This document shows positions 1 to 64,000 of a stretch of DNA of 64,000 nt, in pieces. Source of the stretch: an uncultured Porticoccus sp. Its GTDB lineage: Bacteria > Pseudomonadota > Gammaproteobacteria > Pseudomonadales > Porticoccaceae. The notes beneath the pieces are model-generated. The model ran no database searches. It was not told where the DNA came from and was given only the letters and a program-made list of their open reading frames with translations. A program made the translations under genes and the position numbers. The stretch's first letter is position 1; each line of letters opens with the position of its first letter. The stretch is taken from assembly GCF_913061305.1 (NCBI RefSeq), contig NZ_CAJXST010000005.1, positions 186,001 to 250,000 on the forward strand, written 5' to 3'.

Positions 1-1511
1 GCATCAATGGTAATCTCGTCGCCATTTTCGATAATGGCAATCGGCCCGCCGTCCATCGCTTCCGGTGTTATGTGGCCCACCACAAAACCGTGACTGCCAC
101 CGGAGAAGCGACCGTCGGTTATCAGCGCCACATCGTTGCCCAGGCCTTTGCCCATGACTGCGGAGGTAGGGCTGAGCATTTCCCGCATGCCCGGTCCGCC
201 TCGCGGCCCTTCATAACGGATTACGATCACATCACCTTTTATCACGATGCCGCCCAGTATGGCCTCCAAGGCTTCTTCCTCGGAGTTGAACACTCGTGCT
301 GTTCCGGTAAATGTCAGGCCTTCTTTTCCGGTGATTTTTGCCACGGCACCGTCTGGTGCCAGATTACCCCTGAGCACCACCAGGTGACTGCTGTCTTTAA
401 TGGCATTGTCAAAGCCGTGAACAATGTCCTGTTCTACCGGGTATGGCTTAATATCCGCTAAGTTTTCTCCCAGGGTTTTACCGGTGACGGTCAGGCAGTC
501 GCCATGGAGCAGGCCTTTATCCAGCAGCATTTTCATCAAGGGTTGAATACCACCAATGGCGATCAATTCAGACATCATGTATTTACCGCTGGGGCGCAAG
601 TCAGCGAGCACGGGAACCTTTTTGCCGATCCGAACAAAGTCATTCAGAGTCAGTTCCACATCAACGGCGTGCGCCATGGCCAACAAGTGCAACACGGCAT
701 TGGTGGAACCACCCAGTGCAATGATGACGGTAATGGCATTTTCAAATGCCTTGTGAGTCATGATGTCGGTGGGTTTGATGTCACGCTCTAGTAACGATAG
801 AACCGCGGCTCCGGCACGACGGCTATCTTCCGATTTGGAAGACGACACCGCTTCCTGTGACGAGCTGTCCGGCAGGCTCATGCCCAGTGCCTCAATCGCG
901 GCAGCCATGGTGTTCGCCGTATACATGCCACCGCAGGATCCCGGACCGGGTATGGCGGTCTCCTCGATCTGTTTGACTTCAATCGTTGAAAGGTCACCGC
1001 GGGCATGCTGACCGACGGCTTCGAATACCGAGATAATATCAGTATGGTGTTTGCCTGGTTTTATGGTGCCACCGTAAACAAAGACCGATGGACGGTTGAG
1101 ACGGGCCAGCCCGATAAGGCAGCCGGGCATATTTTTATCGCAACCGCCAATGGCCACAAGCCCATCGAAGCCTTCGCAGCCGGCTACCGTCTCGATAGAA
1201 TCGGCAATCACTTCTCGTGACACCAAAGAATATTTCATGCCCTCGGTGCCGTTTGAGATACCATCGGATATGGTGATGGTGTTAAAGATAACGCCTTTGC
1301 CGCCGGCCTTGTCAGCGCCATGGCAGGCTTCATCCGCCAGTTCTTTGATATGCATATTGCAGGGCGTGACCATACTCCACGTCGATGCGATGCCGATCTG
1401 GGGTTTTTTAAAATCATCATCGTTGAAACCCACTGCCCGAAGCATGGCTCTGGCGGGTGCTTTTTCAATACCGTCGACCACTTTGAAGGAGTGCTTGCGT
1501 TTGTCAGTCAT
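1..1511 (-). CDS. ilvD: Dihydroxy-acid dehydratase IlvD, 3' end cut off by window edge
   Basis: This enzyme dehydrates 2,3-dihydroxy acids to 2-oxo acids, the penultimate shared step of valine, isoleucine and leucine synthesis. The gene reads from the ATG at 1509-1511 off the left edge, so about 503 codons of an expected 560 or so are present. Three cysteines sit in the family contexts for an Fe-S cluster: C51 (TPCNMH), C124 (GGCDKNMPG) and C193 ([10 protein letters not shown]). Its length and N-terminus resemble the shorter IlvD type rather than the 610-residue E. coli type. No Shine-Dalgarno sequence precedes the ATG; the leader is A/C-rich with repeated AAACA. The start is supported by the family-typical N-terminus (MTDKRKHS). 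Function is secure. Confidence 0.96.
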
Positions 1512-1602
1512 TTGTTTGTCTGTTTGTGTAGGTTGTTTGCCAGTGTGTATTGGATAAGCTTTGTTAAGTCTCTGGATCTTTTGCCATCCAGTCCTTGTCC
1601 AG

Positions 1603-1863
1603 CTATTCCATACTCGATCGCCTGTCAATTGACATAAGCTGTTCCAGCGTCGCATTGTGCCTTTGATACGCGGAAATATAACTATCGACATCCTTGTTTC
1701 GCCTATCATAAAGCTCTGGCACCGTATCGTTATCTATTTTCTTGAAGATTCGGGCTAACGGTAGGCTTAGAATATTTACCGCATCCTGCCCCAGTTCCAG
1801 AGCAATTCCTGGAGTTCTACCCCGTTTCCACGGACGGTTGTGAAAAGGCTGGAAACTTGGAGA
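1603..1863 (-). pseudogene. Probable C-terminal remnant of an unidentified gene
   Basis: An 86-codon open frame without a usable start codon ends in TAG at 1603-1605 and is closed upstream by TAA at 1864-1866. The translation has protein-like composition: a basic segment (HNRPWKRGR), then a mixed hydrophobic stretch (LPLARIFKK) and a charged C-terminus ([22 protein letters not shown]). I do not recognise the family. It fills most of the 466-base gap between ilvD and fpr, and the other frames there hold nothing. It may be the tail of a lost gene or a chance open frame. Confidence 0.3.
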
Positions 1864-1977
1864 TTAAGCGGTAAAAGTGTTTAGGAATTTCGGGTAAAAT
1901 GAAAGCATCGAAGAAAAAACGGGTTTATATTCCCCGCACTCCTTTTAACTTTCGACTTCAACAACCAACAACTTCTT

Positions 1978-2748
1978 TTACCCTACGAACGCCCGCTCAA
2001 TAACATAATGCCCATAATCCCCATGCCGGGTTTCCTTGAAGCCCCAGTCATCCAGAATCTTGGAGGTGTCTTTCAGCATGGCCGGGCTGCCGCACAGCAT
2101 GAAGCGGTCGTCGTCCAGGTTTGGTTGCGGCATGCCCAGGTCAGCGAACAGTTTGCCGGACAACATCAGGTCGGTAATTCGGCCCTGGTTGCGGAACGCT
2201 TCGCGCGTGACCGTTGGGTAATAGACCAGCTTCTCCTGCACCCAGTCGCCTAAAAACTCGTTGTTTGGCAGGTTCTGAGTAATCTCTTCCTGATACGCCA
2301 GTTCGTTCAGGTGCCGTACGCCGTGGATCAGAATGATCTTGTCGTACATCTCGTACGCTTCCGGATCTTTGATAATGCTCATGAACGGTGCGAGGCCGGT
2401 ACCGGTGGCCAGCAGATAAAGATTCTTGCCCGGCAGCAGGTGGTCGGTGATCAGGGTGCCGGTGGGCTTGCGGCTGATCAGAATTTCATCACCGGGTTTG
2501 ATCAGCTGTAACCGAGAGGTCAGCGGACCATCGGGCACCTTGATGCTGAAAAATTCCAGCTCTTCCTCGTGATTGGCGCTGGCAATACTGTAGGCGCGGA
2601 GCAGTGGTTTGCCGTCCACCTCAAGACCGAGCATGGTGAAATGACCATTCTTGAAGCGGAAACCCAGATCACGAGTGGTTTTGAAGCTGAACAGCGACTC
2701 GTTCCAGTGGTGAACGTCCAGAACCGTCTCTTTTTCTAAAACTGCCAT
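1978..2748 (-). CDS. fpr: Ferredoxin--NADP+ reductase
   Basis: This FAD flavoenzyme moves electrons between NADPH and ferredoxin or flavodoxin in the cytoplasm. It supports Fe-S repair and the oxidative stress response. It has 256 residues, typical of bacterial subclass FNRs. The FAD-binding motif RAYSIAS is at about 51-57, the NADP-binding GTGLAPF at about 116-122, and the C-terminus YVIERAFVG is of the Pseudomonas/Azotobacter type. AAGG lies about 10 bases before the ATG. The gene diverges from the LysR regulator at 2866, the arrangement known for fprA and finR in Pseudomonas. A -10 box (TATAAT, minus strand) lies at 2817-2822 without a good -35, which fits activator-dependent expression. 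Confidence 0.96.
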   Translation of the reverse strand: MAVLEKETVLDVHHWNESLFSFKTTRDLGFRFKNGHFTMLGLEVDGKPLLRAYSIASANHEEELEFFSIKVPDGPLTSRLQLIKPGDEILISRKPTGTLITDHLLPGKNLYLLATGTGLAPFMSIIKDPEAYEMYDKIILIHGVRHLNELAYQEEITQNLPNNEFLGDWVQEKLVYYPTVTREAFRNQGRITDLMLSGKLFADLGMPQPNLDDDRFMLCGSPAMLKDTSKILDDWGFKETRHGDYGHYVIERAFVG

Positions 2749-2816
2749 TTATGCCGCCTTCTCTGGGACAACCAGAGCCTTGTCGAATGATTTGCCAAGA
2801 GCATAGACAGAACTTT

Positions 2817-2861
2817 ATTATAAGAAAAATGGTTTATATGAATAATTGCAATCGAATTTAT
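2817..2861 (-). promoter_or_regulatory. fpr promoter with candidate LysR-type operator
   Basis: On the minus strand a perfect TATAAT (2817-2822) has no recognisable -35 at 17 bases. Just upstream, at 2842-2861, lies the AT-rich near-palindrome ATAATTGCAATCGAATTTAT, containing ATTGCAAT and T-N11-A-like spacing. The position overlaps where a -35 would be and also lies directly before the divergent lysR start. It is therefore a reasonable binding site for the neighbouring regulator. That assignment is inference. Confidence 0.45.
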
Positions 2862-2865
2862 CTAT

Positions 2866-3735
2866 ATGCGTTTTACTCTGCGGCAATTGGACGTCTTTCT
2901 GGAAACAGCCCGGACCGGCAACATCAGTCGGGCAGCTGACTATCTGAGCATTTCCCAGTCTGCAGCCAGTAGCGCGTTAAAAGAGCTGGAGCGGCAGTAC
3001 GACATCATGTTGTTTGACCGCCTGGGCAAACGCCTCGTACTGAACGACCTGGGCCGCGCCATCCGACCTCGGGCCGAGGCCCTGCGCGACCAAGCCCGGG
3101 AACTGAATCAGGATCTTAAGCAGGAATCTGACCTTGGGGCATTGAAGGTAGGCGCCACATTGACCATTGGCAACTACTTGGCCGTGGGCATACTAACTCA
3201 GTACCGCGGTGAGCACCCGGAGGCGGAAGTGGTCCTGGAAGTGGCCAACACCGCTACCATCGTCGAAAAGGTTGCCAATTTTGAGCTCGACATTGGCATG
3301 ATCGAAGGCGAACTGAATCACCCGGACCTCTCTCTTCAGCCCTGGCAGAAAGACGAGCTGGTGATCATCTGCGCCCCGGATCACCCCTGGGCAGGCAAGC
3401 CCTGGCTGAGGGATGACGATCTGGTAAGGGCAGACTGGATATTGCGCGAAAGCGGCTCCGGCACCCGTCAGGCGTTCGATCGCGCCATGCACGGCCTGTT
3501 GCCACAGTTCAAGCCACCGCTGGAGCTACAGCACACGGAGGCCATTAAAAGAGCTGTAGAGTCTGGCATGGGGCTGGGCTGCCTGTCGCGGCTCTGCCTA
3601 CAAGACGCCTTTGACCGTGGCACCCTTGTGCCACTGCCTGTACCCGAACGCCCTATGGACCGACAGTTTTACCTGGCGCTGCATAAACGAAAATTCAGGA
3701 GCCGAGCTATTCATCAGTGGATTGAATTGTGCTGA
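2866..3735 (+). CDS. finR: LysR-family regulator, FinR-like
   Basis: This 289-residue LysR-type regulator has an N-terminal winged helix-turn-helix (about 1-60, with LRQLDVFLETARTGNISRAA and SQSAASSALKELE) and a C-terminal periplasmic-binding-like effector domain (about 90-289). It lies head-to-head with fpr across a 117-base gap. In Pseudomonas the divergent LysR protein FinR activates fprA under superoxide and iron stress, so the same role is inferred here. No clear Shine-Dalgarno sequence precedes the ATG, but the start is fixed by the usual LysR N-terminus. The specific symbol rests on gene context and is less certain than the family. Confidence 0.85.
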   Translation: MRFTLRQLDVFLETARTGNISRAADYLSISQSAASSALKELERQYDIMLFDRLGKRLVLNDLGRAIRPRAEALRDQARELNQDLKQESDLGALKVGATLTIGNYLAVGILTQYRGEHPEAEVVLEVANTATIVEKVANFELDIGMIEGELNHPDLSLQPWQKDELVIICAPDHPWAGKPWLRDDDLVRADWILRESGSGTRQAFDRAMHGLLPQFKPPLELQHTEAIKRAVESGMGLGCLSRLCLQDAFDRGTLVPLPVPERPMDRQFYLALHKRKFRSRAIHQWIELC

Positions 3736-3871
3736 GGTCCAATGCGGTTCTGAGAGCGACTGAGCGGCATCCCGAACCGGTCGCGACTGATGCTCGGTGG
3801 TCCCGAGAAATCGCATTTTCACCCCTAGCCACTCTGGCTGTTGGAAAGCGTTAGAGTGCAGGACTGACAGA

Positions 3872-4365
3872 TTATTGGTAAATCAACGCCAACGGCTTGT
3901 CATCTAAGTGTTGCGGTGCCACATCAAATACCACCCGGGCATTGGCCAGACCAATGATGCGATCCGCAAAGCGTTTGGCGTATTCGAGTTGATGTAAGGA
4001 AACCACTACAGTAATGCCGTCTTTCGCACAGATTTGTTTTAGTTGGGACAGAACTTTTTCTGAGGTGGATGGATTCAGGCTTGCCCCCGGTTCATCGGCC
4101 AGAATAATGGTTGGTTGTTGAGCCAGTGCTCTGGCGATACCCACCCGTTGTTACTGACCGCCAGGTAATTGATCTACCCGTGCCAACTCTTTATCAGTCA
4201 ATTCAACCCGATCCAGGCAATGCAATGCCAGTGCCAATTCATATTGGGGCATCGGCAACAGGCTGCGTAAGAATAAGTGATAACCGAGTCGCCCCTTACA
4301 CATTCTGCAGCGCAGTGTGGCGTAAAACAAGCTGGTGATGTTGGCACGCCGAACTCGGCTGAATG
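3872..4365 (-). pseudogene. phnC: Decayed phnC-like phosphonate ABC transporter ATPase
   Basis: Reading the minus strand, pieces of a PhnC-type ATPase appear in order. RVRRA occurs near 4350-4363, [15 protein letters not shown] in a second frame (4343 down to a TAA at 4298-4296), then [14 protein letters not shown] back in the first frame from 4294. The ABC signature is interrupted as LPGGQ-stop-QRVGIARAL by TAA at 4151-4153. The intact Walker B/D-loop region (IILADEPGASLNP) and H-loop (VVVSLHQLEYA) run to the stop at 3872. The N-terminal third, including Walker A, is missing. Two frame changes, one nonsense codon and a truncation next to an IS fragment make this a non-functional remnant. No phnD or phnE remnants are visible. 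Confidence 0.85.
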
Positions 4366-4382
4366 TAGTGGTTCAATGATTC

Positions 4383-4542
4383 TGGACACCAACATAGGGG
4401 GTAGTATCGCCACCATAAGCGGTGTCTGCTGGCCAGGAAACGACGATCTTTTACGCCTGAGTTCAAACGGAAAGCTGCCTGTCTGTTGCTTGACCAGGGT
4501 TACAGTGTTGCCGAAGCCCGCCGCTCTTTGAATTGTCCGTAA
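4383..4542 (+). mobile_element. IS3-family insertion sequence fragment (orfA N-terminus)
   Basis: From 4438 the plus strand encodes KRRSFTPEFKRKAACLLL then DQGYSVAEARRSLNCP and a stop at 4540-4542. This is the helix-turn-helix start of an IS3-family OrfA transposase. The usual ATG is absent; CTG stands about two codons before the KRR motif. Upstream, TGGACACC at 4383-4390 resembles the terminal inverted repeat of this IS group. The rest of orfA, all of orfB and the right end are not visible. The left edge coincides with the point where the phnC remnant loses its N-terminus, so the IS probably truncated that gene and then decayed. Confidence 0.7.
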
Positions 4543-4630
4543 AATCGGGGAAGAACCCGTTTTATCTTGGTCAGCGTAGTCTTTGGGCGTTCAGATCAAG
4601 TGGCCTTTGATCATTTTTCTGTTATTTATG

Positions 4631-6385
4631 TCACGACGAGCAGCTGTAATGTGACAATCCACCGACCCCAAACAATGCCGACGGCTTCAGCCGATAATAT
4701 TTTTCTTCCACCTCTTTTGATTGCTCCGCGTAGGGGTGTGACATGACTTCCTGCAGCTCCCGAAGTTGAGCATAGTGACCCGTATTCGCTTGCTGATACG
4801 CTAAAACAACCAGCCATTCCCGCAAACTGTATTTTGGGTTAATGCGTTTCATCTGGCTGGAAATTGTTTCATTAGAGCGACCTGGGCTGCCTGCACTGAT
4901 TAGCGATTTCCATTTTGTGAGCCACGCTGTCCATCGCTCGTCAATTTCCTTGTTATTTATTTCAGGCCTTGATTGTATTGGCTCACCAGAAGGATTCGTG
5001 TCTGTATAAAAGCTTTTTTTAAGTGGACCAATATCATCAGGCACCCACGAGAGCTCGCGAAAGAAGAGGGTGTAATCAACAGGTGTTTGCCTCATTAGCA
5101 CGATGAGTTCGTTAAATAATTCTGTGTTAAAAGCGTCAAGGCCCAGTTTGGCTGCCCACATTTTTTCCATTGCCACTTGCATCAACGCTGGAAACTCAAT
5201 TTGAAGCGCATCGAGCTGTTTTAAAGCGTCTGGGTGTGACGCTAGCAATGGCCGTAAAGCGGAACAAAACATCTGAAAGTTACGTTCTGCTGCAACATGT
5301 TGGTTCAGGAAAGAGAAATGACGTCCGCCTCCCGTCCATGGCTGGAAGTATGGGTTGAATACCTCACAGAACCCGAAAGGGCCATAGTCAAGTGTGAAGC
5401 CACCGGCTGCGCAGTTGTCACTGTTGAAGTTGCCCTGGCAGTAACCGACGCGAATCCAGTTTGCCACGAGAGAGATGAGTCGGCTGCGAAACTCACGTGC
5501 AAGTACCACTGCTTTTTTTTCGATGCCTAGATTTGGTTCGATAACGTCATCGTATTCTCGGTCAATCAAGTGCAATACAATTTTTTCAAGTTCCTCCATC
5601 GCCTGCGGATATTCTTTCTTGCGGGCACGACGACCGAAGAGTTCGAGTTGGCCTACCCGGATGAATGAAGGTGCAACCCGTGTCAAAACGGCGACTGGCT
5701 CCGAGATAAGTATGTCCGGATCGGCTGCGCGGGAACCCTCCGAGTACCACGGCCGCTTAACCTTCTCTGTTTTCGAAACGTACAAACTCAGAGACCGTGA
5801 CGTTGGCACCCCGAGTGCGTGCATGTACTCCTGCGCCAAGAACTCCCGCACACTTGACCGCAGAACAGCTCGACCATCGGCGCCACGACAGTATGGCGTT
5901 CGGCCACCACCTTTTAGCTGCATCTCCCAGCGTTGACCATTGATAACGACTTCAAGTATGGAAATCGCGCGACCGTCACCGTAACCGTTACCAGTTTGGA
6001 ACGGACACTGCTGGGTGTATTCAGTGCCGTAAATTGACAGTGCGTAACCACATGCCCAGCCAACCTTTCTCATCGGGACTGGAACAAAAGAAATGTCACC
6101 GGAGAACACGCGGATGAAGTCTGCCGACTGCGCCATGCTGTCGGCGAAGCCTAATTCGTGAAACAGGTTTTGGCTGTGGGCGATGTAATCAGGGGCTTCG
6201 ATTGGTGTAGGGGCGACAGGGACATAGTGGCCCCTGAAAACTTGGCGTGAGACATGATCATCTCCATGCTTATTTGCGTCAGGATCGCAGGTGAGAAAAT
6301 CCATCAGTGAATAATTTGTCAACTTTGCGAGATCTTTTAGGGTCGAGACGATAAAGGGGATTTTTTGAAGCGGTTGTTTTTTCAT
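4631..6385 (-). CDS. selO: Protein adenylyltransferase SelO (YdiU family), long form
   Basis: SelO is a pseudokinase-fold enzyme that transfers AMP to protein side chains. Numbering from the upstream ATG at 6422-6424 (597 residues), I see [12 protein letters not shown] (169-180), [10 protein letters not shown] (182-191), the catalytic/metal motif NSDN (D336, N337) and DYGPFGF (D346). The C-terminus ends in CSS, the place where eukaryotic homologues carry selenocysteine. It is about 100 residues longer than E. coli YdiU, and motifs such as [15 protein letters not shown] recall plant and fungal homologues. I prefer the internal ATG at 6383-6385, which has GGGAAG five bases upstream. The gene is AT-richer than its surroundings and is flanked by the IS/phnC and integrase remnants, suggesting acquisition. 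Confidence 0.9.
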
Positions 6386-6424
6386 TGAGCTTCCCATTGG
6401 ACAGCTAGATTCGACTTCAATCAT

Positions 6425-6991
6425 TATTTCGGATAATGCATCATTCTCCCATTCTTCTGATTTGGATCTTACTGTATCAATGGGTTACATAACATCGCTG
6501 GCCGCTTGCGAGACTGACTGCTTTGTTATAATTAAAGATGCATCAATATAGAAGATAATATTGTGACAGTTCGTTTCACACATTATTCATACCTTCCATC
6601 AATAAGCCGGATGCTCAGTGCGACTGTTGTCTCCTCCTGCTGTAGAACCGGCAAAGCAACTAGGTATGAAGACATCATTTTTGAAGTCAAGCAGAGGATA
6701 CTAATTGGCAGACTCTCACAGGAATGATGAACTTTAAGAGAGACTTCTGCTACTTTTAAACTGATATATGCGAGAGTAAGCGTAACGAGATTTTGGGTCA
6801 GCGAGCCCTGGTTAAGGCTAAGACTATGACGAAACCGAAAATACATAACCTACGGTTAGCAGGCAAACTGGAGAAGCAACCGGCAGAGGAGTGTCTCTTG
6901 GAAATAGGGTCAAATGGTTCCATGAGGTCTGACGACGTACAGTAGTCCCATTACCACCAACCCTGATTATCTGCCCATCTGGGCAAATTTT
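6425..6991. other. Gene-poor AT-rich gap between selO and the integrase stub
   Basis: These 567 bases hold no gene I can support. An 88-codon minus-strand frame at 6583-6846 and a 39-codon plus-strand frame starting near 6826 have no ribosome binding site and no recognisable motif. The selO promoter must lie at the left end. A GCCC-ATCT-GGGC hairpin followed by AAATTTTTT (6973-6993) is terminator-like. Composition resembles selO, not the flanking core genes. Confidence 0.5.
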
Positions 6992-6993
6992 TT
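6973..6993 (+). terminator. Short terminator-like hairpin
   Basis: GCCC (6973-6976), loop ATCT, GGGC (6981-6984), then AAA and six T. The stem is only four base pairs (five with A-T closure), so termination would be weak. No confident gene ends into it on the plus strand; it may be a relic of deleted DNA. Confidence 0.3.
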
Positions 6994-7285
6994 AGGCTTT
7001 TTGCTTTTTCCTTATGTGAGTGACGTTGCTGCTTGCTGAGTCGACATACGCCGCCCAGGCATTCATCATTTTGAAGCGCTTCTTCAGCAGCTCGCCTCGC
7101 GCGTATGCTTTCTCCGCTTCATCTGTTAGGACATGGGCTATGGCAAACTCCGCGATTTTGTGGGGAAAGCCGGTTTCCTCACCGATATAGTCCCTGAATG
7201 TTGACCGGAAGCCACTTGTCGGATTTTGTGCCATTTTACTGCACTGTAGTACGGTTTCCAGTGATTCTGGTGTTTTATCCGTATA
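6992..7285 (-). pseudogene. C-terminal stub of a P4-type tyrosine integrase
   Basis: The minus-strand frame reads PESLETVLQCSKM, then GFRSTFRDYIGEE, IAEFAIAHVLTDEAEKAYARG and MMNAWAAYVDS. This is the diagnostic end of P4/CP4-57-type site-specific recombinases, with the HGFRstfrD box and the catalytic tyrosine in AYARG. The histidine normally preceding GFR is serine here. The readable homology begins around 7285, and the N-terminal DNA-binding and first catalytic arginine regions are missing. The frame has no plausible start. It is a relic of an integrative element; no tRNA attachment site is visible next to it. Confidence 0.85.
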
Positions 7286-7484
7286 CCTGGTCCGGTCATG
7301 ATAATCAGGGTAACGGCAAGAACTGCGCGGTTTTCATCCTGTTGCTGTTAAATTATCGGGTTGGTCCAGCAGCCCCTTTTCAACCCGTATGGGCAAATGA
7401 TCCCTTTCCTTTCAACGTCTTTTCCTCTACCTTGAAGTAATTCGTTCCTTTGATTTAACCCAGTTAATCTGGAAAGGTATATTC

Positions 7485-8216
7485 ATGAAAGACCTTGATA
7501 CAAAAATGGAAGAGACTACTGCGACCCCATGGGATCAGTGGTTTGAAATGCTGACGGCCTTTAAAGCGGAAAAGGGCCACTGCCTGGTGCCTCATAACTA
7601 CAAGACCCCGGAGGGATATCCCCTGTGGTATTGGGTGAGGAAGATGTGCCGGGATAAATCCAGTGGCGAGCTTTCAGCGGGTCAGATAGAACGACTCAAC
7701 AGTCTGGAGTTTGTCTGGGACCTGCAAGACCTGTCCTGGGAGAAGGGATTTGCTGCATTGCAGGCCTACAAAGCAGAGTACGGCGATTGTCTGGTCCCCG
7801 ATGGTTATGTGACCAGGGATGATTATCCCCTTGGCATATGGGCGCGGGATCAACGTTATTTTGATGGCAATTATCCACGAGAAAAATATCATCGACTCGC
7901 CGAGCTCGGCTTTGTCTGGGATTTGCGTGAATACGCATGGGACCGGATGTACGCCGCGCTTGAGGCCTATCAGAAAGAGCACGGCGATTGCCTTGTGCCG
8001 AAGGGTTATCTGGTTGAAGGGGGCGTCGATCTCAGTATGTGGGTAACCAGGCAGCGTTCAGATTTGGCAAACAATTATCTCACACAGCAAAAGCTGTCAA
8101 AATTGAACAAGCTGGGTTTCTGCTGGGCGACAGCCGATGACTTGCCCCATGTGCTGTTTGTACCGAGCGACAAGGATTCGATAAGTAGCACTTCAACCTC
8201 AAGCCGCTCGCTTTAA
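7485..8216 (+). CDS. Stand-alone protein of three helicase-associated (HA) repeats
   Basis: This 243-residue protein consists almost entirely of three HA (PF03457-type) repeats at about 16-79, 85-146 and 152-214. Each follows W-x-x-x-(F/Y)-x-x-L-x-A-(F/Y)-(K/Q), a central G-(H/D)-C-L-V-P, a W-(V/A) near the middle and a closing lgFvW(D). HA repeats are found appended to DEAD/DEAH helicases and are thought to bind nucleic acid. No helicase domain is present here. The last 25 residues are serine/threonine-rich and probably disordered. GGAAAGG lies seven bases before the ATG. It sits beside an integrase stub, so it is probably cargo of the lost element. Its function is unknown. Confidence 0.8.
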   Translation: MKDLDTKMEETTATPWDQWFEMLTAFKAEKGHCLVPHNYKTPEGYPLWYWVRKMCRDKSSGELSAGQIERLNSLEFVWDLQDLSWEKGFAALQAYKAEYGDCLVPDGYVTRDDYPLGIWARDQRYFDGNYPREKYHRLAELGFVWDLREYAWDRMYAALEAYQKEHGDCLVPKGYLVEGGVDLSMWVTRQRSDLANNYLTQQKLSKLNKLGFCWATADDLPHVLFVPSDKDSISSTSTSSRSL

Positions 8217-8618
8217 TACGAGCTGGTAGGAGATGGCTGGTCTGGTGGCGCTGAGACTTTGTGACCCTGTACCCAATGGGGTTCTCAGTCACCAGATTGC
8301 ATCCATAAAGGACAGCGAACGTTACTGCACTGTCGACCATCGTTGGTTTTTTCAGGCAGGTAGTTTTTATTGTCCTGGGACAGGGATGCCTTCATTTATC
8401 GCGACGCTTTGGCTAAAAAGCAGTCTGGTCTGAACTTTGGCATAACAGGGTCTTGCCGGGCCACGCAGTATGCTCCACCCTCGACTGTTTGGATTGGCCC
8501 ATCAGCGGCCTTTGTCGTATTTCAGCAACGGATCTTTATCACCCTTTTTGGGCGAAACCGACAGGATTCTGGGTATATAATCCAACGGTATTCCTAGAGG
8601 GGCTCTTCCGGTTACTCC
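8217..8618. other. Gap before nadK with a probable -10 box
   Basis: Over 402 bases I find no coding sequence with a ribosome binding site or recognisable motif. A 67-codon plus-strand frame at 8233-8433 looks like noise. TATAAT at 8576-8581 lies 38 bases before the nadK ATG and is a plausible -10 element. No good -35 stands 16-18 bases upstream. Confidence 0.4.
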
Positions 8619-9539
8619 ATGACTGACTTCAAACACATCGCACTGGTGGCCAACATCCAGTTGCCCGAGATTATCGATTCCCTGAAACGACTGATCACTT
8701 TTCTGACGCAATCCGGCTATCAGGTGTTGCTTGAGCAGAAAACGGCGGAACTGGTCGGCGACAGCCAATTACCGGTATTTGATAGTGATAGCCTCGAGAC
8801 GCCTGTCGATCTGATCATTGTGGTTGGGGGCGATGGCAGTATGCTGAGCGCTGTACGCAGCTTGGTGAGATACGATGTACCGTTGCTGGGTGTCAATCGG
8901 GGGCGATTGGGTTTTCTTACCGATATTCTGCCGGATGAAATGGAATCACAGATGAAACGGGTGCTGGCCGGGGAGTTTATTCTTTCCAGCCGTTTTCTGC
9001 TGGATGTTTCCATTAGCAGAAAAGGTGCTGTTATTGGAACCGGTGCCGCGCTTAATGATGTGGTGCTCCACCCGGGGAAATCCGTCCGGATGATGGAGTT
9101 TGAGCTGTATATCGATGGGCAGTTTGTCTACAGCCAGTGTTCCGATGGCCTGATTGTTTCTACCCCGACGGGATCTACAGCCTATGCGCTCTCGGGGGGT
9201 GGACCGATCATGCACCCCAACCTGGATGCGATTGTTCTGGTGCCGATGAATCCCCATACGTTGTCCAGTCGACCTATTGTCGTGGGCGGTAAGAGTGAAA
9301 TCGAAATCCGGGTGGGGTCCCGCAACGAGCTGCACCCACTGGTCACCTGTGACGGCCAGACCGATTTGCAGTCCGAGCCCGGTGATATCATCCGGATCCA
9401 CAAGAAAACCCGCCAGGTGCAGTTGATTCATCCAGTGGCCCACAATTTTTATGAAACCTGTCGTACCAAGCTTGGGTGGGGCAGCAGACTGGGCATTGAT
9501 GAGCGCACCAGTGAGCGCATCAGTAAGCCGGTCAACTAA
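8619..9539 (+). CDS. nadK: NAD kinase
   Basis: NadK phosphorylates NAD+ to NADP+ with ATP in the cytoplasm. At 306 residues it is slightly longer than the usual 290-300. It carries the GGDGS nucleotide motif (VVGGDGSMLSAVR), NDVVLHPG, and the family-defining SDGLIVSTPTGSTAYALSGG followed by GPIMHP. The start is supported by the standard N-terminus (FKHIALVANIQLPE). The rhomboid gene follows after five bases, so the two are probably co-transcribed. Confidence 0.97.
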   Translation: MTDFKHIALVANIQLPEIIDSLKRLITFLTQSGYQVLLEQKTAELVGDSQLPVFDSDSLETPVDLIIVVGGDGSMLSAVRSLVRYDVPLLGVNRGRLGFLTDILPDEMESQMKRVLAGEFILSSRFLLDVSISRKGAVIGTGAALNDVVLHPGKSVRMMEFELYIDGQFVYSQCSDGLIVSTPTGSTAYALSGGGPIMHPNLDAIVLVPMNPHTLSSRPIVVGGKSEIEIRVGSRNELHPLVTCDGQTDLQSEPGDIIRIHKKTRQVQLIHPVAHNFYETCRTKLGWGSRLGIDERTSERISKPVN

Positions 9540-9544
9540 TTGCC

Positions 9545-10408
9545 ATGAGTGAACTGGATTCAACCTGGACGCATGTGGCAGACATCCCCTCTCAGCTGGA
9601 TATGGGCGATCTCTATGCCCGCTTAAACAGCCTGAGTATATCCCATCGGCTCAGACCCCATGGTGAGTGGGTTCAGCTGTGGATAGAATATCCCGAGCAA
9701 TTGCCACAGGTTATCAGCCTGTTGGAGGAGGCGAGGTCAACATCTTCTCCCGCCACACCGGCCCCCCCCGCCTTGGGCTTTCAGCAGCAGTTACAAAAAG
9801 CCCCGGTGGTCTTGACGCTGCTGTTGTTCAGTGTCATCGGTGCTGCCATGGTCAGCTATGCGTTTCCTCTGGTGCACTGGCTGACCTTCCAGGACTACCT
9901 TCTGATTGGCGAAAACATCCGTTTTGAGTATGCGGAGATCGCTCTGGGTCGAGGTGAATACTGGCGGCTGGTGACGCCGGTTTTCTTGCACTTTGGCATT
10001 TTCCATCTGGCGTTCAACGGTCTTTGGTTGTGGGAATTGGGGCGACGAATCGAAACCCTCGCCGGCAGCCTGCACATGCTGATGATTGTTCTGTTGATGG
10101 CGATTGCCTCTAACCTGGGGCAATATCTGTGGAGCGGTCCCGCGCTGTTTGGCGGTATGTCCGGTGTGGTTTATGGTCTGCTCGGCTATATCTGGATAAG
10201 AAACCGGGTGTCTCCCAGGCCAATACTCTCTCTTCCCGGGGGCTTGCTGGGCTTTATGCTGATCTGGCTACTGGCCGGTATGAGTGGTTTTATGGAGCTA
10301 TTGATGGGGGTCAATATCGCCAATGCCGCCCATGCGATCGGTCTGATTAGTGGCATGGTGCTGGGCGGCTGGGCCGGGTCTATCGATACCGGCGGACGGC
10401 GTCAGTAG
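9545..10408 (+). CDS. glpG: Rhomboid intramembrane serine protease, GlpG-like
   Basis: This is an inner-membrane protease that cuts transmembrane substrates. Its 287 residues comprise an N-terminal cytoplasmic domain (about 1-75), a proline/alanine linker, then six hydrophobic segments. The catalytic serine lies in GGMSGVVYGLLGY (S206) and the catalytic histidine in ANAAHAIGLISG (H263). HFGIFHLAFNGLWLWELGRRIE provides the oxyanion-hole histidine and asparagine. The domain order matches GlpG. It is tightly downstream of nadK; no functional link between the two is established. Confidence 0.92.
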   Translation: MSELDSTWTHVADIPSQLDMGDLYARLNSLSISHRLRPHGEWVQLWIEYPEQLPQVISLLEEARSTSSPATPAPPALGFQQQLQKAPVVLTLLLFSVIGAAMVSYAFPLVHWLTFQDYLLIGENIRFEYAEIALGRGEYWRLVTPVFLHFGIFHLAFNGLWLWELGRRIETLAGSLHMLMIVLLMAIASNLGQYLWSGPALFGGMSGVVYGLLGYIWIRNRVSPRPILSLPGGLLGFMLIWLLAGMSGFMELLMGVNIANAAHAIGLISGMVLGGWAGSIDTGGRRQ

Positions 10409-10409
10409 C

Positions 10410-10418
10410 TGGTATAAT
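10410..10418 (+). promoter_or_regulatory. Extended -10 promoter for yeaC-DUF2797-pepN
   Basis: TGGTATAAT gives a perfect TATAAT (10413-10418) preceded by the TGn extension, overlapping the last codons of the rhomboid gene. No -35 is obvious, which is tolerated by extended -10 promoters. Transcription would start near 10425, leaving a leader of about 65 bases that contains the hairpin at 10454-10478. Confidence 0.5.
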
Positions 10419-10453
10419 TTTCCACAGATATAAATCCTTGAAGTAGTGGTTGG

Positions 10454-10478
10454 GTGACAGCTGCTACCGAGCTGTCAC
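10454..10478 (+). promoter_or_regulatory. Perfect 8-bp hairpin in the yeaC 5' leader
   Basis: GTGACAGC (10454-10461) and GCTGTCAC (10471-10478) form a perfect inverted repeat around the nine-base loop TGCTACCGA. The yeaC Shine-Dalgarno sequence (GAGG, about 10480-10483) begins two bases after the stem. There is no T-tract, so it is not a terminator. It could be an operator or could modulate translation or mRNA stability. Confidence 0.45.
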
Positions 10479-10489
10479 TGAGGTAAACC

Positions 10490-10762
10490 ATGGATTTTCA
10501 GCAACTGATCGACTCCATCACTCCCGATATTTACGAAAGTCTCAAACTGGCTGTGGAACGGGGCAAATGGCCCGATGGCAGAAAGCTTACCGCAGCTCAG
10601 CGGGAACACAGTATGCAGGCAATCATTGCCTATGATCTCCGCCACACACCTGAAGACCAGCGCGTTGGCTATATTCCGCCCAAGAAAAAAACTGAACCCT
10701 GTGACACCAACAAGCGGCCTGATCACAGCGATGACCCGCAGCCCCTCAAATGGCAGTCGTAA
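10490..10762 (+). CDS. yeaC: YeaC-like protein (DUF1315)
   Basis: This small 90-residue cytoplasmic protein of the DUF1315 family has the signature start MDFQQLIDSITPDIYESLK followed by GKWPDGRKLTAAQRE and QAIIAYD. Its molecular function is unknown. The hydrophilic tail (KKKTEPCDTNKRPDHSDD) is probably disordered. GAGG stands seven bases before the ATG. It is the first gene of a three-gene unit with DUF2797 and pepN; the next gene begins three bases after its stop. Confidence 0.9.
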   Translation: MDFQQLIDSITPDIYESLKLAVERGKWPDGRKLTAAQREHSMQAIIAYDLRHTPEDQRVGYIPPKKKTEPCDTNKRPDHSDDPQPLKWQS

Positions 10763-10765
10763 TTA

Positions 10766-11593
10766 ATGCCTGATTATTCGGGACACCTCAAGAAGATGCG
10801 GGTAGCTCTGGCGGACGGCTCGGTGCAGTACGGTTTGCCGCTGGACGATGATTGCCTGCCATTGAACGATCTGCTTGGCAAAACTCTACGTATTCAGTAC
10901 AGCGGTACGATTCACTGTCTTCATTGTGGCCGGCGCAGTAACAAGAGTTTCAGCCAGGGCTACTGTTACCCGTGTTTCACGAAACTGGCGCAGTGTGATA
11001 GCTGCATTGTCAGCCCGGAAAAATGCCATTATTTTGAGGGCACATGCCGGGAACCGGAATGGGGTGAACAACATTGTATGGTGGATCATATTGTCTACCT
11101 GGCCAATTCATCCGGGGTGAAAGTTGGCATTACCCGCGAGAGCCAGCTACCGACCCGCTGGATTGATCAGGGAGCCTTGCAGGCACTGCCCATCATGCGA
11201 GTGAAGACCCGTCAGCAATCCGGCCTGGTGGAGGATGTTTTGCGTCAGTATGTGGCAGACAAGACTAACTGGCGAACCATGCTGAAGGGCGAGATTGTTC
11301 CCGCCGACCTGCCGGCTATCCGGGATGCACTGTTCGACCGAACTGAAAAACAGCTGATTGCTCTGGAAGACCGTTTCGGTCTTCAGGCCCTCCAGCGGCT
11401 CGATGATGTAGCCCCCATGAATATTGATTACCCGGTGCTGGAGTACCCCACAAAAGTGACCAGTTTCAATCTGGATAAGGTGCCCTTGTTAGAGGGAACC
11501 CTGCTGGGTATAAAAGGCCAGTATCTGATTTTTGACAGCGGGGTCATCAATATTCGCAAATACACAGCCTACCATGTAGAAGTGACCCATTGA
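10766..11593 (+). CDS. DUF2797 zinc-ribbon/GIY-YIG-like protein
   Basis: The 275-residue protein belongs to the DUF2797 family. A cysteine-rich region at about 50-95 has CLHCGRR, GYCYPCF, CDSC, CHYF, GTC and HC, enough ligands for two or more zinc sites. It is followed by VDHIVYLANSSGVKVGITR and RWIDQGA, a layout recalling the GIY-YIG nuclease fold (hxYlA...xKvGiTR). The exact GIY and YIG residues are not preserved, so catalysis is uncertain. It lies between yeaC and pepN in one operon. Function unknown; a nucleic-acid role is an inference from the domains. Confidence 0.85.
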   Translation: MPDYSGHLKKMRVALADGSVQYGLPLDDDCLPLNDLLGKTLRIQYSGTIHCLHCGRRSNKSFSQGYCYPCFTKLAQCDSCIVSPEKCHYFEGTCREPEWGEQHCMVDHIVYLANSSGVKVGITRESQLPTRWIDQGALQALPIMRVKTRQQSGLVEDVLRQYVADKTNWRTMLKGEIVPADLPAIRDALFDRTEKQLIALEDRFGLQALQRLDDVAPMNIDYPVLEYPTKVTSFNLDKVPLLEGTLLGIKGQYLIFDSGVINIRKYTAYHVEVTH

Positions 11594-11601
11594 TTATGAT
11601 G

Positions 11602-14235
11602 ATGAGAGATGCCCAGCCGGGCAATATTTACCTGAAAGACTACAGGGCCCCACGCTATCTGATCGATAAAACGGTGTTGCGGGTAGAAATCCGCCAGGAT
11701 GACACCGTTGTTCTGGCCACGCTGGAAATGCGGCGCAACCCCGATACCAATGACCGGGAAACCGGCCTGGTGCTGGATGGCCAGGGCCTGTCGCTGCAAT
11801 CTCTGAGCATCGACGGTAAGCCGTTGACGCCCGAGCAGTTCAGTGTGACAGCCGATGAGCTGTTGATTCACGAGGTGCCCGATCAGTTCACCCTGACCTC
11901 GGAAGTGATTATTCGTCCGAAGGAAAATTCGTCACTGGAGGGTTTGTTCAAATCCCGCACCATCTACTGCACCCAGTGTGAAGCAGAAGGTTTCCGAGGT
12001 ATCACCTACTATCTGGATCGCCCCGATGTGATGTCGGAATTTACCACGACGGTGGTGGCCGACCAGGCCGAGTGTCCGGTCTTGCTGTCTAATGGCAACC
12101 TGTTGGAAACCGGCGAGCTACCCGATGGCCGCCACTGGGCAACCTGGCACGATCCCTTTCTCAAGCCCGCCTACCTGTTTGCGCTGGTGGCTGGTGAATT
12201 GTCGGTGGTGGAAGACAAGTTCACCACCTGCAGTGGCCGCAACGTGGTGCTGCAACTCTATGTGGAAGCCAAGGATCTGGAGAAATGTGATCACGCCATG
12301 ACCTCCCTGAAAAACGCCATGCGCTGGGATGAGGAGGTCTATGGTCGCGAGTACGATCTCGATCTGTATATGATCGTGGCGGTGGACGACTTCAATATGG
12401 GGGCCATGGAAAACAAGGGGCTCAATATTTTCAACACCTCCTGTGTGCTGGCCCATCAGGCCACTACCACCGACGATGGCTTCAATCGGGTAGAGTCTGT
12501 GGTGGCCCACGAATACTTCCACAACTGGTCCGGCAACCGTGTTACCTGCCGGGACTGGTTTCAGCTGAGCCTGAAAGAGGGCTTTACCGTGTTCCGCGAT
12601 TCACAGTTCTCTGCGGACATGGGTTCCCCGGTGGTCAAGCGGGTTGAAAATGTCACCATGCTCCGCACGGTGCAGTTTGCCGAAGACGGCGGTCCGACGG
12701 CTCACCCGGTGCAGCCCGCTTCCTATATGGAAATCTCCAATTTCTACACAGCCACCATTTATGAGAAGGGGGCTGAGGTGGTGCGGATGATTCATACGCT
12801 GCTGGGTCCGGACCTGTTCCGTCGCGGCTCTGACCTCTATTTTGAGCGCCACGATGGCCAGGCTGTCACCATCGAGGATTTTGTAGCCGCCATGGCTGAG
12901 GTCAGTGGCAGGGATTTCAGCCAATTCATGAACTGGTACCGCCAGGCCGGCACGCCCCGCCTGACGGTCACCGGTGATTACGATGAACAGCAGCGACAGT
13001 TCAGCTTACACTTTTCGCAGAGCTGTCCGTCCGCTCCCGAGAGCCAGAACAAACAGCCTTTCCATATTCCGGTAACGGTGGGACTGGTGACAGAAGCGGG
13101 GGATTTGCCGCTGAGTCCGACGGGCGAAACCAGTCGGGTTGTGGAAATTACCGAAACCGAGCAGACGGTGGTTTTTGAGCACATCGATTGTCGCCCTGTG
13201 CCCTCCCTGCTGCGCAATTTTTCGGCTCCCGTAAAACTGAATTATCCCTATAGTTATGATGAGCTGGGTTTTTTAATGGCCCATGACAGCGATGGCTTCA
13301 ACCGTTGGGATGCCGGTCAGCGGCTCTCCATTGCGTTAATGCAGTCGCTGATGAAAGATTTTCGTACCGGTGAACCACTGCAGCTGGATAGCCGTTTGTC
13401 AGAGGCATTTGCCAAGGTGCTGGATGAAACCGGGGTCGATCAGGCCATGCAGGCATTGGTGCTGACTCTACCCACTGAGTTTCTGCTGGCGGAGTTGGCC
13501 GACGTTATTGATGTGGAAGCCATCCATCAGGTTCGTCGTTTTGTCTGTGGTGAGTTGGGAAAAACCCTGGCGCCCGCTTGGCGTAAAGCCTATCTGGATA
13601 ACGTGCAGCCACAATATGCGCTTTCCGGTGTTGCCATGGCGCGGCGGAGTCTGAAAAACCTTTCCCTGCGCTACCTGTTGAATAGCGGTGTCGAGGATTC
13701 CCTGTCGCTGGCCCATGACCAGTTTATGACAGCGGACAATATGACCGACCGGTTGGCGGCATTATCGGGCCTGGTTAATGACCCGCGGGACGCGGCGGTG
13801 ATGCTGGCAGAGAAGGCGCTGGACAAGTTCTATCAGGACTGGCAACAGGAGCCGCTGGTGTTGAACCAATGGTTTCAGGTACAGGCCTCCTGCATGCGTC
13901 CAGGTGGTCTGGAGCGGGTGAAAAAACTCATGAAGCACCCTGCATTTGACTTCCATAACCCCAACAAGGTGCGCGCGCTGGTGGGTGTATTCTGTAACAG
14001 TAATCCGGTTAACTTTCACCGGCAGGATGGCGCTGGCTACCAGTTCCTGGCTGATAATGTGCTGGCACTGGACAAGCTGAATCCGCAGATCGCTTCCCGT
14101 CAACTGACGCCGCTGACCAAGTGGCGACGCTATGACCTGTCGGCGCAGTCACTGATGCAGGAGCAACTTTCCCGTGTGCTGGCAGCGCCTGGCTTGTCCA
14201 GAGATACCTATGAGATCGCTTCGAAAAGTCTCTGA
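11602..14235 (+). CDS. pepN: Aminopeptidase N (M1 family)
   Basis: This zinc metallopeptidase removes N-terminal residues from peptides in the cytoplasm. The exopeptidase motif GAMENKG is followed by HEYFHNWSGNRVTCRDWFQLSLKEG, which supplies the HExxH-(18)-E zinc site. Length is about 877 residues, as in E. coli PepN (870). Three consecutive ATGs (11596, 11599, 11602) and an upstream TTG (11590) are possible starts. I use the third ATG because MRDAQPGNIYLKDYRAP is the natural N-terminus; no strong ribosome site decides. The gene is nearly coupled to DUF2797 and ends before the terminator at 14385. Confidence 0.97.
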   Translation: MRDAQPGNIYLKDYRAPRYLIDKTVLRVEIRQDDTVVLATLEMRRNPDTNDRETGLVLDGQGLSLQSLSIDGKPLTPEQFSVTADELLIHEVPDQFTLTSEVIIRPKENSSLEGLFKSRTIYCTQCEAEGFRGITYYLDRPDVMSEFTTTVVADQAECPVLLSNGNLLETGELPDGRHWATWHDPFLKPAYLFALVAGELSVVEDKFTTCSGRNVVLQLYVEAKDLEKCDHAMTSLKNAMRWDEEVYGREYDLDLYMIVAVDDFNMGAMENKGLNIFNTSCVLAHQATTTDDGFNRVESVVAHEYFHNWSGNRVTCRDWFQLSLKEGFTVFRDSQFSADMGSPVVKRVENVTMLRTVQFAEDGGPTAHPVQPASYMEISNFYTATIYEKGAEVVRMIHTLLGPDLFRRGSDLYFERHDGQAVTIEDFVAAMAEVSGRDFSQFMNWYRQAGTPRLTVTGDYDEQQRQFSLHFSQSCPSAPESQNKQPFHIPVTVGLVTEAGDLPLSPTGETSRVVEITETEQTVVFEHIDCRPVPSLLRNFSAPVKLNYPYSYDELGFLMAHDSDGFNRWDAGQRLSIALMQSLMKDFRTGEPLQLDSRLSEAFAKVLDETGVDQAMQALVLTLPTEFLLAELADVIDVEAIHQVRRFVCGELGKTLAPAWRKAYLDNVQPQYALSGVAMARRSLKNLSLRYLLNSGVEDSLSLAHDQFMTADNMTDRLAALSGLVNDPRDAAVMLAEKALDKFYQDWQQEPLVLNQWFQVQASCMRPGGLERVKKLMKHPAFDFHNPNKVRALVGVFCNSNPVNFHRQDGAGYQFLADNVLALDKLNPQIASRQLTPLTKWRRYDLSAQSLMQEQLSRVLAAPGLSRDTYEIASKSL

Positions 14236-14384
14236 GAGATGGCTGCTGGGCCCTGTCGACTTGATACGGGTCAATGACAAAGGTGATGGATTGGCAGACA
14301 CTGGCCGGGTAGATGTGCCAAGGAGGCGCGTCTCCGAAGTGACAGCCAACCCCTGATGAAGGGGTGTTCCATCGTCAATATTCA

Positions 14385-14411
14385 GGAGAGCCTCTGGCTC
14401 TCCTTTTTTTT
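14385..14411 (+). terminator. Rho-independent terminator after pepN
   Basis: GGAGAGCC (14385-14392), loop TCT, GGCTCTCC (14396-14403), then eight T. The eight-pair GC-rich stem and T-run make this the clearest terminator in the window. It closes the yeaC-DUF2797-pepN unit. Confidence 0.9.
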
Positions 14412-14453
14412 GCCCTCTATTCAGAACGGCTCTGAATGTCCCCTTTGAGTTGA

Positions 14454-15248
14454 TTACCTGGCCGCGGGTTTTTTTGGCCGCTTTTTGTTGTTCAAATGCT
14501 CATGAAGTGCCAGGAACTGCTGGGTCAGCGGGTGACTGGGCGCAAAGTGAATCAACGGTTTCCCCGCCTGATGCGATTCGCGCATTTTTACCGACTGGTT
14601 CAGATAAATTGGCAGTACCGGGTGCTTCTCTGCAATCAGCTCATTGATGATTTGTGTCGGCAAATTGGCCCTCGGCTGAAACTGATTGGCGATAATTCCT
14701 TCGATCAGCAGGTCTTCATTGTGATCATCCCGAATTTCGCCAATGACATGCAGAATGTTGTACAGCGCATGTCGTGAAAATGCATCGCAATCGAAGGGGA
14801 TCAATACCCGGTCGGCACTCACCAGTGCTGAGGTGGTATAAAAGTTCATTGCCGGTGCCGTGTCTATAAACACCTGATCAAAATGCGGTTCCAGCTTGTT
14901 TAGCAGGTCACGCAACTTGTAGATTTTGTGGCGGGATTCCAGTTTTTGCTCAATCTCTTCCAGTTCGGGGTCTGACGCCATGATCGACAGATTGGCAAAG
15001 GGGGTTTCAGTGATAAATTCAGCCGGTTTCTTTGGCGAGAGGTTAAAAGACAGGGTCTGAGAAAAATAATCGGCAATGGTGTTGGCCGTATCAGGGTTTT
15101 CACCCAGTAGATACTGGGTAGAGTTGCCCTGTGGATCGAGATCGAGCAACAGCGTCCGCTTGCCACTGTGGGCAGCGATAGCCGCCAGATTGCAGGTGAT
15201 GCTGGACTTGCCTACACCGCCTTTTTGATTGAAAACAACTCGACGCAT
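14454..15248 (-). CDS. Orphan ParA/Soj-family ATPase
   Basis: This 264-residue deviant-Walker ATPase has the signature KGGVGKSS at about 9-16, LDLDPQGNSTQYLLG (Walker A'), and DQVFIDTAPAMNF (Walker B). Such proteins position DNA or protein cargo by forming dimers on the nucleoid. No parB or parS-like gene is adjacent, so it is an orphan and the cargo is unknown. The C-terminus is basic (KKRPKKPAAR), which may help DNA binding. It is transcribed alone, converging on pepN. A perfect DnaA box lies about 120 bases upstream of its start. Confidence 0.88.
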   Translation of the reverse strand: MRRVVFNQKGGVGKSSITCNLAAIAAHSGKRTLLLDLDPQGNSTQYLLGENPDTANTIADYFSQTLSFNLSPKKPAEFITETPFANLSIMASDPELEEIEQKLESRHKIYKLRDLLNKLEPHFDQVFIDTAPAMNFYTTSALVSADRVLIPFDCDAFSRHALYNILHVIGEIRDDHNEDLLIEGIIANQFQPRANLPTQIINELIAEKHPVLPIYLNQSVKMRESHQAGKPLIHFAPSHPLTQQFLALHEHLNNKKRPKKPAAR

Positions 15249-15368
15249 ACTCTGGATCCTTGCCTAGCGTTGAAATGAGTGACTTTTCGGTAAAGCATCC
15301 TGCATGAAAAATGCCAAATTGTCATTTTATTGAATCCCTTGGCCGGCGCGAAGCTTCTTCGCCCCCGC

Positions 15369-15377
15369 TGTGGATAA
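15369..15377 (-). promoter_or_regulatory. Perfect DnaA box upstream of the parA-like gene
   Basis: TTATCCACA on the minus strand (TGTGGATAA on the plus strand) matches the strong DnaA consensus exactly. It is single; I see no second box, AT-rich unwinding element or other origin features, so this is not a replication origin. It may regulate the parA-like gene or be fortuitous. Confidence 0.4.
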
Positions 15378-15518
15378 GCGCTCATCAATGGGTGGAAAGC
15401 AATTTACTTCACAACAGGAAAATGCACAAAAGAGCAGCATTTCTTGAATTTCAGTGCACTTTTTACAGGCGCTATTCATTACAGGCGATATTCCCGTCAA
15501 CAGAAACCCGCTGCCGGT

Positions 15519-17234
15519 TTACTTGCCATACAACGGTGCCAGTGGCGTCCCTTTTTGTTGTTTGCCCAGGTTTTTTCGGTTTTTTCTGAGCTGTTTTAAT
15601 TGTTCAAAGATCGCCGGCAGGCTGACCGTGTCCGGGGCGGTGCCGCTGTAGAGCGTGCGATCCAGCGCATCCAGTGTTCCGGCCAGCTCGTCACTGTGCG
15701 CTGTGGTGGCCACATCCTGCAGGGTCAATAAGGGTGTGTCCCAGTATATTCTCGCCCAGCGCAGCAGAGCATGGCGGAATGCCCGCGGGTTATCGCTTTT
15801 GGATTGTCGCTGGAGCTCGGCAAATAATGTGGTTTCTTCGGGCTCATTCAGTGTTTCTACCGGGGTGACTTTCAATGCCGGTTGACGACGGCTATTGCGC
15901 CACAGCAAAAACAGTACTGCCACGGCGATCAGGAGCAAAAGATTCACCCCGATCAATATCCATATCAGCAGGCCGGACTCCTGAGCGACAACGGGTGCAA
16001 CTATCGGTTCGGTTGCGTTGCTGTTGTCGGTTTCATCCGTTCCGGTCACGTCCGGCACCTGGCCTGCAGCGGCTTTCACTGTCAGCGTGCGTTGTTCAAG
16101 GACTGCTTGCCTCGGTTGCTGACTGACGGTGTCCCACCATTGGACGGTTACCGGGGGCAGTGTGATGGTTCCGGCTCTGGATGGCACAATGGCCATTGAT
16201 TCCACCCGTGATCCGATCACGCCACTGCTGTCGCCACTGTTATCCATTTGAGGCTGGTCGGGGTAAATTTTGTAACCATCGCCATTGGGGATTTGCAAGG
16301 GGGGCAGCTGAGTAGCCGCCAGTTCCTGGGCGGTCAGTGTGATGGTACGGGTGATCGGTTCCCCTGCCACCAGTTCATCGGGCGGGCGGCTCCAACGCTC
16401 GGTGAGACTGAGCCCCTTGGCTGGAAGCCAGGCCCCACCACCCGAGTTGGTGGGGCGGGGCAGAACAGTCACGCTTTGCTCGTCCGAATAGAGCAGGACA
16501 CGCTTGCCCCGGTTTCCGAAAAGAGAGCCCGAGAAAGGATCGCGGCGATCCGGAATAGCCGTATTCAGACGAATCTGGGGTATGACCAGTTCGCCACTGG
16601 CCTCCGGGAACAACACGTATTTGATTTCATTGACCTGATAAACCACGCCATTTTCGCGGGTCTGATACTGGTTTTCCGCCAGTTGTAGTATGGAGGTGTT
16701 GTCTATTGACAAGCCGTCACTGCTGAGGCCGAGCAGGGGTTCTGATGTGAAAATCCGCAGAGTCAGTAACAGCTGTTCCTGAACATAGGCGGTGGTTTTA
16801 TCCAGCTCGGTTTCAACAAATATCGGATCCCTGTTTTTCGCTGCAGGGCGGCGATCTTCCACCTGCAGGGTGATTGCCTCGCTATTCACGCCTTTAAAAT
16901 CAAGCTCCGGGATCAGTATTTCCCCCGTTTCTCTGGGCAGCAGCTCCAGAAGCCACTCTGTGTAGGAGATCGCCTTGCCATTGATCAGTGAAAACTGGTT
17001 TTGCTGGCGGCGGGAGAGGATCTCAAAGTTCTCTTCCAGCACAGAGAAGTCCGGCTCGCCAGATGTCTGGCTGTCGAATCGAACCCGCAACTCGACCGTT
17101 TCACCGCGATTGAGCTGGTTGCGGTCCACTGTCGCCGACAAGTCGTCAGCAGTGGCCCCGGCGCTGCCCAGCAACAGTAACAGCGGAACAAAAACGTAAA
17201 ATAACAGTGATCTACCCCAATCAGCGTTCATCAA
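15519..17234 (-). CDS. batD: BatD-family membrane-anchored protein
   Basis: This 571-residue BatD (oxygen tolerance) family protein begins with a signal peptide (LLFYVFVPLLLLLGSAGATA). It has several beta-rich repeats (LNRGETVELRVRFDS, a family hallmark), a transmembrane helix near 430-450 (LLIWILIGVNLLLLIAVAVLFLLW) and a cytoplasmic tail. Most of it is therefore periplasmic. It is the last gene of the MoxR-Bat operon, starting three bases after batB/C. Bat proteins are proposed to assist envelope or enzyme-complex maturation under stress; the mechanism is not established. Confidence 0.9.
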   Translation of the reverse strand: MMNADWGRSLLFYVFVPLLLLLGSAGATADDLSATVDRNQLNRGETVELRVRFDSQTSGEPDFSVLEENFEILSRRQQNQFSLINGKAISYTEWLLELLPRETGEILIPELDFKGVNSEAITLQVEDRRPAAKNRDPIFVETELDKTTAYVQEQLLLTLRIFTSEPLLGLSSDGLSIDNTSILQLAENQYQTRENGVVYQVNEIKYVLFPEASGELVIPQIRLNTAIPDRRDPFSGSLFGNRGKRVLLYSDEQSVTVLPRPTNSGGGAWLPAKGLSLTERWSRPPDELVAGEPITRTITLTAQELAATQLPPLQIPNGDGYKIYPDQPQMDNSGDSSGVIGSRVESMAIVPSRAGTITLPPVTVQWWDTVSQQPRQAVLEQRTLTVKAAAGQVPDVTGTDETDNSNATEPIVAPVVAQESGLLIWILIGVNLLLLIAVAVLFLLWRNSRRQPALKVTPVETLNEPEETTLFAELQRQSKSDNPRAFRHALLRWARIYWDTPLLTLQDVATTAHSDELAGTLDALDRTLYSGTAPDTVSLPAIFEQLKQLRKNRKNLGKQQKGTPLAPLYGK

Positions 17235-17237
17235 CTT

Positions 17238-19109
17238 TTACCACCTCTGTTCCTGATCGCCGGGCGGGTTAATACCGCGGCGTTCCTCGAATTCACGCTT
17301 TCTTGATTCATAGCGAAATTTTTCCCGCAGCAAGCCACCGGGGTCATCCGGGATTTTTCTCAGCCACTGCTCCATGGCCTGTTTTTCTTCCTCGCTCATT
17401 TCCGGCAGTGACCCCTGTGAGGGCTGTTCGCTTTCCTCCGCATCGCCGGGAGAGGGTTGCTGGTCGGTCGCCTGTTCGGAGGATTCTGGCTGGTTTTCCG
17501 TCTGCGGTTGTCCGCCTTCCTGTTCTCCTTCTTTTTCCCCTTCCTTTTTTCCAGAGTCAGGTGGCTCGGCACTATTCTGGTTATTGCTTCCGGACGGATT
17601 GTCAGAACCGTCATTGGCATCTTCGGGGTCCTGTTCGCCGGGCTGTTGCTGATTTTGCTGATCTTCAGGTTTTTCCTGGGGGTCTTGTTTTGGCTGATCC
17701 TGAGGACTTTGCTGATCTTGCGGCTGATTCTGTTGCTTGAGTTGTTCCACCAGTTCACGATTAAACTGGGCATCTTCCATTTCCGGTACCAGCGCCAGGG
17801 CCTGGTTGTAACTGGCAATGGCTTCTTCCAGCTTGCCGTCTTTTGCCAGTGCATTGCCGCGATTGTAGTGATCGATGGCTGAATCACCCTGATACAGTTT
17901 GGTGGCCTGGTCGTATTGACCATTGCGGTAAGCGGCGGCCGCTTTCCATTGCGTGTTATTGAATTTTTCCTGGGCGGTGGCGGTATCGCCTTCCTGCAAG
18001 GCCCGTGATGCCTGTTGGTCAGGTGTCAGCCAGAGATCATCCCAGCTCAGGGCCTGGGCGGGCACGGGTAGACCAAACAGTGGTGTCAGTATCAGACAAG
18101 CAAGGACTATGCCGCGACGTGAAGCCAGCACCAGTATCGGTAATAACAGCAGCACCAGCCAATAGCCCGTGTCATGCCAGCTATCGAAGTTGCGCTCAAG
18201 CTGACGGGTGGAAGAGTCTGGTCCGATTTTGAAGCCCTCCAGCAGGTAGTTGATATCGGTGTTATCTGCCGTGATGGCGGTGTAGCGGCCATCATGCCGG
18301 TTTGCCAGTTGTTTTAGCCCCCGCTCATCCAGATGCGGCACAACGATAGAGCCGCTGCTGTCCTTGGCAAATCCGCCGCCGCCAATAGGGATGGGCGCCC
18401 CCTCTGCAGTACCAATACCGAACACCGAGAGGCGGAAATCGCCCATACCGCGAAAGATACCACTCAGCTCATCCCGGGCGCGCTCGGCGACACCATCGGT
18501 TATTAACAGTATGTCCGCTCGGGTGGCTCCTGCATTGAGCGCCAGCTCCATGGCTTTTTGTGCGGCGGATTCAACATGGCTACCGGGGCCGGGCATGATG
18601 TTGGGGTCCAGAGCCGGAACCAGTGCTGCAAGCGTGTTGGCGTCGTCGGTGAGAGGGCTGACCACAAAGGCGTCGTCAGCGTAGGCGATCAACCCCGTTG
18701 CCCCCTCTTTGCGTTGCTGCAACAACTCGATCAGTTTCAGCCGTGCACGGGTAAGCCGGTTGGGTTTTTGATCTTGGGACAACATGGAGGGCGAGAGATC
18801 AAACAGGATAATCAGCGCGCTTTCCTGTTTGTGGATTGGCAGGGGTGTTCGGTCCCAGGTGGGACCAGCCATGGCAAGCGCAGCGATGATCCAGCCGAGG
18901 AGTGAAACCGCGACCAGTGAACGCCGTTTGTGGTGGGTGGATTCATCCAGTAGCAGTGGTAGCAGTTCCGGTGCAATGACCCGATGCCAGTTGCCCCGCC
19001 TGATCTGGGAGCGGTGTAACCACCAGCTGGTGAGCAGTGCCGGCAGAATGGCCAGCAACCAGGCCGGTCGCAGAAAATGAAAGTCGGACAGCGCTTGCAG
19101 CATGCTCAT
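17238..19109 (-). CDS. batB: BatB-BatC fusion: VWA domain plus TPR
   Basis: The 623-residue protein joins what are two genes (batB, batC) in other genomes. It has an N-terminal membrane segment, a von Willebrand A domain with a MIDAS motif (FDLSPSMLSQD, DxSxS) from about 90, and a hydrophobic segment near 315. One or two TPRs follow at about 380-460 (IDHYNRGNALAKDGKLEEA, ASYNQALALVPE). After this comes a long Q/P/E/D/N-rich low-complexity tract of over 100 residues, then a charged C-terminus. It overlaps batA by one base. The MIDAS suggests metal-dependent protein binding at the membrane. Confidence 0.9.
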   Translation of the reverse strand: MSMLQALSDFHFLRPAWLLAILPALLTSWWLHRSQIRRGNWHRVIAPELLPLLLDESTHHKRRSLVAVSLLGWIIAALAMAGPTWDRTPLPIHKQESALIILFDLSPSMLSQDQKPNRLTRARLKLIELLQQRKEGATGLIAYADDAFVVSPLTDDANTLAALVPALDPNIMPGPGSHVESAAQKAMELALNAGATRADILLITDGVAERARDELSGIFRGMGDFRLSVFGIGTAEGAPIPIGGGGFAKDSSGSIVVPHLDERGLKQLANRHDGRYTAITADNTDINYLLEGFKIGPDSSTRQLERNFDSWHDTGYWLVLLLLPILVLASRRGIVLACLILTPLFGLPVPAQALSWDDLWLTPDQQASRALQEGDTATAQEKFNNTQWKAAAAYRNGQYDQATKLYQGDSAIDHYNRGNALAKDGKLEEAIASYNQALALVPEMEDAQFNRELVEQLKQQNQPQDQQSPQDQPKQDPQEKPEDQQNQQQPGEQDPEDANDGSDNPSGSNNQNSAEPPDSGKKEGEKEGEQEGGQPQTENQPESSEQATDQQPSPGDAEESEQPSQGSLPEMSEEEKQAMEQWLRKIPDDPGGLLREKFRYESRKREFEERRGINPPGDQEQRW

Positions 19110-20098
19110 CAGCGGTTATCCCCGCGATTTGTCAGGGCTGCCATTGCAAAGCTGCAGAGCAGTGCGAACCCCAGCGGCCAGTAGAATAATGCTTTGGTCG
19201 GTCGCAGGGTTTCCGCTTCCTGGGCGATCGGTTCCAGCTTATCAAGCTGTCTGTAGATCGCCTCGAGCTCCTCCGGGTTGCGGGCACGGAAATACTGGCC
19301 ACCGGTTTTCTCGGCGATGGCAGTCAGGGTCGCTTCGTCCAGGTCGCTGGAGGGGTTGATCCGTCGCGTGCCAAAGAGGCTGCGCTCCAGCTTGACTTCT
19401 GCACCAATGCCGATGGTATGGATGACAATATTTTCCCTGGCCGCGATGTCGGCCGCTTCGAGTGGTTTAACCCGGCCGGCAGAATTGGCGCCATCCGTCA
19501 GCAAAATCAGGACCCGATGACTTTTGGGTCGAGGCTGCAGGCGTTTCACCGCCAGACCGATGGCATCACCAATGGCGGTGCGGTCGCCGGCAAAGCCAAT
19601 CTGGGCTTCATTGAGCAGCACATTCAGGGTCCTTCGATCAAATGTCAGCGGCGTCTGCAGGTAGGGGCGGGTACCGAACAGAATCAGCCCCATGCGGTCG
19701 CCCTGTCGGCGCTCGACAAATTCTCCGATTACCTGTTTGACGGCAGTGAGCCGGTCAACGGTATTGCCGCCTATCTGCATATCGGTTTCTTGCATGCTGC
19801 CGGAGATATCCACGGCCATCAGCAGATCCCGGCCAGTGCTGGGTATGGCAATGGGGTCGCCAACCCAGGTGGGACGGGCAGCCGCTGCGAGCAGAGCAAT
19901 CCAGGTGGCTGTCAGCAGTGCCAGTGCAAACCAGTGCCAGCTGCCGCCATTTTTTTGCACCGATACATTCCTCGACAGCGCCGAGTAGACGGGCACCTTC
20001 AGGGCCGGTGTCGTCGCCTCGGCTCGGCTGCGCAGCATCCGGTAAAGTACCGGCACCGGTAACAGGATAAACAGCCAGGGCCATTCAAACGTCAGCAT
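19109..20098 (-). CDS. batA: BatA-like VWA-domain membrane protein
   Basis: The 329-residue protein has an N-terminal membrane segment (FEWPWLFILLPVPVLYRML), a second near 55-75, and a VWA domain beginning MAVDISGSMQETDM with a complete MIDAS (DxSGS; later T and D in LLTDGANSAG). A C-terminal helix (ALFYWPLGFALLCSFAMAAL) follows. It precedes the BatB/C fusion and overlaps DUF4381 by seven bases, so translation is probably coupled. The pair of VWA proteins is the core of the MoxR-Bat module. Confidence 0.93.
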   Translation of the reverse strand: MLTFEWPWLFILLPVPVLYRMLRSRAEATTPALKVPVYSALSRNVSVQKNGGSWHWFALALLTATWIALLAAAARPTWVGDPIAIPSTGRDLLMAVDISGSMQETDMQIGGNTVDRLTAVKQVIGEFVERRQGDRMGLILFGTRPYLQTPLTFDRRTLNVLLNEAQIGFAGDRTAIGDAIGLAVKRLQPRPKSHRVLILLTDGANSAGRVKPLEAADIAARENIVIHTIGIGAEVKLERSLFGTRRINPSSDLDEATLTAIAEKTGGQYFRARNPEELEAIYRQLDKLEPIAQEAETLRPTKALFYWPLGFALLCSFAMAALTNRGDNR

Positions 20099-20583
20099 GA
20101 TTTACTCCGCTGATGTTGTTCAAGCCATCGTTTGATAGCGGTGTGCAGGGAAATAACCAGGTGGTCGATATTTTCCGGGTCAGCCCGATAGGGCAGGACT
20201 GTCAACTGTTGCTGTAGTGTTTCGTCAAACAGCGTTCGCCGACATTGCTGGTTAAGCCGTTGCAATAACTGTGGTGTCAGCTCCGACTCGAGGGCCTGAT
20301 CCGGATAGGCTGTTTTCGCGGTACGGCGCAGGAGTGCCAGCATGGCGTGGCAATATTCGAGCGGTTGTCCCGCCAGGGATTGCTCCAGCTCGGCCAGGCA
20401 ATGCAGTGCCTCCCGTCGATAGCGATTGTCCTGGTGCCGCTTTTTCAACCTCCAGAGACAGTAAGTCATTGCGCTCAATAGCAGTAGTGCCAGCAACCAC
20501 CAGCCCGGGGCAGGGGGCCACCAGCCGACCGGATCGGGCAGGTGAATGTCGCGCAACTGTGAGAGTGGATCCTGGGGATTCAT
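20092..20583 (-). CDS. DUF4381 membrane protein
   Basis: This 163-residue protein has one transmembrane helix (GWWLLALLLLSAMTYCLW, about 27-45) and a cytoplasmic helical domain. DPLSQLRDIHLPDPVGWWPPAPGWW at the N-terminus is the DUF4381 signature. It overlaps both neighbours (four bases with DUF58, seven with batA), the usual place of this family in MoxR operons. The precise function is unknown. Confidence 0.88.
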   Translation of the reverse strand: MNPQDPLSQLRDIHLPDPVGWWPPAPGWWLLALLLLSAMTYCLWRLKKRHQDNRYRREALHCLAELEQSLAGQPLEYCHAMLALLRRTAKTAYPDQALESELTPQLLQRLNQQCRRTLFDETLQQQLTVLPYRADPENIDHLVISLHTAIKRWLEQHQRSKSC

Positions 20584-21515
20584 GAGTGACGGCCGGTTTT
20601 TTTTCTGCTGTAAGTCTGTTGCAGGGTCGGTATGACAGAGGTTCCTGTTTCAAAAGTCATCAGCCCCATGCGCAATTGCGTGCACAGCTGTCGCAGCCGT
20701 GCCTGATGACGGAGAAAGTGCTGTTCAAACTCCTCGCGTAATTCACGACTTCGGGTGTTCAGTGAAAATTGCTGGTTACCGTCATTGACCTGGTAGAGGG
20801 CCGGGGGTGGCAACTGCTTTTCCAGTGGGTCATGGATTTGGCACAGGTTGACGTCACAGTGTCTGGCCAATTCGAAAAGGTGTTGTTCGCAGTCTTTGTC
20901 CAGGTCATGAAAGTCACTGATCAGAAACAGTGTTGAGCCGGGTAGTGCTACCCGCCGACTGTCCCGCATGATATCGACCATGCTGTATTTGCCGGGCACG
21001 GAGCGGGTCAGCAGTGCACTGAAGTCCCTTAACTGGTGGATCAACTGCAAGACGCTGTGGCTGCTGCGACGCGCGCGGATTTCGCGATGCTGCTCCGCAC
21101 CGATAATCAGTCCGCCAACCCGATCATTGGCGTTCAGCCCGGCCCAGCCGAGCGCTGCGGCCAGCTGACAGGCGGTGATGGATTTCAGCATTTTTGAGCC
21201 AAAGAACATGTTGGGGCGCAGGTCAGTAATCACCAGGATGGGTCGCTCCCGTTCTTCCCGAAACAACTTGGTGTGGGGCGTCAGGGTGCGGGCCGTGACA
21301 CGCCAGTCGATCGAGCGGATATCGTCACCGGGCTGGTATTGCCGGACTTCTTCAAAGTCCATGCCCCGGCCTCGCGTCCGCGAGTGGTGCCCTCCCATCA
21401 ACGAGGTTTTCGCCATTCGCCGGGGGAAGAATTTCAGGTCGCGCGTGCCGAAGCGCATGCCTACCAGGGTGGTGACATCGGCGATGGCGGGATTGTTGAG
21501 ATCGGGGTCGTCCAT
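20580..21515 (-). CDS. DUF58-domain protein of the MoxR operon
   Basis: The 311-residue protein has the DUF58 core GRGMDFEEVRQYQPGDDIRSIDWRVTAR around 50-75, then a VWA-like fold (LVITDLRPNMFFGSK; LFLISDFHDLD). It lacks transmembrane helices and is probably cytoplasmic. DUF58 proteins accompany MoxR ATPases almost universally and may link the ATPase to the VWA proteins. It begins three bases after the moxR stop. Confidence 0.93.
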   Translation of the reverse strand: MDDPDLNNPAIADVTTLVGMRFGTRDLKFFPRRMAKTSLMGGHHSRTRGRGMDFEEVRQYQPGDDIRSIDWRVTARTLTPHTKLFREERERPILVITDLRPNMFFGSKMLKSITACQLAAALGWAGLNANDRVGGLIIGAEQHREIRARRSSHSVLQLIHQLRDFSALLTRSVPGKYSMVDIMRDSRRVALPGSTLFLISDFHDLDKDCEQHLFELARHCDVNLCQIHDPLEKQLPPPALYQVNDGNQQFSLNTRSRELREEFEQHFLRHQARLRQLCTQLRMGLMTFETGTSVIPTLQQTYSRKKTGRHS

Positions 21516-21518
21516 TGA

Positions 21519-22478
21519 TCAGGCAGAGGGTACGTTGCTGATCAGGGTATCGATTGCCCGGTCCGGATTGATGCCGCTGGCCTCTGCTTCAAAACTCAGA
21601 ATAAGGCGATGGCGCAAGACATCGTGAATCACGCTGCGCACATCGTCCGGGGAAACGTAGTCGTGGCCCTTGAGCCATGCGCAGGCCCGGGCACAGCGGT
21701 CCAGCGATATGGTGGCTCTTGGGCTGGCACCAAAATCAAGCCAGCTGCCCAGTTTTTCGCAATAATCGGTGGGGTTGCGGGTGGCGAGGATCAACTGGAC
21801 GATATATTCCTCCACGGGTTCTGCCATGTGGACTGACAAAACTTCCTTGCGGGCTTCCAGCAGGGTCTCCTCTGAGACTTTATCGATGGCCGCTATCGGT
21901 TCGTGCAATGCCTCGTTGCGAGCCAGGCGCAAAATCTGCCGCTCGGCCTCTGCTTCGGGGTAGTCTACGTTGACGTGCATCAGAAAGCGGTCCATTTGCG
22001 CTTCCGGCAGCGGGTAGGTGCCCTCCTGTTCGATGGGGTTCTGAGTGGCCATGACCAGGAAAAGCCTGGGCAGTGGGTAGGTGCTGCGGCCCACACTGAT
22101 CTGGCGCTCTGCCATGGCTTCCAGCAGTGCTGACTGGACTTTGGCCGGCGCCCGGTTGATCTCGTCGGCCAGTACCAGGTTGTGAAAAATCGGTCCCGGC
22201 TGAAATTGAAAACTGCCATCTTCCGGGCGATAGATATCACTGCCGGTGATGTCGGAGGGCAACAGATCGGGCGTGAACTGGACACGGTGAAAATCACCGG
22301 TAATGCCATCCGCCAGGGTTTTGATGGCTTTGGTTTTTGCCAGCCCGGGGGCGCCTTCCACCAACAGGTGACCATCTGCCAGAATGGCAATAATCAGCCG
22401 GTCTATCAGGTGGGGCTGACCGACAATCTGGGTATTGAGATAATCGCGGAGCTGCAAAATTTTTTGCTGATGAGTCAT
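21519..22478 (-). CDS. moxR: MoxR-family AAA+ ATPase
   Basis: This 319-residue AAA+ ATPase has Walker A GAPGLAKT (about 39-46), Walker B LVLADEINRAPAKVQSALLEAM, sensor-1 LVMATQNPIEQEGTYPLPEAQMDRF, and an arginine-rich sensor-2 region. MoxR proteins act as chaperone-like remodelers with VWA partners. It is the first gene of the six-gene operon moxR-DUF58-DUF4381-batA-batB/C-batD, whose genes all lie within three bases of, or overlap, their neighbours. The promoter must lie in the 193-base gap shared with the divergent glutamate dehydrogenase gene. Confidence 0.96.
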   Translation of the reverse strand: MTHQQKILQLRDYLNTQIVGQPHLIDRLIIAILADGHLLVEGAPGLAKTKAIKTLADGITGDFHRVQFTPDLLPSDITGSDIYRPEDGSFQFQPGPIFHNLVLADEINRAPAKVQSALLEAMAERQISVGRSTYPLPRLFLVMATQNPIEQEGTYPLPEAQMDRFLMHVNVDYPEAEAERQILRLARNEALHEPIAAIDKVSEETLLEARKEVLSVHMAEPVEEYIVQLILATRNPTDYCEKLGSWLDFGASPRATISLDRCARACAWLKGHDYVSPDDVRSVIHDVLRHRLILSFEAEASGINPDRAIDTLISNVPSA

Positions 22479-22677
22479 GCTGATGCTTACTTCTTGTTAT
22501 AACGGTGGTCAGAGATTGTAATGCCTGGTGGCCGCTAACCCAAACAGGGCAATCATATGAGGTTAATCTAGACTGTAGGTAGCAGATGAAGTTCAGTTAT
22601 GGCTTATTCTGTCGCGCTGAGCACCGGGAATGATCAGGTAGCGGGCTTACTCATAAAAACACGGGAAAGGGGTGATC

Positions 22678-25600
22678 ATGCAGCGAGTTTTTGAAGGTGA
22701 TTTTTTTGCCTCCCTTGAAGCGCAGTTAATCGAAAAATATCCGGCGGAACTGGCAGAGCAGTTAGTGCCATTCTCCAGAAAAATCTTCGAACTGTTTCCT
22801 TTGCACGAGCTGGCCCATGAACAGCTGGATGATGTTCAGGGTTTTGTGTTCAGTCTGTACAACTTTACCCGCAAGGTGGTGCCAGATCGTCCTACTGTTC
22901 GCGTGTTCAACCCGGTCCTGGAGGAGGATGGCTGGGTCAGTGATGCCACTGCGTTGTTCATCCTGCAACGGGATATGCCGTTTCTGGTGGATTCTGTACG
23001 CATCCAGCTTAACCGTGCAGGACTCAATATCCAGCTGATCAAGAGCACGGTGTTTCAGGTTGTTCGCGATCAGAATGGCGTTCTGGTCGATCTGTTTGCC
23101 GACCCGTCAACGCCCGGTAGCCGCGCTGAAGCGCTGATCTATATCGATGTGGATCTGCGCACGTCGGGTGACGAGCATCAGTCGCTGGAGCACGACATAC
23201 TGGATGTATTGCGCGATGTCGAGGTGGTGACCGACGATTTTATCCCGATGTCGGAACGACTTGATCACGCAATAGCCGGTGTCAGGGAAAATCATGCAAA
23301 CCTACCGGTATGTGAGGCGGATGAACTGGCTGCCTTTCTCGAGTGGTTGCGTGACGGCGCTTTTATCTTTCAGGGTTGTTCGGAGTTTCGGCTTTTAAAA
23401 GAGCGCGGCTCGCCCGCGCTGAAACATCTCCCGGAACGGCAGCTCGGCATTTTTCGTCGCCATCAGATCGATATTGAAAAAAAGGCACTGAGCGAACTCA
23501 GCCCCGGTATCCAGGCATTTTACGAGGGCGATGCCCCGATGGCTTTTACCAAGTCATCCCTGCGCTCCAGGGTTCACCGACAGGCCTACTCGGATTTTAT
23601 TGTGCTGAAACACTATGACAAAAAGGGGGTTGTCATTGGTGAATACCTGTTTATGGGGCTTTATACTTCAGCGGTTTATAACGTCAGCCCATTCAAGATC
23701 CCGTTGATCCGCCAGCGCGTTCAAAACGTGCTGGATCGTACCGGTTTCAGTCCGGGCAGTCATGACTTCAAAGCGATCTCCCAATTGATTGAAGTTCATC
23801 CGAGGGACGAGCTTTTTCATTCCTCTGCCGATGAGTTGTACGAAACATTGGTCGGTATCTGGCAGATCAGTGAACGGCGTCTGGTGCGGCTCTTCATTCG
23901 GGTTGATCCTTTCGAGAAATTCGTCAACTGTCTGGTATACATGCCGCGGGATATCTACCGCACTTCCATTCGGACCGCGATTGAACACATGCTCAAACAC
24001 GAATTTGATGCCACCGAGTGCGAGTTCAATACCAGTTTCTCCGAGTCGCTGCTGGCTCGAACCCGGTTTGTGCTGAGGGTCAATTCCAGTCGCTACCGGG
24101 AAGTTGACCGGGAGCAACTGATCGGTCGGATTATTGAGCTGACTCTCGATTGGAATGACGAGTTAGAACGTGCGGCGCTGGATGAGTGGGGTGAGTCACT
24201 GGGCAGGGATATGGCCCGCATTTATCGGGATGCCTTCTCCGCCAGCTATATGGATCACTTTGATCACCGCTCGGCCATTCATGATATTCAGCTGTTCCAT
24301 GAGCTGAGCAATGATGCGGAAATTGCCACCGGTTTTTATCAGCAGGCGGGTGCAGACCAGAATGTCATGCGCTTCAAGCTGTTCCATCGCCACCACCAGT
24401 TAGAGCTCTCCAATCTTGTGCCGATGCTGGAAAATCTTGGTTTCAGGGTGTTGGGAGAGCATCCCTACCAGATTGCGCCGCGGCGGGGTGGCGAGATATG
24501 GCTACATGATTTCACACTGCGCTTCGGGCTGGACGTGGATGTGGATGTATCACTGGTCAGAAATACCTTTCAGGATGCGTTCAAAGCCGTCTGGTCCCAG
24601 CAAACCGAAAATGATCGCTTCAATCATCTGGTAGTCGGTGCCCGGCTGGACTGGCGAATGGTTTCCCTGTTGCGGCTGTATGCCCGCTACATGAAGCAAT
24701 TGGGTAGCAACTTCAGTCAGGATTTTATTGCGGATACACTCGCGGCCAATCTCGACATTACCCGAAACCTGGTGGCGCTGTTCCGCTGTCTGTTTGATCC
24801 CAAGATTGTGACCCCTCAGAGCGAAGAATATGGTCGTGCCGAGCGCCTCAATCAAAAAATTCTCGATGCGCTGGAGCAGGTCAGCAACCTCAATGAGGAC
24901 AAGGTGTTGAGCAGCTACCAGCAACTGATCAATGCCACCAAGCGCACCAATTACTTCCAGCTCAGTGCTGATGACCAACAAAAGCCCTGTATTGCGGTAA
25001 AACTCGCCCCCAGAGAAATCGCCGATGCGCCGGAACCGCGGCCGCTTTACGAAATTTTTGTCTATTCCCCACGGATGGAGGGTGTTCATCTGCGAATGGG
25101 CAAGGTGGCGCGGGGTGGACTGCGCTGGTCCGACCGTCTGGAGGATTATCGCACCGAGGTGCTGGGTCTGGTGAAAGCCCAGCAGGTTAAAAATGCAGTG
25201 ATTGTTCCGACCGGTGCCAAGGGTGGTTTTGTGGCGAAGCAGATGCCGCGCAATCCGGGTCGGGAAGAGCTGATGCAGGAGGGTATTGCCTGTTACCGTT
25301 TATTTGTCTCAGGGCTCCTCGATCTTACCGATAACGTGGTTGGTGCTGACATTGTTCCGCCGCCCTGTGTGGTCAGGCGCGATGACGATGACCCCTATTT
25401 GGTGGTCGCGGCAGATAAGGGAACAGCCACTTTTTCCGATTATGCCAATGAGTTATCGTTGGCCTACGGTCACTGGCTGGGTGATGCTTTCGCCTCCGGT
25501 GGCAGCCACGGCTACGATCACAAAAAGATGGGTATTACTGCCAAAGGCGCCTGGGTTTCAGTACAGCGCCATTTTCGAGAATTGGGGCTCAATACTCAGG

Positions 25601-27546
25601 CAGAGGATTTTTCGGTCATCGGTATCGGCGATATGGCTGGCGATGTGTTTGGCAACGGTCTGCTGATGTCCCGGCATATCAAGCTGGTGGCCGCGTTCAA
25701 CCACCAACATATCTTTATCGACCCCGACCCCGATCCCGAGGCGAGTTTTGCAGAGCGGGAGCGGTTGTTTCACCTCCCGCGTTCAAGTTGGGAAGATTAT
25801 GACCAGACGTTGATATCGCCCGGAGGTGGCGTTTTTTCCCGCAACGCAAAGCTACTCGAGTTGACCCCGGAAATTCAGGCGTCGCTGGATATCAGCCAGA
25901 CGGCACTCAAGCCCAACGAGCTGATCAATGCCCTGTTGAAAGCACCGGTTGATCTGATCTGGAACGGTGGTATAGGCAGTTACGTGAAGGCGGCAGGGGA
26001 AAGCCATCAGGACGTTGGTGATCGCGCCAATGATGCCGTTCGTATCGATGGCCGGGAATTGCGCTGCCGTGTATTCGGCGAGGGCGGCAATCTCGGCATG
26101 ACCCAACGGGGCCGCATTGAATATGCGCTCAAGGGGGGTGCCTGTAATACTGACTTTATTGATAACTCGGGAGGAGTGGACTGCTCTGACCATGAGGTCA
26201 ATATCAAAATTTTGCTGAATGGGCTGGTGCAAAGCGAAGATCTCACCACCAAGCAACGCAACCAGGTGTTGGTGAACATGACGGAGGAAGTGTCCGAACT
26301 GGTGTTGGCCAATAATTATCGCCAGACCCTGGCCATAAGCCTTGCGCACTACCGTTGTAAAACCAATTTTTCAGAGTATTGGCGGGCGATCGTGGACTGG
26401 GAAGCCAGTGGCCTGGTCGATCGCTCACTGGAGTATTTGCCCGACGACGAGACGCTCAAGGATCGTGAGAAACGTCAGCTTGGCCTGACGCATCCCGAGC
26501 TGGCGATTCTGGTGTCCTATGCCAAAATCCTGATTAAGGATGAGGTGCTCAAATCCGATGCACCAGAAGACCCCTATCTGACCAAAATGATTGCCGGGGC
26601 GTTCCCCAAGAGCCTCTCACAGAATTACCCCGACAGACTGTTACAACACAGTCTGAAGCGCGAAATTATAGCCAATCAGCTGGTCAACGAGATGGTCAAC
26701 CTGATGGGGGTCCCCTATTTTCAGCGGCAGATTGCCTCCACTGGTGCCAGTGTCAGTGATGTGATGCGGGCATTTGCTGTCGCCAGAGACCTGTTGCGCA
26801 TCGACCATTTCTGGAGACGGGTCGAATCCCTGGATTACCTGGTCCCGGCAGAGGTGCAATTCGAGCTGTTTCACGCCCTGATGCGTATGGGGCGTCGAGC
26901 CTCGCGGTGGGTATTGCGGAATCGCCGTTCCTGCCTCAACCCACAACAGGAAGTGCAAACGCTCAGGCCTAAACTGGTGGAGCTGCAGCTCCTGTTGCCG
27001 ACGCTGTTTCTTCGGGAAGAAGCCAATGACTGGCAGGAAGAAGTGCAGCGTCTGATCGAGCTCGGGGTGCAGGAGGATGTGGCGATGCTGGTGGCCAGTG
27101 CCAATTTTCTGTTTTTCGGCTTTGGTATTGCTGACCTGGCAGCCACCGACAGGAAACCTGTTGGCTTGGTATTGGAGCTTTATTTTAAACTGGGCACGGA
27201 ACTGGATCTCGATTGGTTTGGCGAACAGATTATTCATCTCGAACCGGACAATCGCTGGCAGGATTTCGCCCGTGAATCTTATGTGGATGATCTGGAGGGG
27301 CAGCGCCGCGCGTTGTGCGGGGCACTGCTGGCCGAGGTTAATGGCGTGAGGGATATCGATGGGGCGATCCAGGCCTGGAAAGCGACACACCCGCACCTGA
27401 TTGCCCGCTGGATGGATATGATGCATGAGCTGCACACTACGCCAGGTCGGGATTTTGCCATGTTCTCGGTGGCGCTGCGGGAGTTATTGGACCTTGTTCA
27501 GGCAACCATTAATCACCGTGAAACAGCGCCTTTTTGCGCGATTTGA
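22678..27546 (+). CDS. gdhB: NAD-specific glutamate dehydrogenase, 180-kDa class
   Basis: This enzyme oxidatively deaminates glutamate to 2-oxoglutarate with NAD+. Its 1622 residues match the large GDH class of Pseudomonas and Streptomyces (about 1600). The central catalytic domain has the substrate region RMGKVARGGLRWSDR and the lysine motif VPTGAKGGFVAKQ. The NAD-binding region includes GIGDMAGDVFGNG and WNGGIGSYVK. Large N- and C-terminal regulatory domains flank it. I start at the ATG at 22678, which has GGAAAGG seven bases upstream, rather than the in-frame GTG two codons earlier. It stands alone, and hairpins follow the stop. Confidence 0.97.
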   Translation: MQRVFEGDFFASLEAQLIEKYPAELAEQLVPFSRKIFELFPLHELAHEQLDDVQGFVFSLYNFTRKVVPDRPTVRVFNPVLEEDGWVSDATALFILQRDMPFLVDSVRIQLNRAGLNIQLIKSTVFQVVRDQNGVLVDLFADPSTPGSRAEALIYIDVDLRTSGDEHQSLEHDILDVLRDVEVVTDDFIPMSERLDHAIAGVRENHANLPVCEADELAAFLEWLRDGAFIFQGCSEFRLLKERGSPALKHLPERQLGIFRRHQIDIEKKALSELSPGIQAFYEGDAPMAFTKSSLRSRVHRQAYSDFIVLKHYDKKGVVIGEYLFMGLYTSAVYNVSPFKIPLIRQRVQNVLDRTGFSPGSHDFKAISQLIEVHPRDELFHSSADELYETLVGIWQISERRLVRLFIRVDPFEKFVNCLVYMPRDIYRTSIRTAIEHMLKHEFDATECEFNTSFSESLLARTRFVLRVNSSRYREVDREQLIGRIIELTLDWNDELERAALDEWGESLGRDMARIYRDAFSASYMDHFDHRSAIHDIQLFHELSNDAEIATGFYQQAGADQNVMRFKLFHRHHQLELSNLVPMLENLGFRVLGEHPYQIAPRRGGEIWLHDFTLRFGLDVDVDVSLVRNTFQDAFKAVWSQQTENDRFNHLVVGARLDWRMVSLLRLYARYMKQLGSNFSQDFIADTLAANLDITRNLVALFRCLFDPKIVTPQSEEYGRAERLNQKILDALEQVSNLNEDKVLSSYQQLINATKRTNYFQLSADDQQKPCIAVKLAPREIADAPEPRPLYEIFVYSPRMEGVHLRMGKVARGGLRWSDRLEDYRTEVLGLVKAQQVKNAVIVPTGAKGGFVAKQMPRNPGREELMQEGIACYRLFVSGLLDLTDNVVGADIVPPPCVVRRDDDDPYLVVAADKGTATFSDYANELSLAYGHWLGDAFASGGSHGYDHKKMGITAKGAWVSVQRHFRELGLNTQAEDFSVIGIGDMAGDVFGNGLLMSRHIKLVAAFNHQHIFIDPDPDPEASFAERERLFHLPRSSWEDYDQTLISPGGGVFSRNAKLLELTPEIQASLDISQTALKPNELINALLKAPVDLIWNGGIGSYVKAAGESHQDVGDRANDAVRIDGRELRCRVFGEGGNLGMTQRGRIEYALKGGACNTDFIDNSGGVDCSDHEVNIKILLNGLVQSEDLTTKQRNQVLVNMTEEVSELVLANNYRQTLAISLAHYRCKTNFSEYWRAIVDWEASGLVDRSLEYLPDDETLKDREKRQLGLTHPELAILVSYAKILIKDEVLKSDAPEDPYLTKMIAGAFPKSLSQNYPDRLLQHSLKREIIANQLVNEMVNLMGVPYFQRQIASTGASVSDVMRAFAVARDLLRIDHFWRRVESLDYLVPAEVQFELFHALMRMGRRASRWVLRNRRSCLNPQQEVQTLRPKLVELQLLLPTLFLREEANDWQEEVQRLIELGVQEDVAMLVASANFLFFGFGIADLAATDRKPVGLVLELYFKLGTELDLDWFGEQIIHLEPDNRWQDFARESYVDDLEGQRRALCGALLAEVNGVRDIDGAIQAWKATHPHLIARWMDMMHELHTTPGRDFAMFSVALRELLDLVQATINHRETAPFCAI

Positions 27547-27579
27547 ACGTTGCTTGGGGATGGCGGCACGGTACTGGTT

Positions 27580-27619
27580 GGAAGCGGCGGGAGGCTATTT
27601 GCCTCCACAAGCCGCTTCC
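27580..27619. repeat. Long nested stem-loop between gdhB and rmf
   Basis: GGAAGCGGC (27580-27588) pairs with GCCGCTTCC (27611-27619), and inside it GGAGGC (27590-27595) pairs with GCCTCC (27601-27606). The structure lies 34 bases after the gdhB stop and 60 bases beyond the rmf stop on the other strand. It has no T-run on the plus strand, so it may protect transcript 3' ends. Confidence 0.5.
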
Positions 27620-27621
27620 TG

Positions 27622-27639
27622 AGTCCGGTCAGGACTTTT
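27622..27639 (+). terminator. Weak terminator-like hairpin after gdhB
   Basis: AGTCC (27622-27626), five-base loop, GGACT (27632-27636) and then T residues to 27639. The stem is short; together with the larger stem-loop just before it, it could end gdhB transcription. Confidence 0.35.
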
Positions 27640-27678
27640 CAGGGGGACAGTGCCCCGTTAGGGAAAATGGGTAGAAAT

Positions 27679-27885
27679 TTACAGGTTGCTGACTTTCTGC
27701 TGAACGGCCTGTTCCTTGTAGCCGCTCCAGTTATCTTCACGACCTTCCCGCCAACCGTTGCACCAGTCCTGAGCCAGTGTGGTTTCTTCTGAGTGAGGAC
27801 ATAGTGTCTTGTTTCGGCCATGGTAGCCTGCTTGGTAACCTTTGATGAAAGCGCGGTGGGAGGAATCTCGTTTTTGTCTTTTCAT
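27679..27885 (-). CDS. rmf: Ribosome modulation factor
   Basis: Rmf binds 70S ribosomes in stationary phase and drives their dimerisation into inactive 100S particles. The 68 residues begin MKRQKRDSSHRAFIKGYQAGYHGRNK, almost identical in plan to E. coli Rmf (MKRQKRD, RGYQAG, GR). CPHSEETTLAQDWCNGWREGRED is the conserved second half. An in-frame GTG ten codons upstream is possible, but the ATG at 27883-27885 has CAGGAG ten bases before it and gives the family N-terminus. The last 12 or so residues extend beyond the E. coli protein. A hairpin lies in the leader. Confidence 0.95.
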   Translation of the reverse strand: MKRQKRDSSHRAFIKGYQAGYHGRNKTLCPHSEETTLAQDWCNGWREGREDNWSGYKEQAVQQKVSNL

Positions 27886-27911
27886 ATGACATGAACTCCT
27901 GATTTCTAGGG

Positions 27912-27933
27912 CCACTTTCTGTGATTAAAGTGG
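27912..27933 (-). promoter_or_regulatory. Perfect inverted repeat in the rmf leader
   Basis: CCACTTT (27912-27918) and AAAGTGG (27927-27933) are exact inverted repeats with an eight-base loop. The repeat ends 26 bases before the rmf ATG and about 10 bases before its Shine-Dalgarno sequence. A TTGACA on the minus strand lies farther upstream, near 27980, so the repeat is probably transcribed. It could be an operator or an RNA stability element, relevant because rmf mRNA is known to be long-lived in E. coli. Confidence 0.45.
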
Positions 27934-28104
27934 TTTGCTGGTTTTTCTGTCTAGCCCTTCCATCACACCAAAAGTTGTCAACGCTGTCGAAGATTTTATT
28001 TGTCTATAAGTAGTAGTTTTTAATTCCCTTATGTAATCAATCGATTTTGTGTTTCCATTGCTCTCCTGATATGACGGCTTGATTCGTGGGTTGGAACATT
28101 TTTT

Positions 28105-30264
28105 ATGGGTATGTGGTTTGCCAGTTGTCCGAAAGGACTTGAATCCCTGTTGGCCAGTGAACTGACCTCGCTGGGTGCGGAAAAAACCCGGGAGACAGTG
28201 GCGGGTGTTTATGTGGAGGGCACACTGGCATTCGCTTATCGGGCCTGTTTGTGGTCACGTCTGGCCAATCGGGTGCTCCTGCCCCTGGAGAAGTTTGAAG
28301 TCAGCAGTGCCGATGATCTGTATCGCGGCGTCAGATCGATTCCCTGGGAAATGCATCTGACCCCCCGACAATCCATCGCGGTTGACTTTATTGGTACCAA
28401 CGATGCCATCAGGCACACCAAATTTGGTGCCCAGCAGGTCAAGGATGCGATCGTCGACCAGCTCCAGGATTGTTTCGGTGAACGGCCGGATGTGGATCTG
28501 CAAAACCCGGATCTGCGGATCAATGTGCGGTTGGCGAAGGATGCTGTCACCGTCAGCCTCGACATGTCCGGCGGCAGCCTGCACAAGCGGGGCTACCGTG
28601 TGGCCATGGTGCCGGCACCGCTGAAGGAAAATCTGGCCGCAGCCCTGTTGTTACGGGCGGGTTGGCCGGAGATCGCGGCACGGGGTGGCGCGTTGATTGA
28701 TCCCCTGTGCGGCAGTGGCACGTTTTTGATTGAAGGTGCGATGATGGTCGCCGATATGGCCCCCGGGCTGATTCGGGAACGATTTGGTTTCCACGGCTGG
28801 GCGAAGCACGATGACACATTGTGGCAAGACATCAGGCAGGAGGCGCTGGTTCGCTGCGAGGCAGGCCTGTCCCGCGAGATACCTGAAATCCGTGGCTATG
28901 ACAAGGATACCCGGGCCGTAAGTGCAGCCCAGGAAAATATTGCCTGTGCGGGATTGGAAAAGTGGGTGCGGGTCATGGCGAAACCCATCGAGGCGTTCAA
29001 AAAGCCCACACACCGTGAAACGGGAGATGGACTGATTATTTGCAATCCCCCCTACGGTGAACGCTGGGGCGAGATGGAAGAATTAAAACCGCTCTACCAG
29101 ACATTGGGTGAAGTGGCTAAAAGGGAATGCCCCGGCTGGCGTATGGCGGTGATTACCGGTAATACCGAGTTGGCCGGCGAGCTGCGTTTGCGCGCCGACA
29201 AGAAGTACCAGTTTTTTAACGGCACGATTCCCAGTCAGCTATTGCTCTTTCAGCTTCGGGAGGCTGATGACCGGAACCCGCAGCCGCGCTCCGAAGAGTC
29301 TGCAGCGGCGCTTGGTGAAGGCGCGCAGATGTTTGCCAATCGGCTGAAAAAAAATGCCCGAAAACTGGCGGGCTGGCTGAAGGCTTCAGGGGTGAGCTGT
29401 TACCGTCTGTACGATGCGGATATGCCGGAGTATGCCGTGGCTATCGATGTCTATCAGGACGCCATCCATGTGCAGGAGTACGCCCCACCCATCACTGTTG
29501 ATGAGGCGAGCGCCAACCGCCACCTCACCGAGATCCGTCAGGCGCTGCTATCGCTTTATCCGGAAAGCCGCGGTAAATTATTTTTTAAAGAGCGCCGCCG
29601 CCAGAAGGGTGATAACCAGTACCAGCGCCAGCCCAGCGGCTCCAGTCATAATGCGGTGCAGGTAGTCACAGAGGGTGCTGCCCGCTTTGAGGTGAATCTG
29701 TCAGATTATCTCGATACCGGCCTGTTTCTCGATCACCGACCGGTGCGCCGGATGATCGGTGCCATGGCCAGGGGCAAACGGGTGCTCAATCTGTTTTGCT
29801 ACACCGCAGCCGCCAGTGTTCATGCGGCGCTTGGCGGGGCGACAAGCAGTCTCAGCATCGACATGTCAAACAGCTATCTGGAGTGGGCCGGACGCAATTT
29901 CGCCCTGAACGGACTGGACCTGAAGCAACATCAGTTGCTGCGGGCAGATTGTCTGGAGTGGCTGGAGAGAGAGCAGGGTGCCTTTGATCTTGTGTTTCTC
30001 GATCCCCCGACCTTTTCCAACTCCAAGAAAATGGAACAGGTACTGGATATTCAGCGAGACCATGGGGCATTGATCGGGCATGCCATGGCTGTGCTGGCGC
30101 CGGGCGGTACCCTGGTGTTTTCCAATAACTTCCGTAAATTTTCCATGGATCAGGCGGTGCTGCAGAACTGGCAGGTGGAGGCGATCACCGAGCAAACCTT
30201 TGATCCGGATTTTCAGCGCGATCAGAAGCTTCACAATTGTTGGTTGATCAGGCATCCACAATGA
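28105..30264 (+). CDS. rlmL: 23S rRNA methyltransferase RlmKL
   Basis: This bifunctional enzyme makes m2G2445 (RlmL half) and m7G2069 (RlmK half) in 23S rRNA. The 719-residue protein has an N-terminal THUMP region (about 40-155), an N2-guanine methyltransferase domain with DPLCGSGTFLIEGA and NPPYGERWGE, and a C-terminal RlmK domain with VLNLFCYTAAASVHAA and DPPTFSNSK. The length and fusion match E. coli RlmL/YcbY (702). No clear Shine-Dalgarno sequence precedes the ATG. Its stop overlaps the next start (ATGA), so the two genes are coupled. Confidence 0.97.
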   Translation: MGMWFASCPKGLESLLASELTSLGAEKTRETVAGVYVEGTLAFAYRACLWSRLANRVLLPLEKFEVSSADDLYRGVRSIPWEMHLTPRQSIAVDFIGTNDAIRHTKFGAQQVKDAIVDQLQDCFGERPDVDLQNPDLRINVRLAKDAVTVSLDMSGGSLHKRGYRVAMVPAPLKENLAAALLLRAGWPEIAARGGALIDPLCGSGTFLIEGAMMVADMAPGLIRERFGFHGWAKHDDTLWQDIRQEALVRCEAGLSREIPEIRGYDKDTRAVSAAQENIACAGLEKWVRVMAKPIEAFKKPTHRETGDGLIICNPPYGERWGEMEELKPLYQTLGEVAKRECPGWRMAVITGNTELAGELRLRADKKYQFFNGTIPSQLLLFQLREADDRNPQPRSEESAAALGEGAQMFANRLKKNARKLAGWLKASGVSCYRLYDADMPEYAVAIDVYQDAIHVQEYAPPITVDEASANRHLTEIRQALLSLYPESRGKLFFKERRRQKGDNQYQRQPSGSSHNAVQVVTEGAARFEVNLSDYLDTGLFLDHRPVRRMIGAMARGKRVLNLFCYTAAASVHAALGGATSSLSIDMSNSYLEWAGRNFALNGLDLKQHQLLRADCLEWLEREQGAFDLVFLDPPTFSNSKKMEQVLDIQRDHGALIGHAMAVLAPGGTLVFSNNFRKFSMDQAVLQNWQVEAITEQTFDPDFQRDQKLHNCWLIRHPQ

Positions 30265-30503
30265 GTGACATTCTGACGCTATACAGCGGTACCCACTGTC
30301 CTCTCTGTGATCAGGCCAAGGCGCTGCTCTATCCGGTTCTCCAGGAGAAGGGTTGGCGTCTGCATGAGGTCAATATCAATGAGGATGAGGTGCTGACGGC
30401 AAAATACGGTATTCGCATCCCGGTGATTGTCACTCCGGATGGGCGTGATAAAGGGTGGCCCTTTACTGCTGGCCAGGTGCGGCGCCTGATTTCAGGCCCC
30501 TAG
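30261..30503 (+). CDS. Glutaredoxin-like protein (DUF836)
   Basis: This 80-residue thioredoxin-fold protein has the redox motif HCPLCDQA near its start and the cis-proline segment RIPVIV. It belongs to the short glutaredoxin-like DUF836 family often found next to rlmL. I place the start at 30261, where ATGA overlaps the rlmKL stop; upstream in-frame ATG codons lie inside that gene. It is probably a cytoplasmic thiol oxidoreductase; the partner is unknown. Confidence 0.88.
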   Translation: MSDILTLYSGTHCPLCDQAKALLYPVLQEKGWRLHEVNINEDEVLTAKYGIRIPVIVTPDGRDKGWPFTAGQVRRLISGP

Positions 30504-30587
30504 ACCGGGTGACAAACCCCGACCACTGCTGTCAGTGGCGGTATGTCTGGGGTATGTTGTCACTTCAGATGTCGGTTAGAGGCTGTC

Positions 30588-32234
30588 ATGCGCGGGATTA
30601 CGTTTTTCAATTCTCTTTCCACTCGTCACTTACCCAGGGATTTTGCCGGTGGGCTAACCACCGCTGTGGTTGCCTTGCCGCTGGCGTTGGCGTTTGGGGT
30701 GGCATCCGGCGCGGGACCTGCTGCGGGTGTTTACGGTGCCATTTTTGTCGGTTTTTTCGCCGCGCTGTTTGGTGGTACGCCCGCCCAGGTATCCGGCCCT
30801 ACCGGCCCCATGACGGTGGTGATGGCCGGTGTGTTTACCTCAATTCAGGCGAAACACCCGGAAGCGGGCCTGTTGATGGGCTTCAGCGCCGTGATTCTTG
30901 CCGGCATTCTCCAGATCGGCTTTGGGTTGCTGAAGTTGGGCAAGTATTTCATTCTGGTTCCCTATTCGGTTATTTCAGGTTTTATGACCGGGATAGGCGT
31001 CATCATCATCGTGCTGCAACTGGGTCCCATACTTGGGCACACGGGCACCCCTTCACTGCTGGCAACGCTGGACTATTTTCCCGAATGGCTAACAGCGATC
31101 AGCTGGCATGACCTGACATTGGGTTTGCTGGCGATCGCGGGTGTCTGTTTATGGCCCCATCGCTGGAATGTCTGGCTGCCATCGCCTCTGCTGGTGCTGT
31201 TACTCGGAACGCTTTGTGTGCTTTGGCTCCCCGAGGGGGCCGTGGCGACAATCGGTGCAATTCCCTCGGCATTTCCGTCGCTGCAATGGCCAATGTTCTC
31301 GTTGGACATGTTGGATGATCTCTTGTATGCCGCAGTCTTACTGGCTGTACTGGGTTCCATCGATTCTTTACTCACGTCACTGGTGGCCGACAACCTCACC
31401 AAACAGCAGCACGATTCCGATCGTGAATTGATCGGGCAAGGTATTGGCAATACGGTGGCCGGTTTTTTCGGCGGGTTGCCCGGTGCCGGTGCCACCATGC
31501 GCACAGTGGTCAATATACGAACGGGCGGCAAGACTGGCTATTCGGGCATTATTCACTCGCTGGTGTTGCTGGCGGTGATGCTTGGCGCGGGTCAGTACGC
31601 GGGTTATATACCCCTGGCGGTGCTGGCGGGCATTCTGATCAAGGTGGGTATCGATATCATCGATTGGCCCTACCTGCGGCGGCTTGGCAAGCTGCCTCTG
31701 GATACTGCGGCACTGATGGTGCTGGTGCTGTTCCTGACGGTTTTTGTCGATTTGATTACCGCCGTGTTGGTGGGGGTATTTTTATCCAACATGATTACCG
31801 TCGAGCGTCTGACGACTATTCAGTTGGATAATGTCCATTTTAAAAGCGGTGAGGTGACAGGGCCTGATCCGGATCCTGTCGACGAATGGCTGGCGGCTCA
31901 ACAGGGCCGGGTTGCCCTGCTCAGTCTCGCCGGTCCCCTCAGTTTTGGGGTGGGGCGGGGGTTGCGCCGTCGCCTCGCGGGTCATGTTTCTCACGAAATT
32001 ATTATTGTGGATCTGACTGGTGCCCAGCTGGTGGGTACTTCGACCGCAATGATTCTCGATGAGCTGATTCGCAACGAACAGCATCACCAGCGCTATGTGT
32101 TGCTGGTAGGCATTTCCGAACAAACCAGCGCCGACCTGAAAAGACTGGGTGCGCTGCAGTTTCTCGATGAACGGCATAGGTTTGCTGTGTTGCGCGATGC
32201 GATGGATTACATCGAGCGGGACGGACTCCATTGA
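30588..32234 (+). CDS. SulP-family anion transporter with STAS domain
   Basis: This inner-membrane transporter of sulfate, bicarbonate or similar anions is about 548 residues. It has 11-12 hydrophobic segments with the SulP signature region (GGLTTAVVALPLALAFGVASG then GPAAGVYG; later GGLPGAGATMRTVVNIRTGGKT). A C-terminal STAS domain follows from about 440 (GRVALLSLAGPLSFG; IIVDLTGAQLVGTSTA). The start at 30588 has GAGG about five bases upstream and gives a natural N-terminus; an in-frame ATG 45 bases earlier would add a cysteine-rich, unlikely leader. The substrate cannot be told from sequence. Confidence 0.92.
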   Translation: MRGITFFNSLSTRHLPRDFAGGLTTAVVALPLALAFGVASGAGPAAGVYGAIFVGFFAALFGGTPAQVSGPTGPMTVVMAGVFTSIQAKHPEAGLLMGFSAVILAGILQIGFGLLKLGKYFILVPYSVISGFMTGIGVIIIVLQLGPILGHTGTPSLLATLDYFPEWLTAISWHDLTLGLLAIAGVCLWPHRWNVWLPSPLLVLLLGTLCVLWLPEGAVATIGAIPSAFPSLQWPMFSLDMLDDLLYAAVLLAVLGSIDSLLTSLVADNLTKQQHDSDRELIGQGIGNTVAGFFGGLPGAGATMRTVVNIRTGGKTGYSGIIHSLVLLAVMLGAGQYAGYIPLAVLAGILIKVGIDIIDWPYLRRLGKLPLDTAALMVLVLFLTVFVDLITAVLVGVFLSNMITVERLTTIQLDNVHFKSGEVTGPDPDPVDEWLAAQQGRVALLSLAGPLSFGVGRGLRRRLAGHVSHEIIIVDLTGAQLVGTSTAMILDELIRNEQHHQRYVLLVGISEQTSADLKRLGALQFLDERHRFAVLRDAMDYIERDGLH

Positions 32235-32324
32235 CCGGGATAGCTGTTGCGGGAGGCGTCAAAGTGGTCATTAACAACGAGTGATAAAAGACGGTCAGCG
32301 AACAGGTCCGGATTTGACCGGAGG

Positions 32325-32789
32325 CTATTGCCCTGTGGTCAGATAAAACACATCGAGAACGGTATTTGTTGCATCCATGACTCTGAAAATACGATCATCA
32401 ATTTGTCGCAGCGACGTGCCATCCAGTGATCTGGGTAGCCGTCCCAGTAGATCCTCTGGCAGGTCCCGACTCATCAAATAAAGTTCGCGATCGAGAACTT
32501 CACCCCGTGCAACCTTCTTCTGCCAACCCGGTGGCAGCTCACCACCGCGTTCCAGTTTTTTGCGCAAACCGGGGGGCAGACTCTTCTGCTTGCCGCTGCC
32601 CTTGTGGTCGTCGCCAGAATAATCGCGGCGCAGGTACTCGCCGAACACCCGTTTTTCGGTTTCGCTAAACAGCGCATTGGCCATTATCCCGGCAGCCAGA
32701 CCGACCGATTCTGATGTGTCGCTGTAACTGACGGGGGGCATCGCCAGCAGTCCGCCGAGCAGAATAATTGATAATTTATTGATTCTCAT
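32325..32789 (-). CDS. CigR/RcnB-like periplasmic protein
   Basis: The 154-residue precursor has a signal peptide (LSIILLGGLLAMPPVSYS) and the family C-terminal half LPPGLRKKLERGGELPPGWQKK, then LPRSLDGTSLRQIDDRIFRVMDATNTVLDVF. Related proteins are RcnB, a periplasmic nickel/cobalt homeostasis factor, and Salmonella CigR. AAGGA lies eight bases before the ATG. It is the last gene of a minus-strand unit after a DmeF-type metal exporter (31-base gap), which favours a metal-related role over the CigR virulence role. That assignment is inference. Confidence 0.8.
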   Translation of the reverse strand: MRINKLSIILLGGLLAMPPVSYSDTSESVGLAAGIMANALFSETEKRVFGEYLRRDYSGDDHKGSGKQKSLPPGLRKKLERGGELPPGWQKKVARGEVLDRELYLMSRDLPEDLLGRLPRSLDGTSLRQIDDRIFRVMDATNTVLDVFYLTTGQ

Positions 32790-32820
32790 GAATTTTTTCC
32801 TTGATGGAAGTTCTGGTCAA

Positions 32821-33783
32821 TCATTTAATGCCGGACTCGGTAAGACGATTGTCCTCACAGTGGTGCACCTCAATGGTCAGATGTGAGAGCCACTTAAAGT
32901 CGGCCAGTAGTGATCTGTAATAATCCGTGGGTCTGGGGTGGTGGGTGACAAGGGATATAATCGCCGCGTAGTCGTGCTCACTGATCTTCCAGATATGGAG
33001 ATCCGTGATTTGATTGTCGGCATCCTCTTCAATGGCCCGGGTAATTCGCTCCTGATAGTAATCGCTCATGCCGCCGTCCAATAAAATCGGACTGGATTGC
33101 CGGATCAGACCGATTGCCCAGTAGGTGATAATCGCTGCACCGACAATTCCCATCACGGGGTCCAGTGCATACCAGCCGAAATACTTGGCCGACAATAACG
33201 CGAAAATGGCCAGCAACGAGGTGAGAGCATCCGCCAGTACATGCATATAGGCGGCATAAAGGTTTTGGTCGCGATGACCTTCGGCAGTCTGCTGATGCGT
33301 ATCGTCACCGTCCTGGTGCTGGTGTGAATGGTGATCTTTTAACAACAGGGCGCTAATGATATTGACCACCAGTCCCAGCACAGCCACCGCGATAGCGGCA
33401 TCGAGTTGAATCGGCTGTGGAGATGCCAGTCGCTGTAGCGACTCGACCAGCATCATCAGGGCGACAACTGCCAGCGCCACTGCACTGGCAAAGCCCCCCA
33501 GCACACCGACTTTGCCGGTACCGAAACTGAAGGCCGGATTGTCGGCATTTTTTCGGGCATAACGGTACGCAAAAATCGTAATCATAAAGGCAGCCACATG
33601 GGTGCCCATGTGCCAGCCGTCTGCCAGCAGGGCCATTGAACCAAATACCGTACCGGCAGTGATTTCCGCTACCATCGTGACGGCAGTCAGTATCAATACA
33701 TATTTGGTGCGGCGCTCGCCATGAGCGTTTGCCGTGGAAAAGTCGTGCTGGTGTTGCCAGCGATGTAAGTGTTCCTGGTGCAT
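32821..33783 (-). CDS. dmeF: Cation diffusion facilitator, DmeF-type
   Basis: This roughly 320-residue inner-membrane metal/proton antiporter has six hydrophobic segments. The metal site motifs are DGWHMGTH in helix 2 (H-x3-H as in DmeF, where other CDFs have H-x3-D) and HVLADA in helix 5 (H-x3-D). A histidine-rich loop (HHSHQHQDGDDTHQQ) separates helices 4 and 5, and the C-terminal cytoplasmic metal-sensing domain is present. DmeF proteins export divalent metals such as cobalt and nickel. I start at the ATG at 33783; an in-frame TTG lies four codons upstream, and neither has a good ribosome site. Confidence 0.9.
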   Translation of the reverse strand: MHQEHLHRWQHQHDFSTANAHGERRTKYVLILTAVTMVAEITAGTVFGSMALLADGWHMGTHVAAFMITIFAYRYARKNADNPAFSFGTGKVGVLGGFASAVALAVVALMMLVESLQRLASPQPIQLDAAIAVAVLGLVVNIISALLLKDHHSHQHQDGDDTHQQTAEGHRDQNLYAAYMHVLADALTSLLAIFALLSAKYFGWYALDPVMGIVGAAIITYWAIGLIRQSSPILLDGGMSDYYQERITRAIEEDADNQITDLHIWKISEHDYAAIISLVTHHPRPTDYYRSLLADFKWLSHLTIEVHHCEDNRLTESGIK

Positions 33784-33813
33784 AGGGGAAATCAATTCGT
33801 CAGATTGGCTAGA

Positions 33814-34383
33814 TTACTGCGGAGCGGACAGGCTGAATGCCCCTCGGATTTCGCCCAGTTGATAGCCTGTGGCGGCGTCGTCCGGGTAATGGTTTTGCAG
33901 TGCTTGTGTAACGTCTGGATCGAGCGCGCTGCCATGGCAGTTGAGGCAGAGTGGCTGAACAATCTGAGCCTTCATGTAGCGGAACCGCCCATCGACCTGT
34001 TCGGCCCGGGTCAGTTGTGCAGGCATCTCTCCTGCGGCGAGGCGAGATTCAAAGTGCAAAAGGGTATTCCGTTCCCAGTGGTCGGGTTCAGCGGATTTGT
34101 TGCGGGCCTTGAGGCTGACTCGCTTGACGGACCAGCCGGTTTCCCGACTAAGTCGATTGGCTATTTCCGGTGCCGCCGTGGCGCAGACGCTGATGGCTTC
34201 CACCGGCCCACCGGTCTGGATTGCCTCCAGCAGACGTGGTTGCAATGAGCCGGCAAACTGTTTGACGATGCTTTCCGCTTGCTGTTCGAGTGCTGATACA
34301 GGGTCACCGCCCGCATTTATCAGCGCGGGCATCGTGATAACAGCACAAAAAAATACACTCCGAAATACTGTCTTGCAAGCCAT
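33814..34383 (-). CDS. DUF3365 c-type heme protein, periplasmic
   Basis: This 189-residue protein has a signal peptide (VFFCAVITMPALINAGG), a helical domain of the DUF3365/Tll0287 type (VEAISVCATAAPEIANRLS, GWSVKRVSLKARN) and one c-type heme site, CLNCH, near residue 148. Proteins of this family bind heme c in a PAS-like fold and may sense redox state or ligands. GGAG stands seven bases before the ATG. It is the first gene of the unit with dmeF and the CigR/RcnB-like gene, with a 30-base gap to dmeF. Confidence 0.85.
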   Translation of the reverse strand: MACKTVFRSVFFCAVITMPALINAGGDPVSALEQQAESIVKQFAGSLQPRLLEAIQTGGPVEAISVCATAAPEIANRLSRETGWSVKRVSLKARNKSAEPDHWERNTLLHFESRLAAGEMPAQLTRAEQVDGRFRYMKAQIVQPLCLNCHGSALDPDVTQALQNHYPDDAATGYQLGEIRGAFSLSAPQ

Positions 34384-34495
34384 GGGCGCGCTCCATTCAA
34401 AGCTACAGTTTCTGTACCAGTTTAGCTTAATCGATCTGGCCGTCCAGAGGCGCGGGTAAATGAGTCGATCGGTATTGAAGAGGGGTGAGCAGGTC

Positions 34496-35317
34496 CTAGC
34501 TTAATCTGAAAAAACGTTTGGCCGTCACAGTGGTTTGTTCGGCGATAACGGCCGCTGATTGCTGTCGGCATCTGGCAACTTCCTCCAGTACCCAGGGCAG
34601 AAAAGCGGGCTCATTGCGACGTTTTTTGGGTCGCGGCTGCAGGGTTCTGGGCAGTAGAAAAGGGGCATCAGTTTCCAGCATCAGCCGGTTGAGTGGGATG
34701 CTGCTCACCAGTGCCTGAAGTTGCTCGCCGCGCCGTTCATCACAGATCCACCCCGTGATGCCGATATGCAGGTCCAGATCGAGATAGTTGAACAGCGCCT
34801 GCCGATCGCCGGTAAAGCAGTGGATCACGCCGTCCGGCAGCTCATCGCGGTAGTTCTTGAGGATCTCAAATTGGCGCTGGTGGGCATCCCGCTCGTGCAT
34901 GAAAACCGGCAGCTGTAATTCGATGGCCAGTTCCAGTTGTGCTTCAAAGGCCCTTTCCTGGTCACTGGGTGGGGAATAGTTGCGATTGAAGTCGAGCCCG
35001 GTTTCCCCAATAGCCACGACCTGGGGTGCCTCAGCCAGCGAGCGCAGCTGAGCGCCTGTCTCGGCGGAGTACTGCTTTGCCTCATGGGGATGGACGCCGC
35101 AGGTGCTGTAAAGCATGTCGGGGAAGTCGTCGCCGGATTGTTGGCAAAGGCTGAGCACCTGCTCACTCTCAGCCAGATTTGTGCCAGTCAGAATCAGCTG
35201 GGTGACATGGGCATCCAGTGCTCGCTGCAGCACACTCTGCCAGTCATCCTGAAAGCAGGGGTTGCTCAGGTTTACCCCGATATCGATCAGTGGCGTGCTG
35301 TTTGGCGTGTCATTCAT
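34496..35317 (-). CDS. tatD: TatD-family metal-dependent DNase
   Basis: The 273-residue TIM-barrel metallohydrolase has [13 protein letters not shown] at the N-terminus (in place of the common HxH start), the glutamate motif [10 protein letters not shown], the histidine motifs [10 protein letters not shown] and IHCFTG, and [11 protein letters not shown] at the C-terminus. TatD enzymes are 3'-5' exonucleases tied to DNA repair and turnover. Its ATG overlaps the slt stop, so it is translated together with that gene. Confidence 0.92.
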
Positions 35318-37281
35318 AGCCGATGCTGTTTTTCTTTTTCCGAGAGGATGCGTGCTTCACTTTCCAGGTGGTGGGCATAGATCATGGAAAACGCCAGGAC
35401 GTTCTGTACATAGTTGCGTGTTTCCAGGAAGGGAATTGTTTCAATCCACGCATCAAAGGGCAGTGATCCCTGGCTTTTGTTCAACCAGGTGCTGACCCGG
35501 TGGGGGCCGGCATTGTAGGCAGCTGTGGCAAGAATTCGGTTGTTGTCGAAGCGCTGCAACATTTCCCGGTAATAGCGACTGCCCAGCGTGATATTGATTT
35601 CCGGCTCAAACAGCTGGTGGCTACCACGGTAGCTGATACCGTTTTTGCGCGCCGTTTCCCTGGCTGTTGCCGGCATCAGTTGCATCAATCCCTTTGCCCC
35701 GGCGCGGGATTGTACGTCCTGTGCGAGTGCACTTTCCTGGCGCGCTACGGCAAACAGCAAATGCACCGGAACACCAGTCTTGTCGGCATGACTGTAGAAC
35801 GCTTCCTTGAAAGCCAGAGGGAATCTCAGGTCGATATCATCCCAAAATCCGGCACTGATCATGCTGGTGATGGCCCCGTTGTGCCATTGCCAGCTGCTGG
35901 CAATATGGGCCGCGGTAATCCACTGCTGTTCGGTGAAATTGCGTGTGGTGTGATACCAGTCCCGACGGGCGGCCAGATAATCTTTGTGAAAGACGAATTC
36001 CCGGGTTCTGAGGATTCCCGGTTGTTTTTCCAGTTCAGCGATGTCGGTTGGGGAAACACGGGCTTTTTTGAACGCCATTGAATAGCCATTGGCGGTCCAT
36101 TCGCTGGCAAGAAAACCGTAGAAACTGCGACTGCGGGACAGTACCTGATAGGCGCTGTTTTGCTGCGGTGGTTGTTTGGCGGTGTGGTTGAGATCTGCCG
36201 CCCGGGCCCGCCAGTATAGCCAGCGATCAGTCTCCCGGAGCTGGAGCGGCATGCGTTCTATCCAGGTGAGAACACTTTGCCAATCCGCCTGACTGATAAA
36301 TTCCCGGGTACGCCATTCCAGCAGGGTCGGATCAGCAATGTCGAGATAATCAATCAGATAGTTGTCTGCAATATCAGGGTGTTCCTGGTTATAAAGACCC
36401 TTGATCAGGTCTGTCACGACCTGTTTTCTTTGCTCGTTGGTAAAGGGGTGGATCTGTTGGTAATAACTCCAGTGTTTGAGTGCAGTGGTTGCATCGGTTC
36501 TTGCCAGGTGAGTCAGTCCATGGGCAATGATGGCATGCACTTCATCACCGCTCAGTGCGTCGTTGAAATCACTGAACAATGAGTAGTTGCCTATGAGTTC
36601 GTGCTCAAGATCTACCTTCAGGAAATTCCTGGCCAACAGTTGGTAGCGATCCGACGTAAAAAAACGCTGGAGGTAGCGTGCCAGCCGGTACTGATGGTTT
36701 AGAACAGCGGCCGAGTAACGATTCCAGGCAATTTCATCAGTGATGTACTGGTTGGCAATCAGGTAATCAAAAAGTGGGTCACAGCCATTGGGCTGGGATT
36801 TCCCCACGCTCCAGAGGTTAATGGCTTCTGCCAGAAAAGGTTCCTTGTTCCCTCTGCTCAGGTTTATGTGGTGAAAATAACACTGCTGTTTCGTGCTGGC
36901 GCTGGCTGGTCGGTAATAGGCCAGAAAATCCTGTTCACGCCCCTGGCTGCGCAGGGTGTCGAGCCAGCGATAGCGTAGCCGGTTGGCCAGGGAGCTGTCT
37001 TCGTAGTTATTGAGAAAGGTCGAAACCTCACTGGTTTTCGCATGCCTCAACCGGTCGCTTAACCATAAAAATTCGATGTGCGGTTTAAGGGGGTAGTTTC
37101 CGAGGGCACTGACAAGTCTTCGGACATTGGCTTCGCTGCCCCTTGCCACTGCAATTTTGGCCTCTCGGTAGAGTGCCCGCTGTTCGTCTAAAGTCGGGCT
37201 TCCTGCAAAAGAAGTTCCGGGTAATAGCAGGCATGCTGCCAGAAAGAGTGTACCGACGACGCTGCCATGACATTTTTTCAT
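35314..37281 (-). CDS. slt: Soluble lytic transglycosylase Slt
   Basis: This periplasmic enzyme cleaves peptidoglycan to 1,6-anhydromuropeptides. The long alpha-superhelical N-terminal domain is followed by the lysozyme-like catalytic domain with the catalytic glutamate in [10 protein letters not shown] and [16 protein letters not shown], plus [14 protein letters not shown] start at the ATG at 37279-37281, which gives a clean signal peptide ([21 protein letters not shown], cleavage near SFAG). An ATG 18 codons upstream would bury it. Length (about 655) matches Slt70. It is coupled to tatD. Confidence 0.94.
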
Positions 37282-37371
37282 AAAGGTTTGTTTGGTGTTC
37301 CTTGGATGGAAAGAAGTGGATTCAGCTGTGACCATGTTAGACAGGTCTTGTGAAATTAGATACTCGGATCA

Positions 37372-37394
37372 ATAAGCCTGGATGCCCGGCTTAT
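37372..37394. repeat. Hairpin overlapping the usp stop codon
   Basis: ATAAGCC (37372-37378) and GGCTTAT (37388-37394) are exact inverted repeats with a nine-base loop. On the minus strand it forms at the end of the universal stress gene and before slt. No T-run follows on either strand, so it is at best a weak terminator or an mRNA 3'-end stabiliser. Confidence 0.35.
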
Positions 37395-37819
37395 ACCCGG
37401 ACCGCCAGCACATCACAGTGGGATCCGTGCAGTACACCGGTCGCCGTTGAGCCCAGTATCAGACTGATACCATGACGGCCGTGGCTACCGACTACAATCA
37501 GGTCCACGTTGTTGTCATTGGCAAACCGGTGCATCTCCTGGGCGGGTTGGCCGATGATCACATGTTGGCTTTCAAGGGGAACTCCGAGATCTTTGCCGAT
37601 AACAGTCAAACGCTGTTTCGCCTGCTCCTCCAGCTGGTATTGGACCTCGGTAAGGTCCATCGGGATATCGCCGCCATAGGCAAATGACAGCGGCTCCTGC
37701 ACATGGACAAGGCTCAATTGGCACTCACCGTTGCCAAACAGGGACTTGACTCTCTCGACCACTTGCTGTGATTCTGGAGATAGGTCCAGACCGATCAGGA
37801 TGTGTTTGTAGGCGGACAT
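37391..37819 (-). CDS. Universal stress protein, UspA family
   Basis: This 142-residue single-domain protein has the ATP-binding pattern G-x2-G-x9-GS in GSHGRHGISLILGSTATGV near the C-terminus, and the typical start YKHILIGLDLSPES. Such proteins accumulate under starvation and stress; the molecular role is poorly defined. GGGAGA precedes the ATG by six bases. It is separated from slt by the short hairpin region and is probably its own unit. Confidence 0.94.
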   Translation of the reverse strand: MSAYKHILIGLDLSPESQQVVERVKSLFGNGECQLSLVHVQEPLSFAYGGDIPMDLTEVQYQLEEQAKQRLTVIGKDLGVPLESQHVIIGQPAQEMHRFANDNNVDLIVVGSHGRHGISLILGSTATGVLHGSHCDVLAVRV

Positions 37820-37880
37820 GAAGTATCTCCCGTAACTGGTTTATCAACGCTTTCTCAAGTATATAAGGTTGTAGCAGATA

Positions 37881-38405
37881 ATGACCTATTTGTTAATTCT
37901 ACTGATACTGGCGCTTATCATTTCACCGCTGCTCTGGTTTCGCCAGAGCCCCCGCCAGAAAATGATCACCGAGATGCGACGCCTGGCCTCGTCCCGAGGA
38001 CTTCGGGTTCGCCTCGTGCATGCCCCGGATGCCAGAGAGGGAGAAGGTCGCCTTGAATACGCAGGTTATACCCTGCTTTGGGTGCCAGACTCCAGTCCAT
38101 CGCCATTTTCCCGGATGGAAAAGTGGCTGTTGGTTCGGGGTACCCGCCGTGGCGACCACTCGCCCTGGGAGGGCTGGCAATGGATGGGCCATGAGGCCAA
38201 CGACCGGTTAATACCGGTTATTGGGGCAGCACTGTCGGCCCTGCCAGCTGACGTAATCGCTGTTGAGGTCAACCGTGAGGGTGTAGCCATTGTCTGGCAG
38301 GAGCGTGGTGAGCTGGCGGATATTGACCGGATAGATGCCCAGTTGAAACACCTCAGAAGTGCGATCCGGCCCGAACAATCACTCGACAGATTGACAACTG
38401 AGTGA
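37881..38405 (+). CDS. Small membrane-anchored protein of unknown function
   Basis: The 174-residue protein has one N-terminal transmembrane helix (MTYLLILLILALIISPLLWF) and a cytoplasmic domain with basic character. LLWVPDSS, WQWMGHEA and the helical tail DIDRIDAQLKHLRSAI are visible, but I recognise no family with certainty. A small unnamed gene beside topA is also my recollection for Pseudomonas. No Shine-Dalgarno sequence is clear before the ATG. It is followed by the topA promoter, so it is probably monocistronic. Confidence 0.75.
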   Translation: MTYLLILLILALIISPLLWFRQSPRQKMITEMRRLASSRGLRVRLVHAPDAREGEGRLEYAGYTLLWVPDSSPSPFSRMEKWLLVRGTRRGDHSPWEGWQWMGHEANDRLIPVIGAALSALPADVIAVEVNREGVAIVWQERGELADIDRIDAQLKHLRSAIRPEQSLDRLTTE

Positions 38406-38414
38406 AAAATTACC

Positions 38415-38445
38415 TTGACCAAACCACCGGCGGCACATGTATATT
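38415..38445 (+). promoter_or_regulatory. topA promoter candidate
   Basis: TTGACC (38415-38420) is followed by TGTATA after 17 bases (38438-38443), overlapping TATATT (38440-38445, spacing 19). It stands about 76 bases before the topA ATG. GGTGG...CCACC within the leader can form a short hairpin. Confidence 0.5.
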
Positions 38446-38520
38446 CGCTCCCTTTCAGGCTTTGGTGGTGCCACCTGGTAGCACTTTAGGCAATCAATTT
38501 ACAGGATAAACGGCTGCTTC

Positions 38521-41154
38521 ATGGGTAAATCACTGGTTATCGTCGAGTCGCCGGCCAAGGCGAAAACGATCAACAAGTATCTCGGCAACGATTTCATCGT
38601 GAAGTCGAGTATCGGGCATATTCGGGATCTGCCTACGGGTGGTGGTAAAACGGTTGACCCAAAAGAACGGGCCAGGACGGCTGCGGCCACCCGCAAGCTG
38701 TCGGACGATGAAAAAGCAAAACAGCGCTCCAGAAGAGCCAGGGAACAGCTGGTCAATCGCATGGGAATAGACCCCGAGCATGGTTGGAAAGCGCGCTATG
38801 AGATTCTGCCCGGCAAGGAAAAAGTTGTCGCTGAGTTGAAAAAACTGGCCAAGGACGCGGATCATATCTATCTCGCCACGGACCTTGATAGGGAGGGGGA
38901 GGCGATTGCCTGGCACCTCATGGAAGCCATTGGCGGTGATCCCGAGCTATATCAGCGTGTTGTCTTTAATGAAATCACCAAAAAAGCGATTAAGGCGGCT
39001 TTCGAAAAACCGGGCAAGCTGGATACCAATCGGGTAAGTGCCCAGCAGGCCCGCCGTTTTCTCGACAGGGTCGTTGGCTTTATGGTGTCGCCACTGCTCT
39101 GGAGTAAGGTGGCCAGAGGGCTTTCTGCGGGTCGCGTGCAATCGGTAGCAGTTAAACTGATTGTTGAGCGCGAACGTGAAATTCGTGCTTTTGAACCGGA
39201 AGAGTACTGGACGGTGCACGCCGATCTGGAGACCACGGCTGAGGACATGGTCCGCTTTGAGGTGAAGAAGCAGGGCTCCGATCAGTTCAGGCCTGTCAGC
39301 CAGGGCCAGACAGACGCCGCGCTGGCCGCGCTGAAAAATGCTTCCTACGAAGTGATTGCCCGTGAGGACAAACCCACCTCCAGCAAGCCGTCGGCGCCGT
39401 TTATCACTTCAACCCTGCAACAGGCCTCCAGCACCAGGCTCGGTTATGGGGTGAAAAAAACCATGATGCTGGCCCAGCGCCTTTACGAAGGCGGTTATAT
39501 CACCTACATGCGAACAGACTCCACCAACCTCAGTGCTGATGCAGTGACTGTCTGCCGTGACTTTATCAAAACGCGCTATGGTGCTGACTACCTGCCTGAA
39601 AGCCCCACGATTTATGGCAGTAAAGCCGGGGCCCAGGAGGCGCACGAAGCGATAAGACCCTCCAATATTGATATCAAGCCAGGTGACCTGGATGCGATGG
39701 AAGAGGATGCCAAAAAACTGTATCGGTTAATCTGGCAGCAATTTGTCGCCTGTCAGATGGTGCCGGCACAATTTACCAGCACCACGGTGACAGTGAAGGC
39801 AGAGGACTTCGAACTTCGTGCAAAAGGTCGGGTCACGCTGTTTGACGGCTATCTGAAAGTGCTGCCTGCGATGTCAAAAAAAGGTGACGACATCGAGTTG
39901 CCTGAAATGTCCGTTGGTGCCCGGTTGCTGCTCAACAAGCTGATCCCGATGCAGCATTTTACCAAGCCCCCGGCTCGCTACTCAGAGGCCTCCCTGGTCA
40001 AAGAGCTGGAAAAACGCGGTATCGGTCGCCCATCGACCTACGCATCCATCATTTCCACGATTCAGGATCGTGGCTATGTGCGGGTCGACAATCGCCGCTT
40101 CTACGCCGAGAAAATCGGTGATGTCGTTACGGACCGTTTGAACGAAAACTTTACCGACCTGATGGACTACGGTTTTACGGCCACAATGGAAGCCTACCTG
40201 GACGAAATTGCCCAGGGAAAACTGGAATGGAAGCAGGTGCTCGACCAGTTCTATTCGGATTTCTCTGCCAAGCTGAACCGGGCTGAAGCTGATGGCGGCA
40301 TGCGCCCCAATGAGCCATCGCTCACGGATATTCCCTGTCCCCAGTGTGGTCGACCGATGATGATTCGCACGGGTACGACGGGAGTTTTCCTCGGCTGTTC
40401 CGGTTACAACCTGCCACCTAAAGAGCGCTGCAAAGGTACCCTGAATCTTATTCCCGGTGATGAGGCCGTCAACGTCGACGAGGACGATGAGGCTGAATCG
40501 AGGCAGTTGATGCATCGCCACCGTTGCCCCCTCTGCAATACGGCTATGGATGCCTACTTGATTGATGAGGGACGAAAACTGCACGTCTGTGGCAACAACC
40601 CCGACTGCGATGGCTTTGAAGTGGAAACCGGTGTTTTCAAGCTCAAGGGGTATGAAGGTCCGCTGATTGAATGCGATAAATGCGGTAGTGACATGCAGCT
40701 CAAGTCGGGCCGTTTTGGCAAATATTTCGGCTGTACCAACGATGACTGTAAAAATACCCGCAAGCTACTCCGGAGTGGTCAGCCAGCTCCCCCCAAGATG
40801 GATCCTGTCCCGATGCCAGAGCTGACCTGCGAAAAAGTAACGGATCATTATATCCTCAGGGATGGTGCATCCGGTCTGTTTCTGGCGGCCAGCCAGTTTC
40901 CCCGGCATCGTGAAACCCGTGCGCCATTGGTTGTCGAACTGTTGCCCCACACAAAAGAAATTGATCCCAAGTATCAGTTCCTCTTTGATGCTCCCGTCGC
41001 CGATCCCGATGGTATTCCCACGGTGATTCGCTTCAGTCGTAAAACTGGCGAGCAGTATGTCCAGTCTGAGCAGGAGGGTAAGCCCACTGGATGGAAAGCA
41101 TTTTATGACCAGGGTGCCTGGCGGGAAAAAGATGACCGCAAGGGTAAGAAATAG
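38521..41154 (+). CDS. topA: DNA topoisomerase I
   Basis: This type IA topoisomerase relaxes negative supercoils. The 877 residues begin with the Toprim domain ([28 protein letters not shown]) and contain the catalytic tyrosine Y329 in [12 protein letters not shown]. Three C-terminal zinc-ribbon modules follow (CPQCGRPM...C...C, CPLCNTAM...C...C, CDKCGSDM...C...C), the usual number in gammaproteobacteria, and a final ssDNA-binding tail. Compare E. coli TopA at 865. Confidence 0.98.
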
Positions 41155-41166
41155 GAGGGGCTGCCA

Positions 41167-41679
41167 GTGAATCCCTTTCTGCCGGCCGTCAATCAGAAGC
41201 TCTACTTCTGTGACTTGTTGTTGCACCAGATTGACCGGGATCAGACTCATGTTGTTGGGCCAGCGGCAAACCTGCAACTGGCGCTTTGCCAGTCAGCACT
41301 GTTCCAACTCGAAGCAGCCTATCGCCTCTATTTGCGCGAGGTAGCGACAACCTACCGACACAGGGCCGCCGAGACAATTTCTTCTGTTGGGGAGCTGATT
41401 GCGGCCATGGCGTCCATTGGTCAATCGCCGTCTGAGGCCGGGGAGCTGGCTAACCTGGAGGCGGATAAAGGGAGCTGGCTTGCCAATATGCTGAATGCCC
41501 GTGATCGTCTGCTTGAGGTTTGCCCGCAGGAAGTGGCCAATGCTGCTTCGCCCATTGCCGTCGTGCAAATTGAGCCGGGTGAGGACAGACGTGAATTGAG
41601 TGCTGATGTGCTCAACGGATGGTTGGAAGCCTTTCGGAGCATAATTGAGCGTCATCGCGAGCACATGGTTGAATGCTGA
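41167..41679 (+). CDS. Conserved small protein next to topA (DUF6586-like)
   Basis: The 170-residue soluble, largely helical protein has QLALCQSALFQLEAAYRLYLREVA in its N-terminal half and a conserved-looking C-terminus (LSADVLNGWLEAFRSIIERHREHM). I believe it matches the DUF6586 family found beside topA in Pseudomonas, but cannot verify this. The start is GTG at 41167, fixed by a strong AGGAGG eight bases upstream. The gene follows topA by 12 bases and is followed by a hairpin. Function unknown. Confidence 0.8.
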   Translation: MNPFLPAVNQKLYFCDLLLHQIDRDQTHVVGPAANLQLALCQSALFQLEAAYRLYLREVATTYRHRAAETISSVGELIAAMASIGQSPSEAGELANLEADKGSWLANMLNARDRLLEVCPQEVANAASPIAVVQIEPGEDRRELSADVLNGWLEAFRSIIERHREHMVEC

Positions 41680-41691
41680 CCGATATAGGCT

Positions 41692-41713
41692 GAATTAGCT
41701 CCCAGGCTAATTC
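41692..41713 (+). terminator. Hairpin after the topA operon
   Basis: GAATTAGC (41692-41699) and GCTAATTC (41706-41713) pair perfectly across a six-base loop, 13 bases after the stop of the DUF6586-like gene. No T-run follows, so it is an imperfect terminator candidate or a 3'-end stabiliser. Confidence 0.4.
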
Positions 41714-41734
41714 CTGTTGTCGGGTTAATAATGC

Positions 41735-41757
41735 AGTACCCCTCTGGTACAATGCAG
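41735..41757 (+). promoter_or_regulatory. Promoter candidate for the 41780 gene
   Basis: TACAAT, preceded at 17 bases by TTAATA, lies about 25-50 bases before the ATG at 41780. Between the boxes GTACC and GGTAC form a short inverted repeat. The match to consensus is moderate. Confidence 0.35.
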
Positions 41758-41779
41758 GGATGTTATTTTTGAAAACCCG

Positions 41780-42040
41780 ATGGAATACTCAATGGCTATC
41801 TCCCTGTTTGAAATCGTAATTTTACCTGATGGAGATATTGCCCTGCAGCGGACGGATGAAGAGGACGCGCCGTTGATCAGAATCAGTTTTTCGGGAGAGG
41901 CCAAGGCGTTTCTTCAGGAGGCCAAGGTTGATGTCGCCAAAGCCATGATCGATGCGGGAATCGAGGTCTTTGAGGAGTTGGGTGCAGACAATTTTCAGAT
42001 GGAGGAGGGCACCATGATCAAAAACCGGGTGCTCCACTGA
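41780..42040 (+). CDS. Small acidic conserved protein between topA and lexA
   Basis: The 86-residue acidic protein has the pattern FEIVILPDGDIALQRTDEEDAPLIRISFS, then AKAFLQEAKVDVAKAMIDAGIEVFEEL, suggesting a short beta-sheet followed by a helix. I do not know a named family. The equivalent position near lexA in Pseudomonas also has a small unnamed gene, from memory. ATG codons at 41780 and 41792 are both possible; no ribosome site decides. It converges on lexA. Confidence 0.7.
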   Translation: MEYSMAISLFEIVILPDGDIALQRTDEEDAPLIRISFSGEAKAFLQEAKVDVAKAMIDAGIEVFEELGADNFQMEEGTMIKNRVLH

Positions 42041-42115
42041 TATCAGACCGCCGAGGATAGCCGTTCGCAGTGCTGTCGGTTCAGCGAACTTACAGCGCCT
42101 GTAACTGGACCAATA

Positions 42116-42733
42116 CTATTGGGTATTTGTCCGAATAACACCGACCCCCAGGCCTTCAATGACAAAACTCTGTTCCCGCAGGTCGACCACAATAGGGGAC
42201 ATTTCTTCGTTTTCCGGTTCGAGCAGGACCTCATGGCGTTTCAGGCTTTTGCCCAGGCGCTTGACGGTCACATCATCTTCAATGCGCGCGACCACAATCT
42301 GACCTTTCTGGGCCTGCCCCGTTTTGTGAACAGCCAGTAAATCGCCGTCCATGATGCCGGCATTCTTCATGCTCATCCCGTGAACCCGCAACAGGTAGTC
42401 CGCTCTCGGATTGAACAGGTTTGCGCCGATGTCGAGATAGTCCTCAATGTTTTCTGCTGCAAGAACAGGATCCCCGGCGGCGACACGGCCAATCAATGGG
42501 AGGCCGGCGGGCTCCTCATCCAGCAGGCGAATACCGCGGGATGCGCCTGAAACCATCTCGATCATTCCCTTGCGCGCCAGTGCCCTGAGGTGCTCTTCTG
42601 CGGCGTTGGGCGACCTGAATCCCAGTTCGGTGGCAATCTCCGCCCGGGTTGGGGGATACCCCGTTTCATCAATATGCTGTTTGATCAGGTTCAGGATTTC
42701 CTGTTGTCGGGCAGTCAGTGATGTACTCGCCAT
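42116..42733 (-). CDS. lexA: SOS repressor LexA
   Basis: The 205-residue repressor-protease of the SOS regulon has an N-terminal winged helix-turn-helix ([23 protein letters not shown]), the self-cleavage site A86-G87 in RVAAGDP, and the catalytic dyad S121 (GMSMKN) and K158 (TVKRLGK). Two SOS boxes lie upstream, so it represses itself. It is transcribed opposite to its neighbours. No sulA follows it, although sulA is adjacent to lexA in Pseudomonas. Confidence 0.98.
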
Positions 42734-42794
42734 TCTCTAACCTCGGGGCTTATCGGGATGCATTGCAGCAGTCGGCACGTTGCTGTCCAGACTG

Positions 42795-42827
42795 CTGTAA
42801 ATAAATATAGCCTGTAATTATTTACAG
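42795..42827 (-). promoter_or_regulatory. Tandem LexA (SOS) boxes upstream of lexA
   Basis: CTGTAATTATTTACAG (42812-42827) is a perfect CTGT-N8-ACAG box. CTGTAAATAAATATAG (42795-42810), one base away, is a second box with one mismatch (ATAG for ACAG). Adjacent double boxes are also found before E. coli lexA. The divergent LOG-family gene starts about 130 bases away and could share this control. Confidence 0.92.
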
Positions 42828-42958
42828 TATAAAGTTAAATTGATAGCGGGAAAAACCTTTTTCGACGGTATATTCTCAGAGTATCACTATGATCGCTGAT
42901 CGAAGTGGATCATTGACACAGGGCGACAGCGTTTTTTCGGTCATTGGAGAAATAGTCT

Positions 42959-43615
42959 ATGGAAGAAATCAAAGTCCCTGAAGCGTGGCGTGTCCTGCGT
43001 ATTCAGTCTGAACTGGTGGATGGCATTGAGTCGCTGTCAGGCCTCGGTGGCGCGGTATCTGTGTTCGGTAGTGCGCGTCTTCAGCCCGACTCCCGCTACT
43101 ATCAGGAGGCCATAGAACTGGGTGAAATTCTTGGAAAAGAGGGTGTACCTATCATCACCGGTGGCGGGCCCGGCATTATGGAGGCAGCGAACAAGGGCTG
43201 TTACGGCACCGGTGCAACTTCAGTGGGTTTGAATATTTCCCTGCCGTTGGAGCAGAATCACAATGCCTTTCAAGACGTATCACTGGATTTCCGCTACTTT
43301 TTCGTGCGCAAGTTCATGTTTGTGAAACATGCGGTGGGATTTGTCATATTTCCCGGAGGCTATGGCACCCTGGACGAATTGTTTGAGGCTTTGACACTGG
43401 TTCAGACCAATAAAGTGCGGCCCTTTCCTATTGTTCTATTGGGAACCAGTTACTGGCAGGGTCTGCTTGATTGGTTGAGAGAGACGATGTTGACGCACGG
43501 CTGTGTATCGGAAAGAGATTTACATTTATTCAGTCTGGTTGACGATGCCGAAAGTGCGGCAAAGATCATCCTGCAACATGCTCGCATGTTGCAGGCACAG
43601 GAGATCGCTGAATAA
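42959..43615 (+). CDS. LOG-family Rossmann protein (TIGR00730 type)
   Basis: The 218-residue protein has the LOG-family signature PGGYGTLDELFEALTLVQ, with VSVFGSARL and ITGGGPGIMEAANKG at the N-terminus. LOG proteins hydrolyse nucleoside 5'-monophosphates such as cytokinin ribotides to base and ribose 5-phosphate; these genes were formerly annotated lysine decarboxylase. TTGGAG lies about nine bases before the ATG. It diverges from lexA, and SOS control through the shared region is possible but unproven. Confidence 0.92.
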   Translation: MEEIKVPEAWRVLRIQSELVDGIESLSGLGGAVSVFGSARLQPDSRYYQEAIELGEILGKEGVPIITGGGPGIMEAANKGCYGTGATSVGLNISLPLEQNHNAFQDVSLDFRYFFVRKFMFVKHAVGFVIFPGGYGTLDELFEALTLVQTNKVRPFPIVLLGTSYWQGLLDWLRETMLTHGCVSERDLHLFSLVDDAESAAKIILQHARMLQAQEIAE

Positions 43616-43644
43616 CCCGGGTATCAGGAACGACCACCGACACT

Positions 43645-43962
43645 CTAAAAATCATCGAGTCCGTAAACAGTATCGGCATCAATGTCCGTCAATGGGTCAT
43701 TCCAGTTATCAGGGATATAGATGTCATCTGGAAAGTGGCTGTCTTCGTTGCTCAGTTCGTACGATGCCCGCCAATCCTCGGGTTGCTCAGCCGGTAGCAG
43801 TATCAATTGCTGCCAGGTTTCGAAGTCAATTTCACTGACCTCGCCACCGACGTGCTGGATTTCTATGGAACCGCTGTGCTCATCCAGAGCGACAACTTCG
43901 AAAATGTCATCCTGGGAGGCGTCCTCGTACCAGACGCCGATGACTGGAACTTGTGAAGCCAT
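43645..43962 (-). CDS. Small acidic conserved protein (DUF6763-like)
   Basis: The 105-residue very acidic protein has VIGVWYEDASQDDIFEVVALDE, SIEIQHVGGEVSEIDFETW and a tail of D/N-rich residues (PDDIYIPDNWNDPLTDIDAD). I believe this is the DUF6763 family but cannot verify it. A strong AGGAGG lies eight bases before the ATG, so the gene is real. It converges on the LOG gene. Function unknown. Confidence 0.8.
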   Translation of the reverse strand: MASQVPVIGVWYEDASQDDIFEVVALDEHSGSIEIQHVGGEVSEIDFETWQQLILLPAEQPEDWRASYELSNEDSHFPDDIYIPDNWNDPLTDIDADTVYGLDDF

Positions 43963-44226
43963 GGTTTAATCCTCCTCATTGTTCATTGAACGTATCACCA
44001 ACGGGGGGAAAGTGCACTGGCTCACGGGCGTGTTTCGGACGGATGGAGCAACCGGTGACCGTGAGGAAAGTCGCTTTTTAATGAACTTCTATTTAAAAAA
44101 CCGATGTAACTACCTTTCCTGGAAAGAGATAATTTCTCTGGTTGCTCGGAAATAAAAATTCCTTAAGTGCTGAATGTCATAACAGATTGTTTTTAAAATG
44201 AAAAATTTGTCTAATTTGCCAAAAGG

Positions 44227-44255
44227 TTGACAAGTCACCGCAGCCTTCTTATGTT
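44227..44255 (+). promoter_or_regulatory. nagZ promoter
   Basis: A perfect TTGACA (44227-44232) and TATGTT (44250-44255) are separated by 17 bases, about 29 bases before the nagZ ATG. The rest of the 321-base gap from 43963 is AT-rich, holds no gene, and probably contains the promoter of the minus-strand small gene at its left end. Confidence 0.65.
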
Positions 44256-44283
44256 GCGCCCCCTGCTAACAAAGGTTTAAGAC

Positions 44284-45300
44284 ATGACGCTTGGCCCATT
44301 GATGCTCGATCTGGAAGGACTGGTACTGACCCCGGAAGAACGGGCCCTGATTCTCAATCCATCAGTGGGCGGTATTATCTTTTTTGCCCGAAACTTTGCC
44401 AGCCGCAGTCAGCTCGTGGAGCTGGTGGCAGATATTCGCGCAACAAGAGCTGAGTTGTTGCTCTGTGTCGATCAGGAAGGGGGCCGGGTGCAACGCTTCC
44501 GCGATGGATTTACCTCTTTGCCACCGATGCAGTTACTGGGTGATTTATTGTTGAAGGACGAGGATGGCGAAGCATTGCTTCAGGATGCCGGTTGGCTGAT
44601 GGCCTCTGAATTACTTGCCTGCGGACTGGACTTCAGCTTTGCCCCCGTACTGGATCTGGATCGTGAAAACTGCGCGGTGATCGGCGATCGGTCGTTTGCT
44701 GATAATCCGGAGCAAGCCATTCGGGCCGCCCACTTGTTTATTGCCGGTATGCATCAGGCCGGCATGGCGGCAACAGGAAAACACTTCCCGGGCCATGGTG
44801 GTGTCATCGCCGACAGTCATCACGAAACACCCTATGACAACCGCTCTCTCCAGCAACTGCGAGATCGGGACTTGCAACCGTTTGTCCGACTTGCCGGTGA
44901 ACTGGATGCGATTATGCCTGCCCATATCGTTTACCCGGATGTTGAATCTGTGCCGGTGGGGTTTTCCCGTATCTGGCTACAGAAAATACTGCGCGAGGAA
45001 TTACAGTTTGAGGGGGTCATTTTCAGTGATGACCTGTCCATGAAAGGGGCGGATCTGGTGGGTGGTTACCCGGAAAAAGCCGACCGTGCCCTTCAGGCCG
45101 GCTGTGATATGGTGCTGGTCTGTAACAACCGTGCGGGTGCCTTGGAAGTGCTTGATTTTCTTTCTGAAAACCCTGTGAAGCCGTCTGGAAGATTAGATAA
45201 AATGGCGGCCAGGCAGTATCCGGATTGGGACGCGCTGCGATCCTCCGAACGCTGGCAGATCACTTCGCAGAAATTTGCAAAACTGCTGAAAAAGTCGTGA
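44284..45300 (+). CDS. nagZ: Beta-N-acetylglucosaminidase NagZ
   Basis: This cytoplasmic family-3 glycosidase removes GlcNAc from anhydromuropeptides in cell-wall recycling. The 338-residue protein has the motif KHFPGHGGVIADSHHETP, containing the mobile catalytic histidine/aspartate pair, and GVIFSDDLSMKGAD with the nucleophilic aspartate. The N-terminus GPLMLDLEGLVLTPEER is typical. It heads nagZ-mscS-mtnP. The recycling role complements slt and mltD elsewhere in the window. Confidence 0.96.
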   Translation: MTLGPLMLDLEGLVLTPEERALILNPSVGGIIFFARNFASRSQLVELVADIRATRAELLLCVDQEGGRVQRFRDGFTSLPPMQLLGDLLLKDEDGEALLQDAGWLMASELLACGLDFSFAPVLDLDRENCAVIGDRSFADNPEQAIRAAHLFIAGMHQAGMAATGKHFPGHGGVIADSHHETPYDNRSLQQLRDRDLQPFVRLAGELDAIMPAHIVYPDVESVPVGFSRIWLQKILREELQFEGVIFSDDLSMKGADLVGGYPEKADRALQAGCDMVLVCNNRAGALEVLDFLSENPVKPSGRLDKMAARQYPDWDALRSSERWQITSQKFAKLLKKS

Positions 45301-45315
45301 ACAGGAATCCATAGC

Positions 45316-46419
45316 ATGCAGCAACTGGAAGCGTGGTTAGTCAATATCACCGGGGAAAGCTATCTGTTGATCGCCGAGATTTTCCTGATCGTTCTGGCAG
45401 CCATGACAGCGGGATTTCTGGCAACGCGAATACTGAACTTTCTGCAAACGCGGGCGCTCAAGACGTCAAATTTTTGGGATGACGCCTTGATTGAGGCCTG
45501 CCGCCGTCCGGCAGTCTGGGCCATCTGGATACTGGGGGTTAATTATGCGGCGGCTGTCGCCGCCAGGCAGGCCGGATCCGAATGGTATGAATTGCTGGCA
45601 CCTATTAACCGGGTTGTCATTATCTTTCTGGCGGCGCTATTTTTACTCAACCTGATTAAGCGTGCTGAACTGAATCTGGTGCATCCAGAATATACCAGTG
45701 ATCCCATGGATGAGACCACGGTCAAGGCCATTGGCAAATTGCTGCGCGCTTCGGTCATCATCACCGCCACGCTCATTGCCATGCAGGCTTTTGGCTACAG
45801 TATTTCTGGCTTGCTCGCTTTTGGTGGTATCGGCGGCCTAGCAGTGGGTTTTGCCGCCAAGGATCTGCTGGCAAATTTCTTTGGTGGTTTGATGATTTAT
45901 CTGGACCAGCCCTTCAAGGTGGGGGACTGGGTACGATCCCCGGATAAGGAGATTGAGGGCACTGTCGAAGATATCGGCTGGCGACTGACACGTATTCGCA
46001 CCTTTGACAAGCGTCCACTCTATGTTCCGAACTCGGTGTTTAACAGTATTGCCGTGGAAAACCCCTCGCGTATGTTTAACCGGCGGATCTACGAGACGGT
46101 GGGTATTCGCTACCAGGATGTCGATAAAATGGCGGGAATTGTGGCCGACGTGAAACAGATGTTGTGCGATCATCCGGAAATTGATCAGAACCAGACCATG
46201 ATCGTCAATTTTGTCTCTTTCGGTGCCTCATCGGTTAACTTCTTCGTTTATACGTTTACCAAAACCACCAAGTGGGTGGTTTTTCACGAGGTAAAACAGG
46301 ATGTGCTGTTAAAGGTAAGCGACATCGTAGCCGGTCACGGTGCCGAGATTGCTTTCCCAACATCCACTGTCCATATTCCCGACCAGCTGCGATTGTTGCA
46401 GGCCTCGGAGGTCGAATGA
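45316..46419 (+). CDS. Mechanosensitive channel, MscS family
   Basis: The 367-residue inner-membrane channel has about four N-terminal hydrophobic segments. The pore helix and beta-domain region shows GIGGLAVGFAAKDLLANFFGGLMIYLDQPFKVGDWV, and the cytoplasmic MscS domain follows. MscS-like channels release solutes on hypo-osmotic shock. It starts 15 bases after nagZ, and its stop overlaps the next ATG, so all three genes are probably co-transcribed. Confidence 0.93.
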   Translation: MQQLEAWLVNITGESYLLIAEIFLIVLAAMTAGFLATRILNFLQTRALKTSNFWDDALIEACRRPAVWAIWILGVNYAAAVAARQAGSEWYELLAPINRVVIIFLAALFLLNLIKRAELNLVHPEYTSDPMDETTVKAIGKLLRASVIITATLIAMQAFGYSISGLLAFGGIGGLAVGFAAKDLLANFFGGLMIYLDQPFKVGDWVRSPDKEIEGTVEDIGWRLTRIRTFDKRPLYVPNSVFNSIAVENPSRMFNRRIYETVGIRYQDVDKMAGIVADVKQMLCDHPEIDQNQTMIVNFVSFGASSVNFFVYTFTKTTKWVVFHEVKQDVLLKVSDIVAGHGAEIAFPTSTVHIPDQLRLLQASEVE

Positions 46420-47171
46420 GTATCGGCATTATCGGTGGCAGTGGGCTGGACAGCTTTTCCGATCTGAGCATTCGGGAGCAGCGTGAGGTCAGCACAGATT
46501 GGGGGGAGCCGTCTGCCCCCCTCTGTTGTGGCACGCTGGGCAATACGGAGGTTGTATTTCTGGCGCGACATGGTGTGAATCATCAGCTGCCGCCTCACCG
46601 GGTCAACTACAGGGCCAATATCGCTGCATTGCGTGCGGCGGGAGTGAAGGCGATCTATGCCGTCAATGTGGTGGGTGGTATCAATGGTGAAATGGGCCCG
46701 GGCGATCTGGTTATTCCCGATCAGATTATTGATTACACATTCGGGCGGGGTCACACCTACTCGGATAGCGCGGATCAGGCATTACAGCACATCGACTTTA
46801 CTTTTCCCTATGACGATAGCCTGCGGGACAGATTGTTGCAGGCGGCTATTGCCTGTGGGACTGCCTCTAAGGTAAGGGTTCATGCAGAGGCTGTTTATGG
46901 CGCCACGCAGGGCCCCAGGCTGGAAACCGCTGCCGAGATTGCGCGAATGGCGAATGACGGCTGTGACATCGTCGGCATGACCGGTATGCCGGAGGCGGCA
47001 TTGGCTCGGGAGTTGCAGATTCCGTACGCCTGTCTGGCGCTGGTGGTGAACATGGCGGCTGGCTTGAGTGACGAGCGGATCTCTTTTGGGCAGATGGAGG
47101 CGGTGATGGCAAACAATATGCCGCTGGTGCGCAAGGTTTTGGCCAAGGCCTTGGCGAGCCGACAGCACTGA
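46416..47171 (+). CDS. mtnP: S-methyl-5'-thioinosine phosphorylase (PNP/MTAP family)
   Basis: This phosphorylase converts methylthioinosine (or methylthioadenosine) and phosphate to a base and methylthioribose 1-phosphate. The 251 residues begin MSIGIIGGSGLD and carry ARHGVNHQLPPHRVNYRANI, YGATQGPRLETAAEI and DIVGMTGMPEAALAREL. The Pseudomonas protein in this genomic position prefers methylthioinosine; substrate here is inferred from that. The start is the ATG at 46416, overlapping the mscS stop (ATGA); a longer frame upstream lies inside mscS. Confidence 0.9.
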   Translation: MSIGIIGGSGLDSFSDLSIREQREVSTDWGEPSAPLCCGTLGNTEVVFLARHGVNHQLPPHRVNYRANIAALRAAGVKAIYAVNVVGGINGEMGPGDLVIPDQIIDYTFGRGHTYSDSADQALQHIDFTFPYDDSLRDRLLQAAIACGTASKVRVHAEAVYGATQGPRLETAAEIARMANDGCDIVGMTGMPEAALARELQIPYACLALVVNMAAGLSDERISFGQMEAVMANNMPLVRKVLAKALASRQH

Positions 47172-47224
47172 TGGCATTTTTCCGGCTCACGCCTTATCAC
47201 CGTCAGAATTTTTGAGTGCTGAAG

Positions 47225-48028
47225 TCAGTCAGCTGCGGCCGAAGTATGACGTGTTACCAGAACCAGTACCCCCATTTCAGGGTGATCCAGATAGGTCAGT
47301 TTGTTCAGGTCCACCTGTTCCGACTGATTGAGAACAATGATCTTTTTAACCGGCGGGTGGCGTCGATCGACGGGACTGCTGGTATCGATGGCGGCCGCTG
47401 GCGAGGCGTCGCCGGGCACCGGAAGAGCCGCTAGCCAGGGTTTTACCGGTAATTGTGGCCAACTGTCTGGTCGGTCCGGATTGCCAGGTGAGGCGGTGCC
47501 AGTCCCTGCTGTGGTGGCAAAACTGGTTTTCCAGAGATCTGCCTGAATGTGCAGATAGCGGGTCACTACCAGCCGTATACTGCCCTCCAGCTCATGGTGG
47601 TTGCCATGGCGATGGCCTCCGGAAACAATAATCCAGGGGCTCTGTGCCTGTCCCAGCCCGGGTTGGCGCCATGCCATGTGGGTCAGTACTCGATAGCCTG
47701 CGGCGCGGTTCAGTGTGTATTCATCGGGTCCCAGGCTGAAATCTTCCTTCTCGAGACGAATCAACAGTTGTTCCGCAGGTTGGGGGTTGTCCGCCGATGT
47801 GGATGTATCGTTCTCAAGCCGTTGCCAGTTTTCCGGGTATTGCAGTCTGATGTTGGTCGGATGTTGTTCATCCTGATAAAGATCCTGCTGGCTGAATACG
47901 ATCAGCTCAACCTGATACCAGTCTTCATTTGGATCCGCCCGGGTCTGGTCGGAGAGGCTTGTGCTTAAGGTGACTGCCAATAGCAGCAGACAGTTGAAAG
48001 GCATGCCAGCGGTTTTGAGTGGTCTCAT
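47225..48028 (-). CDS. csiV: CsiV-family periplasmic protein
   Basis: The 267-residue precursor has a signal peptide (LLLLAVTLSTSLSDQTRA), then the CsiV hallmark WYQVELIVFSQ at the mature N-terminus. DEYTLNRAAGYRVLTHMAWRQP and the C-terminal VKKIIVLNQSEQVDLNKLTYLDHPEMGVLVLV complete the family pattern. CsiV binds peptidoglycan in Vibrio and influences cell shape under D-amino-acid stress. A Q/N/S/T and proline-rich insert of about 50 residues lies before the last domain. It directly follows mfd with no gap, its usual partner. Confidence 0.88.
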   Translation of the reverse strand: MRPLKTAGMPFNCLLLLAVTLSTSLSDQTRADPNEDWYQVELIVFSQQDLYQDEQHPTNIRLQYPENWQRLENDTSTSADNPQPAEQLLIRLEKEDFSLGPDEYTLNRAAGYRVLTHMAWRQPGLGQAQSPWIIVSGGHRHGNHHELEGSIRLVVTRYLHIQADLWKTSFATTAGTGTASPGNPDRPDSWPQLPVKPWLAALPVPGDASPAAAIDTSSPVDRRHPPVKKIIVLNQSEQVDLNKLTYLDHPEMGVLVLVTRHTSAAAD

Positions 48029-51000
48029 TTAATGTCCATTGTTTGCGGGGGTAAGCCGGGTCAATAGCGTCTGTAGCTGTTCAAGTCGCTGTTCTTTCGT
48101 TTCCATCGGTAGAGTATATTTCAAGGTTGAAGCCCCTTGAAGTCGAAAAACAGTGGGCTCTTTTTGTACCATTTGTACAATCACCAGTGGTTCCACCAAG
48201 GTATCACTGCCAAATTCAATCCGTCCACCGGTTGCGCCGGCTTCTACCTTGCAGATGCCGAGTTGTCTGGCCTGAAGTTTCAGTGATGTGACTTGAAAGA
48301 GCGTCTTCAGATAATCGGGAAGCAGCCCGAAACGGTCGATCATCTCTACCTGAAGCTCCCATAAATCATCTTCTGTGGTGGCGTTGGCAATGCGCTTGTA
48401 CATCATCAGACGCATGTGGACATCCGGCAAATAATCCTCGGGGATCAGCGCCGGCAGGTTCAGGTTGATCTCAATGTCCTCCGCCAGAGGCACATTCAAC
48501 TCTACCGCCTTGCCTTTGCGCAGCGCATCAACAGCACGATCCAGCAGTTCCATGTAAAGCGTGAAACCAATCGATTGAATCTGTCCACTTTGATTCTCGC
48601 CGAGCAGTTCGCCGGCACCGCGAATTTCCAGATCATGGGTGGCCAGTGTAAACCCGGATCCCAGGTGATCGGCATGGGTGATGGCCTCGAGTCGCTTGAT
48701 GGCGTCAGCCGTCATGGTTTTTGGCTCGGGAGTGAGCAGATAGGCATAGGCCTGGTGGTGAGAGCGTCCCACTCGGCCCCGCAATTGGTGCAGTTGGGCC
48801 AGCCCCAGTTTGTCGGCGCGGTCAATGATGATGGTGTTGGCACTGGGGATATCGATGCCGGTCTCGATGATGGTGGAGCATACCAGCACATTGAAGCGCT
48901 GGTGGTAAAAGTCGGACATGACTTTTTCAAGATCCCGCTCGCGCATCTGGCCGTGTGCGATATTAACCCGCGCCTCCGGCACCAGCTCTTCTATCACCTG
49001 CGCCGTTTTGCCAATGCTCTTGACCTCGTTGTGCAAATAATAGACCTGCCCGCCACGCAGAATTTCCCGCAGGATCGCCTCCCGGGTCACTCGGGGATCA
49101 TTCTGGCGGACAAACGATTTTACCGAGAGTCTTCTCGCCGGGGGGGTAGCGATAATCGACAGATCCCGAATGCCTGACATCGACATGTTCAGGGTGCGTG
49201 GAATGGGAGTGGCCGTCAGTGTCAGGATGTCCACTTCGGCTCGCAGAGCCTTGATCTGTTCTTTCTGGCGGACGCCGAAGCGATGCTCCTCATCAATAAT
49301 GAGCAGTCCCAGATTCTTGTAATTCACTTTGGCATGGAGCAGCTTGTGAGTACCGATCAGAATATCGACTTTTCCCAGGCCGGCACGGTGGAGAACCTCC
49401 TGTTGTTCCTTGTCAGAACGGAATCGCGATAGCTCCTCGATAGTGACTGGCCAGTTGGCAAATCGGTCGCGAAAGTTTTCCAGGTGTTGATGGGCCAGAA
49501 GGGTGGTCGGCACCAGCATCACCACCTGTTTGCCGCTGGCCACAGCGATAAAGGCGGCGCGCATGGCGACTTCCGTTTTCCCGAAGCCAACATCCCCACA
49601 GACAAGTCGGTCCATGGGCTGCTCAGCCAGCATATCCCGCCTGACGGCTTCGATGGTGTCCAGCTGATCGGGCGTTTCCTCGAAGGGGAAATCCGCACAG
49701 AAAGCGCGGTAGTCCGCTGCCGGGTCGCGGCAGGCAAACCCCTTGCGCGCTGCCCGCGTCGCATAGATGTCCAGCAACTCGGTGGCGGTATCGCGAATCT
49801 GCCGCAGGGCCTTGTCTCTGGCTCTTTGCCACTGGTCTGTGCCCAGTCGGTGTAAGGGTGCCAGGCTGTCTTCCGCACCACTGTAGCGGCTGATTAAGTG
49901 CAGCGATGAGACCGGGACGTAGAGTTTTGCCTGATCGGCATAGGATAACGTCAGAAACTCCTGGGGTTCGCCACTGGCGGTGATGGTCTGCAATCCCAGG
50001 TAACGACCGACACCGTGATCGATATGGACCACGGGCGCCCCAACGCTCAGTTCAGTCAGGTTTTTGATGACCTGGTCGGCATCGGTGCGCTCTTTGTTGC
50101 GTCGGCGACGTTGCATGACCTGCTGGCCAAACAGTTCTGTCTCGGTAATCAGGCTGATATTTGCCGGCGCTACAACAAAGCCGCGGGTCAGCGGGTAGGC
50201 GGTTATGGCGAGGGCTTGTGTTCCTTCGGCAAAAGATTCCCAGTCGGTTACGTCCTCTGGGCGAATAGACTGGCGGCCGAGCAATTCCAGCAGGGTTTCC
50301 CGGCGGCCCGCTGATTCCGCGCAGATCAGTACCCGCTGTCTCGCGTTGGCCAGATGTTCCTGAAGTTTTTTCAGGGGATTGTCTGCCTTGGCATCAATCG
50401 CCACCGGCGGTGGAGCGGATATGTGCAGGGAAAAATGATTTTTCTGCTGGTCGGATTCGCTATTGATTCGTGTGCAGGGGTATTCTTTCAGATGGCCGAA
50501 CAGTTCTTCGACCGGGATAAATAAGGCTGCCGGGGGGAGCAGCGGCCTGGTTGGATCAACACCGTATTCCTGGTAGCGCTGGCTGGCATCCTGCCAGAAT
50601 TTTTCGGCGGCCTGTTCCACAGCCCCTTCGGTAAAGATAAGGCTGTGATCGGGCAGGTAATCAAACAGGGTGGCGGTTTCTTCAAAAAACAGAGGCAGAA
50701 AATACTCGATTCCCTGGGGTGGAATACCCTCACTGACATCCCTGAAGACCGGGCAGCGTCGCTCATCGACATCAAAGCGGGACAGCCAGTTGTTCTGAAA
50801 GCGCCGGATAGCCGGTTTGTCCAATGGGACTTCCCGTGCGGGCAGTAGGTGTATGTGATCGGTTTGCTCCAGCGTGCGCTGGGTGTCCGGGTCGAAGGTG
50901 CGAAGCGTCTCAATTTCATCGTCGAACAGGTCGATACGAAAGGGCAGTGTGGCACCCATCGGGAAGATATCAATCAGAGCGCCCCGAACAGCGTATTCAC

Positions 51001-51478
51001 CGTGTTCGGCCACGGTATCAACACAGCGATAGCCTGCTGACTCCAGTTGGGTGCGCACTGTATCGAGATTCAGCTTGTCACCACGTCGGTAATCGAAGGC
51101 GCGCTGATTGACGAACTCGGCGGGCGGCAAGCGGTGCATCAGGGTGCCGACGGGCACTATCACGACACCGCTACGGGTTTGCGGTAAGCGGGAAAGGGTG
51201 CGCAACCGTTCGGAGACAATATCCTGATGCGGTGAAAAGATATCGTAGGGAAGGGTTTCCCAGTCAGGGAAATGGAGTACAGCGGCCTCTTCGCCGAGGA
51301 AGAATTTCAGTTCGGATTCCAGCTCAGCTGCTGCTTTTGCCGAGTCTGCAATGACGACGGTCAGCCCCGGCACTTGTTGGCTTGCCTCGGCAATGACCAG
51401 GGCGCTGCCGCCGTTTACATCCTGCCAAACGCGCTTGTCGCCAGCTGTGTTGGCTGGCGGTAGTGACAAAATCGACAT
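48029..51478 (-). CDS. mfd: Transcription-repair coupling factor Mfd
   Basis: This ATP-dependent translocase removes stalled RNA polymerase and recruits UvrA. The 1149-residue protein (E. coli 1148) has the UvrB-homology module (about 1-300), the RNA polymerase-interacting domain (VHIDHGVGRYLGLQ), the motor with Walker A GDVGFGKTEVAMRAAF and DEEHRFGVRQKEQ, the TRG region (HGQMRERDLE, ATTIIETGIDIP-like CSTIIETGIDIPSANT), and the C-terminal UvrA-binding domain. It diverges from the lipoprotein gene. Confidence 0.98.
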   Translation of the reverse strand: MSILSLPPANTAGDKRVWQDVNGGSALVIAEASQQVPGLTVVIADSAKAAAELESELKFFLGEEAAVLHFPDWETLPYDIFSPHQDIVSERLRTLSRLPQTRSGVVIVPVGTLMHRLPPAEFVNQRAFDYRRGDKLNLDTVRTQLESAGYRCVDTVAEHGEYAVRGALIDIFPMGATLPFRIDLFDDEIETLRTFDPDTQRTLEQTDHIHLLPAREVPLDKPAIRRFQNNWLSRFDVDERRCPVFRDVSEGIPPQGIEYFLPLFFEETATLFDYLPDHSLIFTEGAVEQAAEKFWQDASQRYQEYGVDPTRPLLPPAALFIPVEELFGHLKEYPCTRINSESDQQKNHFSLHISAPPPVAIDAKADNPLKKLQEHLANARQRVLICAESAGRRETLLELLGRQSIRPEDVTDWESFAEGTQALAITAYPLTRGFVVAPANISLITETELFGQQVMQRRRRNKERTDADQVIKNLTELSVGAPVVHIDHGVGRYLGLQTITASGEPQEFLTLSYADQAKLYVPVSSLHLISRYSGAEDSLAPLHRLGTDQWQRARDKALRQIRDTATELLDIYATRAARKGFACRDPAADYRAFCADFPFEETPDQLDTIEAVRRDMLAEQPMDRLVCGDVGFGKTEVAMRAAFIAVASGKQVVMLVPTTLLAHQHLENFRDRFANWPVTIEELSRFRSDKEQQEVLHRAGLGKVDILIGTHKLLHAKVNYKNLGLLIIDEEHRFGVRQKEQIKALRAEVDILTLTATPIPRTLNMSMSGIRDLSIIATPPARRLSVKSFVRQNDPRVTREAILREILRGGQVYYLHNEVKSIGKTAQVIEELVPEARVNIAHGQMRERDLEKVMSDFYHQRFNVLVCSTIIETGIDIPSANTIIIDRADKLGLAQLHQLRGRVGRSHHQAYAYLLTPEPKTMTADAIKRLEAITHADHLGSGFTLATHDLEIRGAGELLGENQSGQIQSIGFTLYMELLDRAVDALRKGKAVELNVPLAEDIEINLNLPALIPEDYLPDVHMRLMMYKRIANATTEDDLWELQVEMIDRFGLLPDYLKTLFQVTSLKLQARQLGICKVEAGATGGRIEFGSDTLVEPLVIVQMVQKEPTVFRLQGASTLKYTLPMETKEQRLEQLQTLLTRLTPANNGH

Positions 51479-51547
51479 ACTGGAATGGCACTTCTGTGGG
51501 TTAACCTTGAAGGTATGCTATTTTAGCGGGGCAATAGAGAGATTGAT

Positions 51548-52249
51548 ATGCCGTACCCGTGTTTTCCATTCAGAGGCAGTTTGCTGATAGGCTTTTGCTT
51601 GCTGTATCTGCTGGTGATGACCGGCTGCAGCGGCTCCTCATTCCGGGTCCAGGATCTGGCCAAAACGGATATCGATATGGTGGCGGACCTGCACTATCAG
51701 CAGGTCGAGCTGTTGCTCAAGGAGCTGACGGTGAAGCTCTATAAGAGGAATCCGCGAGAATTGCAGAAGGTCCCCGGCAAGACGATAGACCTTCGTGTCA
51801 CACAGATTTTTACCCATCCGGGAAAGCCCCAATTTGCTGAGCTGGGCGGCAGTGGGATCGATGCTATGCAGCTGTCTGTGGACCCGGCATTCAGAGGCGA
51901 CCGCGTGTTTGCCCTGATGGTGGGAATGACGGGCATGATCAGGGAGTCCTACGGCATGAAAACCGAGTTTTTCATGCTCAGCAAGCTTGATTATCAGAAG
52001 CTTTATTACAGTGCCCGCAACATTGAAATTGCCATGTGGCGGATCAGAACGCACCTGGACGAACAGGGCAAGGCCCTGATTCTTACCAATAGTCGCAAGG
52101 GGGAGGGTTATAACCTCAGTTACGAGCGCCTGTTCGGTAAATTGATTGCCCATCAGGATATGCTCGCCTTGATCATTGCCCAAAAAAACCAGCGAGTCAT
52201 CAAAACAGTTGCCCTGAATGTGGCCAGCATGGCATTTATCCCCCTCTGA
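51548..52249 (+). CDS. Lipoprotein of unknown function
   Basis: The 233-residue precursor has a type II signal peptide with lipobox LVMTGC (cysteine near residue 27), so it is anchored to a membrane leaflet. The mature part is mostly helical with LHYQQVELLLKELTVKLYKRNP, then RNIEIAMWRIRTHLDEQGKALILTN. I recognise no named family. It lies between divergent mfd and the GAPDH gene. Confidence 0.85.
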   Translation: MPYPCFPFRGSLLIGFCLLYLLVMTGCSGSSFRVQDLAKTDIDMVADLHYQQVELLLKELTVKLYKRNPRELQKVPGKTIDLRVTQIFTHPGKPQFAELGGSGIDAMQLSVDPAFRGDRVFALMVGMTGMIRESYGMKTEFFMLSKLDYQKLYYSARNIEIAMWRIRTHLDEQGKALILTNSRKGEGYNLSYERLFGKLIAHQDMLALIIAQKNQRVIKTVALNVASMAFIPL

Positions 52250-52364
52250 AAATTTCCCTGGCCAGTAATCACCGTTGCGGTGTCCGGTTTTTTGACCGCA
52301 TAGCTGTTTGCTGATCCAGATCAACCATCGTCGAACCGCAGTACCGGTTATTCACCGCACTTTG

Positions 52365-52393
52365 TTGCCCTTAAAAGACTGAATGCCGATAAT
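52365..52393 (+). promoter_or_regulatory. gap promoter candidate
   Basis: TTGCCC (52365-52370) and GATAAT (52388-52393) are separated by 17 bases, about 65 bases before the preferred GTG start. A hairpin with six-base arms TGCGGT/ACCGCA lies further upstream, near 52275-52300, after the lipoprotein gene. Confidence 0.45.
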
Positions 52394-52458
52394 AGCGCCC
52401 CAACCCGTGATGGGATTGCCGCCCATCGTGTTAGACCAACAAAATGAGAGGTTTACCT

Positions 52459-53919
52459 GTGACCGAACAACATCGCCCCATTCCTGCCGACTTTTTTGCT
52501 GACTGGAAAGAGCGCGAGTCGCTGGCCGAAGCCATGATCCCGCTGATCGGAAAGCTTTACAGGCAAAATAACGTCTCTCTCTACATGTATGGCAAGAATA
52601 TGGTCAATCGTTCAGTGATTGATCTGATGAAGGTTCATCGTTTTGTTCGCCAGATTGAACAGAATGAGCTTTCGGAATTTGAAACCTTCCCTCTGATTCT
52701 GGCGTTGTCGGAAATGGATTTGGGGCCTGCCCATATCGACGTGGGTAAGCTGACTGTCAAATACCAGGAGTCCGGTAATGGCGAGAATCTGACTGCGTTC
52801 CTGCAACGGGAGGTGGGCGATGACATTGGTTGCGTGCGCAAGCCACTGCCACAACCCCAGGATGTGGTGCTCTACGGTTTTGGTCGTATCGGCCGGTTGC
52901 TGGCCAGATTGTTGATTGAAAAGACAGGTAGCGGTGATCTGTTGCGATTGCGTGCCATTGTGGTTCGCAAGGGGGGCAGTGCGGATGATTTGGCCAAACG
53001 AGCCAGCCTGCTACGACGCGATTCTGTTCACGGTGCGTTTGACGGCACCATCAGGGTCATTGAGGATAAAAATATTCTGGTGTGTAACGGCAACCCCATT
53101 CAGGTGATCTACGCCGACTCTCCTGCGGAGGTAGATTACACCCGCTACGGTATCAGCAATGCCATTGTGATTGACAATACCGGTGTATGGCGTGATGAAG
53201 AGGGTCTATCCAGGCACCTGCAATGCCCCGGTGCCAGCAAGGTGATCCTCACCGCGCCCGGCAAGGGCAATATTCCGAATATTGTTTATGGGATCAACCA
53301 AAATGAGATTACTGCAGATACCAAAATAATTTCTGCCGCGTCCTGTACCACCAATGCCATTGTGCCCGTGCTGAAAGCCCTGATGGACGAATTCGGCATA
53401 GACCGTGGGCATGTGGAAACCGTACATTCCTACACGAACGATCAGAACCTGATTGATAACTATCACAAAGGGTCACGTCGGGGTCGCAGTGCCGCGCTCA
53501 ATATGGTGATTACCGAGACAGGTGCTGCCAAGGCGGTGGCAAAGGCATTGCCGGAGCTGGCCGGCAAGTTGACCGGTAATGCGATTCGGGTGCCGACACC
53601 CAACGTATCCATGGCGATTCTCAATTTGCAGCTGGGTCGTGAGACAACCAGAGAAGAGCTCAATGAATACATGAGAAAAACCGCACTCTATTCGTCTTTG
53701 CAGCAACAGATTGACTATACAATTTCTTCCGAAGCGGTCTCGACCGACTTTGTCGGCTCGCGGCATGCCTGTGTTTATGATTCAGAGGCGACGATCGTGA
53801 GTGGTGACAGTGTTGTGCTGTATTGTTGGTACGACAATGAGTTTGGTTATAGCTGTCAAGTGGTGCGATGTCTGGAAAATCTGGCTGGCGTATCCTGGCC
53901 GATGTACCCAACAGCCTGA
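52459..53919 (+). CDS. gap: Glyceraldehyde-3-phosphate dehydrogenase, long form
   Basis: The enzyme interconverts glyceraldehyde 3-phosphate and 1,3-bisphosphoglycerate. It has the NAD-binding motif YGFGRIGRLLARL and the active-site cysteine in SAASCTTNAIVPVL (C296 from the GTG). HSYTNDQNLIDNYHKGSRRGRSAALNMVIT and WYDNEFGYSCQV follow. About 120 extra N-terminal residues precede the standard domain, as in the Pseudomonas gene near nqrA. I start at GTG 52459, which has GAGG seven bases upstream; an ATG five codons earlier lacks a ribosome site. Confidence 0.94.
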   Translation: MTEQHRPIPADFFADWKERESLAEAMIPLIGKLYRQNNVSLYMYGKNMVNRSVIDLMKVHRFVRQIEQNELSEFETFPLILALSEMDLGPAHIDVGKLTVKYQESGNGENLTAFLQREVGDDIGCVRKPLPQPQDVVLYGFGRIGRLLARLLIEKTGSGDLLRLRAIVVRKGGSADDLAKRASLLRRDSVHGAFDGTIRVIEDKNILVCNGNPIQVIYADSPAEVDYTRYGISNAIVIDNTGVWRDEEGLSRHLQCPGASKVILTAPGKGNIPNIVYGINQNEITADTKIISAASCTTNAIVPVLKALMDEFGIDRGHVETVHSYTNDQNLIDNYHKGSRRGRSAALNMVITETGAAKAVAKALPELAGKLTGNAIRVPTPNVSMAILNLQLGRETTREELNEYMRKTALYSSLQQQIDYTISSEAVSTDFVGSRHACVYDSEATIVSGDSVVLYCWYDNEFGYSCQVVRCLENLAGVSWPMYPTA

Positions 53920-54172
53920 CGGGCAGTGTCTCTCGCTGCAGTCGGGAGCTGTTGCCCTGACAAATTGTTGGTGGTGGGTGCTTGGTCGAGAATCAATTAC
54001 CACAATGTCTGTACTGGTAATGGGAAGCCTCCGCCTTTATAATCGCGCCGATTTATTTGCCGGTGTCGGTGTGCTTCAAGCAAGCCACCTTGCACGAAAA
54101 GCACTGGTGCTGCCGTAGGATGACCACGATGTTTTCGGCTGCATTTTGGGGGCTCGAGAAGAGCAATAATTA

Positions 54173-55542
<1,370 letters not shown>

Positions 55543-55544
55543 TA

Positions 55545-56747
55545 ATGAAAATATTGCGTAATTATCTCGATAAAATTGAGCCCCACTTCGAGCATGGCGG
55601 TAAGTTGCACAAGTGGTATGCCCTCTATGAGGCGGTAGATACGATTTTCTACTCCCCGGGGACAGTGACCAAAAACGGCTCGCATATCCGCGACGGCATT
55701 GATCTGAAGCGTGTCATGATCACCGTCTGGCTGGCAGCCTTTCCGGCCATGTTTTATGGCATGTACAACCTCGGTTTCCAGGCCAACACCATTTTGGCAG
55801 CTATGGATGCCACATCCATAGAAGGTTGGCGGGGACCATTAATCACCCTGTTTGCCGGACATGATCCGAGCAGCATCTGGGACTGTCTCTGGTATGGTGC
55901 CGTTTACTTCATTCCCATTTATGTGGTGACCTTTGTTGTGGGTGGCTTCTGGGAGGTTATGTTTGCCACCGTTCGGGGTCATGAAATCAACGAAGGGTTT
56001 TTTGTCACCTCGATCCTTTTCGCCCTTGTCTGCCCCCCTGACATGCCGCTGTGGATGGTGGCTCTGGGTATCAGTTTTGGTGTGGTGATTGGCAAGGAAG
56101 TCTTTGGTGGTACCGGCAAAAACTTTCTCAACCCGGCACTCGCCGGTCGAGCCTTTCTGTATTTTGCCTATCCTGCCGAGATGTCCGGTGATGCGGTATG
56201 GACTGCTGTCGATGGCTATACCGGCGCGACGGCTCTGTCTGTCGCCGCCAGTGAAGGTATGGCGGCACTACAGAATCAAATGACCTGGCTGGATGCGTTC
56301 CTTGGCAATCTGCATGGTTCGGTTGGTGAGGTTTCCACACTGGCCATCTTTATCGGGGGTGCTCTGTTGCTGATTACCAAAATCGCCTCTTGGCGCATCG
56401 TTGCCGGCGTAATGATCGGTATGATTGCGTTGTCGACCCTGTTTAATTTTATTGGCTCTGAAACCAACCCCATGTTTGCCATGCCCTGGTACTGGCATAT
56501 GGTGGTAGGTGGATTCGCTTTCGGCATGATATTTATGGCCACTGAACCCGTTTCTGCCTCAATGACCAACACGGGAAAACTGTGGTACGGCGTATTGATA
56601 GGTGTGATGGCGGTGTTGATCCGTGTTGTGAATCCGGCTTTCCCGGAGGGCATCATGCTGGCGATACTCTTCGCCAATCTATTCGCGCCGCTGATCGACC
56701 ACTTTGTGGTGCAATCCAATATCAAAAGGAGACTTGCACGTGGCTAG
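55545..56747 (+). CDS. nqrB: Na+-NQR subunit B (covalent FMN)
   Basis: NqrB is the main membrane subunit, carries covalent FMN and riboflavin, and takes part in Na+ translocation. The 400-residue protein has about ten hydrophobic segments and the flavinylation motif TGAT with T229. The soluble N-terminus (about 1-55) precedes the first helix. ApbE in this operon is expected to attach the FMN. It overlaps nqrC by eight bases. Confidence 0.97.
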
Positions 56748-57513
56748 TAATGAGCGGATAGGTAAAGTTCTGACAGTTGCTGTCGCGTTGTGTCTGGTCT
56801 GTTCTGTGGTAGTGTCGTCGGCAGCGGTGCTGTTGCGTGATGCCCAGCAGGCCAACAAGGCGCGGGATAAGAAATCCAATATTCTTTCTGCTGCCGGATT
56901 GCTTGAGCCCGGCATGAGTGTTGAAGCGCAGTTTAAAAAAATCGAGGTCAAGATGGTGAATATCGACACCGGTAAGTTTACCGATGACGTTTCTCCAGAC
57001 ACATATGATCAGCGCAAAGCGGCGAAGAACCCGGAGCTTTCGGTGAGTCTTTCGAAAGAGGAGGATGTGGCTGGCATATCCCGCCGCGCAAAATATGCTG
57101 TCGTGTATTTGGTGCGCGATGGTGATGACCTTGAAAAGGTGGTGTTACCAATTAGGGGTCCCGGCCTCTGGTCCACGCTTTATGGCTTTATCGCCATTGA
57201 GGGTGATCTCAATACAGTCGCCGGTTTGGGCTTTTATGAGCACGGCGAGACCCCCGGCCTGGGTGGTGAAGTTGACAATCCGCTGTGGAAAGACAACTGG
57301 CCAGGCAAGAAAATTTACGGGGATGATGGGGACGTTCAGCTGACGGTGATCAAGGGCTCTGTTGATAAATCCCGCTCGGAGGCAATTTACCAGGTGGATG
57401 GTTTGTCCGGTGCTACCCTGACAACACGTGGCGTTGATAACCTCGTTGAATTCTGGATGGGTAAAAATGGCTTCGGTAAATTTCTCTCCAATCTGAAAGC
57501 CGGGGAGGCGTAA
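56740..57513 (+). CDS. nqrC: Na+-NQR subunit C (covalent FMN)
   Basis: NqrC has one N-terminal membrane helix ([23 protein letters not shown]) and a periplasmic FMN domain. The flavinylation site is SGATLT with T226, as in Vibrio (T225). I start at GTG 56740 (AAGGAG seven bases upstream, family N-terminus [10 protein letters not shown]) rather than at upstream ATG codons inside nqrB. Length is 257 residues. Confidence 0.95.
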
Positions 57514-57518
57514 TCACT

Positions 57519-58178
57519 ATGAAAATCAAAGACATTATTGTCAGACCTATTTTCGATAACAACCCTATTGCCCTGCAGATACTGGGCATCTGTTCTGCAT
57601 TGGCAGTGACATCCAGTATGAAAGTATCGCTGGTTATGTGCATTGCATTGACAGTGGTAGTGGCGTTTTCCAACCTGTTTGTTTCAATGCTTCGCCATCA
57701 CATTCCCGGCAGCATTCGTATCATTGTGCAGATGACGATCATTGCCTCACTGGTAATTGTTGTCGATCAGATAATCAAGGCAGTGGCTTACGATATCAGT
57801 AAACAATTGTCCGTTTTTGTGGGGTTGATTATTACCAATTGCATCGTGATGGGCCGTGCAGAGGCTTTTGCCATGAAAAACCCACCGATTTCCAGTTTTC
57901 TGGATGGTATCGGCAATGGTCTTGGCTACAGCATGATTCTGATTGTGGTGGCGTTCTTCCGTGAACTGTTGGGTACGGGGAAGCTGATGGGTATTGAAAT
58001 CATGACCGCTACCAACGTTGGGGGCTGGTATGTACCGAATGGTCTGATGCTTTTACCCCCGAGCGCTTTCTTTATTATCGGTTTCATTATCTGGGCGATT
58101 CGCGCCAGGAAAAAGGATCAGGTAGAACCGGCGGACTTTACAATTTCGGCCAATAGTGGCACCAAGGAGGCGATGTAA
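57519..58178 (+). CDS. nqrD: Na+-NQR subunit D
   Basis: NqrD is a six-helix membrane subunit that pairs with NqrE in an inverted topology around a [2Fe-2S] centre. The 219-residue protein has [23 protein letters not shown] with a cysteine in the first helix and [22 protein letters not shown] with a cysteine in the fourth region. Both are the ligands expected. Its stop overlaps the nqrE ATG. Confidence 0.96.
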
Positions 58179-58795
58179 TGGAACATTATCTGGGTCTTCT
58201 GATACGGGCGATATTTATCGAGAATATGGCCCTGGCTTTTTTCCTTGGTATGTGTACGTTTATCGCCATTTCGAAAAAGGTCGAAGCCGCTATTGGTCTT
58301 GGCATAGCGGTCATTGTGGTGTTGACGATCACCGTGCCGGTTAACAATATTATCTACACAGCCCTTCTTGCTGAAGGCGCGCTCGCCTGGACAGGCATTG
58401 AGGCGTTGGCCAATGTAGACCTGAGCTTTCTGGGTTTGCTGAGCTATATTGGTGTGATTGCCGCCATCGTTCAGATTATGGAGATGTTTCTGGACAAGTA
58501 TGTTCCGGCCCTCTACAACGCATTGGGCGTGTTCCTGCCATTGATTACCGTGAATTGTGCCATTTTGGGTGCTGCATTATTCATGGTGGAGCGCGACTAT
58601 AATCTGGCTGAAAGTGCTGTATACGGGTTTGGTGCCGGTACTGGCTGGGCGCTTGCGATTGTGGCCCTGGCAGGCATTCGGGAAAAGCTTAAATACAGCG
58701 ATGTCCCGGAGGGTCTACGTGGCCTGGGCATTACATTTATCACGGTTGGCCTGATGTCGTTGGGCTTTATGTCCTTCGGCGGCATATCCCTGTAA
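58178..58795 (+). CDS. nqrE: Na+-NQR subunit E
   Basis: NqrE is the partner of NqrD, a 205-residue six-helix membrane protein. It begins [28 protein letters not shown], with a cysteine in the first helix, and [20 protein letters not shown] contains the second. These complete the intramembrane Fe-S site with NqrD. A one-base overlap with nqrD indicates coupling. Confidence 0.96.
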
Positions 58796-58816
58796 TCGGC
58801 GAAGAGAGGATAGATA

Positions 58817-60040
58817 ATGAATCTGGAAATCATACTCGGCGTCGTCATGTTTACCGTTGTCGTGCTGGCATTGGTGGCCTTCATCCTGGCAGCGAGATCA
58901 CAGTTGGTCAGTTCCGGTGACGTGACCATTGATATCAATGGTGAGAAGAAAATTACCGTAGCTGCTGGTAACAAGCTTTTGCAAACTCTGTCCAACGCTG
59001 GACTTTTCCTGCCCTCCGCCTGCGGTGGTGGTGGCACATGCGCCCAATGTAAATGTATTGTCCTCGATGGTGGCGGTGCCATGCTGCCAACCGAAGAGTC
59101 ACACTTTACCCGCCGTGAAGCTAAAGAGGGCTGGCGTCTTTCCTGTCAAACGCCGGTTAAACAGGATATGCGGGTAGAGGTCCCCGAGGATGTCTTTGGG
59201 GTCAAGCAGTGGGAGTGCACGGTTGACAGCAATCCGAATGTGGCTACTTTCATCAAAGAACTGACGTTGCGTTTGCCTGAGGGTGAGAACGTCAACTTCC
59301 GAGCCGGTGGTTATGTCCAGCTCGAATGCCCTCCCCACCATGTCAAATACAAAGATTTTGATATTGAACCCGAATACCGGGCGGATTGGGAACGATTTGG
59401 GTTTTTCGATCTGGAATCAAAAGTGGATGAAACCGTTATCCGCGCCTACTCCATGGCCAATTACCCGGAAGAGCGGGGTGTGGTGAAGTTCAATATTCGC
59501 TGTGCGACACCACCGCCCGGATCCAAAGGCATTCCCCCGGGTCAGATGTCCTCTTACACCTTTAGCCTGAAACCCGGCGATACAATTAAGGTGTACGGCC
59601 CATTTGGCGAATTCTTTGCCAAGGACACCAATGCGGAAATGGTGTTTGTCGGTGGTGGTGCCGGTATGGCGCCCATGCGCTCGCACATCTTTGACCAGCT
59701 TCGCCGGATAAAAACTGATCGCAAGATAACGTTCTGGTATGGCGCTCGCAGCCTCAAGGAGTGTTTCTACAGCGAGGAATATGACGAACTGGCTGAGCAA
59801 AATCCCAACTTTGAGTGGCATTTGGCCCTTTCGGATCCACAGCCCGAAGATAACTGGGAAGGGCTCACTGGCTTTATTCACCAGGTGCTTTATGAAAACT
59901 ATCTAAAGGACCATCCTGCCCCGGAAGATTGTGAGTATTACATGTGTGGTCCACCCATGATGAATGCCGCGATGATTAAAATGTTGGTTGACCTCGGTGT
60001 AGAGAAAGACAATATCCTTCTTGATGACTTTGGTGGTTAA
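58817..60040 (+). CDS. nqrF: Na+-NQR subunit F (NADH input)
   Basis: NqrF accepts electrons from NADH. The 407-residue protein has one N-terminal helix, a plant-type [2Fe-2S] ferredoxin domain with ligands C69, C75, C78 and C110, and a ferredoxin-NADP reductase module with [11 protein letters not shown] (FAD) and [13 protein letters not shown] (NADH). It ends [17 protein letters not shown] and DDFGG. The ATG of apbE overlaps its stop. Confidence 0.97.
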
Positions 60041-61086
60041 TGAATCATTTGATCAACCGACTAAAAATAAAAGCGGGGCCTATGGCCTCGTTTTTATTTG
60101 TCGCTGCAATGGTTTTTCTGTTGTCTGCCTGCGATCGACAGTCTCAGTTGGTGTTCGACGGTCGGACGATGGGCACTACCTATCAGATCAAATTGGTGCC
60201 GGGTGAGCAATCAGTCAGTGACGGCCTTGGACAAAGAATTCAATCCAGATTGGACAGTCTGAACCAGACCTTCACGACCTATCAGCAGGATTCAGAATTG
60301 ATGTTGTTGAATCGCGCACCAGTGGATCAGATTTATGCAGTTTCGTCAGATATGTCAAAGGTGTTGAAAACTGCCAAGGAAGTACATCAATTGACGTCCG
60401 GGGCATTTGATCCCACCGTGGGTGCATTGGTAAATCTATGGGGGTTTGGTCCGGATAACACAGGCGACCGGATTCCTTCGGAAGCAGATATAGCCGCTGA
60501 ACTGGCATTGGTGGGTTTCAATAAGCTGCAGATCACCCCGGATGGTGCCAACATTATTAGATCCAGCGATATTGCGCTGGATATGTCTGCGGTTGCCAAG
60601 GGCTACGCAGTTGATGCTGTTGCAGAATTACTGGAGGGAGAGGGGTTTAACAATTATCTGGTTGAGGTGGGTGGTGAGCTTCGCCTAAACGGTTTAAAAG
60701 CGAACAAGGATCCCTGGCGTATTGCCATTGAAGCGCCTTCCCTTGAAAGGGGATTGGTTCAGAAAGTCCTGATTCCCGGAGACGTCGCAGTGGCAACCTC
60801 TGGAGATTATCGCAATTATTTTGAAAAAGACGGCAAGCGCTATTCGCATACCATAGACCCGCGCACCGGTTATCCACTCGACCATCAACTGGCTTCTGTT
60901 ACGATTATTGCTGAAACGGCAGTTTTTGCGGATGCTCTGGCCACCGGATTTATGGTGCTGGGTGCTGATGCCAGTCTTAAAGTGGCTGAAAAAAATAAAC
61001 TGGCGGTTTATTTGTTGGTCAAAGAGGGAGATGCTTTTAAAGGCTACTATTCATCTGCCTTTGCCCCTTATCTGTCCGGAGACTAG
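60040..61086 (+). CDS. apbE: FAD:protein FMN transferase ApbE
   Basis: ApbE transfers FMN from FAD to threonines of NqrB and NqrC. The 348-residue protein is a lipoprotein (lipobox LLSAC near residue 31) facing the periplasm. MGTTYQIKL, GAFDPTVGALVNLWGFG, DMSAVAKGYAVDAVAE and HTIDPRTGYPLDHQLASVTII are the family motifs, with the metal-binding aspartate/threonine near the end. Its place in the operon matches its role in maturing the complex. Confidence 0.96.
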   Translation: MNHLINRLKIKAGPMASFLFVAAMVFLLSACDRQSQLVFDGRTMGTTYQIKLVPGEQSVSDGLGQRIQSRLDSLNQTFTTYQQDSELMLLNRAPVDQIYAVSSDMSKVLKTAKEVHQLTSGAFDPTVGALVNLWGFGPDNTGDRIPSEADIAAELALVGFNKLQITPDGANIIRSSDIALDMSAVAKGYAVDAVAELLEGEGFNNYLVEVGGELRLNGLKANKDPWRIAIEAPSLERGLVQKVLIPGDVAVATSGDYRNYFEKDGKRYSHTIDPRTGYPLDHQLASVTIIAETAVFADALATGFMVLGADASLKVAEKNKLAVYLLVKEGDAFKGYYSSAFAPYLSGD

Positions 61087-61335
61087 ATGATGTTGGAGTT
61101 TGTGCTGGTATTTATGGTGCTGATGCTGATCATTGCAGCCATGGCTGTTGGTGTGATGATGGGAAGAAAGCCATTAAAGGGATCCTGTGGCGGTGTTGGT
61201 GCTGCGTTGGGTGAAAAAAACTACAACTGTGACATCTGTGGGGATGATCCCAATAAATGCGATGAGATAAGCCAGGCCGATTCGGGTGGTGAAGGTCCGC
61301 GCAGTGATTTAGCCTACGACGCCACCAGACGATAA
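61087..61335 (+). CDS. nqrM: NqrM, Na+-NQR maturation factor
   Basis: This 82-residue protein has one N-terminal helix and four conserved cysteines (C34, C48, C51, C58), the DUF539/NqrM pattern. In Vibrio NqrM is needed to deliver iron to the NqrD/E site. It starts directly after the apbE stop, with ATG at 61087 or 61090. It closes the operon; no clear terminator follows before the convergent mltD. Confidence 0.94.
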   Translation: MMLEFVLVFMVLMLIIAAMAVGVMMGRKPLKGSCGGVGAALGEKNYNCDICGDDPNKCDEISQADSGGEGPRSDLAYDATRR

Positions 61336-61368
61336 GAACACTTTTTTATTAGCGTTTGCGGTAGAGGG

Positions 61369-62931
61369 TCAAATACGCAAGGGATTAATAAATAAAGTCA
61401 GCTGTTGCCCCGGTTTGAGATAATTCTCAGGATTCAGCTTATTCCAGCTCAGAATATCGTCAATTTTCAGGTCAAACTTGCTGGCGATGCGGTATAGCGA
61501 GTCGCCCCGGCGAACCTGATAATTGACCTTTTTCTCTTTTGTTGTCGCCGTTGCTGAGCCTGAACCTGCTTTCACATTAAGTAGTTGTCCAGGCCTTAAG
61601 GGTGCATTGATATCCAGCTGACTCCATGTTGCGATATCCTGAACACTGACCTCATGTTCCCTGGCAATCCGCCAAAGCGTATCCCCGGCTTCCACGCGAT
61701 ATGAGACTAGAGAGACCGTCTGTGGATGGTGATCGAGGCCCGTACCGGGAATCTTCAGGCGCTGGCCAATTTTGAGTAAATCCCCCTGCAGACCATTCTG
61801 AACGCGTAACTGACGAATACCGACTCTATGTTTAGCCGCAATGCCTGACAGGGTATCTCCGGACCTGACTTGATACTCCTTGATCGGTGCCCACTGAGCG
61901 ACTGGTGTATTGTTTAGTACCAGTTTGAATCCTTCTATGCTCTCTACCGGAAGGACAATCCGGTGGGGACCTTCAGGATGGGTGACCCAGCGGCTGTAGC
62001 CGGCATTGAGCTTATGCAGTGTGCCGCTGTCAATGCTGGCCATTTCCGCAGCTTTAACCAGATCGAGTTGTTCTGGTAAATCGACGACCTCAAAGTAGGG
62101 CGAGTCCGGAATCGAAGGCAACACGATGCCGTGGGATGCGGGGTCTGCAACTACCCGGGATATCGCCAGCAATTGCGGTACATAGGCCCTGGTTTCACGG
62201 GGCAATTTCAGTGACCAGAAATCCGTTGGTTTGCCGTCGCGCTTGTTGCGCTCAATGGCTCTTCTGACCGTGCCTTCACCACTGTTGTAGGCCGCCAAAG
62301 CCAATAACCAGTCGCCTTCAAAATAGTTGTTCAGGTATGTCAGGTAACTGATCGCCGCTTCGGTTGCCGCCAGTGGATCACGGCGTCCGTCGTACCACCA
62401 GTCCTGTTTGAGTCCGAATCGATCGCCAGTCATCGGGATGAACTGCCAGAGTCCAGATGCCTGGCTGCCAGAGTGGGCAAAAGGATCGTAGGCGCTTTCA
62501 ACCACCGGCAGCAGTGTCAACTCCAGGGGCAGCTTGTTGTGTTCCAGCGCCTCAACAATATGGTAGAGATACAGCTCGCTGCGGCTCATGACGCGGTCAA
62601 TATAGCTCTGGTTATTGCTGAACCACTCGACCTGTTTAGCGATGCGGGGGTCATTGTAGTGCCCTTGCAGGGTCATGCCATCGCGCACTCGGTGCCACAG
62701 GTCATCGGGAGTGCTGGGCATGGGGTTGACCGGTTCGGTTTTGTCAGTATTTTTTCCGGAGAAGATGATCCACCGTTTTTCCCGAGGCACAGCGGCAAGC
62801 TGTGTATTGGTCTTCTTCACTTTGCTGGGGTGGGTGGTTGCGCTATGCGGGGCATTGTGACTTGACTGTTGCGCGCAACCGGATATTAAGGCAATAAAAA
62901 CAATAAGATACGATCGAAAAAAAGTCTGCAT
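61369..62931 (-). CDS. mltD: Membrane-bound lytic transglycosylase D with three LysM domains
   Basis: The 520-residue lipoprotein (lipobox LISGC, cysteine at residue 19) has a lysozyme-like domain with the catalytic glutamate in LLPVVESAYDPFAHSGSQASGLWQFIPMTG and AYNSGEGTVRRAI. Three LysM domains follow at about 340-385 (YQVRSGDTLSGIA), 400-445 (YRVEAGDTLWRIA) and 470-515 (YQVRRGDSLYRIA). It cuts peptidoglycan at the outer membrane. gloB lies upstream on the same strand with a 166-base gap. Confidence 0.95.
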   Translation of the reverse strand: MQTFFRSYLIVFIALISGCAQQSSHNAPHSATTHPSKVKKTNTQLAAVPREKRWIIFSGKNTDKTEPVNPMPSTPDDLWHRVRDGMTLQGHYNDPRIAKQVEWFSNNQSYIDRVMSRSELYLYHIVEALEHNKLPLELTLLPVVESAYDPFAHSGSQASGLWQFIPMTGDRFGLKQDWWYDGRRDPLAATEAAISYLTYLNNYFEGDWLLALAAYNSGEGTVRRAIERNKRDGKPTDFWSLKLPRETRAYVPQLLAISRVVADPASHGIVLPSIPDSPYFEVVDLPEQLDLVKAAEMASIDSGTLHKLNAGYSRWVTHPEGPHRIVLPVESIEGFKLVLNNTPVAQWAPIKEYQVRSGDTLSGIAAKHRVGIRQLRVQNGLQGDLLKIGQRLKIPGTGLDHHPQTVSLVSYRVEAGDTLWRIAREHEVSVQDIATWSQLDINAPLRPGQLLNVKAGSGSATATTKEKKVNYQVRRGDSLYRIASKFDLKIDDILSWNKLNPENYLKPGQQLTLFINPLRI

Positions 62932-63097
62932 GGTATTGTGTTCTTTTTGCCAGCATCAGCTTAAGGATTCTAACTACCTGCGGCATCAAGATCAATTTAT
63001 CTCTGATACTTCGGGGCTGTGTTGTGAACACACGCCCAGTTTGGTATGCCGGGCGCTATTCAGCGGGCATTGAGCCGAGCGGTGGCGAAGAACCGGA

Positions 63098-63865
63098 CTA
63101 AAACTGATCCTTCCAGTGGCGAATGGCGGCGAATACCTCTTCAACGGTTGCTCCGGAAGGCAGTCCCCTGGCGCTGGCCGCCTGCCTCACGGGAGCCTGG
63201 GTTACGCGCAGGAAGGGGTTGGTTGCCAGCTCTTCTGCCAAACTCGAAGGGACCGTGGCCTGTGCCTCATTGCGCAGCTGAATGACCTGTTTTAAGCGCT
63301 CCTGCACCGCACGATTTTCCGGCTCCACAGCCTGGGCAAATAACAGGTTGGCCTTGGTGTATTCATGGGCACAATAGATTTTCGTTTCCGGCGGCAAGGC
63401 GGCAAGCCGCGACAGTGATCGCCACATTTGTTCGGGTGAGCCTTCAAATAGTCGGCCGCAGCCCCCTGCAAACAGGGTGTCCCCACAAAATACCAATGGG
63501 GTTTCTGCCTCAAAAAAAGCAATGTGATCCAGGGTGTGGCCCGGTACGCCAAGCACCTTAAAGTGGGTGTCGTCGAGAGTAAGCTGATCGCCATCGACCA
63601 GGCTGTGCGTTGTCTGGTGTATGTCCGGTGGCCCATAGACCGGAACTGCCGTATGGTGAAGCAGTAAATCGACTCCACCCACGTGATCGGGATGATGGTG
63701 CGTGATCAGAATACCCGATAGATCCAGGTCAAAATTCGTCAGTGCCTGCAGAACCGGTTCCGCGGCTCCCGGGTCCACGACAAAGGCCAACCGACTACCG
63801 GGTTGATGAAATAGCCATAGATAGTTGTCCGAAAATGCAGGCAACCTGTGCACGATAAGAGGCAT
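63098..63865 (-). CDS. gloB: Hydroxyacylglutathione hydrolase (glyoxalase II)
   Basis: This enzyme hydrolyses S-lactoylglutathione in methylglyoxal detoxification. It is a 255-residue metallo-beta-lactamase fold protein with the binuclear metal motif THHHPDHVGG (H56, H58, D60, H61) and FCGDTLFAGGCGRLFEGSPEQM supplying further ligands. YCAHEYTKANL gives the third histidine, and the C-terminal substrate domain is present. The gloB-mltD order is common in gammaproteobacteria. Confidence 0.96.
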   Translation of the reverse strand: MPLIVHRLPAFSDNYLWLFHQPGSRLAFVVDPGAAEPVLQALTNFDLDLSGILITHHHPDHVGGVDLLLHHTAVPVYGPPDIHQTTHSLVDGDQLTLDDTHFKVLGVPGHTLDHIAFFEAETPLVFCGDTLFAGGCGRLFEGSPEQMWRSLSRLAALPPETKIYCAHEYTKANLLFAQAVEPENRAVQERLKQVIQLRNEAQATVPSSLAEELATNPFLRVTQAPVRQAASARGLPSGATVEEVFAAIRHWKDQF

Positions 63866-63944
63866 GATAGGTTCCAGTGGTTTTAAAAAGTGATCTTTCC
63901 CATAATAACCAACTTCTTCCTGTGGGTGAAAACCGGAAATCAGA

Positions 63945-64000
63945 ATGAAACGGTATAACTGGTTGTTATCAGCAAGGGAGTTTCTAGAGCAGCGGCATGT
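63945..64000 (+). CDS. Start of a divergent open frame, cut by the window edge
   Basis: ATG at 63945 opens 18 codons (MKRYNWLLSAREFLEQRH) running off the right edge. GGAA lies a few bases upstream. A SAM-dependent methyltransferase often diverges from gloB in related genomes, and this could be its start, but too little is visible to decide. Confidence 0.35.
   Translation, partial: MKRYNWLLSAREFLEQRH

Follow-up and report, generated by a model that had tools for sequence, protein, structure and literature searches.

A helicase-free protein of three HA repeats retained across the genus Porticoccus

The window (the whole stretch of 64,000 nucleotides that was analysed) belongs to a Porticoccus genome of 2.68 Mb in 16 contigs that is 99.59% complete (G000). 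Near its left end lies a gene, here called HA3, for a protein that consists of a short N-terminus, three HA repeats and a floppy tail (Table 1). In a hmmscan search the protein belongs to Pfam family PF03457 (HA), the curated cut-off of 28.4 bits being far exceeded (180.8 bits, E 5.3e-54, three stretches); neither SF2 helicase domains nor any other Pfam family were found in it at E ≤ 1, and a search of NCBIfam yielded nothing significant. When the whole genome is searched for HA, each of the three repeats is again above the cut-off, with L-x-F-x-W at its end, and all three lie inside a frame of 271 open codons with zero stops. The first-pass annotation, made from the letters of the sequence, had described a protein of three HA repeats plus a disordered tail and nothing else, with a strong ribosome site and intact repeats. 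This description holds: PF03457 is the only family recognized, residues 221–243 are modelled with pLDDT below 50, and GGAAAGG precedes the start codon of the open frame. The GC content of the gene is 51.4% (window, 53.5%), and a promoter scan gave 4 sites versus 1.9 expected, an uninformative result.

Table 1. Features at and around HA3 (positions in the window; C5, contig numbering).
Feature	Position	Strand	Remark
tRNA-Asp island	1–7234, plus ~2.7 kb to the left of the window (C5:183302 to ~193234)		reductase, LysR, SelO, integrase remnant
Tyrosine integrase remnant	6992–7234	-	C-terminal part, 80 codons; right-hand end of the tRNA-Asp island; separate from HA3
Inverted repeat CCAG-5nt-CTGG	7460–7472	+	overlaps the HA3 ribosome site
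Shine-Dalgarno-like GGAAAGG	7471–7477	+	ATG 7 nt downstream
HA3, stand-alone triple-HA protein	7485–8216	+	ATG start, open reading frame of 243 aa
HA repeat 1	7524–7712 (C5:193524–193712)	+	without the QR pair present in repeats 2 and 3 (alignment)
HA repeat 2	7728–7913 (C5:193728–193913)	+	most conserved repeat; QR and GxYPRxKxxRL invariant in 16 aligned copies
HA repeat 3	7929–8120 (C5:193929–194120)	+	QR invariant; single-repeat model with pLDDT 94.1
C-terminal tail of HA3	8127–8213	+	largely predicted disordered; variable within the genus
NAD kinase (nadK)	8619–9539	+	Pfam; right-hand neighbour, marks the tRNA-Asp–nadK junction that holds HA3 in this lineage

The left-hand neighbour of HA3 is the end of an integrase; over 73 residues it shares 86% identity with the terminal part of an intact integrase of 414 amino acids located at the same place in genome G015 (domains Arm-DNA-bind_3, Phage_int_M and Phage_integrase). 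The island that it closes begins behind a tRNA-Asp gene (C5:183225–183301, locus L143) 10.2 kb before HA3 and further contains a reductase (FAD_binding_6, NAD_binding_1), a LysR regulator and a SelO protein, all recognized by Pfam, as well as an open reading frame without Pfam match that was read as an ABC-ATPase fragment. In G015 the last bases of tRNA-Asp are repeated behind the intact integrase, as would be expected of an island that had integrated in this tRNA; inside the window no copy of this end with three or fewer mismatches was found. It had been stated that HA3 lies beside decayed neighbours, which is true of the integrase remnant on its left but not of the genes on its right: NAD kinase, rhomboid, DUF2797 and M1 aminopeptidase (Pfam) have counterparts 91–98% identical in genomes of the same lineage, where the fetched stretch reached (DUF2797 of G015 is in two pieces, and the G002 stretch reached the start of NAD kinase only). 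Further to the right, a tRNA-Ser(cga) placed by ARAGORN at 16410–16503 is probably spurious, being inside a long open reading frame of the opposite strand (15519–17234).

With an integrase remnant adjoining it, HA3 could be an accessory gene of a mobile element, either of the tRNA-Asp island or of an earlier one, as the first-pass annotation had proposed among other possibilities. Besides the copy in G015, G009 and the window's genome each have an additional copy of the tRNA-Asp 3′-end some hundreds of bases past the tRNA; the one in G009 sits near the point where the DNA common upstream of HA3 starts. In G003 and G007, HA3 is found about 0.2–2 kb from a tRNA-Ser gene; plasmids, too, carry HA genes (417 of 72,556 records have an HA match), and in G123 pieces of HA lie beside an integrase. 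The synonymous divergence, however, separates HA3 from the island. Between G000 and G012, dS is 0.446 for HA3 (on 204 codons) and 0.231–0.376 for NAD kinase, rhomboid and aminopeptidase, versus only 0.038–0.085 for three island genes; thus HA3 has 5–12 times the dS of these island genes and is similar to the core genes. Between G000 and G002 the values are 0.111 for part of SelO and 0.441 for part of NAD kinase. The island is therefore a recent arrival, by this measure apparently exchanged between species not long ago, and HA3 is older. In addition, the 19 kb surrounding HA3 yielded neither island genes nor an integrase in G005 and G009, where HA3 lies 0.38 kb and 0.46 kb, respectively, from tRNA-Asp, and 10 other genomes have HA3 elsewhere. 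HA3 as cargo of the present island was rejected on these grounds, and an accessory role in a mobile element of whatever age appears very improbable. An older insertion is possible in view of the additional tRNA-Asp ends that both G009 and the window's genome have close to HA3, and an ancient element may have brought HA3 in.

A survey of the neighbourhoods finds HA3 at three places in the genus. It lies upstream of nadK in 6 genomes (G000, G002, G005, G009, G012, G015), beside a gene of the ABC-F type in 8 (G001, G004, G006, G008, G010, G013, G014, G016) and after an MgtE gene in G003 and G007 (Pfam, G007 copy). The ABC-F-type gene, which we take to be EttA-like, has two ABC_tran domains and one ABC_tran_Xtn domain in the G001 copy; in G006 it is separated from HA3 by three open reading frames, and in 6 of the 8 neighbourhoods of this type a DUF1456 gene (Pfam, G001 copy) flanks HA3 on the other side. 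Since the neighbours differ among the three lineages, there is no conserved operon partner, and a functional association based on operon structure was rejected.

The junction that harbours HA3 in the window's lineage is present without it in other genomes. For example, tRNA-Val and tRNA-Asp precede nadK with no HA3 between them in G001, G004, G006, G008, G010, G011, G014 and G016, the gap between tRNA-Asp and nadK being 223–303 nt in the seven genomes measured, from which it follows that HA3 was either inserted in the window's lineage or lost in the others. In G003 and G007 there is no tRNA within 1.5 kb of nadK, and the contig of G013 ends too early for the junction to be judged. The tree of HA3 and that of NAD kinase plus rhomboid are broadly alike and have the main groups in common. 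G004 and G013 are placed differently in the two trees (node support 71% in the HA3 tree), and this mismatch makes transfer within the genus possible. Both of these genomes contain tandem copies of HA3 (G013, L047:5932–7529; G004, L051:1–1078); in G013 the two copies are strongly diverged from one another, and in G004 the first copy is cut by the contig end.

In a first sample of 58 genomes, HA matches were found in 16, all of them members of Porticoccus (16 of its 17 genomes; other genomes, 0 of 41). The sole genome of the genus without a match, G011, is 87% complete. The HA frames of the genus have 238–272 codons, fragments in G004 aside, and G012 displays only two repeats because of unread bases. 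Within the family (112 genomes) HA is present in 16 of the 17 genomes of the genus and in 2 of 95 outside it, both of these being single, stop-interrupted matches (G1063 and, below the cut-off, G1090). A single HA match interrupted by a stop, at L152:3247–3973 (-) of a family genome that does not belong to Porticoccus, adjoins an open reading frame with a weak, below-cut-off match to DUF2971. In the order, 8 of 244 genomes have HA, namely three of the genus, G123, G181 and three of genus g53. In the class, searched with the HA3 profile, matches were obtained in 4 of 369 genomes: the window's own and three with open frames of 963–1,154 codons (L106, L107 and L108), in all of which Pfam recognizes helicase domains. 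In the phylum there are HA matches in at least 45 of 398 genomes. Five loci come from named records; four are copies 77–88% identical, titled Porticoccus (three) or Cellvibrionales bacterium (one), and the fifth is from Elusimicrobia, with 35% identity to HA3.

Helicase-free HA proteins are, to judge from these open frames, not unique to Porticoccus. Indeed, 10 of 40 genomes of g53, from the same order, have one-repeat HA frames of 71–115 codons (L029, L030, L031 and L145–L151), which are short and helicase-free like HA3 but contain a single repeat. Among the matches listed, no other case was found of a fixed triple HA array retained by almost all of a genus. Two further loci of the order should be mentioned. 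In G181 an open reading frame of 141 amino acids (L060:4244–4669, -) combines one HA repeat with a downstream helix-turn-helix (Sigma70_r4, E 1.4e-06; HTH_7, E 2.2e-05), and the genes around it were read as phage- or element-like. In G123 the HA coding pieces (L055:1319–5863) are near a tyrosine integrase and an AAA_25-type open reading frame at the contig end.

That HA3 itself belongs to a phage or to a defence system was considered and rejected. PADLOC, which covers known anti-phage defence and is silent on undescribed systems, gave 0 families at E ≤ 1, PHROGs gave no significant match (best E 0.026), viral contigs yielded no relative, and 1 of 50,697 phage records matched, with 26.5% identity.

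The alignment of HA3 comprises 16 copies from 15 genomes, all of which have three repeats. G013 contributes its two tandem copies; G012, in which 43 of 729 HA3 bases are read as N, was omitted from the alignment, the HA3 trees and the dN/dS series; and G006, in which some letters are unread, was used for the alignment and the HA3 tree but left out of dN/dS. The copies are 46–88% identical to the window protein and share 44 invariant columns, among them Q123, R124, G128, Y130, P131, R132, K134, R137 and L138 of repeat 2. In a comparison of 7 proteins, repeats at the same position are 50.4, 59.6 and 52.2% identical (repeats 1, 2 and 3, respectively), and those at different positions 32.5–43.3%; the three repeats are therefore old and not interchangeable.

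Within the window's lineage the dN/dS of HA3 is 0.118–0.187 (7 of 10 possible pairs), and in wider pairs it is 0.049–0.217 (at least 11 pairs with estimable dS, in nine of which dS exceeds 1.8). Controls from the same contigs gave 0.014–0.060 for NAD kinase, 0.100–0.139 for rhomboid and 0.065–0.099 for DUF2797; HA3 is thus near rhomboid and evolves faster than NAD kinase. For the integrase remnant, values of 0.83 and 1.13 were obtained from 2 of 6 pairs, with few changes (of the remaining pairs one has a dS of zero and three, with the intact integrase of G015, are not estimable), so that it is a weak neutral control, though in the expected direction. All this indicates that HA3 is intact, under purifying selection and retained across the genus, in agreement with the earlier impression that it is still in use. 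A gene so widely kept and intact probably encodes a functional protein and not a helicase fragment.

The repeats of HA3 are, of course, homologous to those borne by helicases, and one could imagine it to be the functionless remains of an HA helicase, whether expressed or silent. The low dN/dS, the fixed architecture of three repeats and the near-universal retention in the genus render this hardly credible. A truncated helicase was rejected also because Pfam finds HA only, the frame is intact and G000 has no HA match in its 2.68 Mb besides the three repeats of HA3, and hence no HA helicase from which it might have split. HA3 is therefore not part, or the loose tail, of an HA helicase, and homologues fused to a helicase throughout, with HA3 as a fragment, are not what is seen: in 16 of 17 genomes of the genus HA3 is helicase-free.

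Nevertheless, the assumption that helicases are the usual carriers of HA repeats is largely right. Of eight large HA proteins picked by hand, three (those of the class) have clear helicase domains and five (L103, L104, L105, L109, L110) have HA only at E ≤ 1e-5. When the first 600 residues of L103, L105 and L110 were searched alone, L103 gave a marginal Helicase_C match (E 2e-05, 25.2 versus 23.5 bits), whereas L105 and L110 gave no match. Some large HA proteins may therefore be dead helicases, and L103 and L110 are suspected to be degenerate ones. The generalization does not extend to the four in which no helicase was found nor to the one-repeat frames of g53. Large proteins such as L105 and L110 resemble HA3 in that Pfam yields HA only, but they have 1,238–1,587 amino acids, 6–11 repeats and a long N-terminal part, compared with the 243 residues of HA3. 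The HA-tailed SF2 helicases from a Hydrogenophaga plasmid (L106) and from Elusimicrobia (L026, classed as helicase-type by eye) have tandem HA repeats that are 31–35% identical to HA3 over most of its length; L106, however, has ResIII and Helicase_C domains and basic repeats, and HA3 has neither. From the PF03457 family at large, to which its repeats conform both in score and in the L-x-F-x-W ending, HA3 differs by being without a helicase, having three repeats only, being acidic and possessing in repeat 2 the GxYPRxKxxRL that is invariant in the genus.

Structure prediction gave a clear answer for the single repeat and a weak one for the whole protein. The full-length model (5 sequences), with helices in each repeat and a disordered end, has a mean pLDDT of 75.2 and a pTM of 0.47. 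Repeat 3 modelled alone (16 repeat sequences; pTM 0.83) is predicted to have three helices (2–21, 38–50 and 56–65) around a short extended part. Foldseek returned zero matches in the PDB at E ≤ 0.001 for either model; in a second fold comparison the best Z was 4.0 for the full-length model and 2.1 for the single repeat (2w4s_B, rmsd 6.9, 51 aligned). The only solved chain matched significantly by sequence is 2KTA_A, titled "Putative helicase" (E 5.5e-05 with the repeat profile, 0.0021 with the HA3 profile), which differs from HA3 in being a single chain of 74 residues from a helicase-annotated protein. A library of viral models contributed two matches at E ≤ 0.001, of which one bears the label "Helicase associated domain" and the other is unnamed; the weaker ones (E 0.007–0.2) are mostly giant-virus proteins labelled helicase.

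The HA domain is presumed to bind nucleic acids (Pfam description). It is thus conceivable that HA3, for which the first-pass annotation had also suggested a free regulator, is a regulator which binds DNA or RNA with specificity for sequence or structure, perhaps its own leader, where the inverted repeat is situated over the ribosome site. GGAAAGG and both arms of CCAG-5nt-CTGG are identical in the 6 aligned genomes of the nadK neighbourhood; repeat 2 presents four invariant basic residues (R124, R132, K134, R137); the open reading frame of G181 couples an HA repeat to a helix-turn-helix; and HA-like folds occur in viral models labelled SF2 helicase (E 0.057–0.2) and, weakly, T5 Orf172 DNA-binding (E 0.44). 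The repeats borne by helicases are, moreover, basic, with a mean net charge per repeat of +3.9 (24 repeats of L106, L107, L108 and L026). HA3, however, is acidic (pI 4.68–6.36 for the 16 aligned proteins), its mean net charge per repeat being −2.5 (48 repeats) as compared with +0.7 for large HA loci (260 repeats, 30 loci), a comparison that is descriptive, the sequences being related; the repeat model used for it was built from repeats of the genus only and found repeats in 30 of 30 large loci. This counts against a simple electrostatic coating of DNA or RNA; a specific contact via the basic residues of repeat 2 would still be compatible with an acidic net charge. As the leader repeat is also absent from the other two HA3 neighbourhoods, among the sequences listed, we consider a regulator of this kind possible but rather unlikely.

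Given its acidic charge, HA3 is no less likely to have a protein or nucleoprotein as its partner than bare DNA or RNA. HA could be a module for protein-protein contacts, and HA3 an adaptor that docks on a helicase, a nuclease or a ribosome-associated partner. The conserved aromatic positions would suit such a role, as would the lack of any other HA protein in the genome and the location beside an ABC-F-type gene in one lineage. Set against this, the neighbours vary between lineages, and so specific a role as docking adaptor we regard as unlikely.

In our opinion HA3 is best explained, with a probability of roughly 45%, as an old chromosomal single-gene, helicase-free triple-HA protein that serves as a soluble adaptor or modulator centred on repeat 2. 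It would have been present in the ancestor of the genus, or have spread early through it, and then have been inherited mainly vertically, its chromosomal place changing at least twice. Each repeat would be a three-helix module, as the model of repeat 3 suggests, and the three together would form a binding platform whose main contact is made by repeat 2 with its QR and GxYPRxKxxRL. HA3 would act alone on a nucleic-acid transaction, and its direct ligand would be either a nucleic acid or a protein that handles nucleic acids, neither of which we prefer.

A bolder and more doubtful version is that an HA array, once freed from a helicase, developed into a core protein that defines the genus, a three-module adaptor in which basic repeats turned acidic and repeat 2 acquired a new recognition surface. 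If this were true, HA repeats would have to be thought of as independent binding modules, and as more than tails of helicases. Neither a study of bacterial HA proteins, nor a paper establishing a ligand of HA repeats, nor one on their transfer from eukaryotic phytoplankton was recognised in the open-access literature, among the matches listed. A helicase-free array of 243 amino acids offers a compact, manageable system in which to look for such a ligand, free of the nucleic-acid binding of the helicase itself.

It should also be noted that stand-alone HA proteins are common in diatoms. P. hydrocarbonoclasticus MCTG13d, a cultured strain that has been sequenced and is described as living in association with phytoplankton (PMC4472908), is probably among the members of the genus that carry HA3, and in view of both a transfer of HA3 from eukaryotic phytoplankton was considered.
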